DNA from: Planctomycetales bacterium ZRK34 | GTDB lineage: Bacteria; Planctomycetota; Phycisphaerae; Phycisphaerales; Zrk34 | Assembly (NCBI GenBank): GCA_014873095.1 | Contig: CP050848.1 | Location: forward strand, 1,488,001-1,552,000 | Direction of reading: 5' to 3' | Length of the DNA: 64,000 bases | Shown here: positions 1-64,000 of the stretch, in pieces | Numbering within the stretch: position 1 is the first letter of the stretch | Layout of the letters: every line of letters starts with the position of its first letter | Notes under the pieces: generated by a model | Told to the model about the DNA's origin: nothing | Database searches by the model: none | Seen by the model: the letters and a program-made list of their open reading frames with translations, nothing else | Made by a program: the position numbers and the translations under genes

Positions 1-768
1 ACCTGCCGCGTGAGTCGCGAGTCTCAGCAGATCGCCATAGATGAGGTGACCCCGCAAAAACAGTATTCCAGGCACGTGATGTACCTGCGGCCGACGGCTT
101 ACTGGCCGATGAACCAGCCGGACGCGTCGGCGATGCGCGATGTCATCGGGCAGCGCCCGACGGTGAATCATGCCGAAGCGCACTTCGAAGCGACCGGCCC
201 CTTCAACGCGGCATATCGTTTCGACGGCAAGCCCAAAGGCATCGACACAGGCATCGGCCAACTGCTGCCGGAACTGGCCGACTTCACCATCACCCTCTGG
301 CTGCGCACGAGCCAGCAGAGCCAGGGTCACCTGGTTTCAGACAACTGGGGCTTCGCCGGCCGCGCGAACTTTTACATCGAAGATGGACTCTTGAAATGGT
401 TCATCGGGTCTGAACCGCAGGTGCACCTGGATTCACCCGGCCCCGTTGCGGACGATCGCTGGCACATGGCCGGCCTGACGCGCCGCGACGGTCTGTTCAC
501 GCTTTATATCGACGGTCAGATCGTCGGCTCGCTGGATTCCGACGAGACCATCGCGCCGGCGAAATCCACCTGGGTGCTTGGCGGCTCTCCGACAGGCCAT
601 CATGCATACACCGGCTGGCTGACTCAGACGGCCGTGTTTGATCGCGCCTTGAGTGCTGACCAGATCAACGCCCTGTACAAACTGGCGCCTGAACCATCAG
701 AACACTTCGATCCGACACCTGCATCGCAATCCAGCAGATCAAACTCGAAACAGGAGATCAAGACATGA
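1..768 (+). CDS. LamG-domain protein, 5'-partial (probable end of a FecR/LamG protein)
   Basis: The frame is open from base 1. The first in-frame start codon is a GTG at 10, but the gene probably begins upstream of the window. The visible part is one LamG/concanavalin A-like fold: an AYWPMN opening, then FTITLWLRTSQQ, DDRWHMAGLTRR, LYIDGQIVGS and a closing AVFDRALSADQINALY. Sequences like this commonly form the C-terminal carbohydrate- or ligand-binding part of planctomycete FecR proteins. That fits the second module, where a FecR gene sits in the same place before an exported PEP-CTERM gene. The stop overlaps the next start as ATGA (765-768), so the two are translationally coupled. LamG is clear; the FecR part is inferred and lies outside the window. 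Confidence 0.7.
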   Translation, partial: TCRVSRESQQIAIDEVTPQKQYSRHVMYLRPTAYWPMNQPDASAMRDVIGQRPTVNHAEAHFEATGPFNAAYRFDGKPKGIDTGIGQLLPELADFTITLWLRTSQQSQGHLVSDNWGFAGRANFYIEDGLLKWFIGSEPQVHLDSPGPVADDRWHMAGLTRRDGLFTLYIDGQIVGSLDSDETIAPAKSTWVLGGSPTGHHAYTGWLTQTAVFDRALSADQINALYKLAPEPSEHFDPTPASQSSRSNSKQEIKT

Positions 769-2348
769 GAACGACGCTTATCCGCATGCCGCTGATTGCC
801 GCCGCCGCGCTGAGCCTCACATGCGCCGCGGAAGCCGACATCACCACCGGCCTCATCGGCCAATGGCGCTTTGATGAAACCAGCGGGACCACCGCCGTCG
901 ACACCATCGGCACGCTGGACGGCACAGCCGAAGGCGGCACGACGCTCGGCGTCGCCGGTGTGATCGATACGGCCTTCGGGTTCACGCCCTCCACCTCGGA
1001 CCGTGTGCAGCTCGACGGCTCGGCGGCGTCGCTGGTCCCCGCCACCGATGACTTCAGCGTCTTCGCCTGGGTCAAGGTCGACGCCGCCCCCGCCAGCCAG
1101 TACCACATCTTCTCGTCCAACAACGGGCAGGTCGGTCGGGCCAACCTCAGCGTCAACAGTTCCGGCCAGTTGTTCTGGTTCCAGAACGGCGGCGTCCCTG
1201 AAACCGCCGCGCCGGTCAATCTTGTCGACGGGCAGTATCACCTCGTCGGCATCACGCGACAGTCAAACAATTTCACGCTCCACGTCGACAATCAGGCGTT
1301 TGCCATCGGCTCCAGCGCCGGGGCGATCTCGCAGGCGGTCGATTGGCGCGTCGGTTCCTACGGCAGCGAGTCGACCGGATTCTTCGATGGATCGATCGAC
1401 GATGTGCGCGTCTACGACCGGGCCCTGAGCAGCAAAGACGTGAACCAGATGATCTACCGGGCAGGGAGCACCGCCGATGTGCTGATCGCCGATACGCTCA
1501 ACGGCCGCGTACTCAAGTACCACGTCGATGGAACAACATGGACGCAGACCGGCGTGTTCGCCTCGTCGCTGTCGCAACCCAACGGCATGGCGCAGGACGC
1601 CGCCGGCAATGTCTACATCGGTGAGGAATTCGACGGCGGAAGCGTGCTCAAGTATGACCGCAACGGCGTTCTGCTCGGCACCGTGGCCACCGAAGGCGTC
1701 GACTTCACCGGCCGGCCCGAAGCCCTGGAGATCGGGCCCGATGGGAATCTGTACATGTCCGTGGCTTTCGGCACGGACTCCGACCGCGTTTACATGATTG
1801 ACACCGCCACCAACGCCGTGTCCACCTTCGCCCCCACCACAGACAGCGTCAACTATACCTTGGACAACCCGCGCGGCATCGCCTTCGGGCCCGACGGCAA
1901 TCTCTACGTCACCAGCCGCGAAGGCGACACCATCACCATCTTCGACGGCTCCTCCGGCGCGTACCTCGGCGAACTCGCCACCGTTGACAGACCTCAGGGC
2001 CTCAGCTGGGATCCGGTCAACGGCCGGTTCCTCGCCACCGTCTTCGGCACCCCCGACATCTTCAACTTTGATGTCGATACGTCCGTGGCCGGCGTGAAAA
2101 TTTTCGATAACAACACAGGCAGCTCCGCATATCTCGATGTTGAATACATCGCCGGAAATATCTATTTCACCGACTATTCCAGCGGCGAGCTCCGCATGAT
2201 CACCGGCGCCAGCACCTCCAGCACGATCATCGACAACACGGTACTCAACGGCCCCGGACATCTGCTTGTGTTAAGCGTGCCCACCCCCGCCGCGCTGCCT
2301 GCCGGGCTCGCGATGTTGGGCGGCCTGCTGGCGCGACGGCGTCGCTGA
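765..2348 (+). CDS. Exported LamG plus NHL-type beta-propeller protein with PEP-CTERM-like tail
   Basis: 527 aa with a signal peptide (MRTTLIRMPLIAAAALSLTC, cleavage near AEA). A LamG domain follows at about residues 27-230 (GLIGQWRFDETSG start, VRVYDRALSSKDVNQM end). Residues about 240-500 carry repeated blades of the type NGMAQDAAGNVYIGEE, ALEIGPDGNLYMS and GIAFGPDGNLYVTS, typical of NHL/SMP-30-like propellers. The C-terminus is a hydrophobic stretch after VPTPAALPAG ending in ARRRR, which is a PEP-CTERM-type sorting tail with an atypical VPTP motif. It is probably exported and processed by an exosortase encoded elsewhere; binding of a surface polysaccharide is inference. It overlaps the preceding gene by 4 nt and is followed by a strong hairpin and a pseudopilin gene, as in the second module. 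Confidence 0.85.
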   Translation: MRTTLIRMPLIAAAALSLTCAAEADITTGLIGQWRFDETSGTTAVDTIGTLDGTAEGGTTLGVAGVIDTAFGFTPSTSDRVQLDGSAASLVPATDDFSVFAWVKVDAAPASQYHIFSSNNGQVGRANLSVNSSGQLFWFQNGGVPETAAPVNLVDGQYHLVGITRQSNNFTLHVDNQAFAIGSSAGAISQAVDWRVGSYGSESTGFFDGSIDDVRVYDRALSSKDVNQMIYRAGSTADVLIADTLNGRVLKYHVDGTTWTQTGVFASSLSQPNGMAQDAAGNVYIGEEFDGGSVLKYDRNGVLLGTVATEGVDFTGRPEALEIGPDGNLYMSVAFGTDSDRVYMIDTATNAVSTFAPTTDSVNYTLDNPRGIAFGPDGNLYVTSREGDTITIFDGSSGAYLGELATVDRPQGLSWDPVNGRFLATVFGTPDIFNFDVDTSVAGVKIFDNNTGSSAYLDVEYIAGNIYFTDYSSGELRMITGASTSSTIIDNTVLNGPGHLLVLSVPTPAALPAGLAMLGGLLARRRR

Positions 2349-2360
2349 TTATTCACGCAC

Positions 2361-2389
2361 GAAGCCCACGGATTTAATCCGTGGGCTTC
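2361..2389. repeat. Perfect hairpin between PEP-CTERM gene and pseudopilin gene
   Basis: Two 13-nt arms (GAAGCCCACGGAT and its complement) are separated by TTA. The hairpin begins 12 nt after the PEP-CTERM stop codon and ends 15 nt before the pseudopilin ATG at 2405. It has only a short T run (CTTTGG), so it may act as a weak terminator or attenuator or an mRNA-stabilising stem. A close variant stands at the same place in the second module (12505-12533). Confidence 0.75.
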
Positions 2390-2404
2390 TTTGGAACATG
2401 TCTC

Positions 2405-3157
2405 ATGCGTCGACTTGGCTTCACACTGATCGAGTTGCTGGTGGTCGTTGCGATCATCGCCCTGCTGATCGCAATCCTGCTGCCGTCGCTCAGCAAGGCG
2501 CGCGACACCGCCAAGCTCGTCGCTTGCGGGTCCAATCAGCGGCAGATCGTCACGGCAATGATGATCTACGGCCATGACAATCACAACATGTTTCCCTTTC
2601 AGGACGCACGCGGCAGCCAGTTCGCCAAAACCCACGCCCTGACCATTCAGTCGCATCGGCCCAACTGGATCTGGAGCACCTGGCCCTACATCAACAAGCA
2701 ATTGAATGTTCTGTCATGCCCCAGCATCGAAGACACCCTCTCACCCAGCGATGCGTTCTACCCGACCGAGGAAGACTACTTCGGTTACGTCATGAACGGC
2801 GTGATCTCACAATTCGGCGGCAACCACACGCGCTACACCGCTGACATCGCCGTGACTCAGGACGACCCCTTCATTGAAAACGGCGCGATCCTCCGCCCGC
2901 ATTGGGCGTATGAGTCCGAGCCCAGTCTCAGTGACGCGGGTTGGAGCGGGTGGATGCGCTTCGGCATCGGCACGGATATCAGCTTCACCCCACATGAAGG
3001 CAAGGTGCTGAGCTTTCTCGATGGCCACAGCGCTTACGTTCGACACGAAGAACTGACCAGCCGCCAGTTCGGTCTGCTGATCAACGGACAGGACGCCAAA
3101 GAGCCTGAAGTGTCCGGCTACAACAATGCCGCCCCCATCGGCACGGTCATTCGATAG
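2405..3157 (+). CDS. Pseudopilin-like secreted protein (prepilin N-terminal methylation motif)
   Basis: 250 aa. The start at ATG 2405 puts the class III prepilin motif directly at the N-terminus: a short basic leader MRRLG, then FTLIELLVVVAIIALLIAIL with the conserved Glu at +5. This is followed by the usual LLPSLSKARDTAKLVACGSNQRQI helix. The C-terminal half has KVLSFLDGHSAYVRHEEL, the xDGHxxY signature of the large planctomycete secreted prepilin-like family related to DUF1559. A prepilin peptidase and type II-like machinery are expected to act on it but are not in the window. A GTG at 2381 would add eight residues before the basic leader and lies inside the hairpin, so it was rejected. It ends 24 nt from the convergent PPC-domain gene. 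Confidence 0.88.
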   Translation: MRRLGFTLIELLVVVAIIALLIAILLPSLSKARDTAKLVACGSNQRQIVTAMMIYGHDNHNMFPFQDARGSQFAKTHALTIQSHRPNWIWSTWPYINKQLNVLSCPSIEDTLSPSDAFYPTEEDYFGYVMNGVISQFGGNHTRYTADIAVTQDDPFIENGAILRPHWAYESEPSLSDAGWSGWMRFGIGTDISFTPHEGKVLSFLDGHSAYVRHEELTSRQFGLLINGQDAKEPEVSGYNNAAPIGTVIR

Positions 3158-3181
3158 GTTCTGTTCGATGACACCGCCTGT

Positions 3182-5356
3182 TTATTCCTCGGCGGTCTGA
3201 CACTCTGCAATCTTTGCGGCGTAAAGCTCTTCGGTCATGTACCAATCCTGGTAGAGCCGATCCAGGCGACGAATCTGGCTGGCGGCCTGACGCTTGGAGA
3301 ACTTCTGCGTCTTCTTCGGATCGGGCTTGGGCGCGGCGGCCATGATCTGCTGCGACGGCGCGGGGCGCTGCTTGCCCTTGTAGCCGGGGTCTTCGACCAT
3401 CGCCTGGAATCGCTGGGCCGGCACCAGGTGACGCCACAAAAACGCCTGCATCATGTCGTCGGCCGCCACCGCTTCATGAATGATCGACTGGCCATCGACC
3501 TTGGCCTCGCCCTGGATCACGAGATCGATCGGGCCCTCGCCGGGCTTGCGGGTGGTGTAAACCTTGAAGCCGACTTTTTCCTTGCCGGCGCCGAGGGTGA
3601 CCGGCTTGGCGCTGAAACCCTTGGGTGGATTGTTCAGGCTGAGCGTGATCGGGGCGTTGAAGCCATCTTTATAGATCGCATAGACGACCGCGGTGCCGGT
3701 GCCCTTGGGACGCATCGACACACTCGAAGGCACCACGCGCAGCGCGAAGTCGGGGCGCGGCTCGCTGAGGCGCAGGCGGTAGGCATAAGCCGATCCGCCG
3801 TGCCGCGCGGTATCACCGATGTGGACGTGGTACACACCGTCGGCCGGCAGTTTGAACATGACGTACGAATCGGCGTGGTGCGTGTTGAGCCCGGTGCCGG
3901 GGTCTTCAAAATCGTCGTTGAACGCCAGCACCTTGCCCTGTGCATCGGTGACCTTCACGATCGAATCCAGCGGCGAATCCAGTCGGCGGGCATTTACCTC
4001 GGCGACGATCGTCTGGCCGGCCTTGCCTTGAACAGTGTAAACATCCCAGTCGTCGGGTTGATCGATGCGGCCGTTGATGATGACCGGCAGCTTCATCTTC
4101 TGAGCCTTGGCCGGGTCGTTGTTCGGCTCGGCTTCGACGATTTCAGGCAGGGCATCAACCGCAAATGGAACGGCGTTGGAGATTTTGCCGTTTCGCTCCG
4201 CATGGATCATGTACACACCCGGGGCGGCGTCCTTCGGCGGCAGTTTCAACCGGGCTTTATCCAGGTGCCAGCCGTCGGCTTCAACCGCCGGGGCCTGATC
4301 CGCCGGGCGACCCAGCGGGAAGATACTCGACACAAACGGCTGCTCGCTGATCGTCATGCGATAGACCCAGTCTTCGCGTCCGCGGAACAGCGCATCGGTG
4401 ATCGTCAGCACATATTCGCCGTCGGCCGGCGCCTCGAACTGAATCACTGGGTCGGGCTTGAAGCGGAAATCATCGCCGTAAGCGATCTCGTTGCCCTCAG
4501 CATCGGCCAGCGAGAGCACCGGCTGAAACCACCCCGGCACGGCGTCGGCGACATACGGCACCAACTGCCGCGCCAACGTGTCGATCACCAGCCGCTGACC
4601 TTTCTTTGCGGTGAAGCGATAGCGGTTCTTCTCGCCGGAAGCGATCTGGCCGTTCATCGTGCACGGCAAGGTGATTTTGACTTCCTCCTCCTCAGCGGGT
4701 CGATGACGCAGCGCGGCGTATTCCTTGCCGAGCACCTGGAAGGCGGCGGTCTTCATCGGCTCGCGGGATGTCTCAGGCAATTGTCCGACGTAGAACGGCA
4801 TCGGATTGCTCAGGCCGCGCGCCGTGATCATGCGAATCTCGCGTGCGCCCGGCTCGGCGTCCGGCGCGATGGTGACTTCAAGAAACACCAACTCCTGCAA
4901 CGCCGAAGATGCCGCACGCCTTTCGTACAGCGACAGCCGGTGCTCGATGTTGTCTTTCATCTCGAGCTCTTCGGCACTGAGCCCAGGCTTCGGCGCGGGC
5001 GACTTGATCACCTTGCCGTTCTTATCCTTCTTCGGCTTCGCCTTGGCGGCCTTGGCGGCTTCCTTCTCGGTGTTGCGGAAGATCTTCAACTGTTCGTACA
5101 GCAGCCTGCGGTCCTGCGGACTCATGCGCCAGTAGTAGTTGACCAGTTTGACCGTGACGCCCTCGCCGGCCACCTCGGCCCCGTAAATGTCGTTTAACCG
5201 CTGGCCGCCGCAGCGCACCTCGAACGTCGTGCCCTGCTTGCCGCCGGCGGGATAGACATAGCCGATGTACTGGCGGCGTTGCTGGGCCTCGGCGACGGCG
5301 GTCGCTGCCAGCAGGCAGGCGAAGGCCAACAGTGTGAATCGTTCAAGCGTGCGCAT
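3182..5356 (-). CDS. Secreted PPC-domain protein of a DUF1501/DUF1549 operon
   Basis: 724 aa with a clear signal peptide (MRTLERFTLLAFACLLAATA, then VAEAQ). Two bacterial pre-peptidase C-terminal-like beta-sandwich regions are visible. One is around residues 235-335 (NRYRFTAKKGQRLVIDTLAR, ADGEYVLTITDALFRG). The other is around 425-530 (DDWDVYTVQGKAGQTIVAEV, ADGVYHVHIGDTARHGGSAY). A Lys/Ala-rich, probably coiled, segment near residues 95-125 (EKEAAKAAKAKPKKDK) is unusual. The C-terminus is long and charged and has no recognised fold. It is the last gene of a minus-strand operon after the DUF1549/DUF1553 and DUF1501 genes (33 nt gap), an arrangement common in planctomycetes. A function as an extracellular substrate-binding partner is inference. 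Confidence 0.85.
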   Translation of the reverse strand: MRTLERFTLLAFACLLAATAVAEAQQRRQYIGYVYPAGGKQGTTFEVRCGGQRLNDIYGAEVAGEGVTVKLVNYYWRMSPQDRRLLYEQLKIFRNTEKEAAKAAKAKPKKDKNGKVIKSPAPKPGLSAEELEMKDNIEHRLSLYERRAASSALQELVFLEVTIAPDAEPGAREIRMITARGLSNPMPFYVGQLPETSREPMKTAAFQVLGKEYAALRHRPAEEEEVKITLPCTMNGQIASGEKNRYRFTAKKGQRLVIDTLARQLVPYVADAVPGWFQPVLSLADAEGNEIAYGDDFRFKPDPVIQFEAPADGEYVLTITDALFRGREDWVYRMTISEQPFVSSIFPLGRPADQAPAVEADGWHLDKARLKLPPKDAAPGVYMIHAERNGKISNAVPFAVDALPEIVEAEPNNDPAKAQKMKLPVIINGRIDQPDDWDVYTVQGKAGQTIVAEVNARRLDSPLDSIVKVTDAQGKVLAFNDDFEDPGTGLNTHHADSYVMFKLPADGVYHVHIGDTARHGGSAYAYRLRLSEPRPDFALRVVPSSVSMRPKGTGTAVVYAIYKDGFNAPITLSLNNPPKGFSAKPVTLGAGKEKVGFKVYTTRKPGEGPIDLVIQGEAKVDGQSIIHEAVAADDMMQAFLWRHLVPAQRFQAMVEDPGYKGKQRPAPSQQIMAAAPKPDPKKTQKFSKRQAASQIRRLDRLYQDWYMTEELYAAKIAECQTAEE

Positions 5357-5389
5357 GGCGTGTGAGTTCCTCGAAAAAGCGCGCCGGGG

Positions 5390-6778
5390 TCACATGATTT
5401 CAGTCAGCAGGCCGCCGGACTTGACCTTGTCGGACAGGGTCGGCAGCACGTGGGCGTCGAGGCCCAACGGGTGCGGGAGCTTGGCGGTCGGATCGATACC
5501 GGCCAGGTGGTAGATGCTGCCGAGCAGGTCGTAGGGATACACGGGGCGTTCGGCGACTTTCGTAGCCTTTTCATCGGACTTGCCCACGATGTGGCCACCC
5601 TTGAATCCGCCGCCGGCAACCAGCACGCTGAACACCTTGCCGTAGTGGTTGCGACCGCCATTCCACGGCGGCTGCCAGTCGACCTTCGGCCCGCGTCCGA
5701 ACTCGCCGGAACACCAGACGATGGTCGTATCCAGCAGCCCGCGCTGCTTGAGGTCTTCCAACAGCGCGGCCAGGCCCTGGTCAAGCTGCGGGCACTGGCG
5801 ATTCATCGTGGTGAAGTGGTTCTTGTGCGTGTCCCATCCGCCGGGGTAGTTGATCGTGATGTAGGGCACGCCCGCTTCGACCATGCGACGCGCGGCCAGG
5901 CATTCCTGTCCGAACGTGTGTCGCCCGTAGCGGTCGCGCGTTTGCTTAGTTTCCATATTCAGGTCGAACACTTCCTTGCCCTTGCCGAGGATCAACTCGT
6001 AGGCGACCTCGCGGGCGTCAACCGAGTCCTTCATCGTCGGCTGCTGGGCGACCAGATGCTCCATCGTGTTCAACTCGCCCAGCAACTTGCGGCGGCTGTT
6101 CTGACGGTTATCGCTGATGCCGCGCGCCACGACGCCTTCGACCTCGAAGCGCGAGGCGTTGGGATTACCGCCCGTGGCGAAAGGTTTGTACTTGGGCCCG
6201 AGGAAGCCTTCCTCGGAGAAGCGACCGGCGGCGCGCGTCAGCACGACGTACGGCGGAATCAACCCTTCGTACTGCGGCCACTTGAACAGCGCGAAGTTCG
6301 CCCCGACGCTCGGGTACGCCAACCGACCGCCCGGCAGGTGGCCGGTCTGCATCAGGTAAGCGGCGGTTTCGTGACCGTTGTTGCCGTGGGTCATGCTGTG
6401 GATGATCGAGAACTTGTCCGACTGCTTGGCCAGCTCGGGAAAGATCGAGGTGAACTGCAACCCGTCGGTCCGGGTCTTGACCAGATCCATGAACTCGCCC
6501 ATGTATTCACGGCCGGCCTTGGGCTTGGGGTCCCATGTGTCGATGTGCGACATGCCGCCCCAGAGGAAGATCTGAATCACCGAGCGGGCCTTGCCCATCG
6601 GCGGAAGCTTCTGGGCGGGCTTGGCGGCGGGCTTGTGGTCCGCCGGGTCCGGCGCGCCGAAAGCCGAGGCGGCCAGGCCGGGCGCGAGCATCATGCCGCC
6701 GGCCCCGTAAAGACCCTGCCGTAGCGTATCACGACGGGTGAACTGCGATGCGGTGTTGGAAACATCATGCGTATTCAT
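5390..6778 (-). CDS. DUF1501 family protein, Tat-exported
   Basis: 462 aa. The N-terminus has a twin-arginine signal (FTRRDTLRQGLYGAGGMMLA, then an alanine-rich region). The body matches DUF1501, a family related to the alkaline phosphatase/sulfatase superfamily: IQIFLWGGMSHIDTWDPKPK near the start, HGNNGHETAAYLMQTGH, NYPGGWDTHKNHF, and SGEFGRGPKVDW with GGRNHYGKVFSVLVAGGGFKGG. The terminal block YPYDLLGSIYHLAGIDP matches the family end. It sits 52 nt downstream of a DUF1549/DUF1553 gene, its usual partner. The DUF1501 enzymatic activity is not established; a hydrolase acting on sulfated or phosphorylated glycans is only a hypothesis from fold relationship. Confidence 0.92.
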   Translation of the reverse strand: MNTHDVSNTASQFTRRDTLRQGLYGAGGMMLAPGLAASAFGAPDPADHKPAAKPAQKLPPMGKARSVIQIFLWGGMSHIDTWDPKPKAGREYMGEFMDLVKTRTDGLQFTSIFPELAKQSDKFSIIHSMTHGNNGHETAAYLMQTGHLPGGRLAYPSVGANFALFKWPQYEGLIPPYVVLTRAAGRFSEEGFLGPKYKPFATGGNPNASRFEVEGVVARGISDNRQNSRRKLLGELNTMEHLVAQQPTMKDSVDAREVAYELILGKGKEVFDLNMETKQTRDRYGRHTFGQECLAARRMVEAGVPYITINYPGGWDTHKNHFTTMNRQCPQLDQGLAALLEDLKQRGLLDTTIVWCSGEFGRGPKVDWQPPWNGGRNHYGKVFSVLVAGGGFKGGHIVGKSDEKATKVAERPVYPYDLLGSIYHLAGIDPTAKLPHPLGLDAHVLPTLSDKVKSGGLLTEIM

Positions 6779-6830
6779 GGCGATGTCCTTGTGCTGCGAA
6801 GCGGCGCCTCGACGACGAGCGTCGACGACG

Positions 6831-8762
6831 TCAATGGCGATACATGAACTCCTGCGTGTTGATCAGCGCCCAGCAAAGATCGATCCACGCTTCGCGCCGA
6901 GCGACCCATGCGCTTTCGCGTTCCTTCTTGGGCTTCTTGCCGTCGGAGAGAATCTTGTTGAGCGCATCAAAACGTCCATATTCCATCGCCGCATCAAACT
7001 CCTGCGGCGCCGGGTGACGCGAGAGAATCGTCAGATACACATCGTCGATCAGCGCGATCGGGGGCTGGTTCGAGGTGTAAAGCGCACGGATCTTCGTGCT
7101 TTTGTTGAGCTTGTCCTGGATGTGGCCGGAGTTGAGCATGTGCAGCCACTGGGCCGAGACGGGTTTCTGGGCACGCTCGTCGACCATCCCGGTCGCGCGG
7201 GCCGAGCGGCCGAACAGCGTCAGGAAAGTGCTCGTGATTGAACCGTCGGCGATCTCGATCGCACGCATGTCGTCCGGGATGTAGGTGAACGGCTCGGGGA
7301 TCGGGCTGGTGTACAAATCACGGGTGTCGGTGATCTGGTTGATCGCGTCGATGAGCACTTCGGCTTCCATGCGACGCAGCGGATAGGCGGCGAAGTTTTC
7401 CGCGGCCTTAGGATGTTTGAACGTCGTGGCCGAGGAGAACTGATAAGCGGTGGACGTGAGGATCATGCGACGGATGTGATTCAGGTCATACCCGCTGTCG
7501 ACGAATTGCTTTTCGAGACAGGCCAGCAGTTTCGGATTGCTTGGCGGATTGTCAGGGCGGATGTCGTCGGGTTCATCGACGATGCCGCGCCCCATGAGCC
7601 AGGCCCACTCGCGATTGACCGCCGCCTTGGCAAACCACGGATTCTTCGGATTGATCAGCCAGTCGGCGAAGACTTCGCGCGGATCCTGGTTCGGCGAGAG
7701 CGTGACTTTTTTGCCATCGGGGAACATCGCGTTCAGCGGCGGCGTGGCGGGGCCGGCATTCTTGTCTTTGTCTTCAACGATCTGCCCGACCGTCGTCGGC
7801 TTGTCATGACCGGGTGCCACATCGGCCGCGCGCTGCGCAGCGCCCAGCGGATCCCAGAACACGCATTCCTCTTTCCACTCGCTGGTGGGTTTGTACCCGA
7901 TCTGTGAGAAAAAGGCCGTCGTGCCCTTGAGCCGATCGGCCGGCCACGAGTCGGTGCGCGAGCCCATCAGCGTCAGCGCAACCGCCGCGGTGATGCCTTC
8001 GGGGGTTTTGCTCTGGATCGCGCGATAGAAGTTGACCGGGCCGACGCGGAAGTTGCTGCCGCTGGATGTCAGCAACTCACGAGCGAACTGATCGTACGGC
8101 TTGTTGTCACGGATCGAAGCGAAAACATAGCGGTGATACGCCTGCGCGGCGTTGGGCCAGAGGTTGACCGGGAACTCCGCCTTGATGCGAAGGATGTCGC
8201 CCCACTTCATGGCGTAGTACGCGGCGTACTCATCCCGCTTCATCAGTTGATCGATGAGTTTGACGCGCTTGTCGGGTGATTTGTCATTGAGAAATGCGCG
8301 GGCTTCGGCCATGGTCGGCAGCGTGCCGATCACATCCAGATACGCACGGCGGCAGAACACCGCATCCGAACAAAGCTTCGGTTGAATCTTCAACTCGGCG
8401 AGGCGGGCGAAGATGATTTTGTCCAGTTCGTTGGTCGGCCTGGGCGCCGCGGACGACTCATACAGACTGATGGCCGGCACCGCCTGCGGGTTGGCGGCAG
8501 GCTTGGGCGAAGCAACCTTTTTCTGAGCCGGCTTGTCGGCCGGTTTGGACACGGCCGCGGGCTTGGGGGCGGACTGATCCGCGGCCGGCTGCATCTGGTC
8601 CATCATCTGCATGTCCATCATCGGCTGCATCTGATCGGACTCGGCCGGCGCGGCCTTGGCCGGGGCTTTTTTTGGCGGTTTTTTAGCCGAATCGGCAGCC
8701 CAGACAGCCGCCGCGGCCAGGAGCAGGATGCCGGTCACACGTAGCCACAAGGTCGTCTTCAT
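6831..8762 (-). CDS. DUF1549/DUF1553 secreted protein lacking the CxxCH motif
   Basis: 643 aa when started at ATG 8762, which opens a signal peptide (MKTTLWLRVTGILLLAAAAV, then WAAD). The upstream extension to 8861 is not signal-like. Residues about 20-120 form a low-complexity Ala/Lys/Pro/Met linker. DUF1549 follows from about residue 125 (NELDKIIFARLAELKIQP, CRRAYLDVIGTLPTMAEARA). DUF1553 covers the C-terminal half (DPREVFADWLINPKNPWFAK, NREWAWLMGRGIVDEPDDI, NHIRRMILTSTAYQFSS, ending WALINTQEFMYRH). The paralogue at 13328 has a CxxCH motif in the DUF1549 part; here that stretch is replaced by a longer insert around KGTTAFFSQIGYKPTSEWKE with no CxxCH. It is the first gene of a three-gene minus-strand operon. 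Confidence 0.9.
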   Translation of the reverse strand: MKTTLWLRVTGILLLAAAAVWAADSAKKPPKKAPAKAAPAESDQMQPMMDMQMMDQMQPAADQSAPKPAAVSKPADKPAQKKVASPKPAANPQAVPAISLYESSAAPRPTNELDKIIFARLAELKIQPKLCSDAVFCRRAYLDVIGTLPTMAEARAFLNDKSPDKRVKLIDQLMKRDEYAAYYAMKWGDILRIKAEFPVNLWPNAAQAYHRYVFASIRDNKPYDQFARELLTSSGSNFRVGPVNFYRAIQSKTPEGITAAVALTLMGSRTDSWPADRLKGTTAFFSQIGYKPTSEWKEECVFWDPLGAAQRAADVAPGHDKPTTVGQIVEDKDKNAGPATPPLNAMFPDGKKVTLSPNQDPREVFADWLINPKNPWFAKAAVNREWAWLMGRGIVDEPDDIRPDNPPSNPKLLACLEKQFVDSGYDLNHIRRMILTSTAYQFSSATTFKHPKAAENFAAYPLRRMEAEVLIDAINQITDTRDLYTSPIPEPFTYIPDDMRAIEIADGSITSTFLTLFGRSARATGMVDERAQKPVSAQWLHMLNSGHIQDKLNKSTKIRALYTSNQPPIALIDDVYLTILSRHPAPQEFDAAMEYGRFDALNKILSDGKKPKKERESAWVARREAWIDLCWALINTQEFMYRH

Positions 8763-9131
8763 GTGCACTCCACGCAGGCTACCTGCGGGGCAAACGGGTT
8801 TTTGATCGCAGCGGGCCACCGGCAATCCACCAGACGGCCCGCCGACATTCTGGCGTATCATATCCGTATATCTTTAATCAAACGTCGTTGGTGCGTCGTC
8901 TATTTCAACAGGAATAGCACATTTCCCCCAGGCGCTTTGGGGGCCTGATCAGCCATCCGGTCGCTTTAGGCGGTCCACGAAGATATGCTCTTGGTACCGG
9001 ACGCAGCGGCAGTTAGAGGGATAGACCTATTATTTTGCAGGTTTTTCCCCATTGTTGTGTTAAGAAATCAGCTCTGGCGGGCGTTCACGGGTGCCGGATT
9101 GCAGCTTCGGCAGAGGTCTACGGGATATCAC
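8763..9131. other. Divergent intergenic region between the two surface modules
   Basis: 369 nt between the minus-strand DUF1549/DUF1553 operon and the plus-strand sigma factor gene. It must hold both promoters. A short hairpin of CCCCCA pairing with TGGGGG is at about 8925-8943. A TTGCAG and TGTTAA pair 17 nt apart (about 9035-9063) is a possible sigma-70 type promoter for the sigma gene, though weak. An in-frame extension of the sigma ORF to 8985 has no family similarity. Confidence 0.5.
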
Positions 9132-9656
9132 ATGAAACGCGATGCAGAATTCGCCGCATCCTGGGTGTCGAATCAGCGGGCGCTGTCGGCCTACATCATG
9201 GCCGCCGTGGGCCGCTTCCACGACGCCGAGGAGATCCTTCAGAAGGTGGCTGTGGTGGCATTCACCAAGCGTGATCAGTTCGACGCCGAGCGGTCATCGT
9301 TCGCCACGTGGGCCATCGGCATCGCCCGGCTGGAAATATCACGCTGGCGGCGCGAGCGGGGACGCGATCGGCTCGTGTTTGACGACGAAACGCTCGAGCG
9401 CCTGGGCGCGGCACATGAGATTGTGGCCGGCGAAGTGGCGGACCTGGAAGAAGCCCTCATCGGCTGTCTGGACAAGATGCAGGGCCGGGCGCGGGCGATG
9501 CTGGAAATGCGATATCGGCGGTCGATGCGGTCGGCCGCCATCGCCAAGCAGTTGCACACCTCGCAGGGCGTGGTCGATGTGACGCTCAGCCGGGCGCGGG
9601 CCGCGCTGGCCCGATGCGTTCGAGCCGCGGTGGGATGGGACGAATCAGCTTTATGA
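9132..9656 (+). CDS. ECF-type RNA polymerase sigma factor of the planctomycete/verrucomicrobial family
   Basis: 174 aa from ATG 9132. Region 2 is recognisable (LSAYIMAAVGRFHDAEEILQ, then FATWAIGIARLEISRWRRER). Region 4 has a helix-turn-helix (RARAMLEMRYRRSMRSAAIA, then LHTSQGVVDVTLSRARAALA). The size and motifs match the short sigma-70 group found beside FecR-like proteins in Rhodopirellula and Verrucomicrobium relatives. The stop overlaps the FecR gene start (ATGA at 9653-9656), a classic sigma/anti-sigma coupling. It probably drives the downstream exported-protein genes, possibly including its own promoter. A longer start at 8985 would add residues with no sigma similarity and was rejected. 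Confidence 0.92.
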   Translation: MKRDAEFAASWVSNQRALSAYIMAAVGRFHDAEEILQKVAVVAFTKRDQFDAERSSFATWAIGIARLEISRWRRERGRDRLVFDDETLERLGAAHEIVAGEVADLEEALIGCLDKMQGRARAMLEMRYRRSMRSAAIAKQLHTSQGVVDVTLSRARAALARCVRAAVGWDESAL

Positions 9657-10924
9657 ACGCCATGGACACGATCATCGAACAGTATTTCGACGGCGACGTC
9701 AGCGCGGCGCAAATGGCCGAACTGTCGCAGTGGATACAGGCCGACTCAGCCCACGCCGAGCGGTTCATGCGCACCGCCGCTTTCTACAACAGCCTGCAAG
9801 CTCGCCTGCTTGAGCAGGAACCCGAAGCAACCATCGAGCGATCAACGCTTCGCCTGCGGGTGATGGGTTCCGCCTTCGCCGCCGCGGCCTTGATCGCGAT
9901 GGCGCTGACCGCGTGGTTCATCCTGCAGCCTGAGCCTGCCACCCTCGAGACCAAACCCGCAGCGCGGCCCGTGGCGACGCTGGTGTCGACCGGCGATGCG
10001 ATCGGCGAGTTCGGCCCCCTGGTTTCGGGCCAGGACCTGCTGCCGCAGATGATTCAGACCAACCGCGGCGAAACCAGCTTTCTGCTGGCGTCGCTGACCA
10101 CGGTGACACTACACGGCCCGGTGCAGATGCGGCTGGACAGCCCGATGCACGTGACCCTGCTCAGCGGCATCGCCACGTTCCGCTGCCCGCCGGAAGCACG
10201 TGGGTTCACCGTCGCCCTGCCCGACGGGTCGAACATCGTCGACCTGGGCACGGAGTTCTGTGTCGACGCAAACCTCGACGGATCGACTGAAGTGTGGGTC
10301 TACGTCGGCAGCACGCAGGTGACGACCACCGCCAAGGAAGCGAGCATGCTGGTGGCCGGCGAAGGCGTGTGCATTCGCGATGGCCGCTTGGCGGAGCCGG
10401 GCGCGACCGGTCAGACCGAAGCCGCGGTCGACCCGGTGGTGTTCACCGAGCAGAAGATCAAACCGTATGTCGGCGGCGTTCACCAGGACGGCCAGCACGG
10501 CCTGCCGACTTCGGCGCAGGTGTTCGAAGACGGCCGCACGCTGCGGCTGGTCGGCAATGCCTGGAAGACCGTGGCGTATCCGTACAACGTCACGCCGAAC
10601 ACGATCATCGAAGCGGAAGTGCGCGTCCCGCGCCTCGGCGAACTTCAGGGCATGGGCTTTGATGTTTCGCGCGGCGGCAATTATGGGGCGTTTCAGATCT
10701 TCGGCAGTGAGACGATCCCGTCGATTTCCCGCGAGTACCTGACCGGCCGCAAGACCGGGTGGATGCGCGTGAGCGTGCCGGTCGGCAAGCATTACACCGG
10801 GAAATTCGAGCGGCTGCTTTTCATGTGTGATGATGACGTTGCGGGCGAAGGGGAGTGCTGGTTCCGCAATGTGCGAGTTTATGAGAGACCTGAGATAACG
10901 CCTTTGAAGGAGACCCAAGAATGA
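9653..10924 (+). CDS. FecR-family transmembrane regulator with C-terminal lectin-like domain
   Basis: 423 aa. The cytoplasmic N-terminus has an anti-sigma-like helical segment (MDTIIEQYFDGDVSAAQMAE, then LSQWIQADSAHAERFMR). One membrane span follows at about residues 75-95 (GSAFAAAALIAMALTAWFIL). A FecR beta-rich domain occupies about 110-265, with VTLLSGIATFRCPPEARGF, NIVDLGTEFCVD and EVWVYVGSTQVTT. The last 150 residues (FEDGRTLRLVGNAWKTVAYP, ending GECWFRNVRVYER) look like a LamG-type sensor fold. In known Fec systems FecR relays an outer signal to the sigma factor, so sensing of an exported or carbohydrate ligand is inferred. It overlaps sigma upstream and the PEP-CTERM gene downstream (ATGA at 10921-10924). 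ATG 9662 is an alternative start. Confidence 0.9.
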   Translation: MNAMDTIIEQYFDGDVSAAQMAELSQWIQADSAHAERFMRTAAFYNSLQARLLEQEPEATIERSTLRLRVMGSAFAAAALIAMALTAWFILQPEPATLETKPAARPVATLVSTGDAIGEFGPLVSGQDLLPQMIQTNRGETSFLLASLTTVTLHGPVQMRLDSPMHVTLLSGIATFRCPPEARGFTVALPDGSNIVDLGTEFCVDANLDGSTEVWVYVGSTQVTTTAKEASMLVAGEGVCIRDGRLAEPGATGQTEAAVDPVVFTEQKIKPYVGGVHQDGQHGLPTSAQVFEDGRTLRLVGNAWKTVAYPYNVTPNTIIEAEVRVPRLGELQGMGFDVSRGGNYGAFQIFGSETIPSISREYLTGRKTGWMRVSVPVGKHYTGKFERLLFMCDDDVAGEGECWFRNVRVYERPEITPLKETQE

Positions 10925-12498
10925 TGATGACCCGGAGAATCACTATCGGCCAATGTCTGATCGCGGGAATGCTGAGCCTCGGTGTAGCGGCTGGAACAGG
11001 ACAGGCGGCGGATGTGGGGACAGGCTTTGAAAGCGGCGCGGGCAGCGCCAATCCGGATGAGTTTCCCGGCACGGCGGGCGACGGATGGGTCGGCGCCTGG
11101 ACCGGCACGGGGACTTCAAGCTCTCTGACGAACGCTTCGCCGATCGACGTGAACAACTACGCTTCTGTTGAGCGGTCGAGTTCTGGTGATGCGACCCTTC
11201 GCCGCCAGTTTGATCTGGACGCCGGCAATATGGTCAGCGGCGAACCGTACCAGGTCGAATGGTTCTGGCGTTTCGACGGCGACACCGCTCAGCAGACCAC
11301 CTTCAGCGACCGCATTCACTTTTTCGGTAATCAAACCGCCGCGAGCGGTTCGAGCAGTTCCAATAGCTGGCTCATGGGCGTGGGCTCCAGCGGCACCGTC
11401 GCCAATGGCAACTGGTACATCTACGATCGCGTTGACGGCGCTTTCAATGCTTCAAACATGATCGACTCCGGCATCACGCTGGCCACCGGCGACATCTACA
11501 AATTCAAGGTCATCGTCGACGCCGCCCACGCCCGCTACGACGCCACCATCATGAACCTCACCAGTGGCGAAACCTACACCGCCGCTCGCAGCACCTTCCG
11601 CAACAACTCCACCAACGCCGCCACGACTCAGTGGCTCCACTTCGGCTCCTCTGCCGACAGCGCGTCGGACAACACCACCTTCTCGCTGGACACGCTCGCC
11701 ATCAATGCGCATCACAAGATTGTGGCGAACTTCGACGACGGCAACACCGCCAACACCATCGACACGTACACCGACTCGACCGGCGGTGGTGGTTGGGCCA
11801 ACGGATGGATCAATACCGCCGGCAACGTCAGCGCCACCGTCTCCACCACCACGCCGCTGGAAGGCGCCGGCGATCCGTATCTCTCGGTCTCGGGCGGCGA
11901 CACCGGCAACCGCACCATCGCCCGTCAGATCACCGACTTCGGCTCGATCGATCCCGGCAAGACATACACAATCAACTGGAAGTGGCGTTTCGACGGCGAT
12001 GTGTCCGACTTGTCCGTCTTTGAAGACCGTATTCACTTTTTCGGTGACAACGGCACCGAAGGCGGCACTGGCTCGGGCGCCAGTTGGCTGATCGGCTGGG
12101 TCGCAGCCGACGGCGGCGGCAACAACATCCATGACGGCAACTGGTACTTCTACGACAACAACGGCTCCTCGAGCTTCAACACCGGCAACATGGTCGATAC
12201 CGGCCTGGGCCTGGTCGCCGATGAGGTCTACGAGTTCTTCGTCACCGTCAACCCGCTCACCGGAATGTACGACGCGACCATCATCGTCGGTGGCACCGAG
12301 TTCACCGCCACCGGTCTGACCTTCCGCAACGGTTTGACTGGTGAATACAACTACCTGCATTTCGGCACATCCGCCTCGTCCGGCACCGACGACACCAGCT
12401 TCTCGCTGGATTCACTGTCGATCTCCGTCCCCGAGCCGGGCACGGCGCTGATCGCGCTGGCGGTCGCGCCGATGCTGATTCGCCGCCGTCGTCACTGA
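10921..12498 (+). CDS. Exported PEP-CTERM protein with two tandem homologous domains
   Basis: 525 aa. The signal peptide is MMMTRRITIGQCLIAGMLSL followed by GVAAGTGQAA. The protein is an internal duplication: residues about 30-260 and 265-505 share EWFWRFDGD/NWKWRFDGD, DRIHFFG (both copies), NGNWYIYDR/DGNWYFYDN, and FSLDTLAINA/FSLDSLSISV. The C-terminus is a canonical PEP-CTERM signal: VPEPG, a hydrophobic helix, then RRRRH. Such tails are cut by exosortases, and the proteins go to the cell surface or the extracellular matrix. The domain itself is not one I recognise; a beta-sandwich is likely from the alternating pattern. It is cotranscribed with sigma and FecR and followed by the conserved hairpin. 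Confidence 0.88.
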   Translation: MMMTRRITIGQCLIAGMLSLGVAAGTGQAADVGTGFESGAGSANPDEFPGTAGDGWVGAWTGTGTSSSLTNASPIDVNNYASVERSSSGDATLRRQFDLDAGNMVSGEPYQVEWFWRFDGDTAQQTTFSDRIHFFGNQTAASGSSSSNSWLMGVGSSGTVANGNWYIYDRVDGAFNASNMIDSGITLATGDIYKFKVIVDAAHARYDATIMNLTSGETYTAARSTFRNNSTNAATTQWLHFGSSADSASDNTTFSLDTLAINAHHKIVANFDDGNTANTIDTYTDSTGGGGWANGWINTAGNVSATVSTTTPLEGAGDPYLSVSGGDTGNRTIARQITDFGSIDPGKTYTINWKWRFDGDVSDLSVFEDRIHFFGDNGTEGGTGSGASWLIGWVAADGGGNNIHDGNWYFYDNNGSSSFNTGNMVDTGLGLVADEVYEFFVTVNPLTGMYDATIIVGGTEFTATGLTFRNGLTGEYNYLHFGTSASSGTDDTSFSLDSLSISVPEPGTALIALAVAPMLIRRRRH

Positions 12499-12504
12499 CA
12501 AACT

Positions 12505-12533
12505 GAAGCACGCGGATTCAATCCGTGGGCTTC
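12505..12533. repeat. Hairpin, second copy, between PEP-CTERM and pseudopilin genes
   Basis: 29 nt, the same length and position as the element at 2361-2389. The arms GAAGCACGCGGAT and ATCCGTGGGCTTC pair with one mismatch and one G-U. It lies 6 nt after the PEP-CTERM stop codon and 14 nt before the pseudopilin ATG. Conservation at both loci argues for a role in differential expression inside the operon, or for a shared mobile palindrome. Confidence 0.7.
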
Positions 12534-12547
12534 ACGGAACATGCGAT

Positions 12548-13279
12548 ATGCGCAAACATGCTTTCACATTGATCGAACTGCTGGTGGTCGTCAGCATCAT
12601 CGCGCTGCTGATCGCGATTCTGCTGCCGTCGCTGCAGCGGGCGCGTGAACAGGCGACGCGCGTCGCCTGCGGGGCCAATGTGCACCAGCTCGCCATCGGT
12701 GTGATCTCCTACACCCTCGACTCCAAGGGCGCCCTGCCGACGCTGATGAGCACAGGCGGGCATCCGTTTGTCACCTACTGGTTAAACAAAACCCCACCAT
12801 CCGGTCCCTTGCAGCGGGTCAACCTCGGCCTACTTTTGAGGTTCATGCCCGACCCGCAATCGTACTACTGCCCGTCGGTCAATGCCGACGAAACCCACAG
12901 CCTCAGTTTCAACGGCCCGGACAACCCCTGGAATGACAGCCTCGGCGATTCGATTCGCCGCCTCCGCTCATCGTACCCCGCCCGGGCGTACAACGCCGTC
13001 AGGGACGTCACCGGTGATTACAGTTGGAAGATCGCCGGCTACAACGACAAGGTCATCTACTCCGACTTCTACATGGTCGACAACTGGCAGGGCGGCGGCA
13101 TCATCAACGGCTTCATCAACGCGCCGCACCTGGGTGAAGGCTACAACCGCATGTTCGGCGACGGCTCCGGACGCTGGATCAACGCCGAGCCGCTTCAGGC
13201 GGTGCGTCCGATCAACAGCCTCACGCCCGTGGCCACCGAGGTGGTCCAGTACTACGACGTGCTGGACCGTGAACCGTAA
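12548..13279 (+). CDS. Pseudopilin-like secreted protein (module 2)
   Basis: 243 aa. The leader is MRKHA and then FTLIELLVVVSIIALLIAIL, a class III prepilin motif with Glu at +5. The LLPSLQRAREQATRVACGAN helix that follows is almost the same as in the protein at 2405 (LLPSLSKARDTAKLVACGSN). The C-terminal part has HLGEGYNRMFGDGSGRWINA, matching the His-to-Asp-Gly signature of secreted planctomycete prepilin-like proteins. The middle is unrelated in detail to the module 1 protein (PDPQSYYCPSVNADETHSLS). It is predicted to be processed by a prepilin peptidase and displayed or assembled outside the cell. It lies between the PEP-CTERM gene and the LamG-DUF1549/DUF1553 gene, with 48 nt to the next start. 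Confidence 0.88.
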   Translation: MRKHAFTLIELLVVVSIIALLIAILLPSLQRAREQATRVACGANVHQLAIGVISYTLDSKGALPTLMSTGGHPFVTYWLNKTPPSGPLQRVNLGLLLRFMPDPQSYYCPSVNADETHSLSFNGPDNPWNDSLGDSIRRLRSSYPARAYNAVRDVTGDYSWKIAGYNDKVIYSDFYMVDNWQGGGIINGFINAPHLGEGYNRMFGDGSGRWINAEPLQAVRPINSLTPVATEVVQYYDVLDREP

Positions 13280-13327
13280 GACAATCGCAGCAAACTCGCA
13301 GCAGCTTGAATCAGGGACATTTTGCTC

Positions 13328-16300
13328 ATGATGTTACAACGTTACAGTTGGATGGTCGTCATTGTCGCGCTGGCCGGCTCGGCCTACGCGGCGGACAAGC
13401 CGACGAGCTACGCCGAGCGCGTGCAGGCGGATCAGCCCACGCGCTACTGGCGATTCGAGAAAACCGGCAAAGATGACAAGCCCGACTTCACCGTCGACGG
13501 CGGCGGCGTCGTGTTGAATCGCGACGGCGGACCGCGCCCCGCAGGTGATGCCGGCTATCTCGATTTCGACAAGTCCAACCTCGCGGTGAACTTCACCCGC
13601 CATGGCGGACGCCTGGTCGTCAAAGACCCCGGCGCCGACAGCGACCTGGACTTCACCAACGGCGACGAGATCACCGTCGAAGCGTGGGTCGCGCCGCAGG
13701 TGGGTGTCGGCAGCGGGCACATGTATGTCATCGGCAAGGGCCGCACGTTTGACAAGGGCTTCAGCCGCGACAATCAGAACTGGGCGTTTCGTCTGACCAG
13801 TGAGTCCGGCCAGCTTCATGTGGGCCTGCTGTTCCGTGCCGCCAAAAACAAATCGGAAGACGACTGGCATCGCTGGACCAGCGATCAGGCGATCACGGCC
13901 GATGGTCACTGGCACCACATCGCCGTGTCGTACCGCTTCGGTGAGCCCGACAGCGTCATCGCCTACATCGACGGCCGGCCCACCCGCGGCCGATGGGACA
14001 TGGGCGGACCGACCACCGACGCACCGATCGTCGACGACGCGCCGGTATGGATCGGCTCGAGCATGGGCGGCGGGGCTTCGTTCCGCGGAATGATCGACGA
14101 AGTGGCGTTGTACCGGAAGATTCTGCCGGCCAAGACGCTGCAGTCGCGCTTCCGCTACGAGGCCGTGCCGGATCGCTACGCCGAGCGGACGACCAACGAC
14201 ACGGTGCGCGTCGACATCGTCGAAGGCGTGCCGGCGCGCCAGTGGCCGCAGTTCATGCCGCAGCCGACGACGACCTACACGCAGGACACGATGGCGTTCA
14301 CCAAGATCGCCAACAAGTACAACAACCGCGGCGTCATCGCCGACCGCAGCAGTGCGATCATCATTCGTGCTTACACGCGTATGACCCTTCCGCCCGGTGA
14401 GCATGAACTGTTGCTCCGCTCGCTCGGCGGGGCAAGGCTCTACATCGACGGCAAACAGGTCGCCGCTACCAAGCTACCGCGCACCGGCGGCGGCGCCCAC
14501 GGCAATGTGCCCGCCATCGTCGAGCCGCCCGTGGTCGGCATGCGTTACCTGCAGCTCGGACACGACGAAGCGACCGTCCGGTTCACCTCCGACGGCAAGG
14601 AACACCTGCTGCTGATGGAGTCGATGGCCGGCGGTAAAGTCCGCATCGAAATCGGTGAGTTGTCCGTCAGCACGCGACCGGTCACCGAAGACGGCGACGC
14701 CATGTATCACCTGCTGACCGCCGGCGGCAAGACCGCCCCGCCGTTCACCGACGCCGGCTGGAAACAGTTCGCCAACGCTCAGCACCAGCACGTGCAGGCT
14801 GTCAACACGAAGCTGCGTCACGCCGCCGAAGCCGACGAACTGCGCTACTGGCAGCAGCGTCACGCCGACGCCAAGCGCGCCATCGAGTCGAGCCCCGCCC
14901 CCGAAGCGCCGGCGACCAAGTCCGACAAGTTTGTTCGCAACGATATCGACCGCTATGTCAACGCCCGCCTCGATGAGGCCGACGTCACCCCCGCCGGGCT
15001 CATCGATGACGCGACTTTTCTGCGCCGCGTGACGCTGGATGTGACCGGCATGGTGCCGAGTCCCTCGGAGATCAAGCAGTACTACGCGGACGCCCCGGCC
15101 GAACGCCGCCGCCTGCTCGTCGACCGCCTGCTGAATGACCCCCGCTGGGCCGACCACTGGACGGCCTACTGGCAGGACGTGCTGGCGGAAAACCCCGGCA
15201 TCCTCAAGCCGATGCTCAACAACACCGGGCCCTTCCGCTATTTCATCTACGAAAGTTTGCTCGACAACAAGCCGATCGACCGCTTCGCCACGCAGTTGAT
15301 CATGATGCAGGGCTCGCGCTACTACGGCGGGCCGGCCGGGTTCGAGATGGCCTCGCAGAACGATGTGCCGATGGCCGCCAAGGCCCACGTCCTCGGGCGC
15401 GCCTTCCTCGGCATCGACATGGCCTGCGCCCGCTGCCACGATGCGCCCTTCCAGGATGTCGACCAGCGCGACCTGTTCGAGATGGCCGCGATGCTCAAGC
15501 GCTCGTCGCTGACGGTTCCCAAATCGTCGAGCATCCCGTTGTCCGGCGCCGCGCTGCGCAAGCTGATCGTCGAAGTCACCCTCAAGCCCGGCGAGTCGGT
15601 CGCGCCGAACTTCCCCTTCGGGCAGTTGCTGGCCAAGGGGTCGGACGACTCGATCGCCAAGCTCGTGCGTGACAAAAATGACCCCCGCGATCGCCTGGCC
15701 GCCATCGTGACCTCACCCGAAGACAAGCGCTTCGCCCAAGTCATCGCCAACCGCGTCTGGCAGCGGTACATCGGCTTCGGCATCGTCGAGCCGGTCTACG
15801 ACTGGGACGGCCGCAAACCGTCGCACCCCAAGCTGCTGAACTATCTCGCCCGCGAACTGATGGTCAGCGGGTACGACATGAAGCACCTGGCCCGGCTGAT
15901 CTTCAATTCACACACCTACCAGCGGGCCATCGACGGCGAACGCGCCGCCCCCGCCAGTGAGTTCAAGCACCTGTTCGCTGCTCCGATGCGGCGTCGCATG
16001 ACCGCCGAGCAGCTCGTCGATTCGATGTTCGCCATCTCCGGCAAATCGATGAACTGCGAAAAGCTCACGATGGACCTCAACGCCCGACTCTCCGCCAACA
16101 CGTTCCTGAACTTCGGCCACCCGACCAAGTCGTGGGAATTCGTCTCGCTGTCCAACGAGCGCGATCGTCCGTCGCTGGCCAAGCCGATGGCTCAGACCAT
16201 CATCACCACGCTCAGCGCCTTCGGGTGGCGCGAGTCGCGGCAGGATCCGCTGGACGTCCGCGATCCGACCCCTGTGGTCCAGCAGCCGGCCGTGCTCGCC

Positions 16301-16714
16301 AACGGCATCCTCACGCAGCGCATCGTCACGCTCTCCGACGACAGCGCCCTGACCAGACTCGCCATCGAGGCCAAGTCGCCCGAGGCGCTGGCCGACGCGC
16401 TCTACCTGCGGATGTTCACCCGCAAGCCGTCGGGCACCGAACGCGCCGCGGCGGTGAAGGTGCTGGCCGATGGTTTTGACAGCCGCCTGCGCGATGTCGC
16501 ACCGGTCGCCGGCCCCGTCAAGGCCGAACTGCCGTTCATGGTTTCGTGGTCCAACCACCTGAGCCCCGAAGCCAACGAACTCAAGCTCGACTACGAGCGT
16601 CGTGTTCACGCCGGCGATCCGCCCACCGAGCGACTGGCCCCGCAGTGGCGTCAGCGCGTCGAAGACCTGGCGTGGGCGATGATCAACAGCCCCGAAATGA
16701 TTTTTGTCCCCTGA
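13328..16714 (+). CDS. LamG/DUF1549/DUF1553 multidomain secreted protein with CxxCH motif
   Basis: 1,128 aa from ATG 13328 (signal peptide MMLQRYSWMVVIVALAGSAY, then AADK). A LamG domain occupies about residues 20-275 (PTRYWRFEKTG, EITVEAWVAPQ, GHWHHIAVSYRFGEP, IDEVALYRKILPAKTL). A PA14-like sandwich may follow at about 320-450 (YTRMTLPPGEHELLLRSLGG, RLYIDGKQ). DUF1549 begins near 535 (VRNDIDRYVNARLDEADVTP, LRRVTLDVTGMVPSPSEIKQ) and contains CARCHDAPFQ, a CxxCH motif at about residue 700 that can bind haem c covalently. DUF1553 fills the C-terminus (DPRDRLAAIVTSPEDKRFAQ, NRVWQRYIGFGIVEPVYDWD, LARLIFNSHTYQRAI). It is larger than the module 1 paralogue, with a LamG domain on the front. Confidence 0.9.
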   Translation: MMLQRYSWMVVIVALAGSAYAADKPTSYAERVQADQPTRYWRFEKTGKDDKPDFTVDGGGVVLNRDGGPRPAGDAGYLDFDKSNLAVNFTRHGGRLVVKDPGADSDLDFTNGDEITVEAWVAPQVGVGSGHMYVIGKGRTFDKGFSRDNQNWAFRLTSESGQLHVGLLFRAAKNKSEDDWHRWTSDQAITADGHWHHIAVSYRFGEPDSVIAYIDGRPTRGRWDMGGPTTDAPIVDDAPVWIGSSMGGGASFRGMIDEVALYRKILPAKTLQSRFRYEAVPDRYAERTTNDTVRVDIVEGVPARQWPQFMPQPTTTYTQDTMAFTKIANKYNNRGVIADRSSAIIIRAYTRMTLPPGEHELLLRSLGGARLYIDGKQVAATKLPRTGGGAHGNVPAIVEPPVVGMRYLQLGHDEATVRFTSDGKEHLLLMESMAGGKVRIEIGELSVSTRPVTEDGDAMYHLLTAGGKTAPPFTDAGWKQFANAQHQHVQAVNTKLRHAAEADELRYWQQRHADAKRAIESSPAPEAPATKSDKFVRNDIDRYVNARLDEADVTPAGLIDDATFLRRVTLDVTGMVPSPSEIKQYYADAPAERRRLLVDRLLNDPRWADHWTAYWQDVLAENPGILKPMLNNTGPFRYFIYESLLDNKPIDRFATQLIMMQGSRYYGGPAGFEMASQNDVPMAAKAHVLGRAFLGIDMACARCHDAPFQDVDQRDLFEMAAMLKRSSLTVPKSSSIPLSGAALRKLIVEVTLKPGESVAPNFPFGQLLAKGSDDSIAKLVRDKNDPRDRLAAIVTSPEDKRFAQVIANRVWQRYIGFGIVEPVYDWDGRKPSHPKLLNYLARELMVSGYDMKHLARLIFNSHTYQRAIDGERAAPASEFKHLFAAPMRRRMTAEQLVDSMFAISGKSMNCEKLTMDLNARLSANTFLNFGHPTKSWEFVSLSNERDRPSLAKPMAQTIITTLSAFGWRESRQDPLDVRDPTPVVQQPAVLANGILTQRIVTLSDDSALTRLAIEAKSPEALADALYLRMFTRKPSGTERAAAVKVLADGFDSRLRDVAPVAGPVKAELPFMVSWSNHLSPEANELKLDYERRVHAGDPPTERLAPQWRQRVEDLAWAMINSPEMIFVP

Positions 16715-16728
16715 TCAGAGGTATCGAT

Positions 16729-18021
16729 ATGCACAAGCAAGAACTCACCCGTCGCAACCTGCTCGCCGGCACTGCCGCACTCGGCGCCGGCGCGATGATG
16801 CCCGGCATGCAGCGCCTGGCTGTCGCCAACGAACCGCGCGGCAAGGCCGAACACTGCATTATGCTCTGGCTCGGCGGCGGTATGGGACAGATCGACACGT
16901 TCGACCCGCGCCCCAAGGGTGATCCGAAAAAGAAGAAGCCCGGCGGGTATTACGACATGATCCCCACGGCCGTCAAAAACGTCAGCGTGTCAGAACATCT
17001 GCACCGCTGCGCCGACCGCATGGATCGCATCACCGCCGTCCGCACCGTTCACCATGACGTCATCGATGAACACGCCGCCGCCGTCAACCGCATGCACACC
17101 GGCCGGCCCACCAGCGGCACCATCGTCTATCCCTCGATCGGTTCCATCGTCGCCCACGAGCTCGGCGTCACCGGCAATGTCCCCGCCTACGTCCTCGCCG
17201 GCTACCCCAACCTCACGCGCGGCCCCGGGTTCCTCGGCGCCCGGCACAGCTACCTCTACCTCACCGACACCGAGTCCGGCCCGACCGGCCTGACCCCCGC
17301 CAAAACCATCACCGCCGATCGTCAGCAGCGCCGCCAGCGCATGCTCGCCGATCTGCGTGCCGACTACCTGCGTCGCAACCCCGGCCAGGCCCCCGTCGCC
17401 GACTACGATGCCACGCTCGACAAGGCCCTGCGTCTGGCCGGCCCCGAGTTCATGGATGTGTTCAACCTCAAGTCCGAACCCGCCAGCCTGATCGAGTCAT
17501 ACGGCAGCGAACTCGGCAAGCGATGCCTGCTGGCCCGCCGCCTGTGTCAGTCCGGCGTGCGATTCGTCGAAGTCGCCCACAACCTCAACTTCGTCAACGG
17601 CACCGGCTGGGATGTCCACAACCAGGGCATCCTCAAGCAGCACGTGCTCATCAACGAGCTCGACATGGCCGTGTCCACGCTGATGGACGACCTCGAAGCC
17701 CACAACATGCTCGACAAGACGCTGATCGTCATCTCCGGCGACTTCGGCCGCCCGGCCAGCTTCGACGGCGGCGGCGGACGCGGTCACCACTGCAAGGCCT
17801 TCACCGTCGTCCTCGCCGGCGGCGGACTCAAGCACACCGGCGCCTACGGCCAGACCAACGATCTCGCCGAGGAAATCGTCACCGACCCGGTCTCTGTCCC
17901 CGACCTGTTCGCCACAATCTTCGCCAGCCTCGGCATCGACCCCGGCCACGAACTGCACGACGGCGACCGACCCGTCCCCATCACCGACATGGGCAAACCG
18001 ATCAAGTCGCTGCTGGCTTAA
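16729..18021 (+). CDS. DUF1501 family protein, Tat-exported (module 2)
   Basis: 430 aa from ATG 16729, which follows the previous stop codon by 14 nt and gives a textbook Tat signal (ELTRRNLLAGTAALGAGAMM). Family blocks: CIMLWLGGGMGQIDTFDPRP, VRTVHHDVIDEHAAAVNRMH, HNLNFVNGTGWDVHNQGILK, ISGDFGRPASF, and GGRGHHCKAFTVVLAGGGLK. The end, SVPDLFATIFASLGIDPGHE, matches the paralogue at 5390. The Asp/His-rich motifs resemble metal-binding positions of the alkaline phosphatase superfamily, but activity is unproven. An upstream in-frame start at 16546 lies wholly inside the DUF1553 gene and was rejected. It ends the module 2 operon, which closes with a terminator at 18040. Confidence 0.92.
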   Translation: MHKQELTRRNLLAGTAALGAGAMMPGMQRLAVANEPRGKAEHCIMLWLGGGMGQIDTFDPRPKGDPKKKKPGGYYDMIPTAVKNVSVSEHLHRCADRMDRITAVRTVHHDVIDEHAAAVNRMHTGRPTSGTIVYPSIGSIVAHELGVTGNVPAYVLAGYPNLTRGPGFLGARHSYLYLTDTESGPTGLTPAKTITADRQQRRQRMLADLRADYLRRNPGQAPVADYDATLDKALRLAGPEFMDVFNLKSEPASLIESYGSELGKRCLLARRLCQSGVRFVEVAHNLNFVNGTGWDVHNQGILKQHVLINELDMAVSTLMDDLEAHNMLDKTLIVISGDFGRPASFDGGGGRGHHCKAFTVVLAGGGLKHTGAYGQTNDLAEEIVTDPVSVPDLFATIFASLGIDPGHELHDGDRPVPITDMGKPIKSLLA

Positions 18022-18039
18022 CCAGATGTCCGCCTGCAC

Positions 18040-18071
18040 AGGCGGCGGGGCTAGCGCCTCGCCGCCTTTTT
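18040..18071 (+). terminator. Rho-independent terminator of the module 2 operon
   Basis: An AGGCGGCG arm pairs with CGCCGCCT across a 12-nt loop and is followed by TTTT. It begins 19 nt after the DUF1501 stop codon, so transcription from the sigma gene at 9132 could run to here. Confidence 0.75.
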
Positions 18072-18104
18072 CATGCGCCTGTCAAAGTCCCGCTTCGTCA
18101 GTTG

Positions 18105-18506
18105 CTATCCCTTTATCAGCGCGAGTTTCACGAAATGACTTTCAACGAACGTCAATGCCCAACCCCATCTTTCAGGTTCAGCTAGATGATCTGATCCCAA
18201 CATATCCAACCAAAGAAATTCCAAATCCTTCTTTGTCTCATCGGCCATGTATTGCTGATATGCCCCGCGATACGTGTCGGTCTCGTATGATGATCCGTTA
18301 CGTAGCGCCGGACAACGTCGTTGCAACTCTGAAACTGTCATGCCTTGCAGTACACGCTCGGAATCAGGCCGAGACAAGAAGTGGTAAAAGCTGTCATAGT
18401 CATAGTGATCTTCGAACGGCGTTTCGTGTGGGCTCAATGAGAACCACGCAACAAGAACAACGGCAAATGCGACGACTGGGATCCCAAAATATAAAACCTT
18501 TCGCAT
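18105..18506 (-). CDS. Small membrane-anchored protein of unknown function
   Basis: 133 aa, not recognised. It starts with one hydrophobic helix (VLYFGIPVVAFAVVLVAWFS) after MRK, so it is either anchored or a long signal peptide, and the rest is soluble and acidic (PHETPFEDHYDYDSFYHFLS, ETDTYRGAYQQYMADETKKD). GAAGGG upstream of the start resembles a ribosome site. Base composition is visibly lower in GC than in flanking genes, which may mean recent acquisition. It lies between the module 2 terminator and a large inverted repeat. I believe it is coding because of the signal-anchor pattern and normal amino acid usage. Confidence 0.6.
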   Translation of the reverse strand: MRKVLYFGIPVVAFAVVLVAWFSLSPHETPFEDHYDYDSFYHFLSRPDSERVLQGMTVSELQRRCPALRNGSSYETDTYRGAYQQYMADETKKDLEFLWLDMLGSDHLAEPERWGWALTFVESHFVKLALIKG

Positions 18507-18545
18507 GTTTGAAGCCCTTCACCAAAAGGCTAAACGACCAAATCC

Positions 18546-18602
18546 GTAGGTCAGGCCCTGGCCTGACATGCATTTTCTGTGTCAGGCCGGGGCCTGACCT
18601 AC
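18546..18602. repeat. 23-bp inverted repeat (GTAGGTCAGGCC type)
   Basis: The arms 18546-18568 and 18580-18602 begin GTAGGTCAGGCC and match with one mismatch around an 11-nt loop. It stands between the 133-aa gene and the HAD gene and could fold as a large hairpin. No second copy was seen in this window. Confidence 0.75.
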
Positions 18603-18615
18603 ACCGACGGGCCGA

Positions 18616-19353
18616 CTAAACATGGGCGAGCAAATGCGTTTCGAGTTCGGTCAGGTGGTTGATGACCAGGTCGGCGTCGTGGTGGTCGGGTTCGCGGTCG
18701 AAGACTTCGAGGGTGTCGAACTGCGTGGTATGAATCGCGGCCATGCCCAGGCGCTTGGCGCCCTGGATGTCGCCGAGCCAGTTGTCGCCGATGTAGACCG
18801 CTTCGTGGGGCTCGAGGCCGAGCTCATCCAGCACGGTGGTAAACGGCAGCGGGTGCGGCTTCACGTAGCCGACTTCCCCGCTGACGGCGACGGCCGAGAG
18901 CCGCGGCGCGATGCCGGTGCGCGCCAGCGAGGCGCGGATGGATTTGCCGCAGGGATAGTTGCTGATCATCGCCAGCCTGTAGCGCTGCTGCAGTTTCGCC
19001 AGCAGGTCGTGCACGTAGTCGGGGGCTTCGACGACCTCGACGAACGCGCGGTCGTGCACCTCGATGACGGCGGCGAGCTCGTCGTCTTTCGGCGGGCGGC
19101 CGACAAGATTCGTGAGAATGTCGGTGAGCTGCTCGTGCATGGTGACTTCGCGCAGTTCGGGGTGGCCGTAGGCGGCGCGGTAGGCGGTGACGCGCAGCTC
19201 GATGAATCGAGAACGATCCACGGGCCCCATCGCCTGTTCGATGGCCCCGACGATGGCGGCGTCGAGGCGATCGACGTGCGGGCGCGTGAACTCGATGAGC
19301 GTGTTGCCGTAGTCGAACACGACGGCACGAAGGTTGGTCGGGTCAAATGGCAT
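18616..19353 (-). CDS. HAD-superfamily hydrolase
   Basis: 245 aa from ATG 19353 (MPFDPTNLRAVVFDYGNTLI). All four HAD motifs are visible: VFDYGNTL near the N-terminus, where the first Asp is the likely nucleophile; the motif II Ser in AMISNYPCGKS; the motif III Lys in GYVKPHPLPF; and the acidic motif IV YIGDNWLGDIQGAKRLG. A four-helix cap of subclass I lies between motifs I and II. It is probably a cytoplasmic phosphatase or phosphatase-like hydrolase of unknown substrate. It follows the UPF0173 hydrolase gene by 37 nt on the same strand, so they are likely cotranscribed. A longer reading to 19404 adds residues before the first motif strand and was not used. Confidence 0.88.
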   Translation of the reverse strand: MPFDPTNLRAVVFDYGNTLIEFTRPHVDRLDAAIVGAIEQAMGPVDRSRFIELRVTAYRAAYGHPELREVTMHEQLTDILTNLVGRPPKDDELAAVIEVHDRAFVEVVEAPDYVHDLLAKLQQRYRLAMISNYPCGKSIRASLARTGIAPRLSAVAVSGEVGYVKPHPLPFTTVLDELGLEPHEAVYIGDNWLGDIQGAKRLGMAAIHTTQFDTLEVFDREPDHHDADLVINHLTELETHLLAHV

Positions 19354-19390
19354 GGGCAAGTGTAGGCGGGTCGGTTCGCCGGCGGCGGGG

Positions 19391-20071
19391 TTAACCAAGA
19401 TCAAACGTCTCGCCGGGCTTCATGAGTTTGACCTCGACGCCGTCAGGTTTGAACCCGCGACGGACAGTGTCTTCATCGGCGAGCAGGCCGAACGTGCCGA
19501 AGTGGATCGGGATGGCGATCTTCGGCTTGATCATCTCCGCGGCGCGGGCGGCGAGCTCCGGACCCATCGTGAACCGATCGCCGGCGCAGATCATGGCTAC
19601 GTCCGGCTTGTAGATCTCACCGATCAGTTTCATGTCGGAGAAGATACCGGTGTCGCCGGTGTGGTAGAAGGTCTTGCCGGCCAGGTGAATGATCGCGCCG
19701 GCGGGCATGCCCATGTAGCGGCCGTCGTAGCTGCTGGAGTGAAACGCCTGCGTCAGCGCGACATACCCGAAGCCGGTGTCCACGCGCCCGCCGGGGTTCA
19801 TCGGCTCGAGCTTGGTGAGCCCTTTTTCGCCGAGGTATTCCGCGATTTCGTTGACGGTGAGCACGATCGCGCCTGTGCGTTCGGCGATCTCGATGGTGTT
19901 GCCGAAGTGATCGCCGTGGCCATGCGTCAGCACGATATGCGTGGCGTTGATGTCCTGAACATGCGCCTTGCACCGCGGATTGCCGGTGATAAACGGATCG
20001 ATGACGACGGTGTGTTTACCGGCGGTGAGCACGAAGCCGGCGTGACCGAGAAAGTGAATGTTGACGGACAT
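19391..20071 (-). CDS. UPF0173-family metal-dependent hydrolase (metallo-beta-lactamase fold)
   Basis: 226 aa, the usual length for UPF0173. The N-terminal strand is VNIHFLGHAGFVL, and the metal motif THGHGDHFG supplies the first site and the Asp of the second site. Further ligands are in AFHSSSYDG, FYHTGDTGIFSDM and PIHFGTF. The family is close to the L-ascorbate lactonase UlaG group and RNase Z-like folds. The substrate is unknown, and a cytoplasmic hydrolase is expected because no signal peptide is present. It heads a two-gene unit with the HAD hydrolase. Confidence 0.9.
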   Translation of the reverse strand: MSVNIHFLGHAGFVLTAGKHTVVIDPFITGNPRCKAHVQDINATHIVLTHGHGDHFGNTIEIAERTGAIVLTVNEIAEYLGEKGLTKLEPMNPGGRVDTGFGYVALTQAFHSSSYDGRYMGMPAGAIIHLAGKTFYHTGDTGIFSDMKLIGEIYKPDVAMICAGDRFTMGPELAARAAEMIKPKIAIPIHFGTFGLLADEDTVRRGFKPDGVEVKLMKPGETFDLG

Positions 20072-20144
20072 GGTGATCTCCCTGAACAGGCGCGTCTTGC
20101 TACTTCATTGTAACAGGCCCGAATCAGTGAGCCATGCGATGTGG

Positions 20145-21983
20145 TTAATGCGGGATAGGCCAGAGTTTGATCCAGTCACCGCCTGTTTGATCACGGGCAA
20201 ACGGGCCGGGCAACGGGGCTTTGGCGTCCCGCGTGTGACCGAAGTAATCGACATCGAGTCGATACGGCGAGCCATCCGCCTGGGTAAACGGCAGGTCGGG
20301 TACGACCGCCCGGCCCAGAAGTTCCGTCGTTACCTGTGGCGATTTGGTTTGCACGGCCCACTGCGGATCGAGACGGACATGCAGGTAGGCGCCGTCATCT
20401 CGCGATTCGAGTTTGAGCCCCGCATCGAACGATGGCAGAACCAGCGGGTTTGATTCATTCGCCGGCGGCTTAGCGCCGTGAAGATATACATTGCCGGCGG
20501 CGCGAAGGTGAGTGGCATCCGAACCGTATTGGCTCAGATCGGCGTGAGCGATGAACAGGTTGTTGTAGAACCGCTCATCATCACTGACGATTTTCGCGAG
20601 GCCTGCGACTTGTGTTGCATGCGCCGGGTGGTACGGGGTCAGGCGTGTTTCATTGCGCGGCCGGATATCACCGGTAAACAGGTTGTGCGCGTACGCCCCA
20701 CCGCCAGAAGCTTCCAGCAGGCTGCGCGTCGAGAGGAAGAGGTTGTGGTCGACCATGAACGGCCCGTGATTGACCTCGACGAAGAGGTCTTCCGCCGGGC
20801 CGTTGTCGTGCAGCAGATTGGCGGTGACGCGCGTGCCCTGCGTCATCCAGTCCAGCCAGATGCCGCGAATGGTTTTGTAGATGTGGTTACGGGCGATGAG
20901 CGAGTCGATGGCGCCGTGAAACTTGATGCCGGCCACTTCGGCGCCGGTGAACAGGCTGCGGACGTGGATGTCATGAATGGTATTGTCGGTGATCGTGCTG
21001 AATACTGCGCCCATGGAGCCGACGATGCCGGCCTGCTCGCAATAGGCGATGTAGTTGTCGCGGACGATGTGGTGGCCGATGTTCTGACGGGTCCAGGGGA
21101 TCGCAAACGCATGGGCGCGCTCGATGGTTTTGACGTAGCCTTCGGCGGTGTCTTGCGAGGTGTTGTCGAAGGCGTCGCCGTGCTTGCCGAGCGTGATGCC
21201 GGTGCAGATTGAATAGCGGATCGTGTTGCGCTCGATGATCCAGCCGCGCGACCAGTGGGTGCCGATGAGGCCGATCTGCTCGGCGGTCGGCGGGGCCCAG
21301 GGCGTGGCGGCATGCTCGAGGGTGAAGCCTCGCACCGTGATGTAATTGATGCCCGGCTTCGAGGGGTAAAACACGCACCGGCGGACGTTGATCTCGATGC
21401 CATCACGATTGGGATCGACACTGGGAAGCTGCGCCCAGATCGTCGTGACGCCGTCCGCGACGGTCGCAAACCATCGCGGCTCGCCTTGGACCGGTTGCAA
21501 CACCTCTTCCTGTTTCGCCGCCTCGATCAGCCAGTGACCATTCAGATACACCGCGCCGGTGTGATGAACGCGGCCCCTGGGGTTGAACCAGTCGCCACGG
21601 ATCGGATCGTTGTACGGATTAAACTCGCCGAAGAATGTATTCGGCAGCGTGACCTGCCAGGTATCGTGGGCGACTTTCTTCCAGCCGCGTACGATCTCGG
21701 AACCCTTGATGACGACGTTCTGACCCGGCGCAGCCTGATACACAATGCGGCGGTCGTCGGATGTTCCACCGCGCGGTGGATCGATGCGCTCGCGATAGAT
21801 CCCTTCGTGCACGGTGATCACATCACCGGGCTGCGCGCGACGCGCCGCTTCCGAAATCGTCCGCAGCGGTCTGGCTGCCGAGCCATCGTGTGCATCATCG
21901 CCATCCTGCGCCACGTGATGCTCGGCCCCGAGCAGCGGCGTCGCCAGCAACAACACGATCGCAAACCAACTGCATCGAATCAT
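20145..21983 (-). CDS. Secreted right-handed parallel beta-helix protein
   Basis: 612 aa. The signal peptide is MIRCSWFAIVLLLATPLLGA. The mature N-terminus (HHVAQDGDDAHDGSAARPLR, then TISEAARRAQPGDVITVHEG) is the standard opening of secreted beta-helix proteins (DUF1565/pectate lyase-like). Repeated rungs such as YITVRGFTLEHA, WIIERNTIRYS, HHIVRDNYIAYCEQAGIVGS, TITDNTIHDI and SLIARNHIYKTIRGIWLDW show the parallel beta-helix. Family members include polysaccharide lyases, glycoside hydrolases and structural proteins. A polysaccharide-active enzyme is plausible, but no catalytic residues can be assigned by eye. It is a monocistronic minus-strand gene with a bidirectional terminator upstream. Confidence 0.85.
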   Translation of the reverse strand: MIRCSWFAIVLLLATPLLGAEHHVAQDGDDAHDGSAARPLRTISEAARRAQPGDVITVHEGIYRERIDPPRGGTSDDRRIVYQAAPGQNVVIKGSEIVRGWKKVAHDTWQVTLPNTFFGEFNPYNDPIRGDWFNPRGRVHHTGAVYLNGHWLIEAAKQEEVLQPVQGEPRWFATVADGVTTIWAQLPSVDPNRDGIEINVRRCVFYPSKPGINYITVRGFTLEHAATPWAPPTAEQIGLIGTHWSRGWIIERNTIRYSICTGITLGKHGDAFDNTSQDTAEGYVKTIERAHAFAIPWTRQNIGHHIVRDNYIAYCEQAGIVGSMGAVFSTITDNTIHDIHVRSLFTGAEVAGIKFHGAIDSLIARNHIYKTIRGIWLDWMTQGTRVTANLLHDNGPAEDLFVEVNHGPFMVDHNLFLSTRSLLEASGGGAYAHNLFTGDIRPRNETRLTPYHPAHATQVAGLAKIVSDDERFYNNLFIAHADLSQYGSDATHLRAAGNVYLHGAKPPANESNPLVLPSFDAGLKLESRDDGAYLHVRLDPQWAVQTKSPQVTTELLGRAVVPDLPFTQADGSPYRLDVDYFGHTRDAKAPLPGPFARDQTGGDWIKLWPIPH

Positions 21984-22052
21984 GGCCGATCTCCGTGTCA
22001 GATGGGTGGTGCAATGCCAACGCCCAAGCGACCATGATTATCACATGCGCAT

Positions 22053-22090
22053 GAAAAACCGCGGCTGAAACAGCCGCGGCTTTTGTTTTT
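22053..22090. terminator. Bidirectional-looking terminator downstream of the DUF4914 gene
   Basis: The 9-bp stem CCGCGGCTG/CAGCCGCGG has a three-A loop (22059-22079). T-rich tracts lie on both sides: TTTTGTTTTT on the plus strand and GGTTTTTC on the minus strand. The minus-strand reading would end the DUF4914 transcript just after its stop at 22105. Confidence 0.8.
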
Positions 22091-22104
22091 GGGTGATGGC
22101 CCGA

Positions 22105-24012
22105 TCAGTCGATCGGCATCGAGAGCTGGTCGTAGTCGGCGACCTTGCCGCCGTCGAGGCAGCACTCGATGATGCGCCGGCCGGCGGGATGCAACTCGTT
22201 GTCGAGGTACTTCTTGAGCTGCTCGTGGAAGAAGTTGCTGAGGATCTCGGCGCCCTGGTCGTAAGCTTCGGGGCCAACCTCGGGCTGGGTCTCGACACGG
22301 AGGAACCACTCGCTGATGTGGGTGCCTTCGATGGCCAGCGAGTGCAGCGTGCGGCCGAGCAGCGGGCAGCGGGTTTCGTCGAGCTGATCGCCGCGGAATC
22401 GGGTCGCGCCACGACGGGCGAGATATTCACGGGCGATCCACTGCGGGGTGAAGCCAACCTTCCACGCGCCGATGTGCTGGTTGGGCGTGAGCACGTACAT
22501 GGTGTCGGCGTAGTTGAGCACCTGGTGCAGCAGCAGGTTGGCCTGGTCGACGCGGCGGCCGGTGGCGAAGGGCCAATAACTGCCGACGCCTTCGGAACTC
22601 ATGCCGGCATCCTTGGAAACGATCGACGGATTACCATGGCCGCGCGGGGCGGTCAGACGCCACAGCCAGGCCAGCGCCGGCGGCAGCACATGGAACAGCG
22701 ACATGATGCCGTAGGTCGGATTTTCCTTGGTGCACGGAGGCGTGCGGACGCCGAAGCTGCGGATGTCGACGGTGACGTCGCCATCGACGATGTTCGGAAT
22801 GATGCTGCGCGGCACGACGACGCGCGGGTTGGGGCACGGCTCGCCGGGGGCGTCCTGGATGTGCTCCCAGATCAGGGCCGTCGAGTTCGGCTGCACGTCG
22901 ATGTTCAGGAACAGCAGCGGCGACGGCGGGTGGATAGTCAGGCCTTCGAGGTGTGGGTCGATGCCATAGTGGTCGATGTGGTTGATGCGAATGAACCAGG
23001 CACTCTCGGCGTCGGACAGTCGCATCTTGCGCTCGTAGGCGTCGGGCGAACGATGGCACAGGGCCATGTCGTCGGTGACCGGCAGCAGGTCGCAGCCTCG
23101 GGCCAGGGCGAGGAAGCGGCGATCGCCGGTGACTGTGTTTTCACCGAGCATCAGGCGGCCGTCGGGCTCGCGGTGTACATGCTCGAGCATTTCGCTCTTG
23201 CCGCCGCCGGAAGCGCCTTCGTGCATGATGACCACGTGGTTGTCGTACGGCGTGATGACCTTGACGGTCGAGCAGTGGGCGGTGACCCACCCCTGCGACT
23301 CGCCGAGATGGATCAGCATGCCGTAGACGCCCTTCTTCGCGGAGGGGCCGGGGTAGAGGTTGTAGCTGAACAACTCGTGGCGGCCGGCCTTGCGGTGATG
23401 GACGACGACCTGCTTGCCGTCGAAATGCGTGTGGCGGAACGGCGGCGCAACGTAGATCGCGGCGTGGGCTTCGAAGTCTTCGGTGATCTGGTCAGCGCTC
23501 ATGATGCCCTGCAACATCGCCAGGCCGAAGGCGAAGAAGCCCGCATTGGCCGGGCAGATCGCCAGGGCGGGCAGGCCCTTGAGCTTGCCGCCGGCGGTGA
23601 AAGCGAAGATCGCCAGGTCCTGCTTGGCCAGCCAGTCGAAGGTCTCTGTGCGCAGGGCGTCGAAGTCGTGGCCGAACCGATCGCTGAAGCGTTTTTTGTC
23701 GGTGGCCATCTGGTCGCCGATGACCATGCAGTCGGGGTCGCGGCGACGCATGTACGGCTCGGGGTAGTTCACGGCGATGCCATTACGCACGCGGCAGACC
23801 TTGGCTTCGACCACGGACTTGCCCTCGACGTCATAGGCGACATCGTGATAGCCCTTGTCATCCGGATCGGCCACAGCCATCTCGGCCAGCGTCTCGGCGC
23901 TGTCCACAAACGTCACCGACGGGGCGGCCTCGAGCACCGCGCGCAAATCATCGGGCATCTTCATGCTGCGCCAGTCCAGAGACGGACCGGCCGTAGTGGT
24001 CGACGAACTCAT
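22105..24012 (-). CDS. DUF4914 family protein, PEP carboxykinase-like P-loop
   Basis: 635 aa, matching the length and pattern I associate with DUF4914. The central motif HEGASGGGKSEML (residues about 264-276) is a P-loop like the kinase-1a loop of ATP-dependent phosphoenolpyruvate carboxykinase. Downstream LLFLNIDVQPNSTALIWEHI and PRGHGNPSIVSKDAGMSSEG give conserved polar blocks. No signal peptide or membrane span is seen. The family is annotated as PEPCK-related, but its reaction is not established to my knowledge. It lies upstream of the beta-helix gene and 170 nt downstream of the BMC shell protein gene on the same strand, so it may be expressed with the PduT/PduS pair. Alternative view: an uncharacterised nucleotide-dependent carboxykinase-like enzyme. 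Confidence 0.75.
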   Translation of the reverse strand: MSSSTTTAGPSLDWRSMKMPDDLRAVLEAAPSVTFVDSAETLAEMAVADPDDKGYHDVAYDVEGKSVVEAKVCRVRNGIAVNYPEPYMRRRDPDCMVIGDQMATDKKRFSDRFGHDFDALRTETFDWLAKQDLAIFAFTAGGKLKGLPALAICPANAGFFAFGLAMLQGIMSADQITEDFEAHAAIYVAPPFRHTHFDGKQVVVHHRKAGRHELFSYNLYPGPSAKKGVYGMLIHLGESQGWVTAHCSTVKVITPYDNHVVIMHEGASGGGKSEMLEHVHREPDGRLMLGENTVTGDRRFLALARGCDLLPVTDDMALCHRSPDAYERKMRLSDAESAWFIRINHIDHYGIDPHLEGLTIHPPSPLLFLNIDVQPNSTALIWEHIQDAPGEPCPNPRVVVPRSIIPNIVDGDVTVDIRSFGVRTPPCTKENPTYGIMSLFHVLPPALAWLWRLTAPRGHGNPSIVSKDAGMSSEGVGSYWPFATGRRVDQANLLLHQVLNYADTMYVLTPNQHIGAWKVGFTPQWIAREYLARRGATRFRGDQLDETRCPLLGRTLHSLAIEGTHISEWFLRVETQPEVGPEAYDQGAEILSNFFHEQLKKYLDNELHPAGRRIIECCLDGGKVADYDQLSMPID

Positions 24013-24182
24013 CGTATAGCTCCTGAATCGTAATTTCGTGGTTGATCACTGCCTGCCCAACCTATCTACAGACAGACGATATCCGTCAGAGACTGGTCAG
24101 ACACTCAGCAAGTTTCTGATTCGCTGCGAGAATCAGGCATATTGTAGGCAGGCTGATTCCATCGCGACACTGCCGCCGTCGA

Positions 24183-24758
24183 TCACACGTAATCGACAAA
24201 CAGCTCGCGACTTGGACGTGGAATCGTCACCGCCGACACCAGCAGCCCCTTGGGCTTGACGACCGCCGTCGCCGCCTCCAGCGCCGCCTTGCAGTCGGCG
24301 ATCGGGCCGGCGAAAAGCACCAGCCCCTTGCCGCCGAGGGCCATGGCCACGTGGATCTTGTAGATCACGATATTGGCCGCCTTGGCCGCGGCGTCGGCCG
24401 CCTCCAAGGCGCTGGCCGAACTGAAGGTTTCGACGATGCCGACCGACGGGTGCTCGCCCGCCGAGACGCCGAGCTGGACCGATTGGCCCATCGCCTTGAA
24501 GACGTCCGGGTGGGCGTTGGCCACGACGAAGTGATCGATCACGCCGTCGGGCGCCGCTTCGAGGCCCGCCTTGACCGACGCCTGCACCGGGGCCACATCG
24601 CCGCCCACGATGACGATGTACTTACCCGAGCAGATCGTCCGGGCCAGCAGAATCTTCACCGAGGCCGCCTTGATCATCGCGTCCTGCACGAGATGGCCAA
24701 TGCCGACGCTGGTCAACTCGATCATTCCCACGGCTTGTCGTTGAGCATTCGCGTTCAT
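24183..24758 (-). CDS. pduT: PduT-like tandem-BMC-domain microcompartment shell protein
   Basis: 191 aa from ATG 24758, preceded by AGGAAAG as ribosome site. There are two BMC folds in tandem. The first opens AVGMIELTSVGIGHLVQDAM and the second opens SVGIVETFSSASALEAADAA. The loop ARTICSGKYIVIVGGDVA has a Cys (residue 43) at the place where PduT carries the ligand of a [4Fe-4S] cluster on the trimer axis. HVAMALGGKGLVLFAGPIAD and the ending VIPRPSR-like TIPRPSRELF are also PduT-like. In known systems such trimers sit in the shell facet and may pass electrons. The pduS-like gene is directly upstream, which supports this. No BMC-H or pentamer gene is in the window. Confidence 0.9.
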   Translation of the reverse strand: MNANAQRQAVGMIELTSVGIGHLVQDAMIKAASVKILLARTICSGKYIVIVGGDVAPVQASVKAGLEAAPDGVIDHFVVANAHPDVFKAMGQSVQLGVSAGEHPSVGIVETFSSASALEAADAAAKAANIVIYKIHVAMALGGKGLVLFAGPIADCKAALEAATAVVKPKGLLVSAVTIPRPSRELFVDYV

Positions 24759-24797
24759 GGTCTTTCCTGTCAATGCGTCGTCTGTCAGATCAAATTC

Positions 24798-24874
24798 AAC
24801 CACAGAGAACGCGGAGGACGCAGAGTGACTAACTTGAATAATTCTGCTCTGTGTTCTCTGCGTCCTCTGCGGTT
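24798..24874. repeat. Imperfect 28-bp inverted repeat of CAGAG/CTCTG words
   Basis: The arms 24798-24825 and 24847-24874 match at about 22 of 28 positions. They are built of short repeats such as CACAGAGAAC and GGAGGACGCAGAG. The element sits between the pduS-like and pduT-like genes, so a hairpin could form in their shared transcript. Confidence 0.7.
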
Positions 24875-24879
24875 TGTCT

Positions 24880-26184
24880 TCACGCTTCGATGATCACCTT
24901 GTCGCTGACTTCGGTGATCTTTCCGTCGATCGAGGCGTGGATGACCGCGCCGAGCTTGCCCTCGGCAGGCTGGGCGATCACATCGCCGACTTTCACGCGG
25001 TCGCCGACTTTCACCATCGCGCCGGCCGGGCCGCCGGCATGTTGCTTCAGCGGCAGCACAGCGCGGCTGGGTGCAAAGCCGTTGTCCAGCAGCGGCCCCT
25101 TGTTGGTGAAGCGCGACAGGCCGAGCTTCAGAATCAACCGCGGAATCGGCACGCGGCGGTTATCCAAGTGCATCGCCGGGCGGTCTTCCTCGGCATCGAC
25201 TTTCCACCGCTCGCCGCTGTCGAGAATGCGGTGCTTGTTCTCGATGCACACCTGCGCGGGGTACAGGTCTTCGGGGCAGGCCATCATCGTGCACAGGTTG
25301 CACTCGCAGCAGAACTGCGAATGGTTCACGTTGACCTCGCCGGCCATGTTGAACTGCAGCGAGCGCATCGCCAGGTGCGGCTGAATCGGATGACCCAGCA
25401 GGTAACGCGGGCAGTAGAACGTGCAGAAGTAACACTGGTCGCAGCCGGAGGCGCCGATCGTCTGCACCTGTTTCCACGATTTGGTGTACCGCGCCACCAG
25501 CGGATGATCACGCCCGAGCACGATCAGCCCGCCGGTCGTTTTCGTGATCGGCGTGGTCAGGTCTTCAGAGTACTTGCCCATCATCGCCCCACCGACGAGC
25601 ACGACCGGGTCGTCGACCGTCGCGCCGCCGGCCAGCTCGATCGCCTCGGCAAAGGTCGCGCCAATCGGGATGCCGATCGTGACCGGATTCGCCACCGCCC
25701 CGGCGACGGTCAGATACTTCCGCGTCACCGGTTTGCCCCGCGCGATGTTCATCGCCGTTTCGACATTCACGACCACGCACCCGACATGCAACGGAATGCC
25801 ACCCGGCGGAATGATCTTGCCGGTCGTGTCGTAAACAAGAATGAACTCATCACCGGCCGGGTATGAATCCGACAGCTTTGCGATGCGGTGCTTATCCGGC
25901 AGCAGGGCTTGCATCGAATCGATCACATCGGTGTACTTGCCCTTGATGCCGACGATGGCTTCATCGGCGCCGACGGATTGGCGAACCAGTTCGAGGCCAT
26001 GAAGCACCTCGCGGCCGTACGCCTTCATCAGCTCTTTGTCTTTGTGCAGCAGCGGCTCGCACTCGGCCCCGTTAAGGATGACCGTCTTCGCCTCGGCCTG
26101 GAGCTTGATGTGCGTGGGAAAACCCGCGCCGCCGGCCCCGACCACGCCCCACTGCTGTACCTGTTGAATCAACTCGGTGGACAT
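24880..26184 (-). CDS. pduS: PduS-like Fe-S flavoprotein (RnfC-related cobalamin reductase family)
   Basis: 434 aa from ATG 26184. The N-terminus has the RnfC/complex I 51-kDa-like glycine-rich loop (VVGAGGAGFPTHIKL) and NGAECEPLL. A SLBB-like segment follows (TIGIPIGATFAEAIELAGG). Two ferredoxin-type clusters are visible: CDQCYFCTFYCP (C-x2-C-x2-C-x3-CP) and CCECNLCTMMACP. The C-terminal about 70 residues (MVKVGDRVKVGDVIAQPAEG, then KLGAVIHASIDGKITEV) form the barrel-sandwich hybrid domain. In the propanediol microcompartment PduS reduces cobalamin and binds the shell protein PduT; here the same gene pair is adjacent. Whether B12 or another cofactor is reduced is unknown. The upstream 12 residues to 26220 were dropped because they lack family similarity. 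Confidence 0.88.
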   Translation of the reverse strand: MSTELIQQVQQWGVVGAGGAGFPTHIKLQAEAKTVILNGAECEPLLHKDKELMKAYGREVLHGLELVRQSVGADEAIVGIKGKYTDVIDSMQALLPDKHRIAKLSDSYPAGDEFILVYDTTGKIIPPGGIPLHVGCVVVNVETAMNIARGKPVTRKYLTVAGAVANPVTIGIPIGATFAEAIELAGGATVDDPVVLVGGAMMGKYSEDLTTPITKTTGGLIVLGRDHPLVARYTKSWKQVQTIGASGCDQCYFCTFYCPRYLLGHPIQPHLAMRSLQFNMAGEVNVNHSQFCCECNLCTMMACPEDLYPAQVCIENKHRILDSGERWKVDAEEDRPAMHLDNRRVPIPRLILKLGLSRFTNKGPLLDNGFAPSRAVLPLKQHAGGPAGAMVKVGDRVKVGDVIAQPAEGKLGAVIHASIDGKITEVSDKVIIEA

Positions 26185-26241
26185 AGAGCCGCATTGTAGC
26201 GAATCCGGTGAAAAGATCACCGGCTAAAAGCAGGAAATGGT

Positions 26242-26316
26242 GAAAACAGGAAAACAGAAAATCGGATCAAACCCGCTTCATTTCCTGTTTTCCTGCTTTT
26301 CTGGTTTCCTGTTTTC
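26242..26316. repeat. 20-bp inverted repeat forming the C-terminal codons of the SGNH gene
   Basis: The left arm GAAAACAGGAAAACAGAAAA (26242-26261) and the complement of 26297-26316 match at 19 of 20 positions. The right arm lies inside the last codons of the SGNH hydrolase gene, where it encodes a polar Asn/Arg/Lys/Glu tail. Nearby tandem CAGGAAA words extend the repeat. Confidence 0.7.
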
Positions 26317-27615
26317 AAACGGCCTCAACTCATATACCCGCGGCTTGGGCTGGGCGAGTTCGTAGATTTTCGCCTCGTATTCATCCGCCAGATCGGTGAG
26401 CTTTTTCGCCTCGGCCTTGAAGTTTTCCATCCAGGCGGCGTCGGGCTCACCGTTTCGGCGCTGGCCCTTGAGCCGGCTGTACAGATTCCGCAAGGGATGA
26501 ATCGCCTTGTCGTTGCGTTCCTTGTTGAGCATGGCCACGGCCAGGGCCTGCTGATACTGCGGCGTTTTCTTGTTGCTCTGAAGTTCGACCTTCGAGCCCA
26601 GGGCCAGGTTCGAGTAGGCGCCGACGACCTGCCCGTCGATGCTCAACTGATATTTCCCGGGGGCCAGGCCCGCCACGGTCAATCGCTCGTTAGACATCTT
26701 GTGACCGGCGTGGGTCAGGGTGAATCCGAGTTCGGTTTCCTCCGGCAAGACCCACGGCAGCGACTTCGCCGTGAAGGTGAACTTCACATGCGATGGGTCG
26801 CCCGAGACATCGGCGATCTCGCCGTCGGCGCTGTCGATCTTCCACTGGTCGCCGCGGCGGACCGCCTTGACGGCCGACACCTTGCGATTGCCGTGCGACG
26901 TTTCAAGTAGCGTGAACGCCATGATGGCGTGCCCGGGCGGGCCGGGGTGAACCGCATCGGGCACCAGCGTGTAGTGCGGATCGCTCTTGCGACCGGCGAC
27001 GGTGAACTCGTTCAGCGGGCTGTACACATCGATCACGCCGCGGCCCCGGTCCATCGCCGCCTGCTGCAGCCATGCCCCGTAGTACGCCATGACCATGTTG
27101 TATACCGCTGCGCCGGCCGGGTCTTTGGGGTGCTTCCACTGCCCGGGCTTACGATCGTGATAGGCCACGATGTCGTACATCGTCGGCTTCATCGGAATGA
27201 TCGTCGCGCCGAGCGCTTCGAGCTTATCCATGATCGTGTTCATGTCGCGTTTGTATTGCTCGAAGATGTCGTTGTCCCATTGCTGGTAGCGCCCGTCGTT
27301 CATGCCCAGCAGGATCGTCACCCAGGCCGGCTTCTGTTCCGTCACGTCACTGTCGAATCGCCGCAGCGCATCGGCGGCCACATCCCCGCTGACGCCGGCG
27401 TTGTAGAAGTGAAGCTTCATCGCCGGGTAGCGCGTGTAGAAGTAGTCTTCGATGTACTGGGTGTAGAAACACTGGTGCGTGATGCTGTCGCCGAGGAAGA
27501 CGATCGTGTCGCCGGCCTTGGGGTCGAAGCGATCATTGACCACCACCGGTTCCTGCGCCCGGATCGCCCCGGCCAGGCACGCCACCATCGCCAGCATCAT
27601 CAGCACGTTGCGCAT
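26278..27615 (-). CDS. Secreted SGNH/GDSL hydrolase
   Basis: 445 aa from ATG 27615 with signal peptide MRNVLMMLAMVACLAGAIRA. All four SGNH blocks are seen: FLGDSITH (nucleophile Ser), AGVSGDVAADAL (Gly), LLGMNDGRY (Asn) and PDAVHPGPPGHAIMAF (catalytic Asp and His). After the catalytic domain (to about residue 235) there is a beta-rich region and a charged helical C-terminus. Likely an esterase removing acetyl or similar groups from polysaccharides, as for many planctomycete homologues; the substrate is not shown. The final residues (ENRKPEKQENRK) come from an inverted repeat (26242-26316), which suggests the original C-terminus was altered. Confidence 0.88.
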   Translation of the reverse strand: MRNVLMMLAMVACLAGAIRAQEPVVVNDRFDPKAGDTIVFLGDSITHQCFYTQYIEDYFYTRYPAMKLHFYNAGVSGDVAADALRRFDSDVTEQKPAWVTILLGMNDGRYQQWDNDIFEQYKRDMNTIMDKLEALGATIIPMKPTMYDIVAYHDRKPGQWKHPKDPAGAAVYNMVMAYYGAWLQQAAMDRGRGVIDVYSPLNEFTVAGRKSDPHYTLVPDAVHPGPPGHAIMAFTLLETSHGNRKVSAVKAVRRGDQWKIDSADGEIADVSGDPSHVKFTFTAKSLPWVLPEETELGFTLTHAGHKMSNERLTVAGLAPGKYQLSIDGQVVGAYSNLALGSKVELQSNKKTPQYQQALAVAMLNKERNDKAIHPLRNLYSRLKGQRRNGEPDAAWMENFKAEAKKLTDLADEYEAKIYELAQPKPRVYELRPFENRKPEKQENRK

Positions 27616-27693
27616 CGCTCGGACTCCATCATGGTTCAAAAGGTTCAGAGGAACTTACTCACCATACAACTGCGCGGCCGAAGGTGCGATTGC

Positions 27694-27728
27694 ACAAAAA
27701 AAGCCCCGGCTCAATTGAACCGGGGCTC
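27694..27728 (-). terminator. Terminator downstream of tRNA-Tyr
   Basis: Read on the minus strand, AGCCCCG and CGGGGCT pair across an 11-nt loop and are followed by a run of T. It begins just after the tRNA 3' end. Confidence 0.85.
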
Positions 27729-27735
27729 GCGGAAG

Positions 27736-27818
27736 TGGGCGGTGTTGGATTCGAACCAACGTAGGCTAACGCCAACGGGTTTACAGCCCGTCCCATTTGG
27801 CCGCTCTGGCAACCGCCC
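27736..27818 (-). tRNA. tRNA-Tyr (GTA anticodon)
   Basis: 83 nt on the minus strand. The acceptor arm is GGGCGGT pairing with ACCGCCC plus discriminator A. The anticodon stem ACGGG/CCCGT encloses the loop CTGTAAA, giving anticodon GTA. A long variable arm (class II), as expected for bacterial tRNA-Tyr, and the T arm GGTTCGAATCC are visible. CCA is not encoded. A terminator follows. Confidence 0.95.
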
Positions 27819-28008
27819 ATGGGACTCACCGGGGGTGAGCCACGTATTTTACCCAACCAATCGCCGACATCAACCCGGCCCCCAAACCCCCTGTCATCAG
27901 ATATTGATCGCAGTAAAATCAATAGCCGCAGTCTGACAGACTGCGATCCGCGACCTGCCTGGTCGCGACTATTTGGCCCTGCCGCCTTCTGTCTTTATCA
28001 TCTGCCCC

Positions 28009-29550
28009 ATGACCTACCTGACCGTCGCCATCATGGTCGATACCGTCGAGACCGCCATCGCCCAGGCGGCCATCGCCGCCGAGCGCGGGGCTGATCTCGT
28101 CGAATTCCGCATCGATCGACTGCCCCAGGCCGCCGAGCAGGTCGGCGAGCTGGTGAGCCGCAGCCCGCTGCCATGCATCGTGACCTGTCGACCCGACTGG
28201 GAAGGCGGCGAGTACGATGGCGAAGAAGCCGACCGCCAGGCGATCATCGCCGCCGCGCTCGACGCCCAGCCGGCGTATCTCGATCTCGAAGTCGCCGCTT
28301 ACCGGGTCGACCCCGCGTGGCGTCAGATCATCGACAATCGGCGCGAAACCAGCGTGATCCTGTCATCGCACGATTTTCAAACCCGCCCGGCGGACCTGCT
28401 GCGACGGATCAGCGCCATGGCCGAGGTCGAAGCGTGCCACGTGGTCAAACTCGCGTGGCGCGCCCGCAGCCTGCGCGACAATCTCGAAGCCTTCGAGTTG
28501 CTCGGCGCTCCGCCCAAACGGATGATCGCCCTGTGCATGGGTGAGCCCGGCCAACCCTCGCGCGTGCTGGCGAAGAAGTTCGGCGCGCTGCTCACCTTCG
28601 CCGGCCTCGAAGACGACACCGTCACCGCCCCTGGCCAAGTCGGTGTGCAAACCCTCAAGCAGCTCTACCGCTGGGATGCGATCGATCGCGACACGCAGGT
28701 GTTCGGCGTCGTCGGATTCCCCGTCGGCCACTCGTTGAGCCCGCACATCATGAACGCCGGTTTCACCGAGACCGGCCACAACGGCGTCTACCTCCCCCTG
28801 CCCATCCCCGACGACTACGTCCACTTCAAAGCCACCGTCGGCAGCTGGCTCGACTTCGCACCGCTGGACTTCCGCGGCGCCTCGGTGACCATTCCCCACA
28901 AGCACAACCTGCTGAAGTTCGCCGCCGAACGCAACGGAGAGATCGAACCGCTCGCTCAGCAGATCGGAGCCGCCAACACGCTGACGGTCCGCGACGACGG
29001 TTCGATTTTCGTCTCCAACACCGATTACGCCGCTGTGCTCGATTCGGTCTGCGCCGCGATGGGCATCGAGCGAGAATCGCTCGCCGGCAAACGTGTCGCC
29101 ATCCTCGGCGCCGGTGGAGCCGCCCGCGCCGCGGCGGCTGGTTTCGCCCACTATGGCGCGCGCGTGACCGTCTACAACCGAACCCTCGCCAAGGCGGAGA
29201 AACTCGCGGGCGCCTTCGAAAACGTCACCGCTGCCCCGCTCGAAGCGATTCAGCAGGCCGAAGCCGACATCCTCGTCAACTGCACCCCGATCGGTATGCA
29301 CCCGAACACCGACGCCACCCCCCTGCCCGACTGGCCCGATTCGCTCGGTAAAAACACCATCGTGTTCGACACGATCTACAACCCGATGCAGACGAAGCTG
29401 CTGGCCGATGCCGCCGCCCGCGGCTGCGTGACCATCACCGGCGTCGAAATGTTCGTCCGCCAGGCCGCCGCCCAGTTCCAACAGTGGACCGGCCAACCCG
29501 CCCCGACCCAAACCTTCGAGCAGGTCATCCGCGAGCGCTTGAACGTGTGA
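28009..29550 (+). CDS. aroDE: Fused 3-dehydroquinate dehydratase (type I) and shikimate dehydrogenase
   Basis: 513 aa from ATG 28009 (MTYLTVAIMVDTVETAI). Residues 1-225 are type I AroD: GADLVEFRIDRL, the active His in SSHDFQTRP (H121), and the Schiff-base Lys in CHVVKLAW (K147). Residues about 230-510 are AroE: GFPVGHSLSPHIMNAGF binds shikimate, VTIPHK holds the catalytic Lys, NTDYAAV follows, GAGGAARAAAAG is the nucleotide loop, and YNRT marks NADP preference. The protein catalyses steps 3 and 4 of the shikimate pathway in the cytoplasm. The fusion is known from plants and chlamydiae. Chorismate synthase is encoded at 51422. The gene is followed after 10 nt by a perfect 27-bp hairpin. Confidence 0.95.
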   Translation: MTYLTVAIMVDTVETAIAQAAIAAERGADLVEFRIDRLPQAAEQVGELVSRSPLPCIVTCRPDWEGGEYDGEEADRQAIIAAALDAQPAYLDLEVAAYRVDPAWRQIIDNRRETSVILSSHDFQTRPADLLRRISAMAEVEACHVVKLAWRARSLRDNLEAFELLGAPPKRMIALCMGEPGQPSRVLAKKFGALLTFAGLEDDTVTAPGQVGVQTLKQLYRWDAIDRDTQVFGVVGFPVGHSLSPHIMNAGFTETGHNGVYLPLPIPDDYVHFKATVGSWLDFAPLDFRGASVTIPHKHNLLKFAAERNGEIEPLAQQIGAANTLTVRDDGSIFVSNTDYAAVLDSVCAAMGIERESLAGKRVAILGAGGAARAAAAGFAHYGARVTVYNRTLAKAEKLAGAFENVTAAPLEAIQQAEADILVNCTPIGMHPNTDATPLPDWPDSLGKNTIVFDTIYNPMQTKLLADAAARGCVTITGVEMFVRQAAAQFQQWTGQPAPTQTFEQVIRERLNV

Positions 29551-29560
29551 ACAAACCCGA

Positions 29561-29624
29561 CGTTTAGCCGCGACCCGCAGGGGAGCGCGACGCCAAACGC
29601 TCCCCTGCGGGTCGCGGCTAAACG
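29561..29624. repeat. REP-type element, subfamily 2: perfect 27-bp inverted repeat
   Basis: The arms 29561-29587 and 29598-29624 are perfect complements around a 10-nt loop. The outer ends read CGTTTAGCCGCGAC and GTCGCGGCTAAACG. It sits exactly between the convergent aroDE gene (stop 29550) and the gene at 29627, so it may also stop transcription from both sides. Half-elements of the same subfamily occur at 52556, 61404 and 62429. Confidence 0.9.
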
Positions 29625-29626
29625 AT

Positions 29627-30445
29627 CTATGGCCCGATCACATCATCGACCGCCTGCTTCATTTCACCGGCGAAGTCGACCTTGTACGTTTCGTTGGGCA
29701 CGCCCGCGTCGTCGGCTTCCTGCTTGATGCCGGCAACAAAATCACGCAGCTCATCGACAGGCACATCGTGCCGGAGTCGGCGTTCGCCGGGGTTTTCCGG
29801 GTCCGGCTCGCTGATCTTTTTCCAGTGGGGCTCAAGCTGGGCCTCGGTGATTTTGCCCTCGGTGTAGCCACGCAACACGCGCCGAAGCTGCAGCGAAGCG
29901 TCCTGCTGCTCGGCCTCGGTCAGATCCGAACCGTAAATCTGCGAGGCTTCAACGCCCCACACGACCAACGCCCCGGCGAAGGGGCCGTCCGCGAGATTGG
30001 CGAATATCTGGTTGATCTGCTCTTCGGTGATGCGCTCAGCCTTGTAGCCTTCGGCGACGCGATCGATCTGCTCCAGGATGCCGGTCTTCTGATCGGCCGG
30101 CAGATTAAGATGACCGACCGCGTCGGTGGCGGCTCCCTGCACGGCAGTCGTGATCGACTTTTTATCGAAGATGTCGATGCGGCCTTCGCGCAGATCGTCA
30201 GCAAAGCGATCGGCGATGGCGACGAAGGCCCGCTTCTGATCGTCGGGCAGGGCTGAGTCGTTGATCTCGGTGACGACCTGGGCGTGCACCTCGGTTGAAA
30301 TGAACTCGACGATCTTCTTCTTGACGTACATCATGCCGATGATGCCGAGAATCGCCAGCACGGCGACCACGCCCAGGCATCCGATCAGCATCTTGTTGGG
30401 CCCGCGCCGCTCGGTGACAGGCTCCAGTTCCATCGGCTCGATCAT
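29627..30445 (-). CDS. Membrane-anchored protein of unknown function
   Basis: 272 aa from ATG 30445. A short cytoplasmic N-terminus is followed by one membrane helix (LIGCLGVVAVLAILGIIGMM). The remaining 230 residues form a helical, acidic exposed domain (ALPDDQKRAFVAIADRFADD, NLPADQKTGILEQIDRVAEG, ITEEQINQIFANLADGPFAG). Two segments resemble each other around DQK, so an internal helical repeat is possible. I do not recognise the family. It is divergent from the NamZ fusion gene, with 62 nt between starts, so a shared promoter region is likely. Confidence 0.75.
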   Translation of the reverse strand: MIEPMELEPVTERRGPNKMLIGCLGVVAVLAILGIIGMMYVKKKIVEFISTEVHAQVVTEINDSALPDDQKRAFVAIADRFADDLREGRIDIFDKKSITTAVQGAATDAVGHLNLPADQKTGILEQIDRVAEGYKAERITEEQINQIFANLADGPFAGALVVWGVEASQIYGSDLTEAEQQDASLQLRRVLRGYTEGKITEAQLEPHWKKISEPDPENPGERRLRHDVPVDELRDFVAGIKQEADDAGVPNETYKVDFAGEMKQAVDDVIGP

Positions 30446-30507
30446 GTCTTGACTCCGGGCGGTGATTGGCGACCGGCCCATCATAACCGATCCGCTACAA
30501 TGCTCGC

Positions 30508-32757
30508 ATGAAACTTCGCTGGATCGTGTTGGCAGTGTGCGTGTGTGCGGCGGTCGGTCGGGGCATTCGAGCCGACGTGCCGTATCCGATGTATGTTCAG
30601 CAGGCCGAGGCGGCGATCGACAAAGCGATCCGGCGCGGCCACATTCCCGGGGCTGTGCTGGTCATGGGCAATGCCGACGGCGTGACCTACCGCAAGGCGT
30701 TCGGTCACCGCACGCTCCGCCCGAAGCGCACGCCGATGACGCCCGATACGGTCTTCGATGCCGCCTCGCTGACCAAACCGCTGGCGACGGCCATCTGCGT
30801 GATGAAACTCATCGAGCAGAACAAGCTCGCGCTGACCGACCCGGTCGCCAAGTACCTGCCTGCCTTCGGCACGGTCGGCAAGCAGACGGTCACCATCGAG
30901 CAACTGCTGCTTCACCGCAGCGGGCTCGAACCCGCCAACAGCATCGACGCCTACGCCAACGGCCACGAAGCCGCCCTGCAGAACATCTACAACCTCCAAC
31001 TCGAATACGAGCCCGGCGAGCGCTTCGTCTACAGCGATCTCGGCTACATCGTGCTCGGCGAGCTCGTGGCCAAAGTCTCCGGCAAGCCGCTGAACGTGTT
31101 CGCACACGATGCGATCTATCAGCCGCTGGGCATGAACGACACCACCTTCAATCCCCCCGCCGACTGGCGTGACCGCATCGCCCCGACGACGTTCACCGGC
31201 CGCGTGCACGACCCCCGCGCCGCGGCGCTCGGGGGTGTGGCCGGCCATGCCGGGGTGTTCACCACCGCTGACGACATCGCCCGCTATTGCCGCATGATCA
31301 TCGGCGGCGGCGAACTCGACGGCCGCCGCATCCTCAGCGAGTTGACGGTCGATCTGATGATCGAGCCGCGCTGCGGGGCGGATCGGCGCAACTGCCGCGC
31401 GCTCGGATTCGACGTTGACACGGGGTATTCCTCGGCGCGCGGCCGCCGGTTCACGCCCGGCGTCACCTTCGGGCACACCGGTTTCACCGGCACGATGTTC
31501 TGGATCGACCCGGTGAACAAGTGCTACGTGGTCATGCTGACCAACCGCCTGCACGCCGGGGATGATTCGACGGTGCCGCTGTACCGGGCGGTGTCGACCG
31601 CCGCGGCCAAAGCCATGCTCGGCCCGCTGCGCGTGTGGAACGGCATCGACGTGCTGGCACACGACGATTTCAAACCGCTCACCGGCCAGCGCGTCGGGCT
31701 CATCACCAATCACACCGGCATCGACCGGCACGGCTGGCGCACGATCGACCTGATGCAGTCGTCGAAGAGTGTCAATCTCGTGGCCCTGTTCAGCCCCGAG
31801 CACGGACTCTTCGGCGCGGTCGACGAAAAGGTCGGCCACAGCGTCGACCCGAAGACCGGCCTCAAGGTGTTCAGCCTTTATGGTGAGACGCGCCGGCCGA
31901 CGCCGCAGATGCTCGAAGGTATCGACACGCTGGTGTTCGACATCCAGGACATCGGCACGCGCTTCTACACGTACATCGCCACGATGGCGTATGCCATGGA
32001 GGCGGCCGGCAAGGCGGGGGTGAAATTCGTCGTGCTGGATCGGCCCAACCCGATCGCCCCGCTGGGCGCGACCGGGCCGCTCGCCGATGTCGATCGGCTC
32101 GGGTTCACCGCTGCCGAGCCGATCCCGGTCACGCACGGCATGACCGTCGGCGAACTCGCCCGCATGTTCAAACATGAATACGGGTGCGACTGCGAACTGC
32201 TGGTCGTGCCGATGGGTGACTGGCGACGCGATCTGTGGTTCGACGAGACCGCCCTGCCGTGGATCAATCCCTCGCCGAACATGCGCAACCCGACGCAAGC
32301 GGCGCTGTACCCGGCGATCGGGTTGATCGAGTCGACGAATCTGTCGGTCGGACGCGGTACGGATGAACCCTTCGAGCGTTTCGGCGCCCCATGGATCGAG
32401 TCACGCCAACTCGCGGTGGCCCTGAATGAATCCGACCTGCCGGGGCTGCGGTTTGTGCCGATCGCGTTCGTGCCCGAGTCGTCGAAATTCGCCGGCGAAA
32501 CCTGCCAGGGTGTGCACATCATCGTGACCGATCGCGAAGCACTACAGCCGGTTGAAAGCGGACTGACCATCGCGCGGGTGTTGCGTGATCTGTACGGCGA
32601 GAAATTCGACGCCGCCCGCGTGTTGAACCTGCTGGCTAGCGCCGAGGCGCAGACCGCATGGCAGACGACCGGCGACCCGTCGAAACTCAGCGACACATGG
32701 TCAGCCTCGCTGGAGGCGTTTGGCAAGCGCCGCGCGCCGTACCTGATTTATCGTTAG
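30508..32757 (+). CDS. Secreted fusion of beta-lactamase-fold hydrolase and NamZ-type exo-muramidase (DUF1343)
   Basis: 749 aa with signal peptide MKLRWIVLAVCVCAAVGRGI. Residues about 30-365 are a serine hydrolase of the class C beta-lactamase/AmiE type, with SLTK (S87, K90), a YSD motif in ERFVYSDLGYIVLG and HTGFTGT near the end. Residues about 371-749 are DUF1343: VGLITNHTGIDRHGWRTIDL, ALFSPEHGLFGAVDE, LVFDIQDIGTRFYTYI, VVLDRPNPIAP, FVPIAFVPESSKFAGETCQG. In Bacillus subtilis separate AmiE (YbbE) and NamZ (YbbC) help degrade cell-wall muropeptides; NamZ removes terminal MurNAc. The fusion suggests peptidoglycan recycling or scavenging in the periplasm. It is monocistronic. Confidence 0.9.
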   Translation: MKLRWIVLAVCVCAAVGRGIRADVPYPMYVQQAEAAIDKAIRRGHIPGAVLVMGNADGVTYRKAFGHRTLRPKRTPMTPDTVFDAASLTKPLATAICVMKLIEQNKLALTDPVAKYLPAFGTVGKQTVTIEQLLLHRSGLEPANSIDAYANGHEAALQNIYNLQLEYEPGERFVYSDLGYIVLGELVAKVSGKPLNVFAHDAIYQPLGMNDTTFNPPADWRDRIAPTTFTGRVHDPRAAALGGVAGHAGVFTTADDIARYCRMIIGGGELDGRRILSELTVDLMIEPRCGADRRNCRALGFDVDTGYSSARGRRFTPGVTFGHTGFTGTMFWIDPVNKCYVVMLTNRLHAGDDSTVPLYRAVSTAAAKAMLGPLRVWNGIDVLAHDDFKPLTGQRVGLITNHTGIDRHGWRTIDLMQSSKSVNLVALFSPEHGLFGAVDEKVGHSVDPKTGLKVFSLYGETRRPTPQMLEGIDTLVFDIQDIGTRFYTYIATMAYAMEAAGKAGVKFVVLDRPNPIAPLGATGPLADVDRLGFTAAEPIPVTHGMTVGELARMFKHEYGCDCELLVVPMGDWRRDLWFDETALPWINPSPNMRNPTQAALYPAIGLIESTNLSVGRGTDEPFERFGAPWIESRQLAVALNESDLPGLRFVPIAFVPESSKFAGETCQGVHIIVTDREALQPVESGLTIARVLRDLYGEKFDAARVLNLLASAEAQTAWQTTGDPSKLSDTWSASLEAFGKRRAPYLIYR

Positions 32758-33120
32758 ACCAGTACACAACTTTTGATGGCCATATGGTTTTCACCACTGC
32801 GACGCATTGCGTCACGGCTTTTGCATCATGAAGAACCCCGGGGCGTTCGGCCACAACCGGTTGCCGCCTGTGGCACAGCCGCCCCCGGCTGTGCGGAAGA
32901 TATCGACCGCACCACCGAGGCATCTACCCCGCACTTGATGCTCAAATCGTTTCGCGATTCACATGACATCCCGCCAACTCCCACTGACGAACAACATGCC
33001 GCGCACGCCCCACCGCGACATGCTGCCATATACTAACGCATACTGACACACCACTTGCTCACAACCACTTTCCGCCCATCCAAAAACCCTCTTGTCGCGC
33101 CACAAATCGCACCAACTCAA

Positions 33121-33174
33121 AAAGATCAAATATATGATATATAATATTTTTCATATATCATATATTTGATCTTT
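33121..33174. repeat. Perfect 22-bp AT-rich inverted repeat
   Basis: The arms 33121-33142 (starting AAAGATCAAATATATGATAT) and 33153-33174 are exact complements with a 10-nt loop, AATATTTTTC. This is strikingly AT-rich in a GC-rich genome. Possible roles are a protein-binding site, an origin-like or site-specific element, or a small mobile palindrome. Confidence 0.85.
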
Positions 33175-33225
33175 GTGTGAGTGGGCGGACCAGAACACTT
33201 TACGGCATTCATGACCGTGTGATAG

Positions 33226-33263
33226 CCGCAAGCGGAAGCTTGCGGTCCGCGGGCTTCCGCCCG
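33226..33263. repeat. Two adjacent GC-rich hairpins
   Basis: CCGCAAGC/GCTTGCGG around GGAA (33226-33245) and CGGGC/GCCCG around TTCC (33250-33263) stand next to each other. They may act as terminators or REP-like units; no T run follows on either strand. Confidence 0.65.
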
Positions 33264-33447
33264 TGGCGATGAAAGAAAACATGGCCAACGATCTTGCAAC
33301 ACGCTCCCAGGCGAGTTTTGATTGGTTACATTCTTTGTGTGGTTGTTGTGCGGCGGTGGCGCCTTGCCTGCCATTGCGTTGTGTCACACCGGCGGGCAAA
33401 ACGTCAGGGCCATTTGCCGCCCGCCATCCGCGAAACGGGGCGACCGG

Positions 33448-34914
33448 TTACTGCCCGACCAGATGCTTGCCCGCGCGGGTCGCCGCCTCGGCTGAGTTGT
33501 AGAACGTGACCAGGTCGGCTCGGATCAACTTCGCTTCGGCGGCGTCGATCGGCCAGTAATGTAGACCGCGCCTGGAAGCGACAAACTTCGCGGCTTCCGG
33601 CGGCTGAACAACGCCGACCCAACTGAACGCCGGGGGTTGATCCGGCGCCGCAGCTTTCGGCGGTTCGGCGCCGACTTCGCGCAAGCCGTACGTCAGCGGC
33701 GCCGACGGGTAAAACTCCGCCAGATTGCGCGCCTGTCCCGAGTGGCGGCTGACCAACACAGCCGACGACGCCGCGATGAGCACCGCCAGAATGCCGATCA
33801 GGGTCACGAGCACCCGGCGGCGCCGACCTTCATGCTGGAAGATGCGCGTGGCCGGCGGCTCGGACTCGGCTTCCAGCGGCGCCCGTATGATCGTCGACCC
33901 CATGGCGAACGACCCCGAGGCGTCGGGGCGCAACTCGATCACCTCCGCGCGCAACAGCGAGGCGACATCCGCTGCCGACGGGCGATCGGCGGGTTCTTTG
34001 GCCAGCATGCGCCGGACGAGATTCGACAGCGTCGCCGGCGTGTCGGGTATCACATCGCGCAGGTCCGGCGGGGGCGAGTGCAGGTGATGCTGGCAGATTT
34101 CCGAGATCGTCGATCCGGTGAACGGCGAACGGCCGGTCAGACCGTAGTAGAGCGTCGCGCCGAGACTGTAGATATCGATGGCGGATGTCGGCGGTTTCTG
34201 GCGGATGACCTCGGGGGCCATGTAGCGCGGCGTGCCGACGGATTTGTTGGTGAAGTCGAACGGGTCGTTGGGGTCTTCGTAGCGGACGAGACCGAAGTCG
34301 GATATTTTACAACGGCCGTCGCGGGTGATCATGAGGTTGTTGGGCTTGATATCGCGATGAATGATGCCGCGCTGATGGGCGACGGCCAGGGCCAGCGCCG
34401 CATCGGCGATCAGCGGACAGACGCGCGCCACCGACATCGCCCCGCCGGCTTTGACCAGGTCACGCAGCGTGCCGCCTTCGACCATCTCCATCGCGATGTA
34501 CCACCAGCCGGCGTGCTCGTTGATCTCGTAAACGCGCACGATGTTGGGGTGTTCGATCGCCGCCGCCGCACGGGCCTCGCGCAGAAACTGCTCCACGGCA
34601 TGTTCCTGGTCGATGCCGACGACGCGCTTGCGCAGAATCTTCAACGCCACGATCCGTCGCAGATTCACATCCATCGCCTGCACCACGCGACCCATCGCCC
34701 CTTCGCCCAGCAGGCAAAGCAGCTTGAACCGCCCCATCCGTTTGCCGATCCACGCCGGCTGATTCGACGGCGACGGCGCGGCGGCCGGTGGCTCGGCGTC
34801 GAGCTGCACGGTGTCCTCCGGCGTCAGCGAGTCCGACGTCAGCGACGCATGAAATGACTCGTCGTCGACGAGGCCGAGCAGTTCGTTGGGCGAGTTGGCG
34901 GATGATTCAGCCAT
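33448..34914 (-). CDS. Transmembrane Ser/Thr protein kinase (Hanks type)
   Basis: 488 aa. The kinase domain (residues about 62-325) has the glycine loop GEGAMGRV, the ATP Lys in ALKIL (K92), catalytic HRDIKPNN (186-193), metal-binding DFG (206-208), the activation segment GTPRYMAPE and DIYSLGATLYYGLTG. A 55-residue acidic Ser/Pro-rich leader precedes it. One membrane helix (VLVTLIGILAVLIAASSAVL, about 368-387) leads to an outside domain of about 100 residues. Its end (FVASRRGLHYWPIDAAEAKL, then IRADLVTFYNSAEAATRAGK) resembles the short metal-binding 'sunset'/Ada-like fold FVASKxGxxYHxxxC, but its Cys residues are missing. Signal and targets are unknown. It is monocistronic. Confidence 0.93.
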   Translation of the reverse strand: MAESSANSPNELLGLVDDESFHASLTSDSLTPEDTVQLDAEPPAAAPSPSNQPAWIGKRMGRFKLLCLLGEGAMGRVVQAMDVNLRRIVALKILRKRVVGIDQEHAVEQFLREARAAAAIEHPNIVRVYEINEHAGWWYIAMEMVEGGTLRDLVKAGGAMSVARVCPLIADAALALAVAHQRGIIHRDIKPNNLMITRDGRCKISDFGLVRYEDPNDPFDFTNKSVGTPRYMAPEVIRQKPPTSAIDIYSLGATLYYGLTGRSPFTGSTISEICQHHLHSPPPDLRDVIPDTPATLSNLVRRMLAKEPADRPSAADVASLLRAEVIELRPDASGSFAMGSTIIRAPLEAESEPPATRIFQHEGRRRRVLVTLIGILAVLIAASSAVLVSRHSGQARNLAEFYPSAPLTYGLREVGAEPPKAAAPDQPPAFSWVGVVQPPEAAKFVASRRGLHYWPIDAAEAKLIRADLVTFYNSAEAATRAGKHLVGQ

Positions 34915-34927
34915 GTGGACGCTCTGA

Positions 34928-35003
34928 GTTCAAGGTTCAAAGTTTAAAGTTCAAAGAAGAAAACCTGCCGCCGCCTTTGAACATTGAACTTGAAACTTTG
35001 AAC
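34928..35003. repeat. Imperfect inverted repeat of GTTCAAAG words
   Basis: Arms of about 29 nt (34928-34956 and 34975-35003), made of GTTCAAAG-like words, match at roughly 23 of 29 positions. It fills most of the gap between the kinase gene and the gene at 35015. Confidence 0.6.
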
Positions 35004-35014
35004 GTTGATCCTCC

Positions 35015-36175
35015 TTACTTGACCCCGGTGAATTCCATAATCGTCAACACGCTCTGACGTTCGGGCCGGCCCTCGCTGACATCGCCCTCGTCGGATGCGA
35101 TCGCGATGTAACGAGACTCGCCGAGGCGTGTGATCGCTTCGATTTTCATGTCCGGCGCTTTGGCGAACAGAATCGGCTCTTCGCTTTTGACCCCGCTCCA
35201 CCAGAACAGGGCGCAGTCCAGCGAGTTCGGCGGAAACGCGACATTCTCATCGAGCTTGGGGCCGTTGCTCTTACCCGCCGCGATCAGGTAGCCGCGTGTG
35301 ACGGGGTCCCAGTTCAGTCCGCTGACGCCGCGCCCGCCGAGGTCCAGCGAGAACAGATCGACGACCTGTATGGCCCCCGCGTCGCGATGATCCAGCGCCT
35401 CGTCGACCTCTGCCAGCACATACATGATCGCCCGATCGTTGTGCAACGGATTGCGCATCCCGCACAGCAACTTCAGCGATTCGGTCCCGGGCGCCACGGC
35501 GATCGCTTCGGTGTTCGCCCAGCGATACGTATTGGCGCGAGCCGCAGCGTTGTAGGTTAAATACGGTTTGACGCCGGCTTTGGCCAACTGCTTGCGCAGC
35601 ATCTCGCGCACCGGCGTCAGATTGATCACGATGTTATTGAACGTGTCGATTTTCGTTGGGTCTGTAAAGTCGAACCGCAGCATGTGACGACGCTTCGGCA
35701 GCGGCATCCCGTCTTTGTCGTTGCTCATCGAGCACATCACGTAAGCGACGCAGCGCGACCCCAGATGCCGCATCGCGATCGCCTCGGCGTCGTCGAGCAA
35801 CTGCTGCTCGTTGGCGATCACCACGCGCGGTTCCGGCGTGCTGAAGGTCATCGTCTGCTCGTCGATCCGACTGACAAACACCACATGCCCGTGGCGGTCC
35901 GACGTCATGATCAGATGCCCGTCGCACCAATCCAATCCGCTGCATTCCAGCGGACGGACCTCCGGGTTCTGATTCGACACCGCGGCGCGCACCGTGATGT
36001 CCGCCTGCGAAACCACCGGCGGTTCGATCACGCCGAATCGAACCACCGCCACATCGGCGCCGCCGGATGGCCGCGCCGAATCAGCGTTCGTCGACTCTTG
36101 AGCACAAACCGTCACGCCCGCCAGGCTGTACAAACAGCCCACCAGCAGGATGCCGATTCGTTGATGTCTGCTCAT
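35015..36175 (-). CDS. Secreted protein of unknown function, possibly beta-propeller (DUF3616-like)
   Basis: 386 aa from ATG 36175, which opens a signal peptide (MSRHQRIGILLVGCLYSLAG, cleavage near VCAQ). The mature protein begins with a blade-like segment (EVRPLECSGLDWCDGHLIMT, then SDRHGHVVFVSRID). Later repeats include GVSGLNWDPVTRGYLIAAGK and MKIEAITRLGESRYIAIASD, giving a propeller-like pattern of 'evaluate and report' strands as in DUF3616 and phytase-like proteins. The family assignment is tentative. An upstream in-frame start at 36289 gives no signal peptide at the right place and was rejected. It lies upstream of the kinase on the same strand, 100 nt away. Confidence 0.7.
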   Translation of the reverse strand: MSRHQRIGILLVGCLYSLAGVTVCAQESTNADSARPSGGADVAVVRFGVIEPPVVSQADITVRAAVSNQNPEVRPLECSGLDWCDGHLIMTSDRHGHVVFVSRIDEQTMTFSTPEPRVVIANEQQLLDDAEAIAMRHLGSRCVAYVMCSMSNDKDGMPLPKRRHMLRFDFTDPTKIDTFNNIVINLTPVREMLRKQLAKAGVKPYLTYNAAARANTYRWANTEAIAVAPGTESLKLLCGMRNPLHNDRAIMYVLAEVDEALDHRDAGAIQVVDLFSLDLGGRGVSGLNWDPVTRGYLIAAGKSNGPKLDENVAFPPNSLDCALFWWSGVKSEEPILFAKAPDMKIEAITRLGESRYIAIASDEGDVSEGRPERQSVLTIMEFTGVK

Positions 36176-36354
36176 CAACAAACCTTTCAAATGCGCGGCA
36201 CCCGACCGCGACATCCCCGAAATTCTCCACGACAGACCGTCAGATTTTCGCTCGCCCCAAGGACGCCCCCGCAAATGCATTGACGACAATCAAAAATCCA
36301 ACGCCGTCGACGCCATCATTCTAGCAACTTCCAGATGTTGTGATATGGGTTTTT

Positions 36355-37170
36355 TCACCAGTATCGTTCAAAGTGAATGCTGCCCGGTTGCTGGCGGGTG
36401 TGCGTGACAAACCCGCGGGCCTGAAGCAGGGCTTCGGAGTCGTCGACCATGCGGGGATTGCCGCACAGGTAGACATGGCATCGCTCGGCATCAAACGGCA
36501 CGCCGAGCATCGATTCGAAACGGTCCGGGTGGAGCAGGTCCGTGACGCGCCCGTGCAGCCCGCCCCACGGGCCGGCGTCGGGTTCACGCGAGCAGATGGG
36601 CACATATTTGAAGGTCGAATCCGCCTCGGCGATGTCGCGCAGTTGGCGATCGTACCCCAGGTCATCGGCGGTCCGCACCCCGTGAACAATCACGAAACGC
36701 TCCCACCGCCCGGTGCCCCCATAGGTCCGAAGCATGGAAAGATAGGGGGAAATCCCCGTACCGGTGGCGATCATCACCAGGTTTTGCCCCGTGGGGATAC
36801 GCTGGAGGGTGAACTCGCCTTTGATGTGCGGATCGACCCACACGCGCCCGCCGGACTTGTCGTGCCAGAGCTTGCTGGTCAGCTTGCCGTCGCGGACGTG
36901 GACGGTGTAAAACTCCAGCGTATCGCCACCGGGCTTCGAGGCGATCGAATACTCGCGGCGACACAGCTTCTTCCAGCGCGGATCGCCCGCGGCAAACTCA
37001 TCGGGATTTTCCACCGGCGGATGATCACGCGGCAAACCGAGGGTGGCGTACTGCCCCGGCTCAAAGGTCGGCGGCGCCCCGCTGTCGAGTTTCACACGAA
37101 ACACCGCCGCGGCGGGATTCACATCGCGCCAGTCGACGATGGTGGCGTTGTAGGGTTCAGGTGTGCTCAT
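36355..37170 (-). CDS. fpr: Ferredoxin--NADP reductase, plant/bacterial Fpr type
   Basis: 271 aa. The FAD-binding barrel has CRREYSIASKPGGDTLEFYT, with RxYS contacting FAD. The NADP domain has MIATGTGISPYLSMLRTY and the pyrophosphate/substrate motif YLCGNPRMVDDSE. The C-terminus ends in aromatic residues (FERYW), as in many bacterial Fpr proteins where the terminal aromatic stacks on the flavin. It moves electrons between NADPH and ferredoxin or flavodoxin in the cytoplasm. A second, unrelated ferredoxin reductase is at 38073, on the other side of the RAYT unit. A REP-type repeat begins 66 nt upstream of its start. Confidence 0.92.
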   Translation of the reverse strand: MSTPEPYNATIVDWRDVNPAAAVFRVKLDSGAPPTFEPGQYATLGLPRDHPPVENPDEFAAGDPRWKKLCRREYSIASKPGGDTLEFYTVHVRDGKLTSKLWHDKSGGRVWVDPHIKGEFTLQRIPTGQNLVMIATGTGISPYLSMLRTYGGTGRWERFVIVHGVRTADDLGYDRQLRDIAEADSTFKYVPICSREPDAGPWGGLHGRVTDLLHPDRFESMLGVPFDAERCHVYLCGNPRMVDDSEALLQARGFVTHTRQQPGSIHFERYW

Positions 37171-37235
37171 GGAAATTCAGCCCACACCTTTTAGGGGGCC
37201 GCGCCGCCGAGGTCAAACCCGCCCCCCATTCGCCC

Positions 37236-37349
37236 CGTTTAGCCGGCGAGTTTACTCGCCGCTTCGGCGCGGGTGTTTTGCCGCCACATCGTGCGATCAC
37301 CGCGCGATGTTCAATCACCCAAGCGGCGGGCGAGCCCGCCGGCTAAACG
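37236..37349. repeat. REP-type element, subfamily 1, left of the RAYT gene
   Basis: 114 nt: a 29-nt left arm beginning CGTTTAGCCGGCGAG with inner hairpin GGCGAG-TTTA-CTCGCC, a 56-nt core (37265-37320), and a 29-nt right arm ending CCGCCGGCTAAACG with inner hairpin GGCGGGC-GA-GCCCGCC. The arms are identical to those of the copy at 37947, while the core is in the opposite orientation. Confidence 0.92.
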
Positions 37350-37388
37350 AAACTTGCCGTTGCGGCGAGCGAACGCTACTTTCAACGC

Positions 37389-37946
37389 ATGGTCATCGCG
37401 TCGCACGTGATCTTCTGTGCGTATGGCTTCTGGCTGCCGAATGACCCCCGGGGTTCATGGTCGGATGTCGTCGCAGCCTGGGAACTGCTCCGATTCGGCC
37501 GGGCGACGACGACCGATACCCGCCGCTCCGTCGCTGGTGCCCAACACGACATCCAACAACGCCGACTGGCCAAACGGGCCTTGAAATACCCACACGTGTC
37601 ATTCACCGGCACCCAGGCGCTGACCATTTCGCGAGGTTTCGCCAAGGCGATCACGGAAAGTGATTACCGGGTGCACGCTTGTGCGATTCTGCCGGAGCAC
37701 GTGCATATGGTTATCGCCCGCCACGCGGACCGCACCGTCGAACGAATCGTCGGCCACCTCAAGGGACGCGCCACCCAGGCGCTTGTCGATGCGGACTGGC
37801 CCAAGGGACGCCCGGTGTGGGCCGAGCGGTGCTGGAAAGTGTTTCTTGATGACGATCGTGATGTCCACCGGGCGATCGACTACGTGAACCAGAATCCGAT
37901 CAAGGAACGCAAACCACCGCAGACCTGGTCATTCATCCATCGGTAA
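37389..37946 (+). CDS. REP-associated tyrosine transposase (RAYT, Y1/IS200-like)
   Basis: 185 aa. A Y1-type HUH nuclease: the His-hydrophobic-His motif is in AILPEHVHMVIARH, and the catalytic Tyr is probably in HRAIDYVNQNPIKER, which matches the YxxxNP motif of RAYT proteins. The N-terminus (IFCAYGFWLPNDPRGSW) is also typical of this group. RAYTs cut and move REP palindromes as single strands. The gene lies between two 114-nt palindromic repeats (37236-37349 and 37947-38060); the second begins directly after the stop codon. It is full length and without frameshift, so probably active. It may be domesticated, as most RAYTs are single-copy. Confidence 0.92.
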   Translation: MVIASHVIFCAYGFWLPNDPRGSWSDVVAAWELLRFGRATTTDTRRSVAGAQHDIQQRRLAKRALKYPHVSFTGTQALTISRGFAKAITESDYRVHACAILPEHVHMVIARHADRTVERIVGHLKGRATQALVDADWPKGRPVWAERCWKVFLDDDRDVHRAIDYVNQNPIKERKPPQTWSFIHR

Positions 37947-38060
37947 CGTTTAGCCGGCGAGTTTACTCGCCGCTTGCGTGAATCAACATCGCGCGGTGAT
38001 CGCACGACATTGCGGATAAATACCCGCGCCCAAGCGGCGGGCGAGCCCGCCGGCTAAACG
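37947..38060. repeat. REP-type element, subfamily 1, right of the RAYT gene
   Basis: 114 nt, starting at the base after the RAYT stop codon. The arms 37947-37975 and 38032-38060 are the same as in the left copy. The 56-nt core (37976-38031) aligns with the reverse complement of the left core (about 45 of 56 positions by eye), sharing the block AACATCGCGCGGTGATCGCA. Confidence 0.92.
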
Positions 38061-38072
38061 ATGCCATGGCGA

Positions 38073-39458
38073 TCACCGGGTTTCGCTGGGCTGCCCGTCG
38101 AGTACGGCGATCATCTCGTCGATGCGGGTGAAGTTGTCGCGGGGCTTGCCCTTGGCCTGGCCGCGTTCGACTTCGGCGGCGTCGATCTTCAGCCAGTCTT
38201 CATACGACACCGGCCGCACGCCGCGCTGTTTGAGAATCGCGCGAAGTCCCGAATCGTCGCGGGCCTTGGGCTCCAGTCGCTTCAGGTCGTCGAACAGTTT
38301 GTCGACCGACTCTTCGGAATCCTTCTTGTTGGTGCCGATCAGACCCGACGGGCCGCGCTTGATCCAGCCCACGGCATAGAGGCCGGGCTCGACGCGACCG
38401 GACTCGTTGGGCACCACGCCCTTGCCCTCGTCGAAGGGCGTGCCTTCGATCGGCACGCCGTGATACCCGATCGAGCGGAAGAACACCTGGCAGTCGAGGG
38501 TTTCGGTTTCACCGGTGCCGCGCGCCTTGCGGGCGCCGGGTTCGCCGACGAGCTTGTTGCGTTCGAGCACGACCTGTTCGACGCCGCCGTTGCCGCGCAG
38601 CTTGATCGGGCTCTTGAAAAAGTGAATGATGATTTTGCGGGGCGCGCCGGTGGGCTTGCGATCGGCGAATTCCCGGAGAATCTCCATGTTGCGTTTGTTG
38701 GCCTCGTTGCCGGGCAGTTCCAGCTCGATGGCACAGTTCTCGTTGATGCGCAGGTCGTCGGGATTGACGATGACGTCGCAGCCTTCGATCTCTCCGAGCT
38801 CTTTGATCTCCTTGGGCGTGAACGCCGCCTGGGCGGGACCACGCCGGCCGACCACGTGAACCTCCCGCACCTGCGAGTCAGCCAGCGCGTCGACGGCATG
38901 TGAGGCCATGTCGGTGGTCGACAGTTGCTCGGATGTTTTGGCCAGCACGCGCGCCACGTCCATGGCGACATTGCCCTGGCCCATGACCATCGCGACCGGG
39001 TGGCTGAGGTCGAATTCACGATCGCGGTAATCCGGGTGGCTGTTGTACCAGGCGCAGAACTCGGTGGCGGTGTAGCTGCGCGGCAGGTCGACGCCGGGGA
39101 TGTTCAGCTTGCGATCGGTCTGAGCGCCGAAGGCGAGGATGACCGCATCGAACTCGGCCCGCAGCTCGTCCATCGTGATATCGCTGCCGATCGTGATGTT
39201 GCCCCAGAAGCGGTAGTTCGGATGCTGGGCAGTTTTTGCGTAGACCTTGATGACGTTGCGGATCTTCGCGTGATCTGGGGCGACGCCGAAACGGACCAAC
39301 CCAAACGGCGTGGGCAGGCGTTCAAACATGTGCACGTGTACGTTCATCCCCGACCGCAGGAGATAGTCGGCCGCGTAAAATCCACTCGGGCCGCTTCCCA
39401 CAATCGCTACGCGTAGGGGGCATTGTTCTGATCCCAGTTCTACCGCTTGATCTGGCAT
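38073..39458 (-). CDS. fprA: FprA-type ferredoxin-NADP reductase (adrenodoxin reductase family)
   Basis: 461 aa from ATG 39458, with AAGG just upstream. The FAD site is VAIVGSGPSGFYAADYL near the N-terminus. Family blocks follow: FERLPTPFGLVRFGVAPDHA, the NADP loop MVMGQGNVAMDVARVLA, VVGRRGPAQAAFTPKEIKEL, and GLYAVGWIKRGPSGLIGTNK near the end. The length and pattern match mycobacterial FprA and mitochondrial adrenodoxin reductase. It transfers electrons from NADPH to ferredoxin. An in-frame start at 39515 would add 19 residues and reach to within 6 nt of the divergent rdgB gene, so the shorter start is preferred. A REP-type repeat lies 12 nt beyond its stop. Confidence 0.92.
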   Translation of the reverse strand: MPDQAVELGSEQCPLRVAIVGSGPSGFYAADYLLRSGMNVHVHMFERLPTPFGLVRFGVAPDHAKIRNVIKVYAKTAQHPNYRFWGNITIGSDITMDELRAEFDAVILAFGAQTDRKLNIPGVDLPRSYTATEFCAWYNSHPDYRDREFDLSHPVAMVMGQGNVAMDVARVLAKTSEQLSTTDMASHAVDALADSQVREVHVVGRRGPAQAAFTPKEIKELGEIEGCDVIVNPDDLRINENCAIELELPGNEANKRNMEILREFADRKPTGAPRKIIIHFFKSPIKLRGNGGVEQVVLERNKLVGEPGARKARGTGETETLDCQVFFRSIGYHGVPIEGTPFDEGKGVVPNESGRVEPGLYAVGWIKRGPSGLIGTNKKDSEESVDKLFDDLKRLEPKARDDSGLRAILKQRGVRPVSYEDWLKIDAAEVERGQAKGKPRDNFTRIDEMIAVLDGQPSETR

Positions 39459-39520
39459 GACCTTGATTCCAGTCCGAAAAGGTTGTTCAACGCGACGCTC
39501 TGCACTACTGTACACGACCC

Positions 39521-40162
39521 ATGAGTGTACCTGACTCCATCGTGTTTGCCAGTTCCAATCCCCATAAGCTGGAGGAAGTTTCCCGTGTTTTTGCCGGGAT
39601 AAACGTAACGGTTGTGGGGCTGGACGGATTTCAGGAAATCCCCGAACCCGTCGAGGACGGTCGAACCTTCACCGCCAACGCCCTGATCAAGGCCCGGTAT
39701 TACGCCCAGGCGACCGGCCGGGTCGTGCTCGCCGACGACAGCGGGCTCTGCGTCGACGCGCTGGGGGGCGCTCCGGGCGTGCTCAGCGCCCGCTACGCCG
39801 GGGTCATCGATCAGCCCCGCCCCCGGAAGCAAGTCGATGCGGCGAACAACGCCAAACTGGTCGATCAGCTTCGCGCGGTCCCCGAAGCCGAGCGGACAGC
39901 CCGGTTCATGTGCGTGATGGCGCTGTGCGATGCGAAGACGACCTGGGCGGTTGTGCGCGGCTCGGTCGAAGGCCGCATCGTGCTGGAGCCCCGCGGCGAC
40001 AACGGTTTCGGGTATGACCCGCATTTCGAGATCGCCGCCCTCGGCCGCACCGCCGCCGAACTGCCGCCCGACGAAAAAAACGCCATCAGCCACCGCGGCG
40101 TCGCCTGTCGCCACATGATCGACGCGCTGCGTCAGCTACAGGTGCAACGCCCCCCCGTTTAG
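39521..40162 (+). CDS. rdgB: XTP/dITP diphosphatase (RdgB/HAM1 family)
   Basis: 213 aa. The N-terminal FASSNPHKLEEVSRVF is the nucleotide-binding SxNxxK motif. VLADDSGLCVDALGGAPGVL, then SARYAG, is the catalytic acidic block, and GFGYDPHFEIAALGRTAAEL then PPDEKNAISHRGVA is the C-terminal signature. It hydrolyses non-canonical purine triphosphates to monophosphates, preventing their use in DNA. The stop codon TAG (40160-40162) is the TAG of the GTTTAG end of a REP-type repeat (40156-40268), so the last residues come from the repeat junction. It is divergent from fprA. Confidence 0.95.
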   Translation: MSVPDSIVFASSNPHKLEEVSRVFAGINVTVVGLDGFQEIPEPVEDGRTFTANALIKARYYAQATGRVVLADDSGLCVDALGGAPGVLSARYAGVIDQPRPRKQVDAANNAKLVDQLRAVPEAERTARFMCVMALCDAKTTWAVVRGSVEGRIVLEPRGDNGFGYDPHFEIAALGRTAAELPPDEKNAISHRGVACRHMIDALRQLQVQRPPV

Positions 40163-40268
40163 CCGGCGAGCTTGCTCGCCGCTGCGGCAGAGTTGTTTTT
40201 ACAGTACATCATTCAATCACCACGTGACGCACATCATCGCAAGCGGCGAGCAAGCTCGCCGGCTAAAC
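40156..40268. repeat. REP-type element, subfamily 1, overlapping the end of rdgB
   Basis: 113 nt. The left arm CGTTTAGCCGGCGAGCTTGC carries the inner hairpin GGCGAG-CTTG-CTCGCC; the right arm holds the same hairpin as GGCGAG-CAAG-CTCGCC and ends CGGCTAAAC. The core aligns with the left RAYT-flanking copy in the same orientation. The element supplies the rdgB stop codon. Confidence 0.9.
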
Positions 40269-40388
40269 AAAAACACGTCCGATAACGACAATTTCAACGT
40301 AGTAACACCCAAATTCTTCTCCGTGATTAAGTCGCCCTGAAGGTCGGACGATGAACTTCGTGGACAGACAGTTGCTGAGGAGAAAAGC

Positions 40389-41291
40389 ATGTCGCAGGTT
40401 ACGTCGGGAACTGGAGCTGATGTCGATCGCAAACAGATCGTCGCCAAAGTCATGGGCGACATCTCGCACATCGCCACCCTTCCTGAAATCACGATCAAGA
40501 TCATCGAAACCGTCGAAGACCCCGACGCGTGTGCTGAAGATCTGCACAAGATCATCGCCAACGACCCGGCCCTGTGCGCCCGCGTGCTCAAGGTCGTCAA
40601 CAGCGCTTTCTACGGCCTGCCCGGACAGATCGGCTCGATCAACCGCGCCATCGTCCTGCTGGGCCTCAATGCTGTGAAAAACATCGCCATCGCCGCCAGT
40701 CTTGCCAAGCTCTTCCGAGGCGGCAAGCTGTGCGACAGCTTCAACGCCCGCGACCTGTGGAACCACTCCACCGCCGTCGCCGCCGGCGTGAAGCTGCTGA
40801 CCGAACGCCTCAAAGTCAGCATGCTCGACGAGTCTTTCCTCGCCGGGCTCATGCACGACATCGGCATCATGGTCGAAATGCAGGCGATACAGCCCAAGCT
40901 CATTGAAGTCTTCGACGTCATGGCCGAGAAGAACATCCCGATGGTCGAGGCCGAGGAACAGGTCATCGGCGCCAACCATCAGGACTTCGGCCGGGCGCTG
41001 GCTGAGAAGTGGAAGTTCCCCGCGAGCTTCAGCTTTGTCGCCGGGTTCCATCACGACCCGATGCAGCTTTCGCATGAGCAGCGTGCGCTGCCGTGCATTG
41101 TTCATGTGGCCGACATTCTCGCGGCCCGGATGAAGATCGGCTTCACGGGAACCGTCTCGAGCCTCGAGATCGACCCCGAAGTCCTCGACGAACTCCAACT
41201 GACCGAATCAGTCATTCAGCAGATCCTCGACGATCTGCCCGAAGCCCACCAGGTTGCCGAACAGATGCTCAGCCCCGGCGCTGCCGCCTGA
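40389..41291 (+). CDS. HDOD-domain signalling protein
   Basis: 300 aa. The HDOD domain spans about residues 20-215: ISHIATLPEITIKIIETVED, DPALCARVLKVVNSAFYGLP, SINRAIVLLGLNAVKNIAIA, and SFLAGLMHDIGIMVEMQA. The only HD-like dipeptide (MHDIG) lacks the rest of the metal-binding HD set, as is normal for HDOD proteins, which are mostly non-enzymatic partners in stress or second-messenger signalling. There is no fused response regulator or GGDEF domain. It is monocistronic: a REP-type repeat lies 120 nt upstream and a strong terminator lies downstream. Confidence 0.92.
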   Translation: MSQVTSGTGADVDRKQIVAKVMGDISHIATLPEITIKIIETVEDPDACAEDLHKIIANDPALCARVLKVVNSAFYGLPGQIGSINRAIVLLGLNAVKNIAIAASLAKLFRGGKLCDSFNARDLWNHSTAVAAGVKLLTERLKVSMLDESFLAGLMHDIGIMVEMQAIQPKLIEVFDVMAEKNIPMVEAEEQVIGANHQDFGRALAEKWKFPASFSFVAGFHHDPMQLSHEQRALPCIVHVADILAARMKIGFTGTVSSLEIDPEVLDELQLTESVIQQILDDLPEAHQVAEQMLSPGAAA

Positions 41292-41342
41292 TCGGGTACC
41301 CGGCTTCGGAATTCCATTTTGGCGTCTCTCTTTCTCCCTCCG

Positions 41343-41374
41343 GGCGACCAGAGTTCTTCTGGTCGCCTTTTTTT
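41343..41374 (+). terminator. Rho-independent terminator of the HDOD gene
   Basis: GGCGACCAGA pairs perfectly with TCTGGTCGCC across a 5-nt loop and is followed by TTTTTTT. It begins 51 nt after the HDOD stop codon. Confidence 0.93.
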
Positions 41375-41393
41375 GCGCGCGGACACCGTTGGG

Positions 41394-41415
41394 GCGTCGC
41401 ACTTAAGTGCGACGC
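41394..41415. repeat. Perfect 22-nt palindrome containing the DUF721 stop codon
   Basis: Both strands read GCGTCGCACTT then AAGTGCGACGC. The central TAA on the minus strand (41403-41405) is the stop codon of the DUF721 gene. The sequence looks like a dispersed repeat end rather than coding sequence. Confidence 0.85.
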
Positions 41416-41795
41416 TCCGGGGATTCCGGGGGTTCGGGGTTATCGAAGTGCGCGATCGCGAGGCGAATCCTGCGTAAGGTCGTTTTCGCTTCGGAGGCGA
41501 TCTGCCGCTGGAGCCCGCCGCGCACCAGGCGGTCCAGTTCATACAGGGTGGCGGAATCGGCGACGTGGACCGTCAACACGCCACGATGAAACTTCGCCAG
41601 CGCGGTGCGCGGCGCCAACGCCTCGGGCACGTGTCGCTCCCACAGCTCGACAAACTGCCCCAGGTGTTTGCTGGGTTTGACGAAGGCGCGGTCGACGTAT
41701 TCACTGAGCCCCGAGAGCGTCAGATCGCGCGGCGGGCGGTTGCGCCACTGCCGCAGGCGCTGCAGGTATTGCTCACGGGCGGCCAGATCGTCCAT
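41403..41795 (-). CDS. DUF721/DciA-like protein
   Basis: 130 aa from ATG 41795. The pattern KHLGQFVELWERHVPEALAP, RGVLTVHVADSATLYELDRL, then QRQIASEAKTTLRRIRLAI, is typical of DUF721, whose best-known member DciA loads the replicative helicase DnaB in bacteria without DnaC. It is cytoplasmic and slightly basic. The longer open frame to 42086 runs into the divergent ABC gene and was rejected. The last residues (PEPPESPERRT) and stop codon lie in a palindromic element. A DciA role is inferred from family only. Confidence 0.8.
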   Translation of the reverse strand: MDDLAAREQYLQRLRQWRNRPPRDLTLSGLSEYVDRAFVKPSKHLGQFVELWERHVPEALAPRTALAKFHRGVLTVHVADSATLYELDRLVRGGLQRQIASEAKTTLRRIRLAIAHFDNPEPPESPERRT

Positions 41796-41856
41796 ATGTT
41801 GATTGTATCGCGCTGCAGATGAAATGCTTGACGCTTGACGGTATGCTGTTGCGACC

Positions 41857-42924
41857 ATGGTGGGTATTACACTCAAGCAGTTGACCAAGCGTTTCGGCGC
41901 GACCACGGCTGTCGACAACGTCGATCTGGCCATCGAACCCGGCGAGCTGTTCTTTCTGCTGGGCCCGTCCGGCTGCGGCAAGACGACGCTGATGCGCATG
42001 ATCGCGGGACTGATCGATCCGACCGAAGGCATGATCCGCTTCGGCGATCGCGATGTGACCCACCTGCCCACGAGCAAACGCAACACGGCGCTGGTGTTTC
42101 AGGGCTACGCGCTCTGGCCGCACATGACGGTGGCGCAGAACGTGGCCTTCGGGCTGGATGTGCGCAAGGTCGAGGCGGAGCAGAAACAGCAGCGCGTGGC
42201 CGAGGCATTGCGCGTGGTGCAGATGGACGCGCTGGCGGACCGGCGACCGATGCAGATGTCCGGCGGACAGCAGCAGCGCGTGGCGCTGGCGCGGGCGCTG
42301 GTGGTCAACCCGGATGTGCTGCTGCTGGACGAACCCCTGTCAAACCTCGACGCCAAGCTGAGGCTGGAGATGCGCAGCGAGATTCGCCGCATCTGCACCC
42401 AGACGCGCATCACCAGCGTGTACGTGACCCACGACCAGGAAGAGGCCCTGAGCATCGCCGACCGCATCGCGGTGCTGCGCGACGGCAAGGTGATTCAGGT
42501 CGGCGCCCCGCAGGAGGTTTACACCTGCCCGCGCAGCCGCTTCGTGGCGGACTTTCTGGGCAAAGCGAATTTCATCCCGGCGGTGGTCGCCGGGCGCGAT
42601 GGCGACGCGGTCGTGCTCGACAGTTCGCTGGGCAAGCTGCGCTCGACCGCCTGTGCCGGGGATATCCCCGAGCGTGGCAACGTCACCTGCTGCGTGCGCC
42701 CCGAGTCGATGCGCATCGGCGAGTCTGCTGGCGCGGGGCGCAACACCATCCAGGCCCGCCACGCGAGCACCATCTTTCTCGGGCACATCGCCCAGCACGA
42801 ATTCACGACGGAAGACCAACTCACGATCAGCGCCGAAGAACTCAAGCCGCCCGCCCGGCAGTGGGCCGAGGGCCCGATGACGCTGAGCTTCGACCCGGCG
42901 GACCTGGTCGTGCTGTCGGACTAA
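41857..42924 (+). CDS. ABC transporter ATP-binding protein, MalK/UgpC/PotA type, orphan
   Basis: 355 aa. The nucleotide-binding domain has Walker A GPSGCGKTT, Q-loop VFQGYALWPHM, signature MSGGQQQRVALARAL, Walker B VLLLDEPLSNLDAKLR and switch His VYVTHDQEEA. A C-terminal TOBE-type regulatory region follows (CCVRPESMRIGE, FLGHIAQHEFTTED). This class powers import of sugars, polyamines, phosphonates, thiamine or iron with permeases and a binding protein. No such partner genes are here; the next genes encode a small membrane protein and a nuclease-like protein. It may serve permeases encoded elsewhere. Confidence 0.93.
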   Translation: MVGITLKQLTKRFGATTAVDNVDLAIEPGELFFLLGPSGCGKTTLMRMIAGLIDPTEGMIRFGDRDVTHLPTSKRNTALVFQGYALWPHMTVAQNVAFGLDVRKVEAEQKQQRVAEALRVVQMDALADRRPMQMSGGQQQRVALARALVVNPDVLLLDEPLSNLDAKLRLEMRSEIRRICTQTRITSVYVTHDQEEALSIADRIAVLRDGKVIQVGAPQEVYTCPRSRFVADFLGKANFIPAVVAGRDGDAVVLDSSLGKLRSTACAGDIPERGNVTCCVRPESMRIGESAGAGRNTIQARHASTIFLGHIAQHEFTTEDQLTISAEELKPPARQWAEGPMTLSFDPADLVVLSD

Positions 42925-42939
42925 ACCTTGGGAGTCTGC

Positions 42940-43377
42940 ATGGACATTGTCAATATTATTGTGCGCGTGGTTCACATCGGGTCGGTCGTCGCGCTGGTCG
43001 GCGGGACGCTGTTCATGGTCTTCGCGATGAAGCCTTCGCTGAAGCTCGTCGATGAGCAGCTTCGCCAGTCATTGATGACGCTGGCCCGCAAGCGTTTCAT
43101 GCGCATCACGCACACGGCCATTTCGCTGCTGATTTTGTCGGGCGCATGGACGTGGTATCAGAACGTCGAGGTATACCGCAACGCCAGCAAAGCGCTGCAG
43201 GCGGTGCTCGGGATGAAGGTGCTGATCGCGCTGGTGATCTTCGCGATCATCTTCGGGGTGGCGGCCGGGGCGCTGAAAGGCTGCCCGGCGCGATGGGCGT
43301 GGATCAACATCGCCCTGGCGCTGGTGGTGATCATTCTGGCGGCGGTGGTTCGGTCGATGCACATGGCGGCGATGTGA
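42940..43377 (+). CDS. Small four-helix membrane protein, CopD-like
   Basis: 145 aa from ATG 42940. Four hydrophobic helices are visible: IIVRVVHIGSVVALVGGTLF, THTAISLLILSGAWTWYQ, MKVLIALVIFAIIFGVAAGA, and WINIALALVVIILAAVVRSM. The two His-containing helices (VVHIG and ITHTA) are like those of CopD/YgdD-type and cytochrome b561-like proteins, which can hold copper or haem. Function not proven. It is 15 nt after the ABC gene, and its stop overlaps the next gene start, so all three are cotranscribed. Confidence 0.78.
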   Translation: MDIVNIIVRVVHIGSVVALVGGTLFMVFAMKPSLKLVDEQLRQSLMTLARKRFMRITHTAISLLILSGAWTWYQNVEVYRNASKALQAVLGMKVLIALVIFAIIFGVAAGALKGCPARWAWINIALALVVIILAAVVRSMHMAAM

Positions 43378-43874
43378 AAGTCGCGGCGCGCCACAGCCCG
43401 CCCGTACCGCTGCGCCGTTGGCTGATCCGTCAGCGATGGCAGTCGTGGCTGTATGCACTGGCGGTCGCCGGGGCGGTGGCGGCACTGCTGATGTGGCGCG
43501 GGGCTCAACATACCGAGCCGTGGCGATCACTGGTGTACGGCACGTGGCAGGTCACGGCGGTGGACGACTCGGGGGCGCTGACGGTCCGTCGCGCCACGCA
43601 ATCGCACGCAGTCTGCCTGCTGGGCATCGAGCCGATCGACTCGGGCGCCTATCGACGGACGATTCAATCACTGATCGGCGGGGGCGAAGTGCGCGTGTCT
43701 TTCGATGCACAATCGATCAAAGCGCCGAACGGACGCCTGGCCGGTTACGTGTATCTCCCCGACGGCCGCATGCTCAACGAGGCCCTGCTGCTGGGCGGCG
43801 CCGCCCGGCCGAGCACGACCGTGCCGCACGAATTGTCACGCTGGTTTAAACGCCTCAGATCCCGGGCGAAATAG
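43374..43874 (+). CDS. Membrane-anchored staphylococcal-nuclease-like protein, catalytic Arg missing
   Basis: 166 aa from GTG 43374, which overlaps the upstream stop as GTGA. One membrane helix (WLYALAVAGAVAALLMW) precedes an SNase-like barrel. VCLLGIEPID matches the loop that normally reads FRLLxVDTPE, and NGRLAGYVYLPDGRMLNEAL, then LLGG, matches YGRxLAYVYxDGxxVNEALV. The first catalytic Arg is replaced by Cys and the following acidic residues are shifted, so nuclease activity is doubtful. Arg in NGR corresponds to the second catalytic Arg. It could instead bind nucleic acid or proteins outside the membrane. Upstream ATGs in this frame lie inside the preceding gene. Confidence 0.7.
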   Translation: MKVAARHSPPVPLRRWLIRQRWQSWLYALAVAGAVAALLMWRGAQHTEPWRSLVYGTWQVTAVDDSGALTVRRATQSHAVCLLGIEPIDSGAYRRTIQSLIGGGEVRVSFDAQSIKAPNGRLAGYVYLPDGRMLNEALLLGGAARPSTTVPHELSRWFKRLRSRAK

Positions 43875-43930
43875 CGTATTTTGACTGTTTTTCGAGGGCT
43901 CCCAGCCCGCCCGCATCAAGCAAAATAACC

Positions 43931-43958
43931 TTGCAATTCGGGGTCAAAACCGTTATAA
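43931..43958 (+). promoter_or_regulatory. Possible sigma-70-type promoter for the PEP-CTERM gene at 44130
   Basis: TTGCAA (43931-43936) and TTATAA (43953-43958) are 16 nt apart in an AT-richer leader. The transcript would have a leader of about 165 nt before ATG 44130. Confidence 0.45.
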
Positions 43959-44129
43959 AAGCATAAGCAAGTGCAGTTTTATCGAGGCACGGAACCGATT
44001 TGGAGAATGTCGATTCTACGAAAATGGGCGATGTTTTTGTGAGTGGGGTCGGGTGCAGTCTGTGGCACCTGGCATGTTATTGATCGGCCCATGGCGCATC
44101 ACGATGGTATCTGAAAACTGGAGTCAGAA

Positions 44130-45443
44130 ATGAGCACGTTCCTTCGTCCGATCGTATGGTCCGGTGTAATCGCGGTGGCGGTCAGTCTCTGCTGTGCGGG
44201 GTCAGCCCCGGCGGAGATTGTTGTGCACACCGAAGCCAGCCACGCGAACCATCGCACCGTCGAAGGCCCCGGCGGCGGCACGCAGAATTTCAGCTTCGGC
44301 CTGCTGGCCGGTGGCGGTGGCGGACAGAACGGCTTTGCCGGCATCGCGTATTTCAAACTGCCGGATGTGCTCACAGCCGACAGTCTGACCGACGCGGATC
44401 TGCAATTCACGCTCTCGGCCCTCGGCAACAGCGTGCTGGGCAATCTCGATATCTACGGCCTGGGTTATGTCACGGGCACGCCTTCGACCAGCGTCCCCAG
44501 TTCATGGTATTTCGATGACGCCAACGACACGCGCACCGGCAATGACCTGGGCACCAACATCGGCACAAACACCGTCACCAAAATCGCCGACAACGCCCTG
44601 CTCGGCGGCACCTCCAACCCCAGCCCATCCGTCCACAGCACCAACGCTTCTCAGGACACGACCCTGGCGACGTTTTTGCGTTCGCTGTACACCGCCGGCG
44701 CGACGGCGAATGACTACGCCGTGATCCGCTTCAACGTCGACGATTACATCCCCCATGATCCCGGCAATCAGAATCGCTACAACATCGGCTCGGTCACCTC
44801 CGGCCCCACGCCGCCCAGCCAAGCGCCCGTGCTGACGATGACCACCGACAACCCGACCCTGATCGACAACACCGGCATCACCGCCATCGCCTCTTCGGAG
44901 TGGACCAACACCACGCCGCACCGGCTGGCCATTCAGGCGGTCAACGGCGCCGGGCTGTCCGGTTCTGAATACACCACATCCACCCACTCCGGCACGCCTG
45001 AAAATGTCTGGTTGTCGGGCTACGGCACCATCGCCGATCAGTGGATTCGTGTCGACCTCGGCGATGTCTACGACCTGGACGCGGTCAAAATCTGGAACGA
45101 CGGTCTGACCAACCGGCAGATCACCCAGGCCGACATCTACGTCGCCAAGTCATCCTTCAACGAAGGCGGCGACCCCGGCAATCCCGATGACAATCCTGAA
45201 AATTGGGTCCTTAAAATCGAGGATCGCGTGTTCGCTCCGTACACCAACGGTGAAAACAGCATCGACATCCTCGCCCTGACCGGCAAGGCCCGCTACTTCG
45301 CCATCGCCGTGGACACCAACGGCGGTGACAACCTCGTCGGCCTCGGCGAGTTGCAGTTTTTCGGAACCGTGGTCATCCCCGAACCGTCGACCTTCATGCT
45401 GGCCGCGATCGGCCTGCTGGGCATGACCCGTCGCCGGGCGTAA
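44130..45443 (+). CDS. Exported PEP-CTERM protein with discoidin-like domain
   Basis: 437 aa. The signal peptide is MSTFLRPIVWSGVIAVAVSL and ends near SAPAE. Residues about 25-225 form a beta-rich domain (GIAYFKLPDVL, LQFTLSALGNSVLGNLDIYG, YAVIRFNVDDYIPHD). Residues about 245-415 have an F5/8 type C (discoidin)-like pattern: ITAIASSEW, DQWIRVDLGDVYDLDAVKIW, KARYFAIAVDTNGGDNLVGL. The tail is a canonical PEP-CTERM motif (VIPEPSTFMLAAIGLLGMTR, then RRA). The protein is expected to be surface-located and to bind glycans or matrix; no enzyme motif is seen. It is monocistronic, with a repeat hairpin (45470-45528) after it. Confidence 0.9.
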   Translation: MSTFLRPIVWSGVIAVAVSLCCAGSAPAEIVVHTEASHANHRTVEGPGGGTQNFSFGLLAGGGGGQNGFAGIAYFKLPDVLTADSLTDADLQFTLSALGNSVLGNLDIYGLGYVTGTPSTSVPSSWYFDDANDTRTGNDLGTNIGTNTVTKIADNALLGGTSNPSPSVHSTNASQDTTLATFLRSLYTAGATANDYAVIRFNVDDYIPHDPGNQNRYNIGSVTSGPTPPSQAPVLTMTTDNPTLIDNTGITAIASSEWTNTTPHRLAIQAVNGAGLSGSEYTTSTHSGTPENVWLSGYGTIADQWIRVDLGDVYDLDAVKIWNDGLTNRQITQADIYVAKSSFNEGGDPGNPDDNPENWVLKIEDRVFAPYTNGENSIDILALTGKARYFAIAVDTNGGDNLVGLGELQFFGTVVIPEPSTFMLAAIGLLGMTRRRA

Positions 45444-45469
45444 GCCTCATACCTCATGTCAACAAAATA

Positions 45470-45528
45470 GCCGGGTCGCTGCGCGAACCTGGCTTCATAC
45501 GAACACCAAGGCCGCGTAGCGACCCGGC
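45470..45528. repeat. Dispersed inverted repeat of the GCCGGGTCGCTACGC family, copy 1
   Basis: The left end GCCGGGTCGCTGCGC and right end GCGTAGCGACCCGGC pair with one mismatch (15-nt arms). The same arms recur at 51350-51396. It separates the convergent PEP-CTERM and lipoprotein genes. Confidence 0.8.
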
Positions 45529-45553
45529 TGTGGGTGTGATTCAAATGCGGAGA

Positions 45554-45808
45554 TTACCGGTCGTACGGATTGGCGGCGGCTTCGCGGGCTTTGTTCTTAT
45601 CAGACTCGTTGCCGACGATATACCCGCCGACTGCACCAGCCCCGGCGCCGATGAGGGCGCCTTCACCGGCGTGGCCGCTCTGATGACCGATGATCGCTCC
45701 GAGTCCGGCCCCCGCGCCCGAGCCGATCAGGGCCCCGGTCTGGGCGTCGGATTGACAGCCGACCAGTGCGCCGGCCGCGATGGCGATGCTGAGTACGATC
45801 TTTTTCAT
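45554..45808 (-). CDS. Glycine-zipper lipoprotein
   Basis: 84 aa. The N-terminus MKKIVLSIAIAAGALVGCQS is a lipoprotein signal with lipobox LVGC. The mature part is rich in Gly and Ala with a glycine-zipper repeat (ALIGSGAGAGLGAIIGHQSG, HAGEGALIGAGAGAVGGYIV). This is the pattern of small outer-membrane or periplasmic stress lipoproteins (SlyB/OsmB-like and YMGG-like). The tail is charged (DKNKAREAAANPYDR). A good ribosome site (AGGAGG) lies just before the start. Probably envelope-associated; function unknown. Confidence 0.88.
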   Translation of the reverse strand: MKKIVLSIAIAAGALVGCQSDAQTGALIGSGAGAGLGAIIGHQSGHAGEGALIGAGAGAVGGYIVGNESDKNKAREAAANPYDR

Positions 45809-46007
45809 GGTGAAAACCTCCTGTCAGTGGCCTCGGATGCTGATGATTATACGTCCGTGATCAGGCTTCGTTCGCCCCAACCCCGGCCCGGGAAATACAC
45901 CATATGCTCATCTCCCGGCGTTGGATCAGGGCTCACAGCCGCTTATACTATCGGCGAACCCGGCATGTCTTTCGAGCGTAAATTTCCGATCCGCTGGAGT
46001 CTGGCCC

Positions 46008-46271
46008 GTGATCTACCGATCCAATCCGCAGGACCCGGATGCTCGTCGGCGGCGAATGATCGCCGAGACCAGCGCCTGGCTGACCTGGGCCCTGGATAAC
46101 GATCTGGAAGGCCCCGGAAACGCCAAGCTGCCCCGGATCCCGCGCCGGCGGGTCGACATGGGAGGCTTCGGCAATATGCTGAACCACCCCGGCGCCCGCG
46201 CTGCGGTGTATCACTGGTGGATGAAGACGTTGGGCGTGGTGCACAATGTCAGCGACAAATTCGGCCTGTAG
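46008..46271 (+). CDS. Small basic protein of unknown function
   Basis: 87 aa if started at GTG 46008. It reads VIYRSNPQDPDARRRRMIAE, then TSAWLTWALDNDLEGPG, and ends in NMLNHPGARAAVYHWWMKTL, then GVVHNVSDKFGL. It is Arg- and Trp-rich with no signal peptide. I do not recognise the family, but amino acid usage is protein-like and the frame is free of long low-complexity runs. It lies 51 nt before the membrane protein gene at 46323, probably cotranscribed. The start codon is uncertain. Confidence 0.55.
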   Translation: MIYRSNPQDPDARRRRMIAETSAWLTWALDNDLEGPGNAKLPRIPRRRVDMGGFGNMLNHPGARAAVYHWWMKTLGVVHNVSDKFGL

Positions 46272-46322
46272 CTCGCCGGGTTGAGGCAGTGTTTTAGAAT
46301 TTCTGACCGGAGTAAGCGACTG

Positions 46323-46961
46323 ATGGCTATCGAGGCACGTGTGAATCCGACCTGGGCGTGGAAGTGGGTCATCATGGCGGGGTTCTGTCTCGGCTTCGGG
46401 GCGTTGTGCATCTACGACGGTCTGATCGCCTATCCGAATCACAATCAGAAGGTCGCCGCGTTCGCGCATTACCAACCCGACGCCGCCGAGAAGCTCTTCG
46501 ATATCTCCGGCCAACCCGCCGGCTGGTCCTTCGACGAAACCAAACTCGACTACACCGGCCACGCCGACTTTCCCGCCTTCGCCGACGCCATGGGCTGGTC
46601 CGATGAAAACCCCGGCCCGCCCAAGTCGGACACCGACATCACCACGCAGTGGATCATGCTTGTGATCTGCGCGTTGATCGGCGCCTCAGCCCTGATCTGG
46701 GTCTTCCTGCACAAGGGCACCAAGCTCATCGCCGACGAGAACGGATTCATCGCTTCCGACGGCACGCGCATCGGCTACGCTGAAATCACCGACATCAACA
46801 AGGCCAAGTGGGATTCAAAAGGCATCGCCGTCGTGCATTACAAAACCCCCGAAGGCGCCGACGCCACCGCCAAAATCGACGACTGGGTCTACCGCGATGG
46901 CGACCTGGTCCTCGAGCAGGTCGAACAGATGACCGGCATCGGCGCAATCTCCCGCGACTGA
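46323..46961 (+). CDS. Two-helix membrane protein of unknown function
   Basis: 212 aa from ATG 46323. The first helix is VIMAGFCLGFGALCIYDGLI, a soluble loop of about 75 residues follows (KVAAFAHYQPDAAEKLFDIS), and the second helix is IMLVICALIGASALIWVFLH. The C-terminal about 90 residues (GTKLIADENGFIASDGTRIG, YAEITDINKAKWDSKGIAVV) look like a small PH-like or bPH beta domain. No family name can be given. It is followed after 29 nt by a hairpin shared with the convergent UvrC-like gene. Confidence 0.8.
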   Translation: MAIEARVNPTWAWKWVIMAGFCLGFGALCIYDGLIAYPNHNQKVAAFAHYQPDAAEKLFDISGQPAGWSFDETKLDYTGHADFPAFADAMGWSDENPGPPKSDTDITTQWIMLVICALIGASALIWVFLHKGTKLIADENGFIASDGTRIGYAEITDINKAKWDSKGIAVVHYKTPEGADATAKIDDWVYRDGDLVLEQVEQMTGIGAISRD

Positions 46962-46990
46962 CCAAACCAAAATCCAGCTCAGCCTACCCC

Positions 46991-47024
46991 CGTTTAGCGC
47001 CGCCGCCTGCGGCGGGCTTTCTTT
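46991..47024. terminator. GC-rich hairpin between convergent genes, with GTTTAG start
   Basis: CCGCCGC pairs with GCGGCGG around CT and is followed by GCTTTCTTTG, a plausible terminator for the plus strand. It begins CGTTTAGCG like the REP-type elements but has only one stem. The UvrC-like gene on the minus strand stops at 47027. Confidence 0.6.
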
Positions 47025-47026
47025 GT

Positions 47027-48178
47027 CTATCCTTCCGAACTCACATCCGTGATGTAGCTGCGCTTTTTGTGTGATGTCATCGCTTCGATGGCGTCTTCGA
47101 TCACGCCGCCGTCGGTCACATCATCAGCATGCAGCCACTGCCCCGGGCCGCGCGTGTCGTGATACAGGTGCCAGGCGATCAGCCCCATGCGCTCAGCGCC
47201 GGCGGTGTCGATCTCGCCCAGCGGCTGGTCACGCAACGCAGCGGCGCGCTCGGCGAGTTGTGCGCACTGCTCCGTGCGTGTTTTGACTTCGATCTCATCA
47301 AACGGCTCAATCACCCCGCCGCGGATCAGCCACGCCCGCGCCCGGCCCTTGCGCGAGCCCGGCTGAATCGTCACCCATCGAAAATCGTCGAGCGGCTGCA
47401 TCTGCCACAGCGGCGGCGCGTTCGCCTCTTCGCTGCGCTTCAGCGCCGCCTTGTATCGATTCGCCTTCTCGAAATTCAACTCCTTCGCCGCGGCCTGCAT
47501 GTTCGCCTGCGTCTGCTTGCGCCATGGTTGAACCCCGCCGCGCACGAAGTCGAGTGATGCTTCAAGCTGACTGCGGTAATGGTCCATGGCGACGGTGCCG
47601 TCGCACGGGGCCGGGCACTTGCCCATCTCCTTGTATGCACACGCGGCCCCGTCGGGCGCCTGCACCAGCACGTGGTGATACCGACACAGATCGAACAAAT
47701 CTTCGAGCATCTGCACGTACCGCCGCCCCGCCGCCAACTCTGCGATCGGCCCGAAGCATGTGGCGCGCGGCCCGCGCGGGCGATCGGCGACCTGCCATTG
47801 CGGATGAACCTGCGACAGGTCGATGCCGAGCCACCCGCACCGCCAGCGCTTGATCAGCTTGCGATACGTCTGCGGGAACACCCGCCGCGCGGTTTCCAGG
47901 TAAACCCAACTTCCCTCGAATCGGCTGAACACATCCCGCCAGCGGACGCGACGCACGATCGCACGGTAGTCGACTTTTCGCGGAGCGTCGTCTTCGGTTC
48001 CGGGGGCCAGTCGATGCACCAGCGCGCCGCGCACGTTCGCCATCGTCGCCAGCAGCACCGGTCCGCCAGCTTCTGATTCCAGCAGAAAACACCCCGCCCG
48101 ACCCGGCGTCGTCAACCGCCATGTCTCGACATCGACCCCCGGCCCGACCTCGACCTCGCCTGTCCACGCCATGCTCAT
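47027..48178 (-). CDS. UvrC-like protein with degenerate GIY-YIG domain
   Basis: 383 aa from ATG 48178. The middle (FGPIAELAAGRRYVQMLEDL, FDLCRYHHVL, YKEMGKCPAPCDGTVAMDHY) matches UvrC residues after the GIY-YIG domain, including the KCPAPC motif. NMQAAAKELNFEKANRYKAA is the UvrB-binding UVR helix. The N-terminus (TPGRAGCFLLESEAGGPVLL, then ATMANVRGALVHRLAP) aligns with GVYxFxxxxGxxLYIGKAxN but lacks both Tyr residues of GIY-YIG. No RNase H-like second nuclease or HhH domain follows, and the protein is far shorter than UvrC (about 600 aa). It is probably a nuclease-inactive or altered Cho/UvrC homologue. Confidence 0.75.
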   Translation of the reverse strand: MSMAWTGEVEVGPGVDVETWRLTTPGRAGCFLLESEAGGPVLLATMANVRGALVHRLAPGTEDDAPRKVDYRAIVRRVRWRDVFSRFEGSWVYLETARRVFPQTYRKLIKRWRCGWLGIDLSQVHPQWQVADRPRGPRATCFGPIAELAAGRRYVQMLEDLFDLCRYHHVLVQAPDGAACAYKEMGKCPAPCDGTVAMDHYRSQLEASLDFVRGGVQPWRKQTQANMQAAAKELNFEKANRYKAALKRSEEANAPPLWQMQPLDDFRWVTIQPGSRKGRARAWLIRGGVIEPFDEIEVKTRTEQCAQLAERAAALRDQPLGEIDTAGAERMGLIAWHLYHDTRGPGQWLHADDVTDGGVIEDAIEAMTSHKKRSYITDVSSEG

Positions 48179-48220
48179 CGTGCCAGTGTAACCGCAGCCC
48201 GTTGAACTTCGAAAACGTAA

Positions 48221-48366
48221 ACCACCAAGGCACAAAGAGCACTAAGGAGAATATTTTGACAGGATGACAGGATCAACATGAACGAGACGGATATTCGCCC
48301 AGCATCATGCTTATCCTGTCATCCTGTCAACTGTTCTGGTCTTGGTGCTCTTTGTGCCTTGGTGGT
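48221..48366. repeat. MITE-like long inverted repeat (about 53-bp arms)
   Basis: The left arm 48221-48273 starts ACCACCAAGGCACAAAGAGC and ends GACAGGATGACAGGAT. The right arm 48313-48366 has the same ends inverted. Outer and inner thirds match almost exactly, and the middle of the arms diverges. The 39-nt centre is unique. It separates the UvrC-like and DUF1338 genes. Confidence 0.85.
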
Positions 48367-48374
48367 TCAATGCC

Positions 48375-49172
48375 TTATCGTCGATCGGTCGACTGGAAGA
48401 TCTTGTCGGCGCTCTTGGCGACAAAGCCGTTGAACTGCTTGCCGCTGGGCATCATGTAACGGCGGGCAAATTCGTAGTAGCAGGCGGGAATGGTCAACTT
48501 GCCATCGGCGAACTCGACTTCAACCTCGCCGGCCAGCGTCGACGACTGCTCCAGGTAATCATCCGGCGAACCTTTGATCTCGCCGCCGGCGGTGTTGAGC
48601 GCGAAGCCGTTGGCCTTGAGGAAGGCGTTGAGCTCGGGCAGATCGGCGAATGTCTTCAGCGCGTTGACGTCGACGGTGAAATGGTTGGCGCGAAACCCGA
48701 ACGCAGCGACCCACGCGGCATACTCACTTTCGCCGCGAAGCGTTTCATATTCTTCGATGCTGATCGACCACGGCCGACCGGTGGCGGGCAGGTCCCACTG
48801 GCGCGGCAGTTCGGCCGGCACCTGGTCGACGAGCTCGGCCACGATCGATCGCAGCGTATCGCCGAACACATCCAGCCGCAGCTCGGACACGAAGACCTTC
48901 GGCATCGACTGGTCAGCATGTTCGTAGTGCGTGGCGTAGAGGTGTTTCTCGGTGAAGGTGTAAAATCCCCGTGGCTCGTAGCCGAGGTTGACGAATTTCT
49001 CGCCGAGCACATCCATGCCGATGCGTTTGTCGCCGAAGGTGCGCAGGGCGATGTGGTCGTTGTGGATGGTTTCGCCGCGTGATTCGATGAGTTGGTGAAT
49101 CTGCAACGCGTGGGGATTCAGCGCCACGTAATCGTCCCACAGCCGCGTCAGCAGATCGTTCAATTGCGTCAT
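48375..49172 (-). CDS. DUF1338 family protein (possible 2-oxoadipate dioxygenase/decarboxylase relative)
   Basis: 265 aa. HNDHIALRTFGDKRIGMDVL holds the first conserved metal-binding His, and CYYEFARRYMMPSGKQFNGF near the C-terminus holds the conserved Glu. HFTVDVNALKTFADLPELNA is another family block. DUF1338 proteins have a VOC-type fold; the characterised member HglS converts 2-oxoadipate to 2-hydroxyglutarate in lysine breakdown. This protein is much shorter than HglS (about 460 aa), so it belongs to the short subgroup whose substrate is unknown. Cytoplasmic. A MITE-like repeat lies directly downstream. Confidence 0.85.
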   Translation of the reverse strand: MTQLNDLLTRLWDDYVALNPHALQIHQLIESRGETIHNDHIALRTFGDKRIGMDVLGEKFVNLGYEPRGFYTFTEKHLYATHYEHADQSMPKVFVSELRLDVFGDTLRSIVAELVDQVPAELPRQWDLPATGRPWSISIEEYETLRGESEYAAWVAAFGFRANHFTVDVNALKTFADLPELNAFLKANGFALNTAGGEIKGSPDDYLEQSSTLAGEVEVEFADGKLTIPACYYEFARRYMMPSGKQFNGFVAKSADKIFQSTDRR

Positions 49173-49341
49173 GGCCGGCCTCCTTTCGGTGCAGTCAACC
49201 GGCTGATTTCATTGTATGCATGCGGGACAAGCGGGGCGTTAAATCGCATCAAAACAAGCATTTGCACATTCTTTACAGGCCGCTGACGCATCGCTGACCG
49301 CCGCGTGGTTCAATGCTTGTATCACTTCCAAGGAGGCTGCC

Positions 49342-49554
49342 ATGACCTTGACCACCCACCGTGCGGCGCGCCCGATCGGCCAGGCCCTGCGACCGACCAC
49401 GACCGAAAAGGTCATGCCGCGCCTGCTGCGCTCGGCTGTCGAAAGCATGCTGGAAGAAGCGGCTACCGCGACGGATCACCACGATCAGCCGATCGACATC
49501 GTCATGGACGGCCAGATCGTGTTCAGCCACGCGAGGCATCTTCAGCGGGCATAA
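49342..49554 (+). CDS. Short protein of unknown function with strong ribosome site
   Basis: 70 aa. AAGGAGG (49330-49336) lies 5 nt before ATG 49342, one of the best ribosome sites in the window. The sequence begins MTLTTHRAARPIGQALRPTT, has a helical middle (VMPRLLRSAVESMLEEAATA) and ends DIVMDGQIVFSHARHLQRA. It has no signal or membrane segment. Not recognised. It could be a small regulatory or toxin/antitoxin-like protein, but no partner gene is present; the DppF-like gene follows after 36 nt. Confidence 0.6.
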   Translation: MTLTTHRAARPIGQALRPTTTEKVMPRLLRSAVESMLEEAATATDHHDQPIDIVMDGQIVFSHARHLQRA

Positions 49555-49590
49555 GTGTCGGCGGGCGTCGAGCGTGTTAGAATGCCCGCG

Positions 49591-50694
49591 ATGACACAGG
49601 CTGTACTCGATCAATCAAACGCCAAGCCCCACCCGAATGAACCGCTGCTGAGCGTGCGCGACTTGTGCACGTACTTTCCTGTCAAACGCGGGCTGTTGCA
49701 GCGCGTCGTCGGTCATGTCAAAGCGGTCGATCATGTGAACCTCACCGTCGGCCGCGGCGAGACCGTCGGGCTCGTCGGCGAATCCGGCTGCGGCAAAACG
49801 ACCGTCGGGCGCACCCTGCTGCGACTGATCCCGGCCACCAGCGGAAAAGTCACCTTCGACGGCACCGATGTCTTCGACGCCGATCGTCAGACGCTCCGCA
49901 AGCTTCGCCGCAAGATGCAGATCATCTTTCAGGATCCGGTCGGCTCGCTGAATCCGCGCATGACCGTCGGCCGCATCATCGGCGAGCCCATCGCTGTGCA
50001 CGGCCTGGCCAAGGGCGATGAGCTGACCGACCGCGTGGCGTCGCTGATGCAGCGCGTCGGACTCAGCCCCGACTACTCGACGCGCTACCCGCATGAATTC
50101 TCCGGCGGCCAGCGTCAGCGCATCGGCATCGCCCGCGCCCTGGGGCTCAACCCCGACTTCATCGTCTGTGACGAGCCGGTCAGCGCGCTGGACGTGTCGA
50201 TTCAGTCGCAGATTCTGAACCTGCTCAACGACCTGCAGGACGAGCTCGGCCTGGCGTATCTTTTCATCGCGCACAATCTGGCTGTCGTCGAACACTTTTC
50301 CGATCGCGTGGCGGTGATGTACCTCGGGCGGATCGTCGAAATCGCCGACCGCGAAACGCTGTACCGCGATGCGCGTCACCCGTACACGCTGGCGCTGCTG
50401 TCAGCCGTGCCGGAGACAACACCGCATCCGGATAAGCAGCGCATCGTGCTCGAAGGCGAAGTGCCCAGCCCGATGAACCCGCCGACGGGATGTCACTTCC
50501 ACCCCCGCTGCCAGTTGACACGCCAGCTCGCCAAAGAAGCCGACGCCGATCAGACCGTCGAGTTGACCATACTCGGCCGCCGGCATCGCGTGATGAAAAA
50601 CTGCGTCAATCAGGCGCCGCAGCTCGAGTCCATCAACGCCGACGCCACCCACTGCGCCGCATGTCACTACACCGACGAATCGCGGCGTGGTTGA
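49591..50694 (+). CDS. Dipeptide/oligopeptide ABC transporter ATPase, DppF/OppF type, orphan
   Basis: 367 aa from ATG 49591 (ATG 49582 is also possible). Walker [11 protein letters not shown]-loop [14 protein letters not shown], signature [15 protein letters not shown], Walker [17 protein letters not shown] and switch His FIAHNLAVV are intact. After the nucleotide-binding domain comes the oligopeptide-type C-terminal domain ([33 protein letters not shown]), whose Cys residues bind a [4Fe-4S] cluster in some family members. No DppD, permease or binding protein genes are beside it, so partners are elsewhere. It lies downstream of the 70-aa gene. Confidence 0.93.
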
Positions 50695-50821
50695 TTCGGC
50701 AATTCGTGCTCGTGCTCGTAATCGTCACTCGTAATCGAACATGAACCCCGACGCTTCGCTACGCTCAGCATCGGGCTTGTATTCACCAATTAACGAGTTA
50801 ACGGATTAACCAGTTAACCAC

Positions 50822-51268
50822 TCACCACGGCAGGTCGTCGCTGGTGTCGTCGAAGTAACCCTGCATGCGGTTGGTCGGGTTGGACAGATCGCCGAAAGGA
50901 AGGTCGTCGTCATCGTCATCCGACCACTCGGCGCTGACTTGGGGGTCGTCGTCGAATTCGGGTTCGAGTGCATCGGCCTCGGCGTCGGGGTCGGCTTCAT
51001 CTTCGTCGCTGGACCACATCGCCTCGCCGTCTTCACCGACGTATTCGGGGTCGGTCGGCAGGATGTCGAACCCGAAGCCGCGGCCATCGCACCCGGGGGT
51101 TGGGCAACACCAGAAGCCGTGCTGTTTGCCGTCGTCGGATTGCTCGACGCGCCACTCGATCAGATACGACTCGTACTCGCAGCCGCAGTGCAAACAGCAG
51201 ACCTCGGTGGGAATCGCCGGTGGCTTGAAGCAGTCGGTTTCAGGATTAAGCGGATCGTACGCTGGCAT
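50822..51268 (-). CDS. Zinc-ribbon protein with acidic tail
   Basis: 148 aa from ATG 51268 (MPAYDPLNPETDCFKP). A zinc-ribbon-like cluster CCLHCGCEYESY pairs with FWCCPTPGCDGRGFGFD. The C-terminal half is strongly acidic (DEDEADPDAEADALEPEFDD, EWSDDDDDDLPFGDL) and ends NPTNRMQGYFDDTSDDLPW. There is no signal peptide, so it is cytoplasmic. The acidic tail suggests interaction with basic proteins or nucleic acid machinery. Family name not recognised, but similar small proteins are common in planctomycetes in my recollection. The start at 51304 would add a poor N-terminus. Confidence 0.8.
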   Translation of the reverse strand: MPAYDPLNPETDCFKPPAIPTEVCCLHCGCEYESYLIEWRVEQSDDGKQHGFWCCPTPGCDGRGFGFDILPTDPEYVGEDGEAMWSSDEDEADPDAEADALEPEFDDDPQVSAEWSDDDDDDLPFGDLSNPTNRMQGYFDDTSDDLPW

Positions 51269-51349
51269 TACTCTCATCTTCCCCACCAGATCGGCCCGGG
51301 GCAAGTCGGGGACACACCGATATGCAAATTATTGACGAATCATACCGCA

Positions 51350-51396
51350 GCCGGGCCGCTACGCGGCCCTGGTCCGCGGCTGCGTAGCGACCCGGC
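51350..51396. repeat. Dispersed inverted repeat of the GCCGGGTCGCTACGC family, copy 2
   Basis: The arms GCCGGGCCGCTACGC (51350-51364) and GCGTAGCGACCCGGC (51382-51396) differ by one base. The right arm is the same as in the copy at 45470-45528. It ends 25 nt before aroC, in its leader. Confidence 0.8.
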
Positions 51397-51421
51397 GGCG
51401 GGTCGGCTACGATAGAGGCCT

Positions 51422-52519
51422 ATGGCAGGCAACAGTTTCGGACAATTGTTTCGGGTCACCACCGCGGGCGAGTCGCACGGGGCGGGCAATGTCGTGATCG
51501 TCGATGGCTGCCCCGCCGGGCTGGAGTTGTCCGAGGCGGACCTTCAGCCGGACCTCGACCGCCGGCGGCCGGGCCAATCCAAGATCGTGACCCAGCGCCA
51601 GGAGCCGGACACCGCGGAGATTCTCTCGGGGGTGTTCGAGGGTAAGACGACCGGCACGCCGATCGCCGTGTTGATCCGCAACAAGGACCAGCGCAGTCGC
51701 GACTATTCCGACATCAAGGACAAGTACCGCCCCGGCCACGCCGACTACACCTTCGACGCCAAGTTCGGGGCGCGCGACTACCGCGGCGGCGGGCGCAGCT
51801 CGGCGCGTGAAACCTCGGTGCGCGTGGCGGCGGGCGCGATCGCGAAAAAACTGCTGCGTGAGAAATTCGGCGTGAACATCATCGGGTACGTCACGCAGGT
51901 CGGCCCGATCATCGCGCCGGTCGACGATCCCGCCGGCGTGACGCTTGAGCAGGTCGAAGCCACACCGGTGCGATGTGCGGACCCCGCCAAGGCCGACGAG
52001 ATGATCAAGCTCATCGAGCAACTGCGCAGCGAGCAGGATTCAATCGGCGGCGTGGCGGAGATCTGTGCATCCGGCGTGCCGGCCGGTTGGGGCGAGCCGG
52101 TGTTCGACAAGCTCAAAGCCGACCTGGGCAAAGCGATGTTCACGCTGCCGGCCGTGCTGGGGGTTGAATACGGCGCCGGCTTCGGTGTGGCGACGATGCG
52201 CGGCACGGAAAACAACGATGTATTTACCCGCGGCGAAGGCGGCCGCATCGTGACGGAAACCAATCGTCACGGTGGCATGCTCGGCGGCATCAGTTCGGGC
52301 ATGCCGATCGTGTTGCGATGCGCGGTCAAGCCCACCAGCTCGCTGCCGCAGGAACAGCGCACGGTGACGCGCGCCGGCGAGTCGACGACGATTTCGACCA
52401 AGGGGCGTCATGATCCGTGCCTGCTGCCGCGGTTTATACCGATGGCCGAGGCGATGGTCGCGCTGGTGTTGGCGGACCACGCCATGCGACAGGCGGCGCA
52501 GCAGTCGCTGCATGTGTGA
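51422..52519 (+). CDS. aroC: Chorismate synthase
   Basis: 365 aa, normal length. The three family signatures are present: [20 protein letters not shown] (FMN and substrate His), [20 protein letters not shown] as KYRPGHAD with [11 protein letters not shown], and [20 protein letters not shown] at the end. It catalyses the last step of the shikimate pathway, EPSP to chorismate, using reduced FMN. The gene is monocistronic, preceded by an inverted repeat and followed by a REP half-element. The fused AroDE enzyme of the same pathway is encoded at 28009. Confidence 0.97.
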
Positions 52520-52555
52520 TTATTTTCGCCGTACCCCGATAGGGATCACGATAAC

Positions 52556-52585
52556 AAGCGCTCCCCTTCGGGTCGCGGCTAAACG
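52556..52585. repeat. REP-type half-element, subfamily 2
   Basis: GCGCTCCCCTTCGGGTCGCG then GCTAAACG matches the right half of the element at 29561-29624. Only one arm is present, so it cannot form the full hairpin. Confidence 0.7.
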
Positions 52586-52610
52586 TTGGCATGTTGATAC
52601 GGGGGATGGT

Positions 52611-52928
52611 TCAGCTGTTGAGCTGGGCGTGCTGTTCGCTGAGGTAGCGTTCGCGCAGGGCCGGCAGGACGGGGTTGTCGCCGACGGTGCGACCGAAGTC
52701 GATCAACTGCTGACGATTCATCAGCGGAGTCGAAGCATCGGTGGCTTCGATGAAATCGGCGAGTTCGGTGCCGGTGGTCGGGCCGAACTGCATGGTGCTG
52801 AGACCGGGACGAAGCACGGAGGCGACCACGTCGACGCCGTTAAGCGAGCTGATCAGCAGGCCGACGCATGCGACGGCGACGAAGATCGGGATCAGCGCCA
52901 TGGGCTTGGACTGGGAAGAGGTCGTCAT
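52611..52928 (-). CDS. Small membrane-anchored protein, paralogue of the 53134 protein
   Basis: 105 aa. One N-terminal helix (MALIPIFVAVACVGLLISSL) anchors a domain of about 75 residues. GTELADFIEATDASTPLMNR, then QQLIDFGRTVGDNPVLPALR, aligns with GNDMVEFLDKNADHLRGTLV and DGLYAFSQSVGKRPLIHAMR of the neighbour at 53134. The pair may be products of duplication. Function unknown; no family recognised. An extracytoplasmic location is likely. Confidence 0.72.
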   Translation of the reverse strand: MTTSSQSKPMALIPIFVAVACVGLLISSLNGVDVVASVLRPGLSTMQFGPTTGTELADFIEATDASTPLMNRQQLIDFGRTVGDNPVLPALRERYLSEQHAQLNS

Positions 52929-53133
52929 GAGGATTACCTTTCTATCGAGCGCCCGTGAGGGGTCGACGCGCCCGGGCGGAGCGTTGCGCCGACAAGGAGG
53001 GAAGGAACCGCTCGGGATCGTCCTGCGATCGCGCCGAGCAGTGGTAGGACGCGGGGAGTTTATCCCCTATTGCATCGGCGGTCGAGCCACCGAGGTTAAA
53101 AGCCGATCAATCATTCTCGGGTTTTCACGTCAA

Positions 53134-53523
53134 TCAGGGGGCTTCAGGGGTTATAGAGACCTTGGGTGAAGCTTCGGTGGTAAGCTCGGGGGTTTTGTCA
53201 GCAGCGGCAATGTTTTCACGCATGGCATGAATCAACGGGCGCTTGCCGACGGACTGCGAGAAGGCGTAAAGCCCATCGTAGTCGACGAGTGTACCGCGCA
53301 GATGATCGGCATTTTTGTCGAGGAATTCGACCATATCGTTGCCGGTCAAAGGCGGGAAGTACACGGTGCGTGTTGAGGTTGATGCCGAAGCGGTGCTGAT
53401 CCAATCGGGCACGGCGATGGTTCCGCCCATCTGCACGTGCACGAACAGGCTGAGGGCGACAATTGCCGCCAATCGAGTCATCAGCCCAAATATAACAGCT
53501 CCACGATTACGAATACGATCCAT
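53134..53523 (-). CDS. Small membrane-anchored or secreted protein, paralogue of the 52611 protein
   Basis: 129 aa from ATG 53523, preceded by AAAGGA. The N-terminal helix VIFGLMTRLAAIVALSLFVH is a signal anchor or signal peptide. The domain TVYFPPLTGNDMVEFLDKNA, then GLYAFSQSVGKRPLIHAMRE, resembles its neighbour at 52611. The C-terminus is Thr/Pro/Glu-rich (DKTPELTTEASPKVSITPEA). Not recognised. It is the first gene of a minus-strand pair, divergent from the TPR genes. Confidence 0.75.
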   Translation of the reverse strand: MDRIRNRGAVIFGLMTRLAAIVALSLFVHVQMGGTIAVPDWISTASASTSTRTVYFPPLTGNDMVEFLDKNADHLRGTLVDYDGLYAFSQSVGKRPLIHAMRENIAAADKTPELTTEASPKVSITPEAP

Positions 53524-53805
53524 GATGAAGGTCCTTTCAGCCCGTTTGTTGGGCAGGTTTCGCAGCGGGGGGCGGGTGTTTGCCGCGATTCGCCTGCCCT
53601 TTGGGCAATGGTGTGTCATCTTTAGATCACTAAGGCAAAGGACGTGCCAGCAGAACGTCAGATTTAAGTGAAACACCTACAAAGTGATGGAGCGCCGTTC
53701 AGTGAAATTGAGTCCGCGGGCGGTTACATCACCAAATCATCACGAACGACCTAAACCGCATAAACCACACAACCGATATCGGGTGTATCGCAAGGGAGCA
53801 TGTTG

Positions 53806-54990
53806 ATGGCCCGCTGGAACCCGATGCACTGGATTCGCCGACGCACGCGTGATGCGAACACGAACGCTGCGCCCCGCGCGGCGGCAGACTACCTCGCCGC
53901 CGAGGCAGCCGCTGAGCGCGCTGAGCAGGCGCTGCTTGTTCACGATCACGCCGAGGCGCGCAGCGCGATTCGGCAGGGTCATCACCTCGCGCCGCAGCAT
54001 CCGCGCCTGCGCGAGCTGTCGGCAAGACTGGCCATGGCGGATGGTCATCCCGAACTGGCGGTGCGCCTGCTGGACGCCGATCCAAAACCCAACGCAAAAC
54101 GTCGACTGCTGCTGGCGCTGGCGCAGTGTCAGGCCGGTCGCCGGCTGCAGGCTGAACTGCAGCTTCGTAAATGGAATCGCGATCCGCAGTGCCCTTCGGA
54201 GGGGAGGGCATTGCTGGCGTGGTTGGAGTTGGAGAAAGAGAACGCGGCAGCGGCGCGTCGGGTTCTGACGCCGAATTTGCGTCACGGGCCCGACGCGCTG
54301 ACCTGCCAGATGCTGCTGATGATGGACATCGCCGAGCAACTGCCGCGCGCCACACGCAAGGCCGTCGCTTACCTTTCGCACGCCTTCTGTCACGACCCGC
54401 ACATCGCGCGCTGGCTCGACAGCTTTCACATCGCGCCGAAGATCGACCACCTCGAAGCGCCGCTCGAACTGATCGAACGCCTCGCCGAGCAACTGCTCGA
54501 ACGCCCGCACATGATCCGCTCGCTGATCGTCGCTCAGCAGCATCGCCCGAGCCTGGGTCGCATCGACCTGCTGCGCCGGGCGCTGGTGCGCATCGTCGAT
54601 CGACTCGCCGAACCGGTCATCGCTGTCGAATCACTGGCGCACCTGGCGCACATCGCCGGCGACATCGACGAAGCGCGTCGCTGGACCCGTCACGGCCTCA
54701 AGCTCGAACCGTACTCCGCCTCGCTGGCGTTGTTGTTGGATCAGCTTGCCGACGCGGATCAGGCGGATGATGTTTCGCCGCGTCCGCTTCAGGTGTTGCG
54801 TCGAGCCGTCGCCGCCAAACCGCAGTACAGCGATCTGCGCCGGGCGTTGATTTTGCGCTATCAGAAAGCCGGCCTCAGTGCGCAGGCTTCCCGCAATGCC
54901 CAGCGTTGGATCAAACAGCAGCCGGACAATGCTCTGGCGATGCGCACGTACACCGAGATCGTCGCCCCCAACCTGGAACAAGCCGCATGA
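53806..54990 (+). CDS. TPR-like helical repeat protein
   Basis: 394 aa from ATG 53806; AGGGAG is 7 nt upstream, better spaced than for ATG 53800. Helix pairs with TPR character run through the protein: AEQALLVHDHAEARSAIRQG, RLAMADGHPELAVRLLDADP, LALAQCQAGRRLQAELQLRK, AHIAGDIDEARRWTRHGLKL, LRYQKAGLSAQASRNAQRWI. There is no clear signal peptide (the N-terminus is basic and aromatic). Probably a scaffold for protein-protein contacts. It is coupled to the next TPR gene by an ATGA overlap (54987-54990) and stands upstream of two pseudopilins. Confidence 0.85.
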   Translation: MARWNPMHWIRRRTRDANTNAAPRAAADYLAAEAAAERAEQALLVHDHAEARSAIRQGHHLAPQHPRLRELSARLAMADGHPELAVRLLDADPKPNAKRRLLLALAQCQAGRRLQAELQLRKWNRDPQCPSEGRALLAWLELEKENAAAARRVLTPNLRHGPDALTCQMLLMMDIAEQLPRATRKAVAYLSHAFCHDPHIARWLDSFHIAPKIDHLEAPLELIERLAEQLLERPHMIRSLIVAQQHRPSLGRIDLLRRALVRIVDRLAEPVIAVESLAHLAHIAGDIDEARRWTRHGLKLEPYSASLALLLDQLADADQADDVSPRPLQVLRRAVAAKPQYSDLRRALILRYQKAGLSAQASRNAQRWIKQQPDNALAMRTYTEIVAPNLEQAA

Positions 54991-56579
54991 CCTGCCACCG
55001 CCGTGAAAAAACACAGCGACTGCTGGATCGCGCCGCGCGACTGATGACCCTCGGCGATGCGCCCGCCGCCGCCGCACTGACCCGGCAGGCCGTGCGCCTG
55101 GAACCTTCGCATGATCGCGCCCGCCTGCTTCACGCACAGGCGCTGCTGGCGACCGGCAAGCCGCTGGAAGCTGTGCGTGCGCTCAACGCCGCCGCCTGGT
55201 ACGACCAGGCGGCCGACAAACTTTCGATCAACCCCGCCGATCTGTCCGAGCGACTGGTCGTGCGCGCCGCGGCGCAGCATCAGATCGGCGAGCCGCACAT
55301 GGCCGCTCGCGCGCTGCACGATGCCGTCGACCTGTCGCCGCGTCACAACACCGCCATCCGTCGCCTGGCCGCACTGCTGATCGAACAGGGCCGCGCCGAC
55401 GATGCCATCGAATACCTGCTTTGCATTCACGACGATGCGTCGCCTGACCCCGCTCTGCTGCGCATGCTCGCCGAGGCATACGAGTCGGCTGAACGCATCG
55501 ATGACGCACTGCGCTGTTACGAGCAGCTTGCCGCCGGTGAGGCGAACGACCCCACGCTCGACCCGGCCGCGCTGCAGCTTCGCATCGCCCGACTCATGCG
55601 ACGCGTCGACCGCATCGCCGATGCCAGGGTCTACTATGACGCGCTGATCGCCCGCCACGATGACGACATCGAGCTTCGCCTTGAAGCGGCCAACCTCGCC
55701 ATCGAGCACGGCGACGATGTCCGCGCGCGCCACCTGCTCGAACAGGCACTTCGCATTGACGCCGACCATCCCGCCGCGCGGACCGCGCTGGCCGAACAGC
55801 ACATGCGCTGCGGCCGATTCGAACCCGCCGCTGGCTGCTGGCATCGACTGGCCCGCGCACATCGTGATCGCCCCGATGCGGTCGCCGGCCTGATCGTCTG
55901 CGCGATCACCTGCTGTCGACACAGCCTCGCCGAGCGGTTGCTGGCTGATTTTCGCCATCGCTTCACCGCCGCTCAGCAGCACGCCGCGCTGACCCGCGCC
56001 TGGCGGCTGTCGATCCCCGGTCAGTTGCTCAACCGCCCGACGGTGTCCGATCGCTCAGCGCCGCTGGATGTGCTGGCCGGCGTCACCGCCGATGCCGCAC
56101 GCACCCTGGGCCAGGTCATCGAAGAACACCCCGACCACGCCGACCTACATTACCACCTGGCGGTCTGCTGCACGCAGCTCGGTCAACACGAGCGTGCCGC
56201 CGCCTCGCTGGATCGCGCGCTGGCGTTGAACGGCGGATATCTCGCCGCCGCGCGTCGCCGCATCGACGACCTGATGACCCGCCGTCAGCGAGATGCCGCC
56301 GTCGCCCTGCTCGCCGCCGTGCTCGAACACAAGCCCGACACCCGCGAGCTGGCCGATCTGCAGGCAGCCATTGACGTGATCGCCGACCGTGTCGACCTCG
56401 CCGTCGAACGTCTGCGCGGCGCCGGCCTGGACCGCGTCCACCTCCAGTCCGCTGCCGAGTCCGTCACCGATGCCCTGTATCGCTACGGCGCCGACCCCAA
56501 CCGCATTCACCGCTGGCGTCGTGTCGTGCTCACCGGCCTGGATGTCAACCTCGCCATCCCCCATGCCGCAGCGGCATGA
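54987..56579 (+). CDS. TPR repeat protein
   Basis: 530 aa from ATG 54987, overlapping the previous stop by 4 nt. TPR-like units: RLMTLGDAPAAAALTRQAVR, AQHQIGEPHMAARALHDAVD, LLIEQGRADDAIEYLLCIHD, AYESAERIDDALRCYEQLAA, LAIEHGDDVRARHLLEQALR, CCTQLGQHERAAASLDRALA. It resembles the tetratricopeptide domains of export or secretion systems such as the PEP-CTERM/exosortase PrsT-type proteins, but no direct family assignment is possible. No signal peptide. It lies directly upstream of the pseudopilins at 56825 and 58013. Confidence 0.88.
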   Translation: MTCHRREKTQRLLDRAARLMTLGDAPAAAALTRQAVRLEPSHDRARLLHAQALLATGKPLEAVRALNAAAWYDQAADKLSINPADLSERLVVRAAAQHQIGEPHMAARALHDAVDLSPRHNTAIRRLAALLIEQGRADDAIEYLLCIHDDASPDPALLRMLAEAYESAERIDDALRCYEQLAAGEANDPTLDPAALQLRIARLMRRVDRIADARVYYDALIARHDDDIELRLEAANLAIEHGDDVRARHLLEQALRIDADHPAARTALAEQHMRCGRFEPAAGCWHRLARAHRDRPDAVAGLIVCAITCCRHSLAERLLADFRHRFTAAQQHAALTRAWRLSIPGQLLNRPTVSDRSAPLDVLAGVTADAARTLGQVIEEHPDHADLHYHLAVCCTQLGQHERAAASLDRALALNGGYLAAARRRIDDLMTRRQRDAAVALLAAVLEHKPDTRELADLQAAIDVIADRVDLAVERLRGAGLDRVHLQSAAESVTDALYRYGADPNRIHRWRRVVLTGLDVNLAIPHAAAA

Positions 56580-56667
56580 AGTGGCTTACTCGCAGCATGT
56601 CACGGGGGCCGAATGCCGTACAGGGATCAACCGTCTGCATCGGAAAATTCTTGTTTTCATGGAATTC

Positions 56668-56696
56668 GCAGGGTATATTGACTGTATATATCCTGC
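56668..56696 (+). promoter_or_regulatory. Inverted repeat with TTGACT at its centre upstream of a pseudopilin gene
   Basis: GCAGGGTATAT and ATATATCCTGC are complementary with one mismatch around TGACTGT. A transcription-factor operator or a promoter region for the gene at 56825 is plausible. About 60 nt later the motif CGTGTATATTA appears (56742-56752); it is shared with the region before the second pseudopilin. Confidence 0.45.
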
Positions 56697-56824
56697 ACAT
56701 GCATAACACACGCGACGAATCCAAAAGATGGGGTATCTTGTCGTGTATATTAACTTTGCCTAGTGACTTGCGTTAACATGGCAATCCTTTCTCAGTGAAG
56801 GGTGCACGACAGTCAAAGACGGAC

Positions 56825-57634
56825 ATGAACATCAGCCGCCCACATTCTGATCGCCGCTTGCTCGGAATCGAGCGCAGCGGAACCGGTCCGCGCGGCGCAT
56901 GGGGGTTTACACTTATTGAGTTGCTCGTGGCGCTCGGCATCATCGCGATCATGGTGGCGATTCTGATACCCGTTCTTTCCAGCGGCGCCGCCAGCGGCCG
57001 ACTGACCACCTGCATGGCCCACCAGCGCAAGATCAGTCAGCAGGTCGACAACTTCCTCGTCGACCACATGATGATTTTCCCCACGCAGCAGGAACTCGGC
57101 AAAGTCTTCGACGACTACTCGGTGCTCGATCCTGAAGACGACAATCCCTTCCTCATGCCCGGCCCGGCGATCGGTCTGCCCGACGATGTGGCCATGAGCT
57201 ACGCGTTCAACATCGAACTGCAGATGCGCCCCATGTCCATGACGCAGATCACACGCGCATCAACCACGCTGCTGATCTACGACGGCTTTGCCGGCTCCAG
57301 CAACGGGACCGGCGACGGCAATGGCCAGGTCAACGGCGCCAACAAATCAAAAGTCACCACCCTGCACAAGCCCGGCACCCCAGCCGCCAAGGTGCTGACC
57401 CTGCCCAGCAGCGCGATCGGCGGCCATCTGAGCCACGGCGACCTGATCGGCTCCTGGGAAGATCTGCCCGTCCTCAGCTACACCGACATGATGATCGATG
57501 ATTTCAACCCCCGCCACGATGTCGACAGCGACGTCGGTGTGACCACCTTTGTCGACGGCCACGCCGAGTATCGCCCCCGCCTCGATGAGTCGATGTTCAT
57601 CGCGCCCGACTCGAATCCCGCCAACGCCCCATAA
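56825..57634 (+). CDS. Pseudopilin-like protein (tandem pair, first)
   Basis: 269 aa from ATG 56825. The leader is unusually long and basic (MNISRPHSDRRLLGIERSGT, then GPRGAWG) before FTLIELLVALGIIAIMVAIL. Residues 75-105 hold NFLVDHMMIFPTQQELGKVF and the acidic motif DYSVLDPEDDNPFLMPGPAI. The C-terminal block GVTTFVDGHAEYRPRLDESM, then FIAPD, matches the neighbour at 58013. A Gly/Asn/Thr-rich loop (GSSNGTGDGNGQVNGANK) lies in the middle. Prepilin peptidase processing and surface display are inferred. The two genes probably arose by tandem duplication. Confidence 0.88.
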   Translation: MNISRPHSDRRLLGIERSGTGPRGAWGFTLIELLVALGIIAIMVAILIPVLSSGAASGRLTTCMAHQRKISQQVDNFLVDHMMIFPTQQELGKVFDDYSVLDPEDDNPFLMPGPAIGLPDDVAMSYAFNIELQMRPMSMTQITRASTTLLIYDGFAGSSNGTGDGNGQVNGANKSKVTTLHKPGTPAAKVLTLPSSAIGGHLSHGDLIGSWEDLPVLSYTDMMIDDFNPRHDVDSDVGVTTFVDGHAEYRPRLDESMFIAPDSNPANAP

Positions 57635-58012
57635 CACTTCCGCAGCTCTCAGCGTCTTTCCCAGATCCGCAGATTTTGATTGATTTTCTGAAGAGCGCAA
57701 ACTATTTGCACAACTCGCACTACGGGTTTACCCGACATTAAGTGGGCAAAAATGCTTGTTTCACCCACATGATGCGTGTATATTATGCACAATGTCGGGA
57801 GAACTAGAAAGATGAAGCAAGGGAGCTAAGAAGCATGTTTTGGGATAAAAAGCAACTCGTGTAGTTCCATCGGGTCTTTAGACAACATTGAAGAGAGAGC
57901 CGCCACGTGATGTGGCGATTGTTTTCGTGTTGTACGCCGAGAACCGCAACATGCCTGCGGAAAGATGAAACCTGCGATGTGCATTGAGCCATGCGCTCAA
58001 AGGGGATCGAAC
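57635..58012 (+). other. Leader region between the two tandem pseudopilin genes
   Basis: 378 nt without a gene. It holds a candidate promoter (57756-57784), so the second pseudopilin would have an mRNA leader of about 220 nt. A few purine-rich stretches near 57800-57840 (AGAAAGATGAAGCAAGGGAG) do not lead to an open frame of note. The long leader could be regulatory. Confidence 0.5.
57756..57784 (+). promoter_or_regulatory. Possible promoter of the second pseudopilin gene
   Basis: TTGTTT (57756-57761) and TATATT (57779-57784) are 17 nt apart, close to a sigma-70 consensus. The element CGTGTATATTA around the -10 also occurs before the first pseudopilin. Confidence 0.5.
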
Positions 58013-58870
58013 ATGATGACCAAGCTTCATACGCCGCGTCGGCGCGGGATCAGCCTGCTGGAACTGCTGGTGGTCGTCGCCATCATCGCCATTCTGGTGG
58101 CCGTGTTGATACCGATGCTCGGCGGGGCACGCGCCTCCGGCCGCCTGGCGACCTGCATGTCGCAACAGCACAGCGTCAGTCAGCAGATCGAAACCTTCAT
58201 GATCGATTCGTACATGCGCTTCCCGCAGCAGTCACAGATGGGGCGCGTGCTCAACGATGCAGAAGCAATGATCGATCCCGAAGATGATGATCCGTTCGTC
58301 ATGCCCGGGTTTGCGATCGGCGCCCATGACGACATGCCCATGAGCTACGCCTTCTCAGCCGAGCACCTGTTGCGCGGGTTGTCCATGACCCATCTGCCCA
58401 ACCCCGCCAGCGTCCTCATGCTCTACGATGGATTCGCCGGACTCGATGAGGCCAACAACAGCAGCAGCAGCAGCAGCACCAACTCGACTGACGAAGGCCC
58501 GAAGATGACGGTGCTGCACAGGCCCACCTCCAGCAACAATCCGCACGGCTACACCATCATTGAAGTGTCGACCAACTCGGCGGGGGCTCACGCCGGCCAC
58601 GGCGACCCGATCGGCGCGTGGGACGACTCGATGTCGTTCAGCTACTCGGATTCAACCCGCGACGACTTCGCCCGCCGCCACCCGGTCTCCGACGATGTCG
58701 GTGTCGTCACCTTCGTCGATGGACATGCCGACTATCGCCAGCAGCTCGAAGACTCGATGTTCCTGCGGCCCGACGCCGGCGACAACGGCTCGGGTACCGG
58801 TAATGGGAATGACAACGGCAACGGTAATGGCAATGGGAACGGCAACGGCAACGGCAACGGAAATAATTAA
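58013..58870 (+). CDS. Pseudopilin-like protein with Gly-Asn repeat tail (tandem pair, second)
   Basis: 285 aa from ATG 58013, with AGGGGA as ribosome site. The prepilin leader MMTKLHTPRRRG precedes ISLLELLVVVAIIAILVAVL. The rest parallels the neighbour: QQIETFMIDSYMRFPQQSQM, the acidic AEAMIDPEDDDPFVMPGFAI, MLYDGFAGLDEANNSSSSSS, and GVVTFVDGHADYRQQLEDSM, then FLRPD. The last about 25 residues are (Gly-Asn) repeats encoded by simple-sequence DNA, so length changes are likely. It is expected to be processed and exposed outside the cell. ATG 57965, 57977 or 58016 are other starts. Confidence 0.88.
   Translation: MMTKLHTPRRRGISLLELLVVVAIIAILVAVLIPMLGGARASGRLATCMSQQHSVSQQIETFMIDSYMRFPQQSQMGRVLNDAEAMIDPEDDDPFVMPGFAIGAHDDMPMSYAFSAEHLLRGLSMTHLPNPASVLMLYDGFAGLDEANNSSSSSSTNSTDEGPKMTVLHRPTSSNNPHGYTIIEVSTNSAGAHAGHGDPIGAWDDSMSFSYSDSTRDDFARRHPVSDDVGVVTFVDGHADYRQQLEDSMFLRPDAGDNGSGTGNGNDNGNGNGNGNGNGNGNGNN
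58796..58867 (+). repeat. Short tandem repeat encoding the Gly-Asn tail
   Basis: About twelve copies of a 6-nt unit GGNAAY (for example GGCAAC, GGTAAT, GGGAAC) in a row. It is in frame with the pseudopilin gene. Replication slippage in multiples of six would change the tail by Gly-Asn units without breaking the frame. Confidence 0.85.
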
Positions 58871-58878
58871 GCGGGCAA

Positions 58879-60708
58879 TCAGCTTCGTTTGAAGTGTTTT
58901 TCCAGGTCGCGCAGGCTCAGGCGCACCGTGGTCGGTCTTCCGTGCGGGCAGTTGCTGGCCCGCTCGATCTGATCACGCCGGGCCAGCAGTTCACCGAGTT
59001 CTTCGGGCCGCAGTGAATCACCCGCCTTCACCGCCGCTTTGCAACTCATCATGTCCAGCACCTCATGCAGCGCCGCCTCGTCGCTGGGTGAGTACTGCTG
59101 CTCCTCAGCCCGATCCAGCAGCGCCTCGATGAACTCGACCGGATCAACCCCGCGATCAAACAGCAGCGTGGCGAAAGCATGCACGCCGATCGTGTTCGGC
59201 CCCATCGCCTCGGCTTCGATACCGATCTTCGCCAGCAGCGGTTGAACCTGCTCGAGCGTCGCGATGCGGCCGGCCGTCGCGTCGATGATCACCGGCGTGA
59301 TCAGTCGCTGCGATTCCAGCGCGCCGTGTTTGCAGATGCGATCGTAAAGCGTCTCGAACATCATCCGTTCGTGCAGCGCGTGCTGATCGATGATCACGAT
59401 GCCATGTTCATCCTGCGTGACGATGTACGAGTTGTGCACCTGCAGAATCGACTGGGCGGACGGGCGGATCGACTCGGTCAGCGCCGGCTCGTCATCACGC
59501 TGCTCATCCGCCTGATCGTCTTCGCGGTCGTCGGCCATCTCCTGTTTGACCTGCTGATAGATGAACCCCTTCTGCGTCGGGTCCATCCGCTTGAAATAGT
59601 CGACGAAATCGCGTGTTGATTCGATCTGCGGCTGCGGCTGCTCGCCCGCTGCGGTCAGGTCGACACTCGACGCGCTGAACGATGATTTGAATCCACCAGC
59701 AAGCCGCGCCTGCGGCACCAGATCGGTCGCCAGCAGGCGCTGCCGCACCGTCGCCAGCACCTGCCCGTGCACGGCATTGGCATCGGCGAAACGCACCTCC
59801 GACTTGGTCGGATGCACGTTCACATCGACCTCGCGCGGCTGCATCGTCACGAACAACACGATCATCGGCTGAGCGCTCGGCTCGATCAGCCCGCGGTAGG
59901 CTTCCTTGATCGCGTGCATGATGTTGCGATCGCGCACCGGGCGGCCGTTGACATAGACGTATTGATACTTGGCGGTGGCGCGGGCCAGCGAAGGCAGACC
60001 CGCCATGCCCCAAAGTTTGATGCCGCGCTCGTCGGAGTCGAACTCGAGCATCGCCTCGGCCACGTCGTCGCCGAGCAGCGCCATGCACCGCTGGGCCGGG
60101 GTCTGACCCGGCGGCAGGTCGAAGGTGACGCGCGTCTGGTGCGTGAGTTTGAACCCGACCGATGGATGCGCCATCGCCAGGCGGCGGAGCATGTCGTTGA
60201 TATGACCGAACTCGGTCGAGGCGCCGCGCATGAACTTGCGACGGGCCGGCGTGTTGAAAAACAGGTTGCGGACTTCGACGACCGTGCCGACGGCACTCCC
60301 GATCGGCGCCAGCGATCCGATGCGATCGCCCGACGCCTCGATCACCCCGCCGGCCTCGGCCCCGCGGGCGCGACTGGCCAGCCGCATCCGCGATACCGAC
60401 ATGATCGACGCCAGCGCCTCGCCGCGGAAACCCATCGTCTGAATCGCCGCCAGATCGTCGGCCGTGGCGATCTTGCTGGTGGCGTGCGGCGTCAAGGCCA
60501 GTTCCATCTCGTCGAGCCCGATGCCGGCCCCGTCGTCAGCCACGCGGACCAGGTCGCGCCCGCCCTCGGCGATCTGCACATCGATCCGGGTCGCCCCAGC
60601 GTCCAGGGCGTTGTCGACCAGTTCCTTGACCACGGACGCCGGCCGCTCGATCACCTCCCCGGCGGCGATCTGGTTGACCAGCAACGGACTGAGCTTGGCA
60701 ATGGGCAT
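58879..60708 (-). CDS. mutL: DNA mismatch repair protein MutL (endonuclease type)
   Basis: 609 aa from ATG 60708 (MPIAKLSPLLVNQIAAGEVI). The GHKL ATPase blocks are intact: VVKELVDNALDAGA, ADDGAGI, ATSKIATADDLAAIQTMGFR, then GEALAS. The C-terminal domain has the nuclease motif DQHALHERMMFE (DQHAx2Ex4E), SCKAAVK and CPHGRPT, so this MutL should nick DNA, as in bacteria without MutH. It acts with MutS, which is not in the window. An Asp/Glu-rich linker (DDREDDQADEQRDDEPALTE) separates the domains. The gene is followed on the opposite strand by the pseudopilin gene (stop 58870). Confidence 0.95.
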   Translation of the reverse strand: MPIAKLSPLLVNQIAAGEVIERPASVVKELVDNALDAGATRIDVQIAEGGRDLVRVADDGAGIGLDEMELALTPHATSKIATADDLAAIQTMGFRGEALASIMSVSRMRLASRARGAEAGGVIEASGDRIGSLAPIGSAVGTVVEVRNLFFNTPARRKFMRGASTEFGHINDMLRRLAMAHPSVGFKLTHQTRVTFDLPPGQTPAQRCMALLGDDVAEAMLEFDSDERGIKLWGMAGLPSLARATAKYQYVYVNGRPVRDRNIMHAIKEAYRGLIEPSAQPMIVLFVTMQPREVDVNVHPTKSEVRFADANAVHGQVLATVRQRLLATDLVPQARLAGGFKSSFSASSVDLTAAGEQPQPQIESTRDFVDYFKRMDPTQKGFIYQQVKQEMADDREDDQADEQRDDEPALTESIRPSAQSILQVHNSYIVTQDEHGIVIIDQHALHERMMFETLYDRICKHGALESQRLITPVIIDATAGRIATLEQVQPLLAKIGIEAEAMGPNTIGVHAFATLLFDRGVDPVEFIEALLDRAEEQQYSPSDEAALHEVLDMMSCKAAVKAGDSLRPEELGELLARRDQIERASNCPHGRPTTVRLSLRDLEKHFKRS

Positions 60709-60884
60709 CCGGCTATTGTAACGCCCCGACTCAACCGGTGAATCCCCCGCAAGAGAAAACCACCCGGCCGGTCTATGGTGAATTTGTTGTGGAATCGGGT
60801 GTAACCCCCGCCCGCGGCGAACATCAACATCACAAGTCATCCGGATTACTCGACAAGGATATCCAAACCCCGGAACCCCCAGCG

Positions 60885-61400
60885 ATGAAAACCATCCAAC
60901 CCGCCGAACTGGCCCAACTGATGTCTGATGGCAAGTCCATCGAGCTGATCGATGTCAGAACCCCCGTCGAATACGCCCAGGTCCACGTCGACGGGGCGCG
61001 TCTGATGACGCTGGACCAGCTTGACCCCGAGGTGCTGAAAACAGGCGACCCGGCCCGCCCGATCTACACGATCTGCAAGGCGGGCAAGCGCGGCGAGCAG
61101 GCGTGTGAACAGTTGACCGCGGCCGGTTTCACGAATGTGATCAATGTCGTGGGCGGCACCGACGCGGCGGCCGCGGCGGGCGTGCCCGTGATCCGCAATC
61201 GCAAGGTGATGTCGCTGGAGCGGCAGGTCCGCATCGCGGCCGGCACGCTGGTGCTGACCGGTGCGATCCTCAGCGCGACGGTCCACCCGGGTTTCATCTG
61301 GCTCAGCGGATTCGTCGGCGCCGGGCTGATCTTCGCCGGCGTCACCGACACCTGCGGTATGGGCATGATGCTCGCGAAGATGCCGTGGAACCGGCAGTAG
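60885..61400 (+). CDS. Rhodanese with membrane-anchoring DUF2892 tail (YgaP-like)
   Basis: 171 aa from ATG 60885. The rhodanese domain (residues 1-105) has IELIDVRTPVEYAQVHVDGA and the active-site loop ICKAGKRGEQA, where Cys would carry a sulfane sulfur. The C-terminal DUF2892 region has two hydrophobic stretches (AAGTLVLTGAILSATVHPGF and WLSGFVGAGLIFAGVTDTCG) forming a membrane hairpin. Together this is the YgaP arrangement. Probably sulfur transfer at the inner membrane face. The in-frame extension to 60738 lies between mutL and this gene and has no family similarity. Confidence 0.92.
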   Translation: MKTIQPAELAQLMSDGKSIELIDVRTPVEYAQVHVDGARLMTLDQLDPEVLKTGDPARPIYTICKAGKRGEQACEQLTAAGFTNVINVVGGTDAAAAAGVPVIRNRKVMSLERQVRIAAGTLVLTGAILSATVHPGFIWLSGFVGAGLIFAGVTDTCGMGMMLAKMPWNRQ

Positions 61401-61403
61401 TCG

Positions 61404-61436
61404 GGCGACGCGCTCCCCTTCGGGTCGCGGCTAAAC
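61404..61436. repeat. REP-type half-element, subfamily 2
   Basis: GCGACGCGCTCCCCTTCGGG then TCGCGGCTAAAC matches the right half of the element at 29561-29624, like the copy at 52556. It stands 3 nt after the rhodanese stop codon. Confidence 0.75.
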
Positions 61437-61540
61437 ATTTTGTGAACACCTCTCCCGTTAACGGCTGCCCCGCAGGGGCGCTGTGAGCGATCACACGCCA
61501 GCCGCGCGATTCTCCAATCACCCACGATCCGCCGCATACA

Positions 61541-61582
61541 AAAAAAACAGCCCCGACCGGGGAGGCATTCCGGTGCGGGGCC
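61541..61582 (-). terminator. Orphan minus-strand terminator-like hairpin
   Basis: Read on the minus strand, GCCCCG (61577-61582) pairs with CGGGGC (61551-61556), or an inner CCCC with GGGG, followed by TGTTTTTTTT. No annotated minus-strand gene ends here, so it may terminate an unannotated RNA transcribed from about 61800. Confidence 0.55.
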
Positions 61583-61879
61583 AGATCCAGGGTCCGATGG
61601 AGTCGCCGGAGTGACCGGGGGGGAGCCGGTCACCGGTGGTGGGTAGGGTGGTAGATGGGTGGAAACATGATCAGCGACCCCATCTCGGACCATGGATTTC
61701 AGGGAGTGGGCAGTGCGGTGAACTCCTTGGGTGGTTTGGTATCGCCTCGTCGTTGAGGCCATTTGTAACATCCGATTCACAAGCGGCGGCGGCAACCGAT
61801 CCGTCGAAATTTCCCGCGGCAGACCGCCGGGCAGGTCCGCCTGTAACGCCTGTGCGACCTATCCGCTACAATGGGGCCC

Positions 61880-62425
61880 ATGACGTCTGACCCATCACGC
61901 ATCGCGCTGTTTCCGGGCACCTTCGACCCAATCACCAACGGTCATCTGGACGTGGTCCGCCGCGCCAAGGGGCTGTTTGACGAGCTGGTCATCGCCATCG
62001 GAACCAACCCCGCCAAGGTCGATCTGTTCAGCCCGGAAGAACGCCGGGCGATGATTCAGCAGATCGCCGACGCTGAAGACCTGCCCGTCACCGTCGAGAC
62101 CTATACGGGGCTGACCGTCGACTTCGCCCGCAAGCGCGGCGCGAAAGTGATCCTCCGCGGATTGCGCAGCGCCTCGGACCTGGCGTTCGAGTTTCAGCTC
62201 GCGCTGACCAACCGGGCTGTGGCCGACATCGAGACGGTGTTCATCCTCTCCGGCGAGTCGCACGGGTTCACCAGCAGTTCGCTGATCAAACAAATCGCCG
62301 CCGGCGGCAACATCGATCGCCTCTCGCGCCTGCTGCCGGCGCAGGTGATCGACGCCATGAAAGATCGCATGGACCGCATCCGCCAGATCGCTCACACCAA
62401 CGACGCCCACACCCAGGGCACATAA
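61880..62425 (+). CDS. coaD: Pantetheine-phosphate adenylyltransferase
   Basis: 181 aa from ATG 61880 (ATG 61871 adds three residues). The nucleotidyltransferase motif is FPGTFDPITNGHLDVVRRAK (T/HxGH). VILRGLRSASDLAFEFQLAL is the conserved RGLRxxxDxExE block, and GFTSSSLIKQIAAGGNI replaces the ISSSxVR-like motif with SSSLIKQ. It adenylates 4'-phosphopantetheine to dephospho-CoA in the cytoplasm. The length is slightly above the usual 160 aa because of a C-terminal extension (MDRIRQIAHTNDAHTQGT). A REP half-element follows directly. Confidence 0.95.
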   Translation: MTSDPSRIALFPGTFDPITNGHLDVVRRAKGLFDELVIAIGTNPAKVDLFSPEERRAMIQQIADAEDLPVTVETYTGLTVDFARKRGAKVILRGLRSASDLAFEFQLALTNRAVADIETVFILSGESHGFTSSSLIKQIAAGGNIDRLSRLLPAQVIDAMKDRMDRIRQIAHTNDAHTQGT

Positions 62426-62428
62426 TCC

Positions 62429-62459
62429 CGTTTAGCCGCGAGCCGCAGGCGAGCGCGTC
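62429..62459. repeat. REP-type half-element, subfamily 2 (left half)
   Basis: CGTTTAGCCGCGAGCCGCAG then GCGAGCGCGTC resembles the left arm of the element at 29561. It lies 3 nt after the coaD stop codon. Confidence 0.7.
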
Positions 62460-62478
62460 TTTTCATCTGTGTAAAACC

Positions 62479-63153
62479 ATGTTCGACTACCGCATCATCA
62501 GCATCGGCGCCCTGTCCGCTCACCCCTTGTGGAACGAATCGCCCGGCCTGCGCACCGCGCACGCCACGACCACGCTCATCCGCTCCGGCGACCGCAACAT
62601 TCTCGTCGACCCATCCCTGCCGACCGCGGCGCTGGCGGCCCGACTGCACGAGCGCAGCGGCCTGCGCGTCGAGCAGATCACCGATGTGTTTTTGACGTGC
62701 TTCCGCCCCGCCCATCGACGCGCCTTGCCTGATCTGACCGGCGCGGCTTGGTGGATTTCCGAGGTTGAACGCGAAAGCATCGGGGTTCACCTGATCGGCC
62801 AGTTTGAGCGTGATGAAGATCCGGCCATGCACGAAACGCTCAAGCAAGACATCGCCCTGCTGAAGCGTTGTAAAAGCGCGCCCGATCAGCTTGCCGAGCA
62901 CGTGGACCTGTTTCCCCTGCCCGGGTACAGCCCCGGCACGTGCGGCCTGCTGCTTCCGCTGACCGGCAGCACCGTGCTGATCGCCGGCGACGCGATTCCC
63001 ACCGTCGAGCACCTGGAGCAGGGCAAAATTTTCCCCGGCGCCTACGACGTGAACCAGGCCACCGAAAGCTTCAAAGAGGCCGTCGAGATCGCCGACGTGA
63101 TCATCCCCGGCCACGACAACATCACCCCCAATCGCACCCGCCAGATGTTCTAA
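62479..63153 (+). CDS. Metallo-beta-lactamase-fold protein with altered metal motif
   Basis: 224 aa. The fold is indicated by TTTLIRSGDRNILVDPSLPT, GYSPGTCGLLLPLTGSTVLI then AGDAIPT, and the C-terminal PGHDNITPN. The position that should be THxHxDH reads LTCFRPAHRRAL, so two metal-binding His and the Asp of the motif are missing while the last His remains. It is probably not a standard two-zinc hydrolase; a single-metal or non-catalytic role is possible. There is no signal peptide. It lies 53 nt after coaD and is probably read from the same promoter. Confidence 0.82.
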   Translation: MFDYRIISIGALSAHPLWNESPGLRTAHATTTLIRSGDRNILVDPSLPTAALAARLHERSGLRVEQITDVFLTCFRPAHRRALPDLTGAAWWISEVERESIGVHLIGQFERDEDPAMHETLKQDIALLKRCKSAPDQLAEHVDLFPLPGYSPGTCGLLLPLTGSTVLIAGDAIPTVEHLEQGKIFPGAYDVNQATESFKEAVEIADVIIPGHDNITPNRTRQMF

Positions 63154-63154
63154 A

Positions 63155-63290
63155 CCTCTCCCTGCGGGAGAGGTCGGCCCAAGGGCCGGGTGAGGGTGGG
63201 GCCAGATGAGGATTTCGTCCGAAAGGCAAACCGTTTTTACCGACCAGGCACCCTCACCCCAGCCCTCTCCCGGAGGGAGAGGGGGTTTTC
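63155..63290. repeat. Inverted repeat of CTCTCCC-GGGAGAG type
   Basis: CCTCTCCCTGCGGGAGAGG near 63155 and CCCTCTCCCGGAGGGAGAGG near 63262 are each palindromic. The flanking GGGTGAGGGT (about 63188) and ACCCTCACCC (about 63249) pair with each other. The whole forms a nested inverted repeat before the last gene. Confidence 0.75.
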
Positions 63291-63301
63291 AGAGTACCGC
63301 C

Positions 63302-64000
63302 ATGACACGCCAGCAACTGTTTCCCGCCATCGTTGCCTCGCTGATTCTTGTCACCTGCTGCGCCGCCTGGGCTGTCGATGACGACGAGCAGATACCGGCG
63401 ATCGCGCCGAGCGGGCCCGTGATCGATCTCGAACAGGTCGGCGCGTATCGACTCGGATATCAGATGGACGACAAGCCGCGGGCGCTCTACGCCATCGGGC
63501 TCGACAGGGTCAGCGACAAGGACACCGGCGTGTCGATCCGCACCAGCGATCGCTACGACGGCAAGACCGGTTGCTTCATGCACCCGCCCTACCGCGGCGG
63601 CCACGGCGCGACGTTTCAGATCATCCGCGTGAAGCTGCCCGCTGAGCCTGCCGCCACACTGCGCGGGTCGATGCGACTGGCCGACGGGGCGGGTAGTTCC
63701 GACGGGGTGACGTTCCGCGTGTTCATGGATGATGAAAAGATTTTCGAGCAGCACGTGGCCGCTCAGTCGTGGCAGGACTTCGCTGTCGACCTGTCGAGCG
63801 CGGCCGGCCGCACGGTCGCGCTGCGATTTGAAGCTTCGCCCGGGCCGAAGAACAACACCGCCTTCGACTGGACCTGGTGGGGTGACCGCCGCATCGAGCT
63901 GCCGGGTTACACCGCCCCGGCGCCGGACTGGAAGACACCGCCGTCGATCGATCTGACGAAGCTGGCGTCGAAGGAAAATGGAAGCTGGGCCCCGCTGAGC
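63302..64000 (+). CDS. Secreted protein with NPCBM-like domain, 3'-partial
   Basis: The frame is open from ATG 63302 to the last base (233 codons), so the gene continues beyond the window. The signal peptide is MTRQQLFPAIVASLILVTCC, cleaved near AWAVD. Residues about 40-200 form a jelly-roll-like domain: VIDLEQVGAYRLGYQM, ATLRGSMRLADGAGSSDGVT, FRVFMDDEKIFEQHVAAQSW, VALRFEASPGPKNNTAFDWT, then WWGDRRIELPG. This resembles the NPCBM domain that precedes some glycoside hydrolases, so the missing part may be an enzyme. No catalytic residues are visible in what remains. Confidence 0.75.
   Translation, partial: MTRQQLFPAIVASLILVTCCAAWAVDDDEQIPAIAPSGPVIDLEQVGAYRLGYQMDDKPRALYAIGLDRVSDKDTGVSIRTSDRYDGKTGCFMHPPYRGGHGATFQIIRVKLPAEPAATLRGSMRLADGAGSSDGVTFRVFMDDEKIFEQHVAAQSWQDFAVDLSSAAGRTVALRFEASPGPKNNTAFDWTWWGDRRIELPGYTAPAPDWKTPPSIDLTKLASKENGSWAPLS

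Follow-up and report, generated by a model that had tools for sequence, protein, structure and literature searches.

A REPtron of an under-described RAYT subfamily with one reversed REPIN core in Planctomycetales bacterium ZRK34

The window analysed here is a 64,000 nucleotide stretch of the genome of Planctomycetales bacterium ZRK34 (contig CP050848.1, positions 1,488,001 to 1,552,000). It contains a gene encoding a RAYT-like transposase (rayt) that is bracketed by two repeat elements, W1 and W2, spaced 711 nt apart; a third element of the same family, W3, lies to the right (Table 1). The initial annotation placed the unit between two ferredoxin-reductase genes. This was correct for the left neighbour, which is ferredoxin-NADP-reductase-like, whereas the right neighbour was found to encode an oxidoreductase of the Pyr_redox_2/GltD type. 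Genomes G005 and G003, from two other genera of the family, have both oxidoreductase genes adjacent, with neither a RAYT gene nor a REP between them, which fits insertion or acquisition of the unit in the ZRK34 lineage.

Table 1. Features of the rayt locus, with positions counted from the first nucleotide of the window
Feature	Position	Strand	Description
Left neighbouring gene	36355..37170	-	Ferredoxin-NADP-reductase-like
REPIN 1 (W1)	37236..37349	+	114 nt; left arm 37236-37264 (tip GAGTTTACTC); core 37265-37320; right arm 37321-37349 (tip GGGCGAGCCC on the + strand)
rayt	37389..37946	+	185 aa; HUH motif PEHVH (H104, H106); catalytic tyrosine Y165 in YVNQNP
REPIN 2 (W2)	37947..38060	+	114 nt; starts straight after the rayt stop codon; left arm 37947-37975; core 37976-38031 (reversed relative to W1); right arm 38032-38060
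Right neighbouring gene	38073..39515	-	FAD/NAD(P)-binding oxidoreductase, Pyr_redox_2/GltD type
REPIN 3 (W3)	40156..40269	+	Full-length core in the W1 orientation; both arms with the GAG..CTC tip

The product of rayt matched the Pfam family Y1_Tnp above its cut-off (7.5e-6). Its best NCBIfam match was REP_Tyr_transpos (NF047646) with 55.6 bits (E 5e-15), which is under the curated cut-off of 80 bits; that this was nevertheless the best family points to a divergent relative. The protein has the HUH motif and the one catalytic tyrosine, in a Y..xNP context, of Y1 HUH transposases, and an alignment of 27 homologues showed H104, H106, Y165, N169 and P170 to be invariant. An AlphaFold2 model (pLDDT 83) had as its best PDB match 4ER8, the Escherichia coli TnpA_REP with its REP hairpin (E 2e-6), followed by the ISDra2 and IS608 transposases. 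Residues 20-51 were mostly without confident structure in the model; they are preceded by a conserved subfamily motif, YGFWLPNDPRGSWS, at residues 12-25. Additionally, the gene is flanked on both sides by REPINs whose REPs are dispersed in the genome, as is expected of a RAYT. The foot GT[AG]G was absent; the foot at this locus is GTTTAGCC, and across the subfamily it is (G)TTTAGC or GTTAGC. Published subclasses 2.6 and 3 are also without a GT[AG]G foot (PMC6006769), so this foot does not define the whole RAYT family. The assignment as RAYT-like, already made in the initial annotation, stands on fold, motifs and REP context.

The two elements beside rayt had been described as two REPs. They are indeed repeats of the REP type, but each 114-nt element is a facing pair of REP hairpins, that is, a REPIN and not one REP. 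Within one element, the left arm is nearly the reverse complement of the right arm (24/29); the hairpin tip is the sole difference, reading GAGTTTACTC in the left arm and GGGCTCGCCC in the right. The inner stems of the arms, CGCCGCTT and AAGCGGCG, are perfect over 8 nt, and the arms fold together as near-perfect inverted repeats. As single-stranded DNA, W1 folded at -41.2 kcal/mol with a z score of -6.8 against shuffled sequences; the z scores of W2 and W3 were -4.6 and -10.2, respectively. Folding and covariation of the stem (see below) both agree with the definition of a REPIN as two inverted REPs and a spacer forming a hairpin.

Because the two arms differ in their tips, arms in the same order can be told apart from inverted ones. 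Had W2 been a whole-element inversion of W1, 5 mismatches would be seen in each arm, all of them in the hairpin tip; alignment of the 29-nt arms revealed none (0/29 and 0/29), and W1 and W2 agree fully in the sequence and order of their arms. The 56-nt cores showed the opposite. Their ungapped identity was 46/56 in inverted and 20/56 in direct orientation, which agrees closely with the earlier count by eye of about 45 of 56, and the alignment scores were +36 and -5, respectively. Chance likeness of the cores was ruled out, as 2000 shuffles gave a mean score of -9.3 (sd 4.1) and a maximum of 7. Palindromy of the cores as a trivial cause was likewise ruled out, since they match their own reverse complement at 12-22 of 56 positions only.

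The initial annotation held that these repeats should recur in the genome, and they do. A pattern search with foot and stem (GTTTAGCCGGCGNG) found 50 exact sites in the 5.71-Mb single-contig genome, and site-by-site reading resolved the REP family into 25 paired elements and about 12 single REPs, counts that derive from searches in which 40 of 81 candidates were scored, complemented by the pattern search. In the paired elements the feet point outward and are 57-112 nt apart, foot to foot. The tips are of the types GAG..CTC and GGG..CCC, with minor variants. Across the family 95% of the cells of the hairpin stem were paired compared to 86% in shuffled sets, and 23 cells had changed on both sides compared to 5.4; neither value was reached in any of 500 shuffles, and sliding the stem partner abolished the pairing. 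The REP stem is maintained through compensating changes. The arm polarity of asymmetric REPINs did not depend on the replichore (6:2 vs 3:0, Fisher p = 1; small n), the origin and terminus having been placed by the sign changes of the skew, near 2.85 Mb and near 0, in 20 sampled stretches of 15 kb; strand-biased insertion was unsupported by this comparison.

What had been called a long structured core is the spacer of the REPIN, and most REPINs of the genome have shorter, unrelated spacers. The long core is common to five pairs: W1, W2, W3 and the copies at 1977482 and 3060860. When core orientation was classed over these copies, W1, W3, 1977482 and 3060860 ran one way and W2 alone was reversed. 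Since the arms of W3 and 3060860 are like-tipped, core orientation in these two is unconnected with arm order, which leaves W1 and 1977482 against W2 for the comparison with arm polarity. The cores of W1 and W2 differ at 10 positions from each other and at 9 and 10 positions from the 1977482 copy, which is 450 kb away. No shortened version of the long core, in either orientation, stood clearly above shuffles in the other REPINs. W3 starts inside the end of an open reading frame (39521-40162) that is XTP/dITP-diphosphatase-like by eye, and the TAG of its GTTTAGCC foot is the stop codon of that frame. A second REP family, TTTAGCCGCGA[GC]CC, is present in the window at 29563-29622, 52570-52583, 61422-61435 and 62431-62444; it has about 65 copies genome-wide and flanks another RAYT (G000:C1:711654-712235).

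The genome encodes three closer paralogues of this RAYT, with 64, 63 and 50% identity, and several distant ones. The three close paralogues were flanked by palindromes with sequences of their own, and so were most of those distant paralogues that were inspected. One paralogue (L032) has its own REP family of about 65 dispersed copies, and the REP of another is nearly restricted to its own locus. Distant Y1 transposase genes of the same genome (L034, L035, L037, L038 and L042) each have their own long or double palindromes, for example GACCCCGGAGGGGTCGGCTATATAGCCGACCCGTCTCGGGTCGG around L034. A REP/RAYT pair in a planctomycete had seemed unusual. This view was not borne out: matches to the RAYT subfamily at 1e-30 or better were present in 62 of 298 genomes from the class, and earlier work had reported REP families in Planctomycetes and, in R. 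baltica, many repeat-flanked tyrosine transposases (PMC3733652). Most of the relatives surveyed adjoin hairpins that vary in the stem and have (G)TTTAGC or GTTAGC as the foot. At least 13 relatives (L104, L139, L143, L145, L150, L153, L155, L156, L160, L161, L162, L164 and L201) have a RAYT frame whose last 4-5 nt fall within the downstream REP, and the foot TTTAG/GTTAG appears to provide the stop codon of the RAYT. The RAYTs of L116, L118 and L136 lie inside short tandem arrays of alternating REP variants with two very different tips, resembling E. coli BIME-2.

Arm order was surveyed over 106 non-redundant RAYT loci, mainly from one class and picked by similarity to this RAYT. REPs of both orientations were present on both sides of the gene at 12 of the 106 loci, and at 9 of these the arms could be distinguished. 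All 9 showed direct arm order (8 if the related L116 and L118 are counted once), with two-sided p values of 0.004 and 0.008 for 9 and 8 loci, respectively, the loci being treated as independent. Arms in the same order are the normal state around these RAYTs. Direct arms are thus the rule and the reversed W2 core is the exception, and the question shifts from why the arms match to why the core of W2 is reversed. With respect to the cores, L106 has them in direct orientation, at L087 they are unrelated, at L104 they are too short to judge, and the pair in the window alone has them reversed. At L106, where arms and cores are both direct, conservation is much higher in the arms than in the cores, which indicates that slow arms and fast cores require no special event. 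At L087 the arms match in order around unrelated cores, so arms and cores can be decoupled.

We read the unit as a REPtron, a rayt gene bracketed by REPINs that it presumably mobilises, in which the spacer of W2 was inverted once and in place; we give this reading as a whole a probability of about 0.5. From proximity and by analogy with known systems, we infer that this RAYT acts on these REPs. Of the two hairpins on a REPIN strand, the HUH single-strand transposase would recognise the one preceded by the foot (G)TTTAGC, the other arm being offered by the bottom strand; this strand specificity is likewise presumed. The spacer between the arms would be passenger DNA. That of W2 would have been inverted most likely by DNA polymerase template switching or by RecA-independent recombination between the inner stems of the arms, events that would leave arms and tips in place and reverse the core only. 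In yeast, template switching between short inverted repeats inverts spacers and homogenises the arms (PMC8604942).

The survey favours this in-place inversion, because arms in the same order are the rule around these RAYTs. Three observations speak against it. The cores of W1 and W2 are no closer to each other than to the 1977482 copy although their arms are identical and have uncommon tips, the spacers of the documented template switches are only a few bases long compared to 56 nt here, and the inversion is a single event. Equidistant cores between identical arms with uncommon tips suggest that the arms were homogenised apart from the cores. The same pattern is predicted if W2 had been inserted or duplicated in inverted orientation and its arms, or at least the 10-nt tips, had later been overwritten by gene conversion from W1, restoring their order. 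This second account, which the initial annotation had offered beside the flip, is possible but less probable. The contrast between the arms (0/58 differing) and the cores (10/56 differing) of W1 and W2 is significant (Fisher p = 0.0005), the shared uncommon tips look like later homogenisation, and the arms of L087 also match in order around unrelated cores. Arm conversion would however require a separate short tract for each arm, with the elements in direct alignment despite their mismatched cores, and at L106 the arms exceed the cores in conservation without any inversion.

A displacement of the core or the arms by the RAYT is unlikely; the enzyme would have cleaved single-stranded REPs and rejoined them at CT dinucleotides, one of which lies in the inner edge (GCCGCTT) of every arm. 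In E. coli and S. maltophilia, TnpA_REP cleaves at a CT on the 5′ or 3′ side of the REP and carries out strand transfer (PMC8266576), and an inner CT was found here on both strands; with one flipped copy in 25, such events would have to be rare. We give slightly less credence still to the idea that the two ends of a REPIN, its arms, differ in function and keep a fixed polarity towards the gene, and that the RAYT, acting at the inner CTs, would swap or invert the spacer between them and so make swappable-core cassettes. Least probable of all is an IS200/IS605-like or TIRYT-type transposon moving as a unit with 114-nt terminal inverted repeats: the unit does read as an 82% inverted repeat of 114 nt around a gene and is missing between the neighbour genes in other genera, but the arm tips are in direct and not terminal inverted order (full inversion implying the 5 mismatches per arm noted above), about 35 other sites have the repeats but not this gene, and near-identical copies of the unit were not found in the genome, where the closest RAYTs, at 50-64% identity, have their own REPs, so that the whole unit has not recently been multi-copy.

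To return to the in-place inversion, the flipped core was probably a one-off rearrangement between the mirror-image ends of the repeat, and probably a by-product of replication through these mirror-image arms. The locus is a real REPtron of an under-described subfamily, with the foot TTTAGC instead of GTAG and one core-flip event; it is of a known kind and its novelty is modest. For the question of how RAYTs spread REPs, the subfamily is useful in that some of its genomes have several RAYT/REP pairs, its foot is different, its arms can be told apart and one core has been inverted naturally. This makes it possible to ask which parts of a REPIN the enzyme may fix (foot, stem and arm order) and which may be passenger (the core).

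In its organisation the locus resembles known REPtrons, namely E. coli yafM with its Y and Z2 REPs and the RAYTs of Pseudomonas and Stenotrophomonas, in which an HUH/Y1 transposase is likewise flanked by extragenic hairpin repeats dispersed in the genome. The likeness extends to BIMEs or REPINs on both sides of the gene and to TnpA_REP as the best fold match, whereas the foot is (G)TTTAGC or GTTAGC here and GT[AG]G there. About 30-45 residues after the first strand, mostly of low confidence in the model, are extra compared to TnpA_REP. Corre et al. list no subclass consensus with which the motifs PEHVH, WA and YVxxNP agree exactly (PMC6006769, Table 1). TnpA_Y1 class 3, from Planctomycetes and Acidobacteria, shares the phylum, a length of about 178-185 aa and the HVH and W[TA] motifs, but has Y....EQ and a CnGA foot (PMC6006769) where the present protein has YVxxNP and TTTAGC.

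The elements themselves have the structure of the P. fluorescens REPIN (PMC3116915), in which two inverted REPs and a spacer, about 57-114 nt, also form one hairpin and the spacer is less conserved than the REPs; they differ in that many copies have distinct arm tips, in that there are only 25 pairs, and in that the spacers are mostly unrelated and one is reversed. Two REP variants around one RAYT have been described at E. coli yafM as the dimorphic REPs Y and Z2 (PMC2817692), which is in line with the same-order arms with two tips seen here. BIME-1 and BIME-2 of E. coli are likewise mosaics of REP variants in alternating orientation, from which the present elements differ in having no long tandem arrays and in foot and host phylum. 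Finally, while the inversions by template switching (PMC8604942) are of yeast and ours is a proposed event in a bacterium, the outcome is the same: arms in place and homogenised, with the spacer between them reversed.
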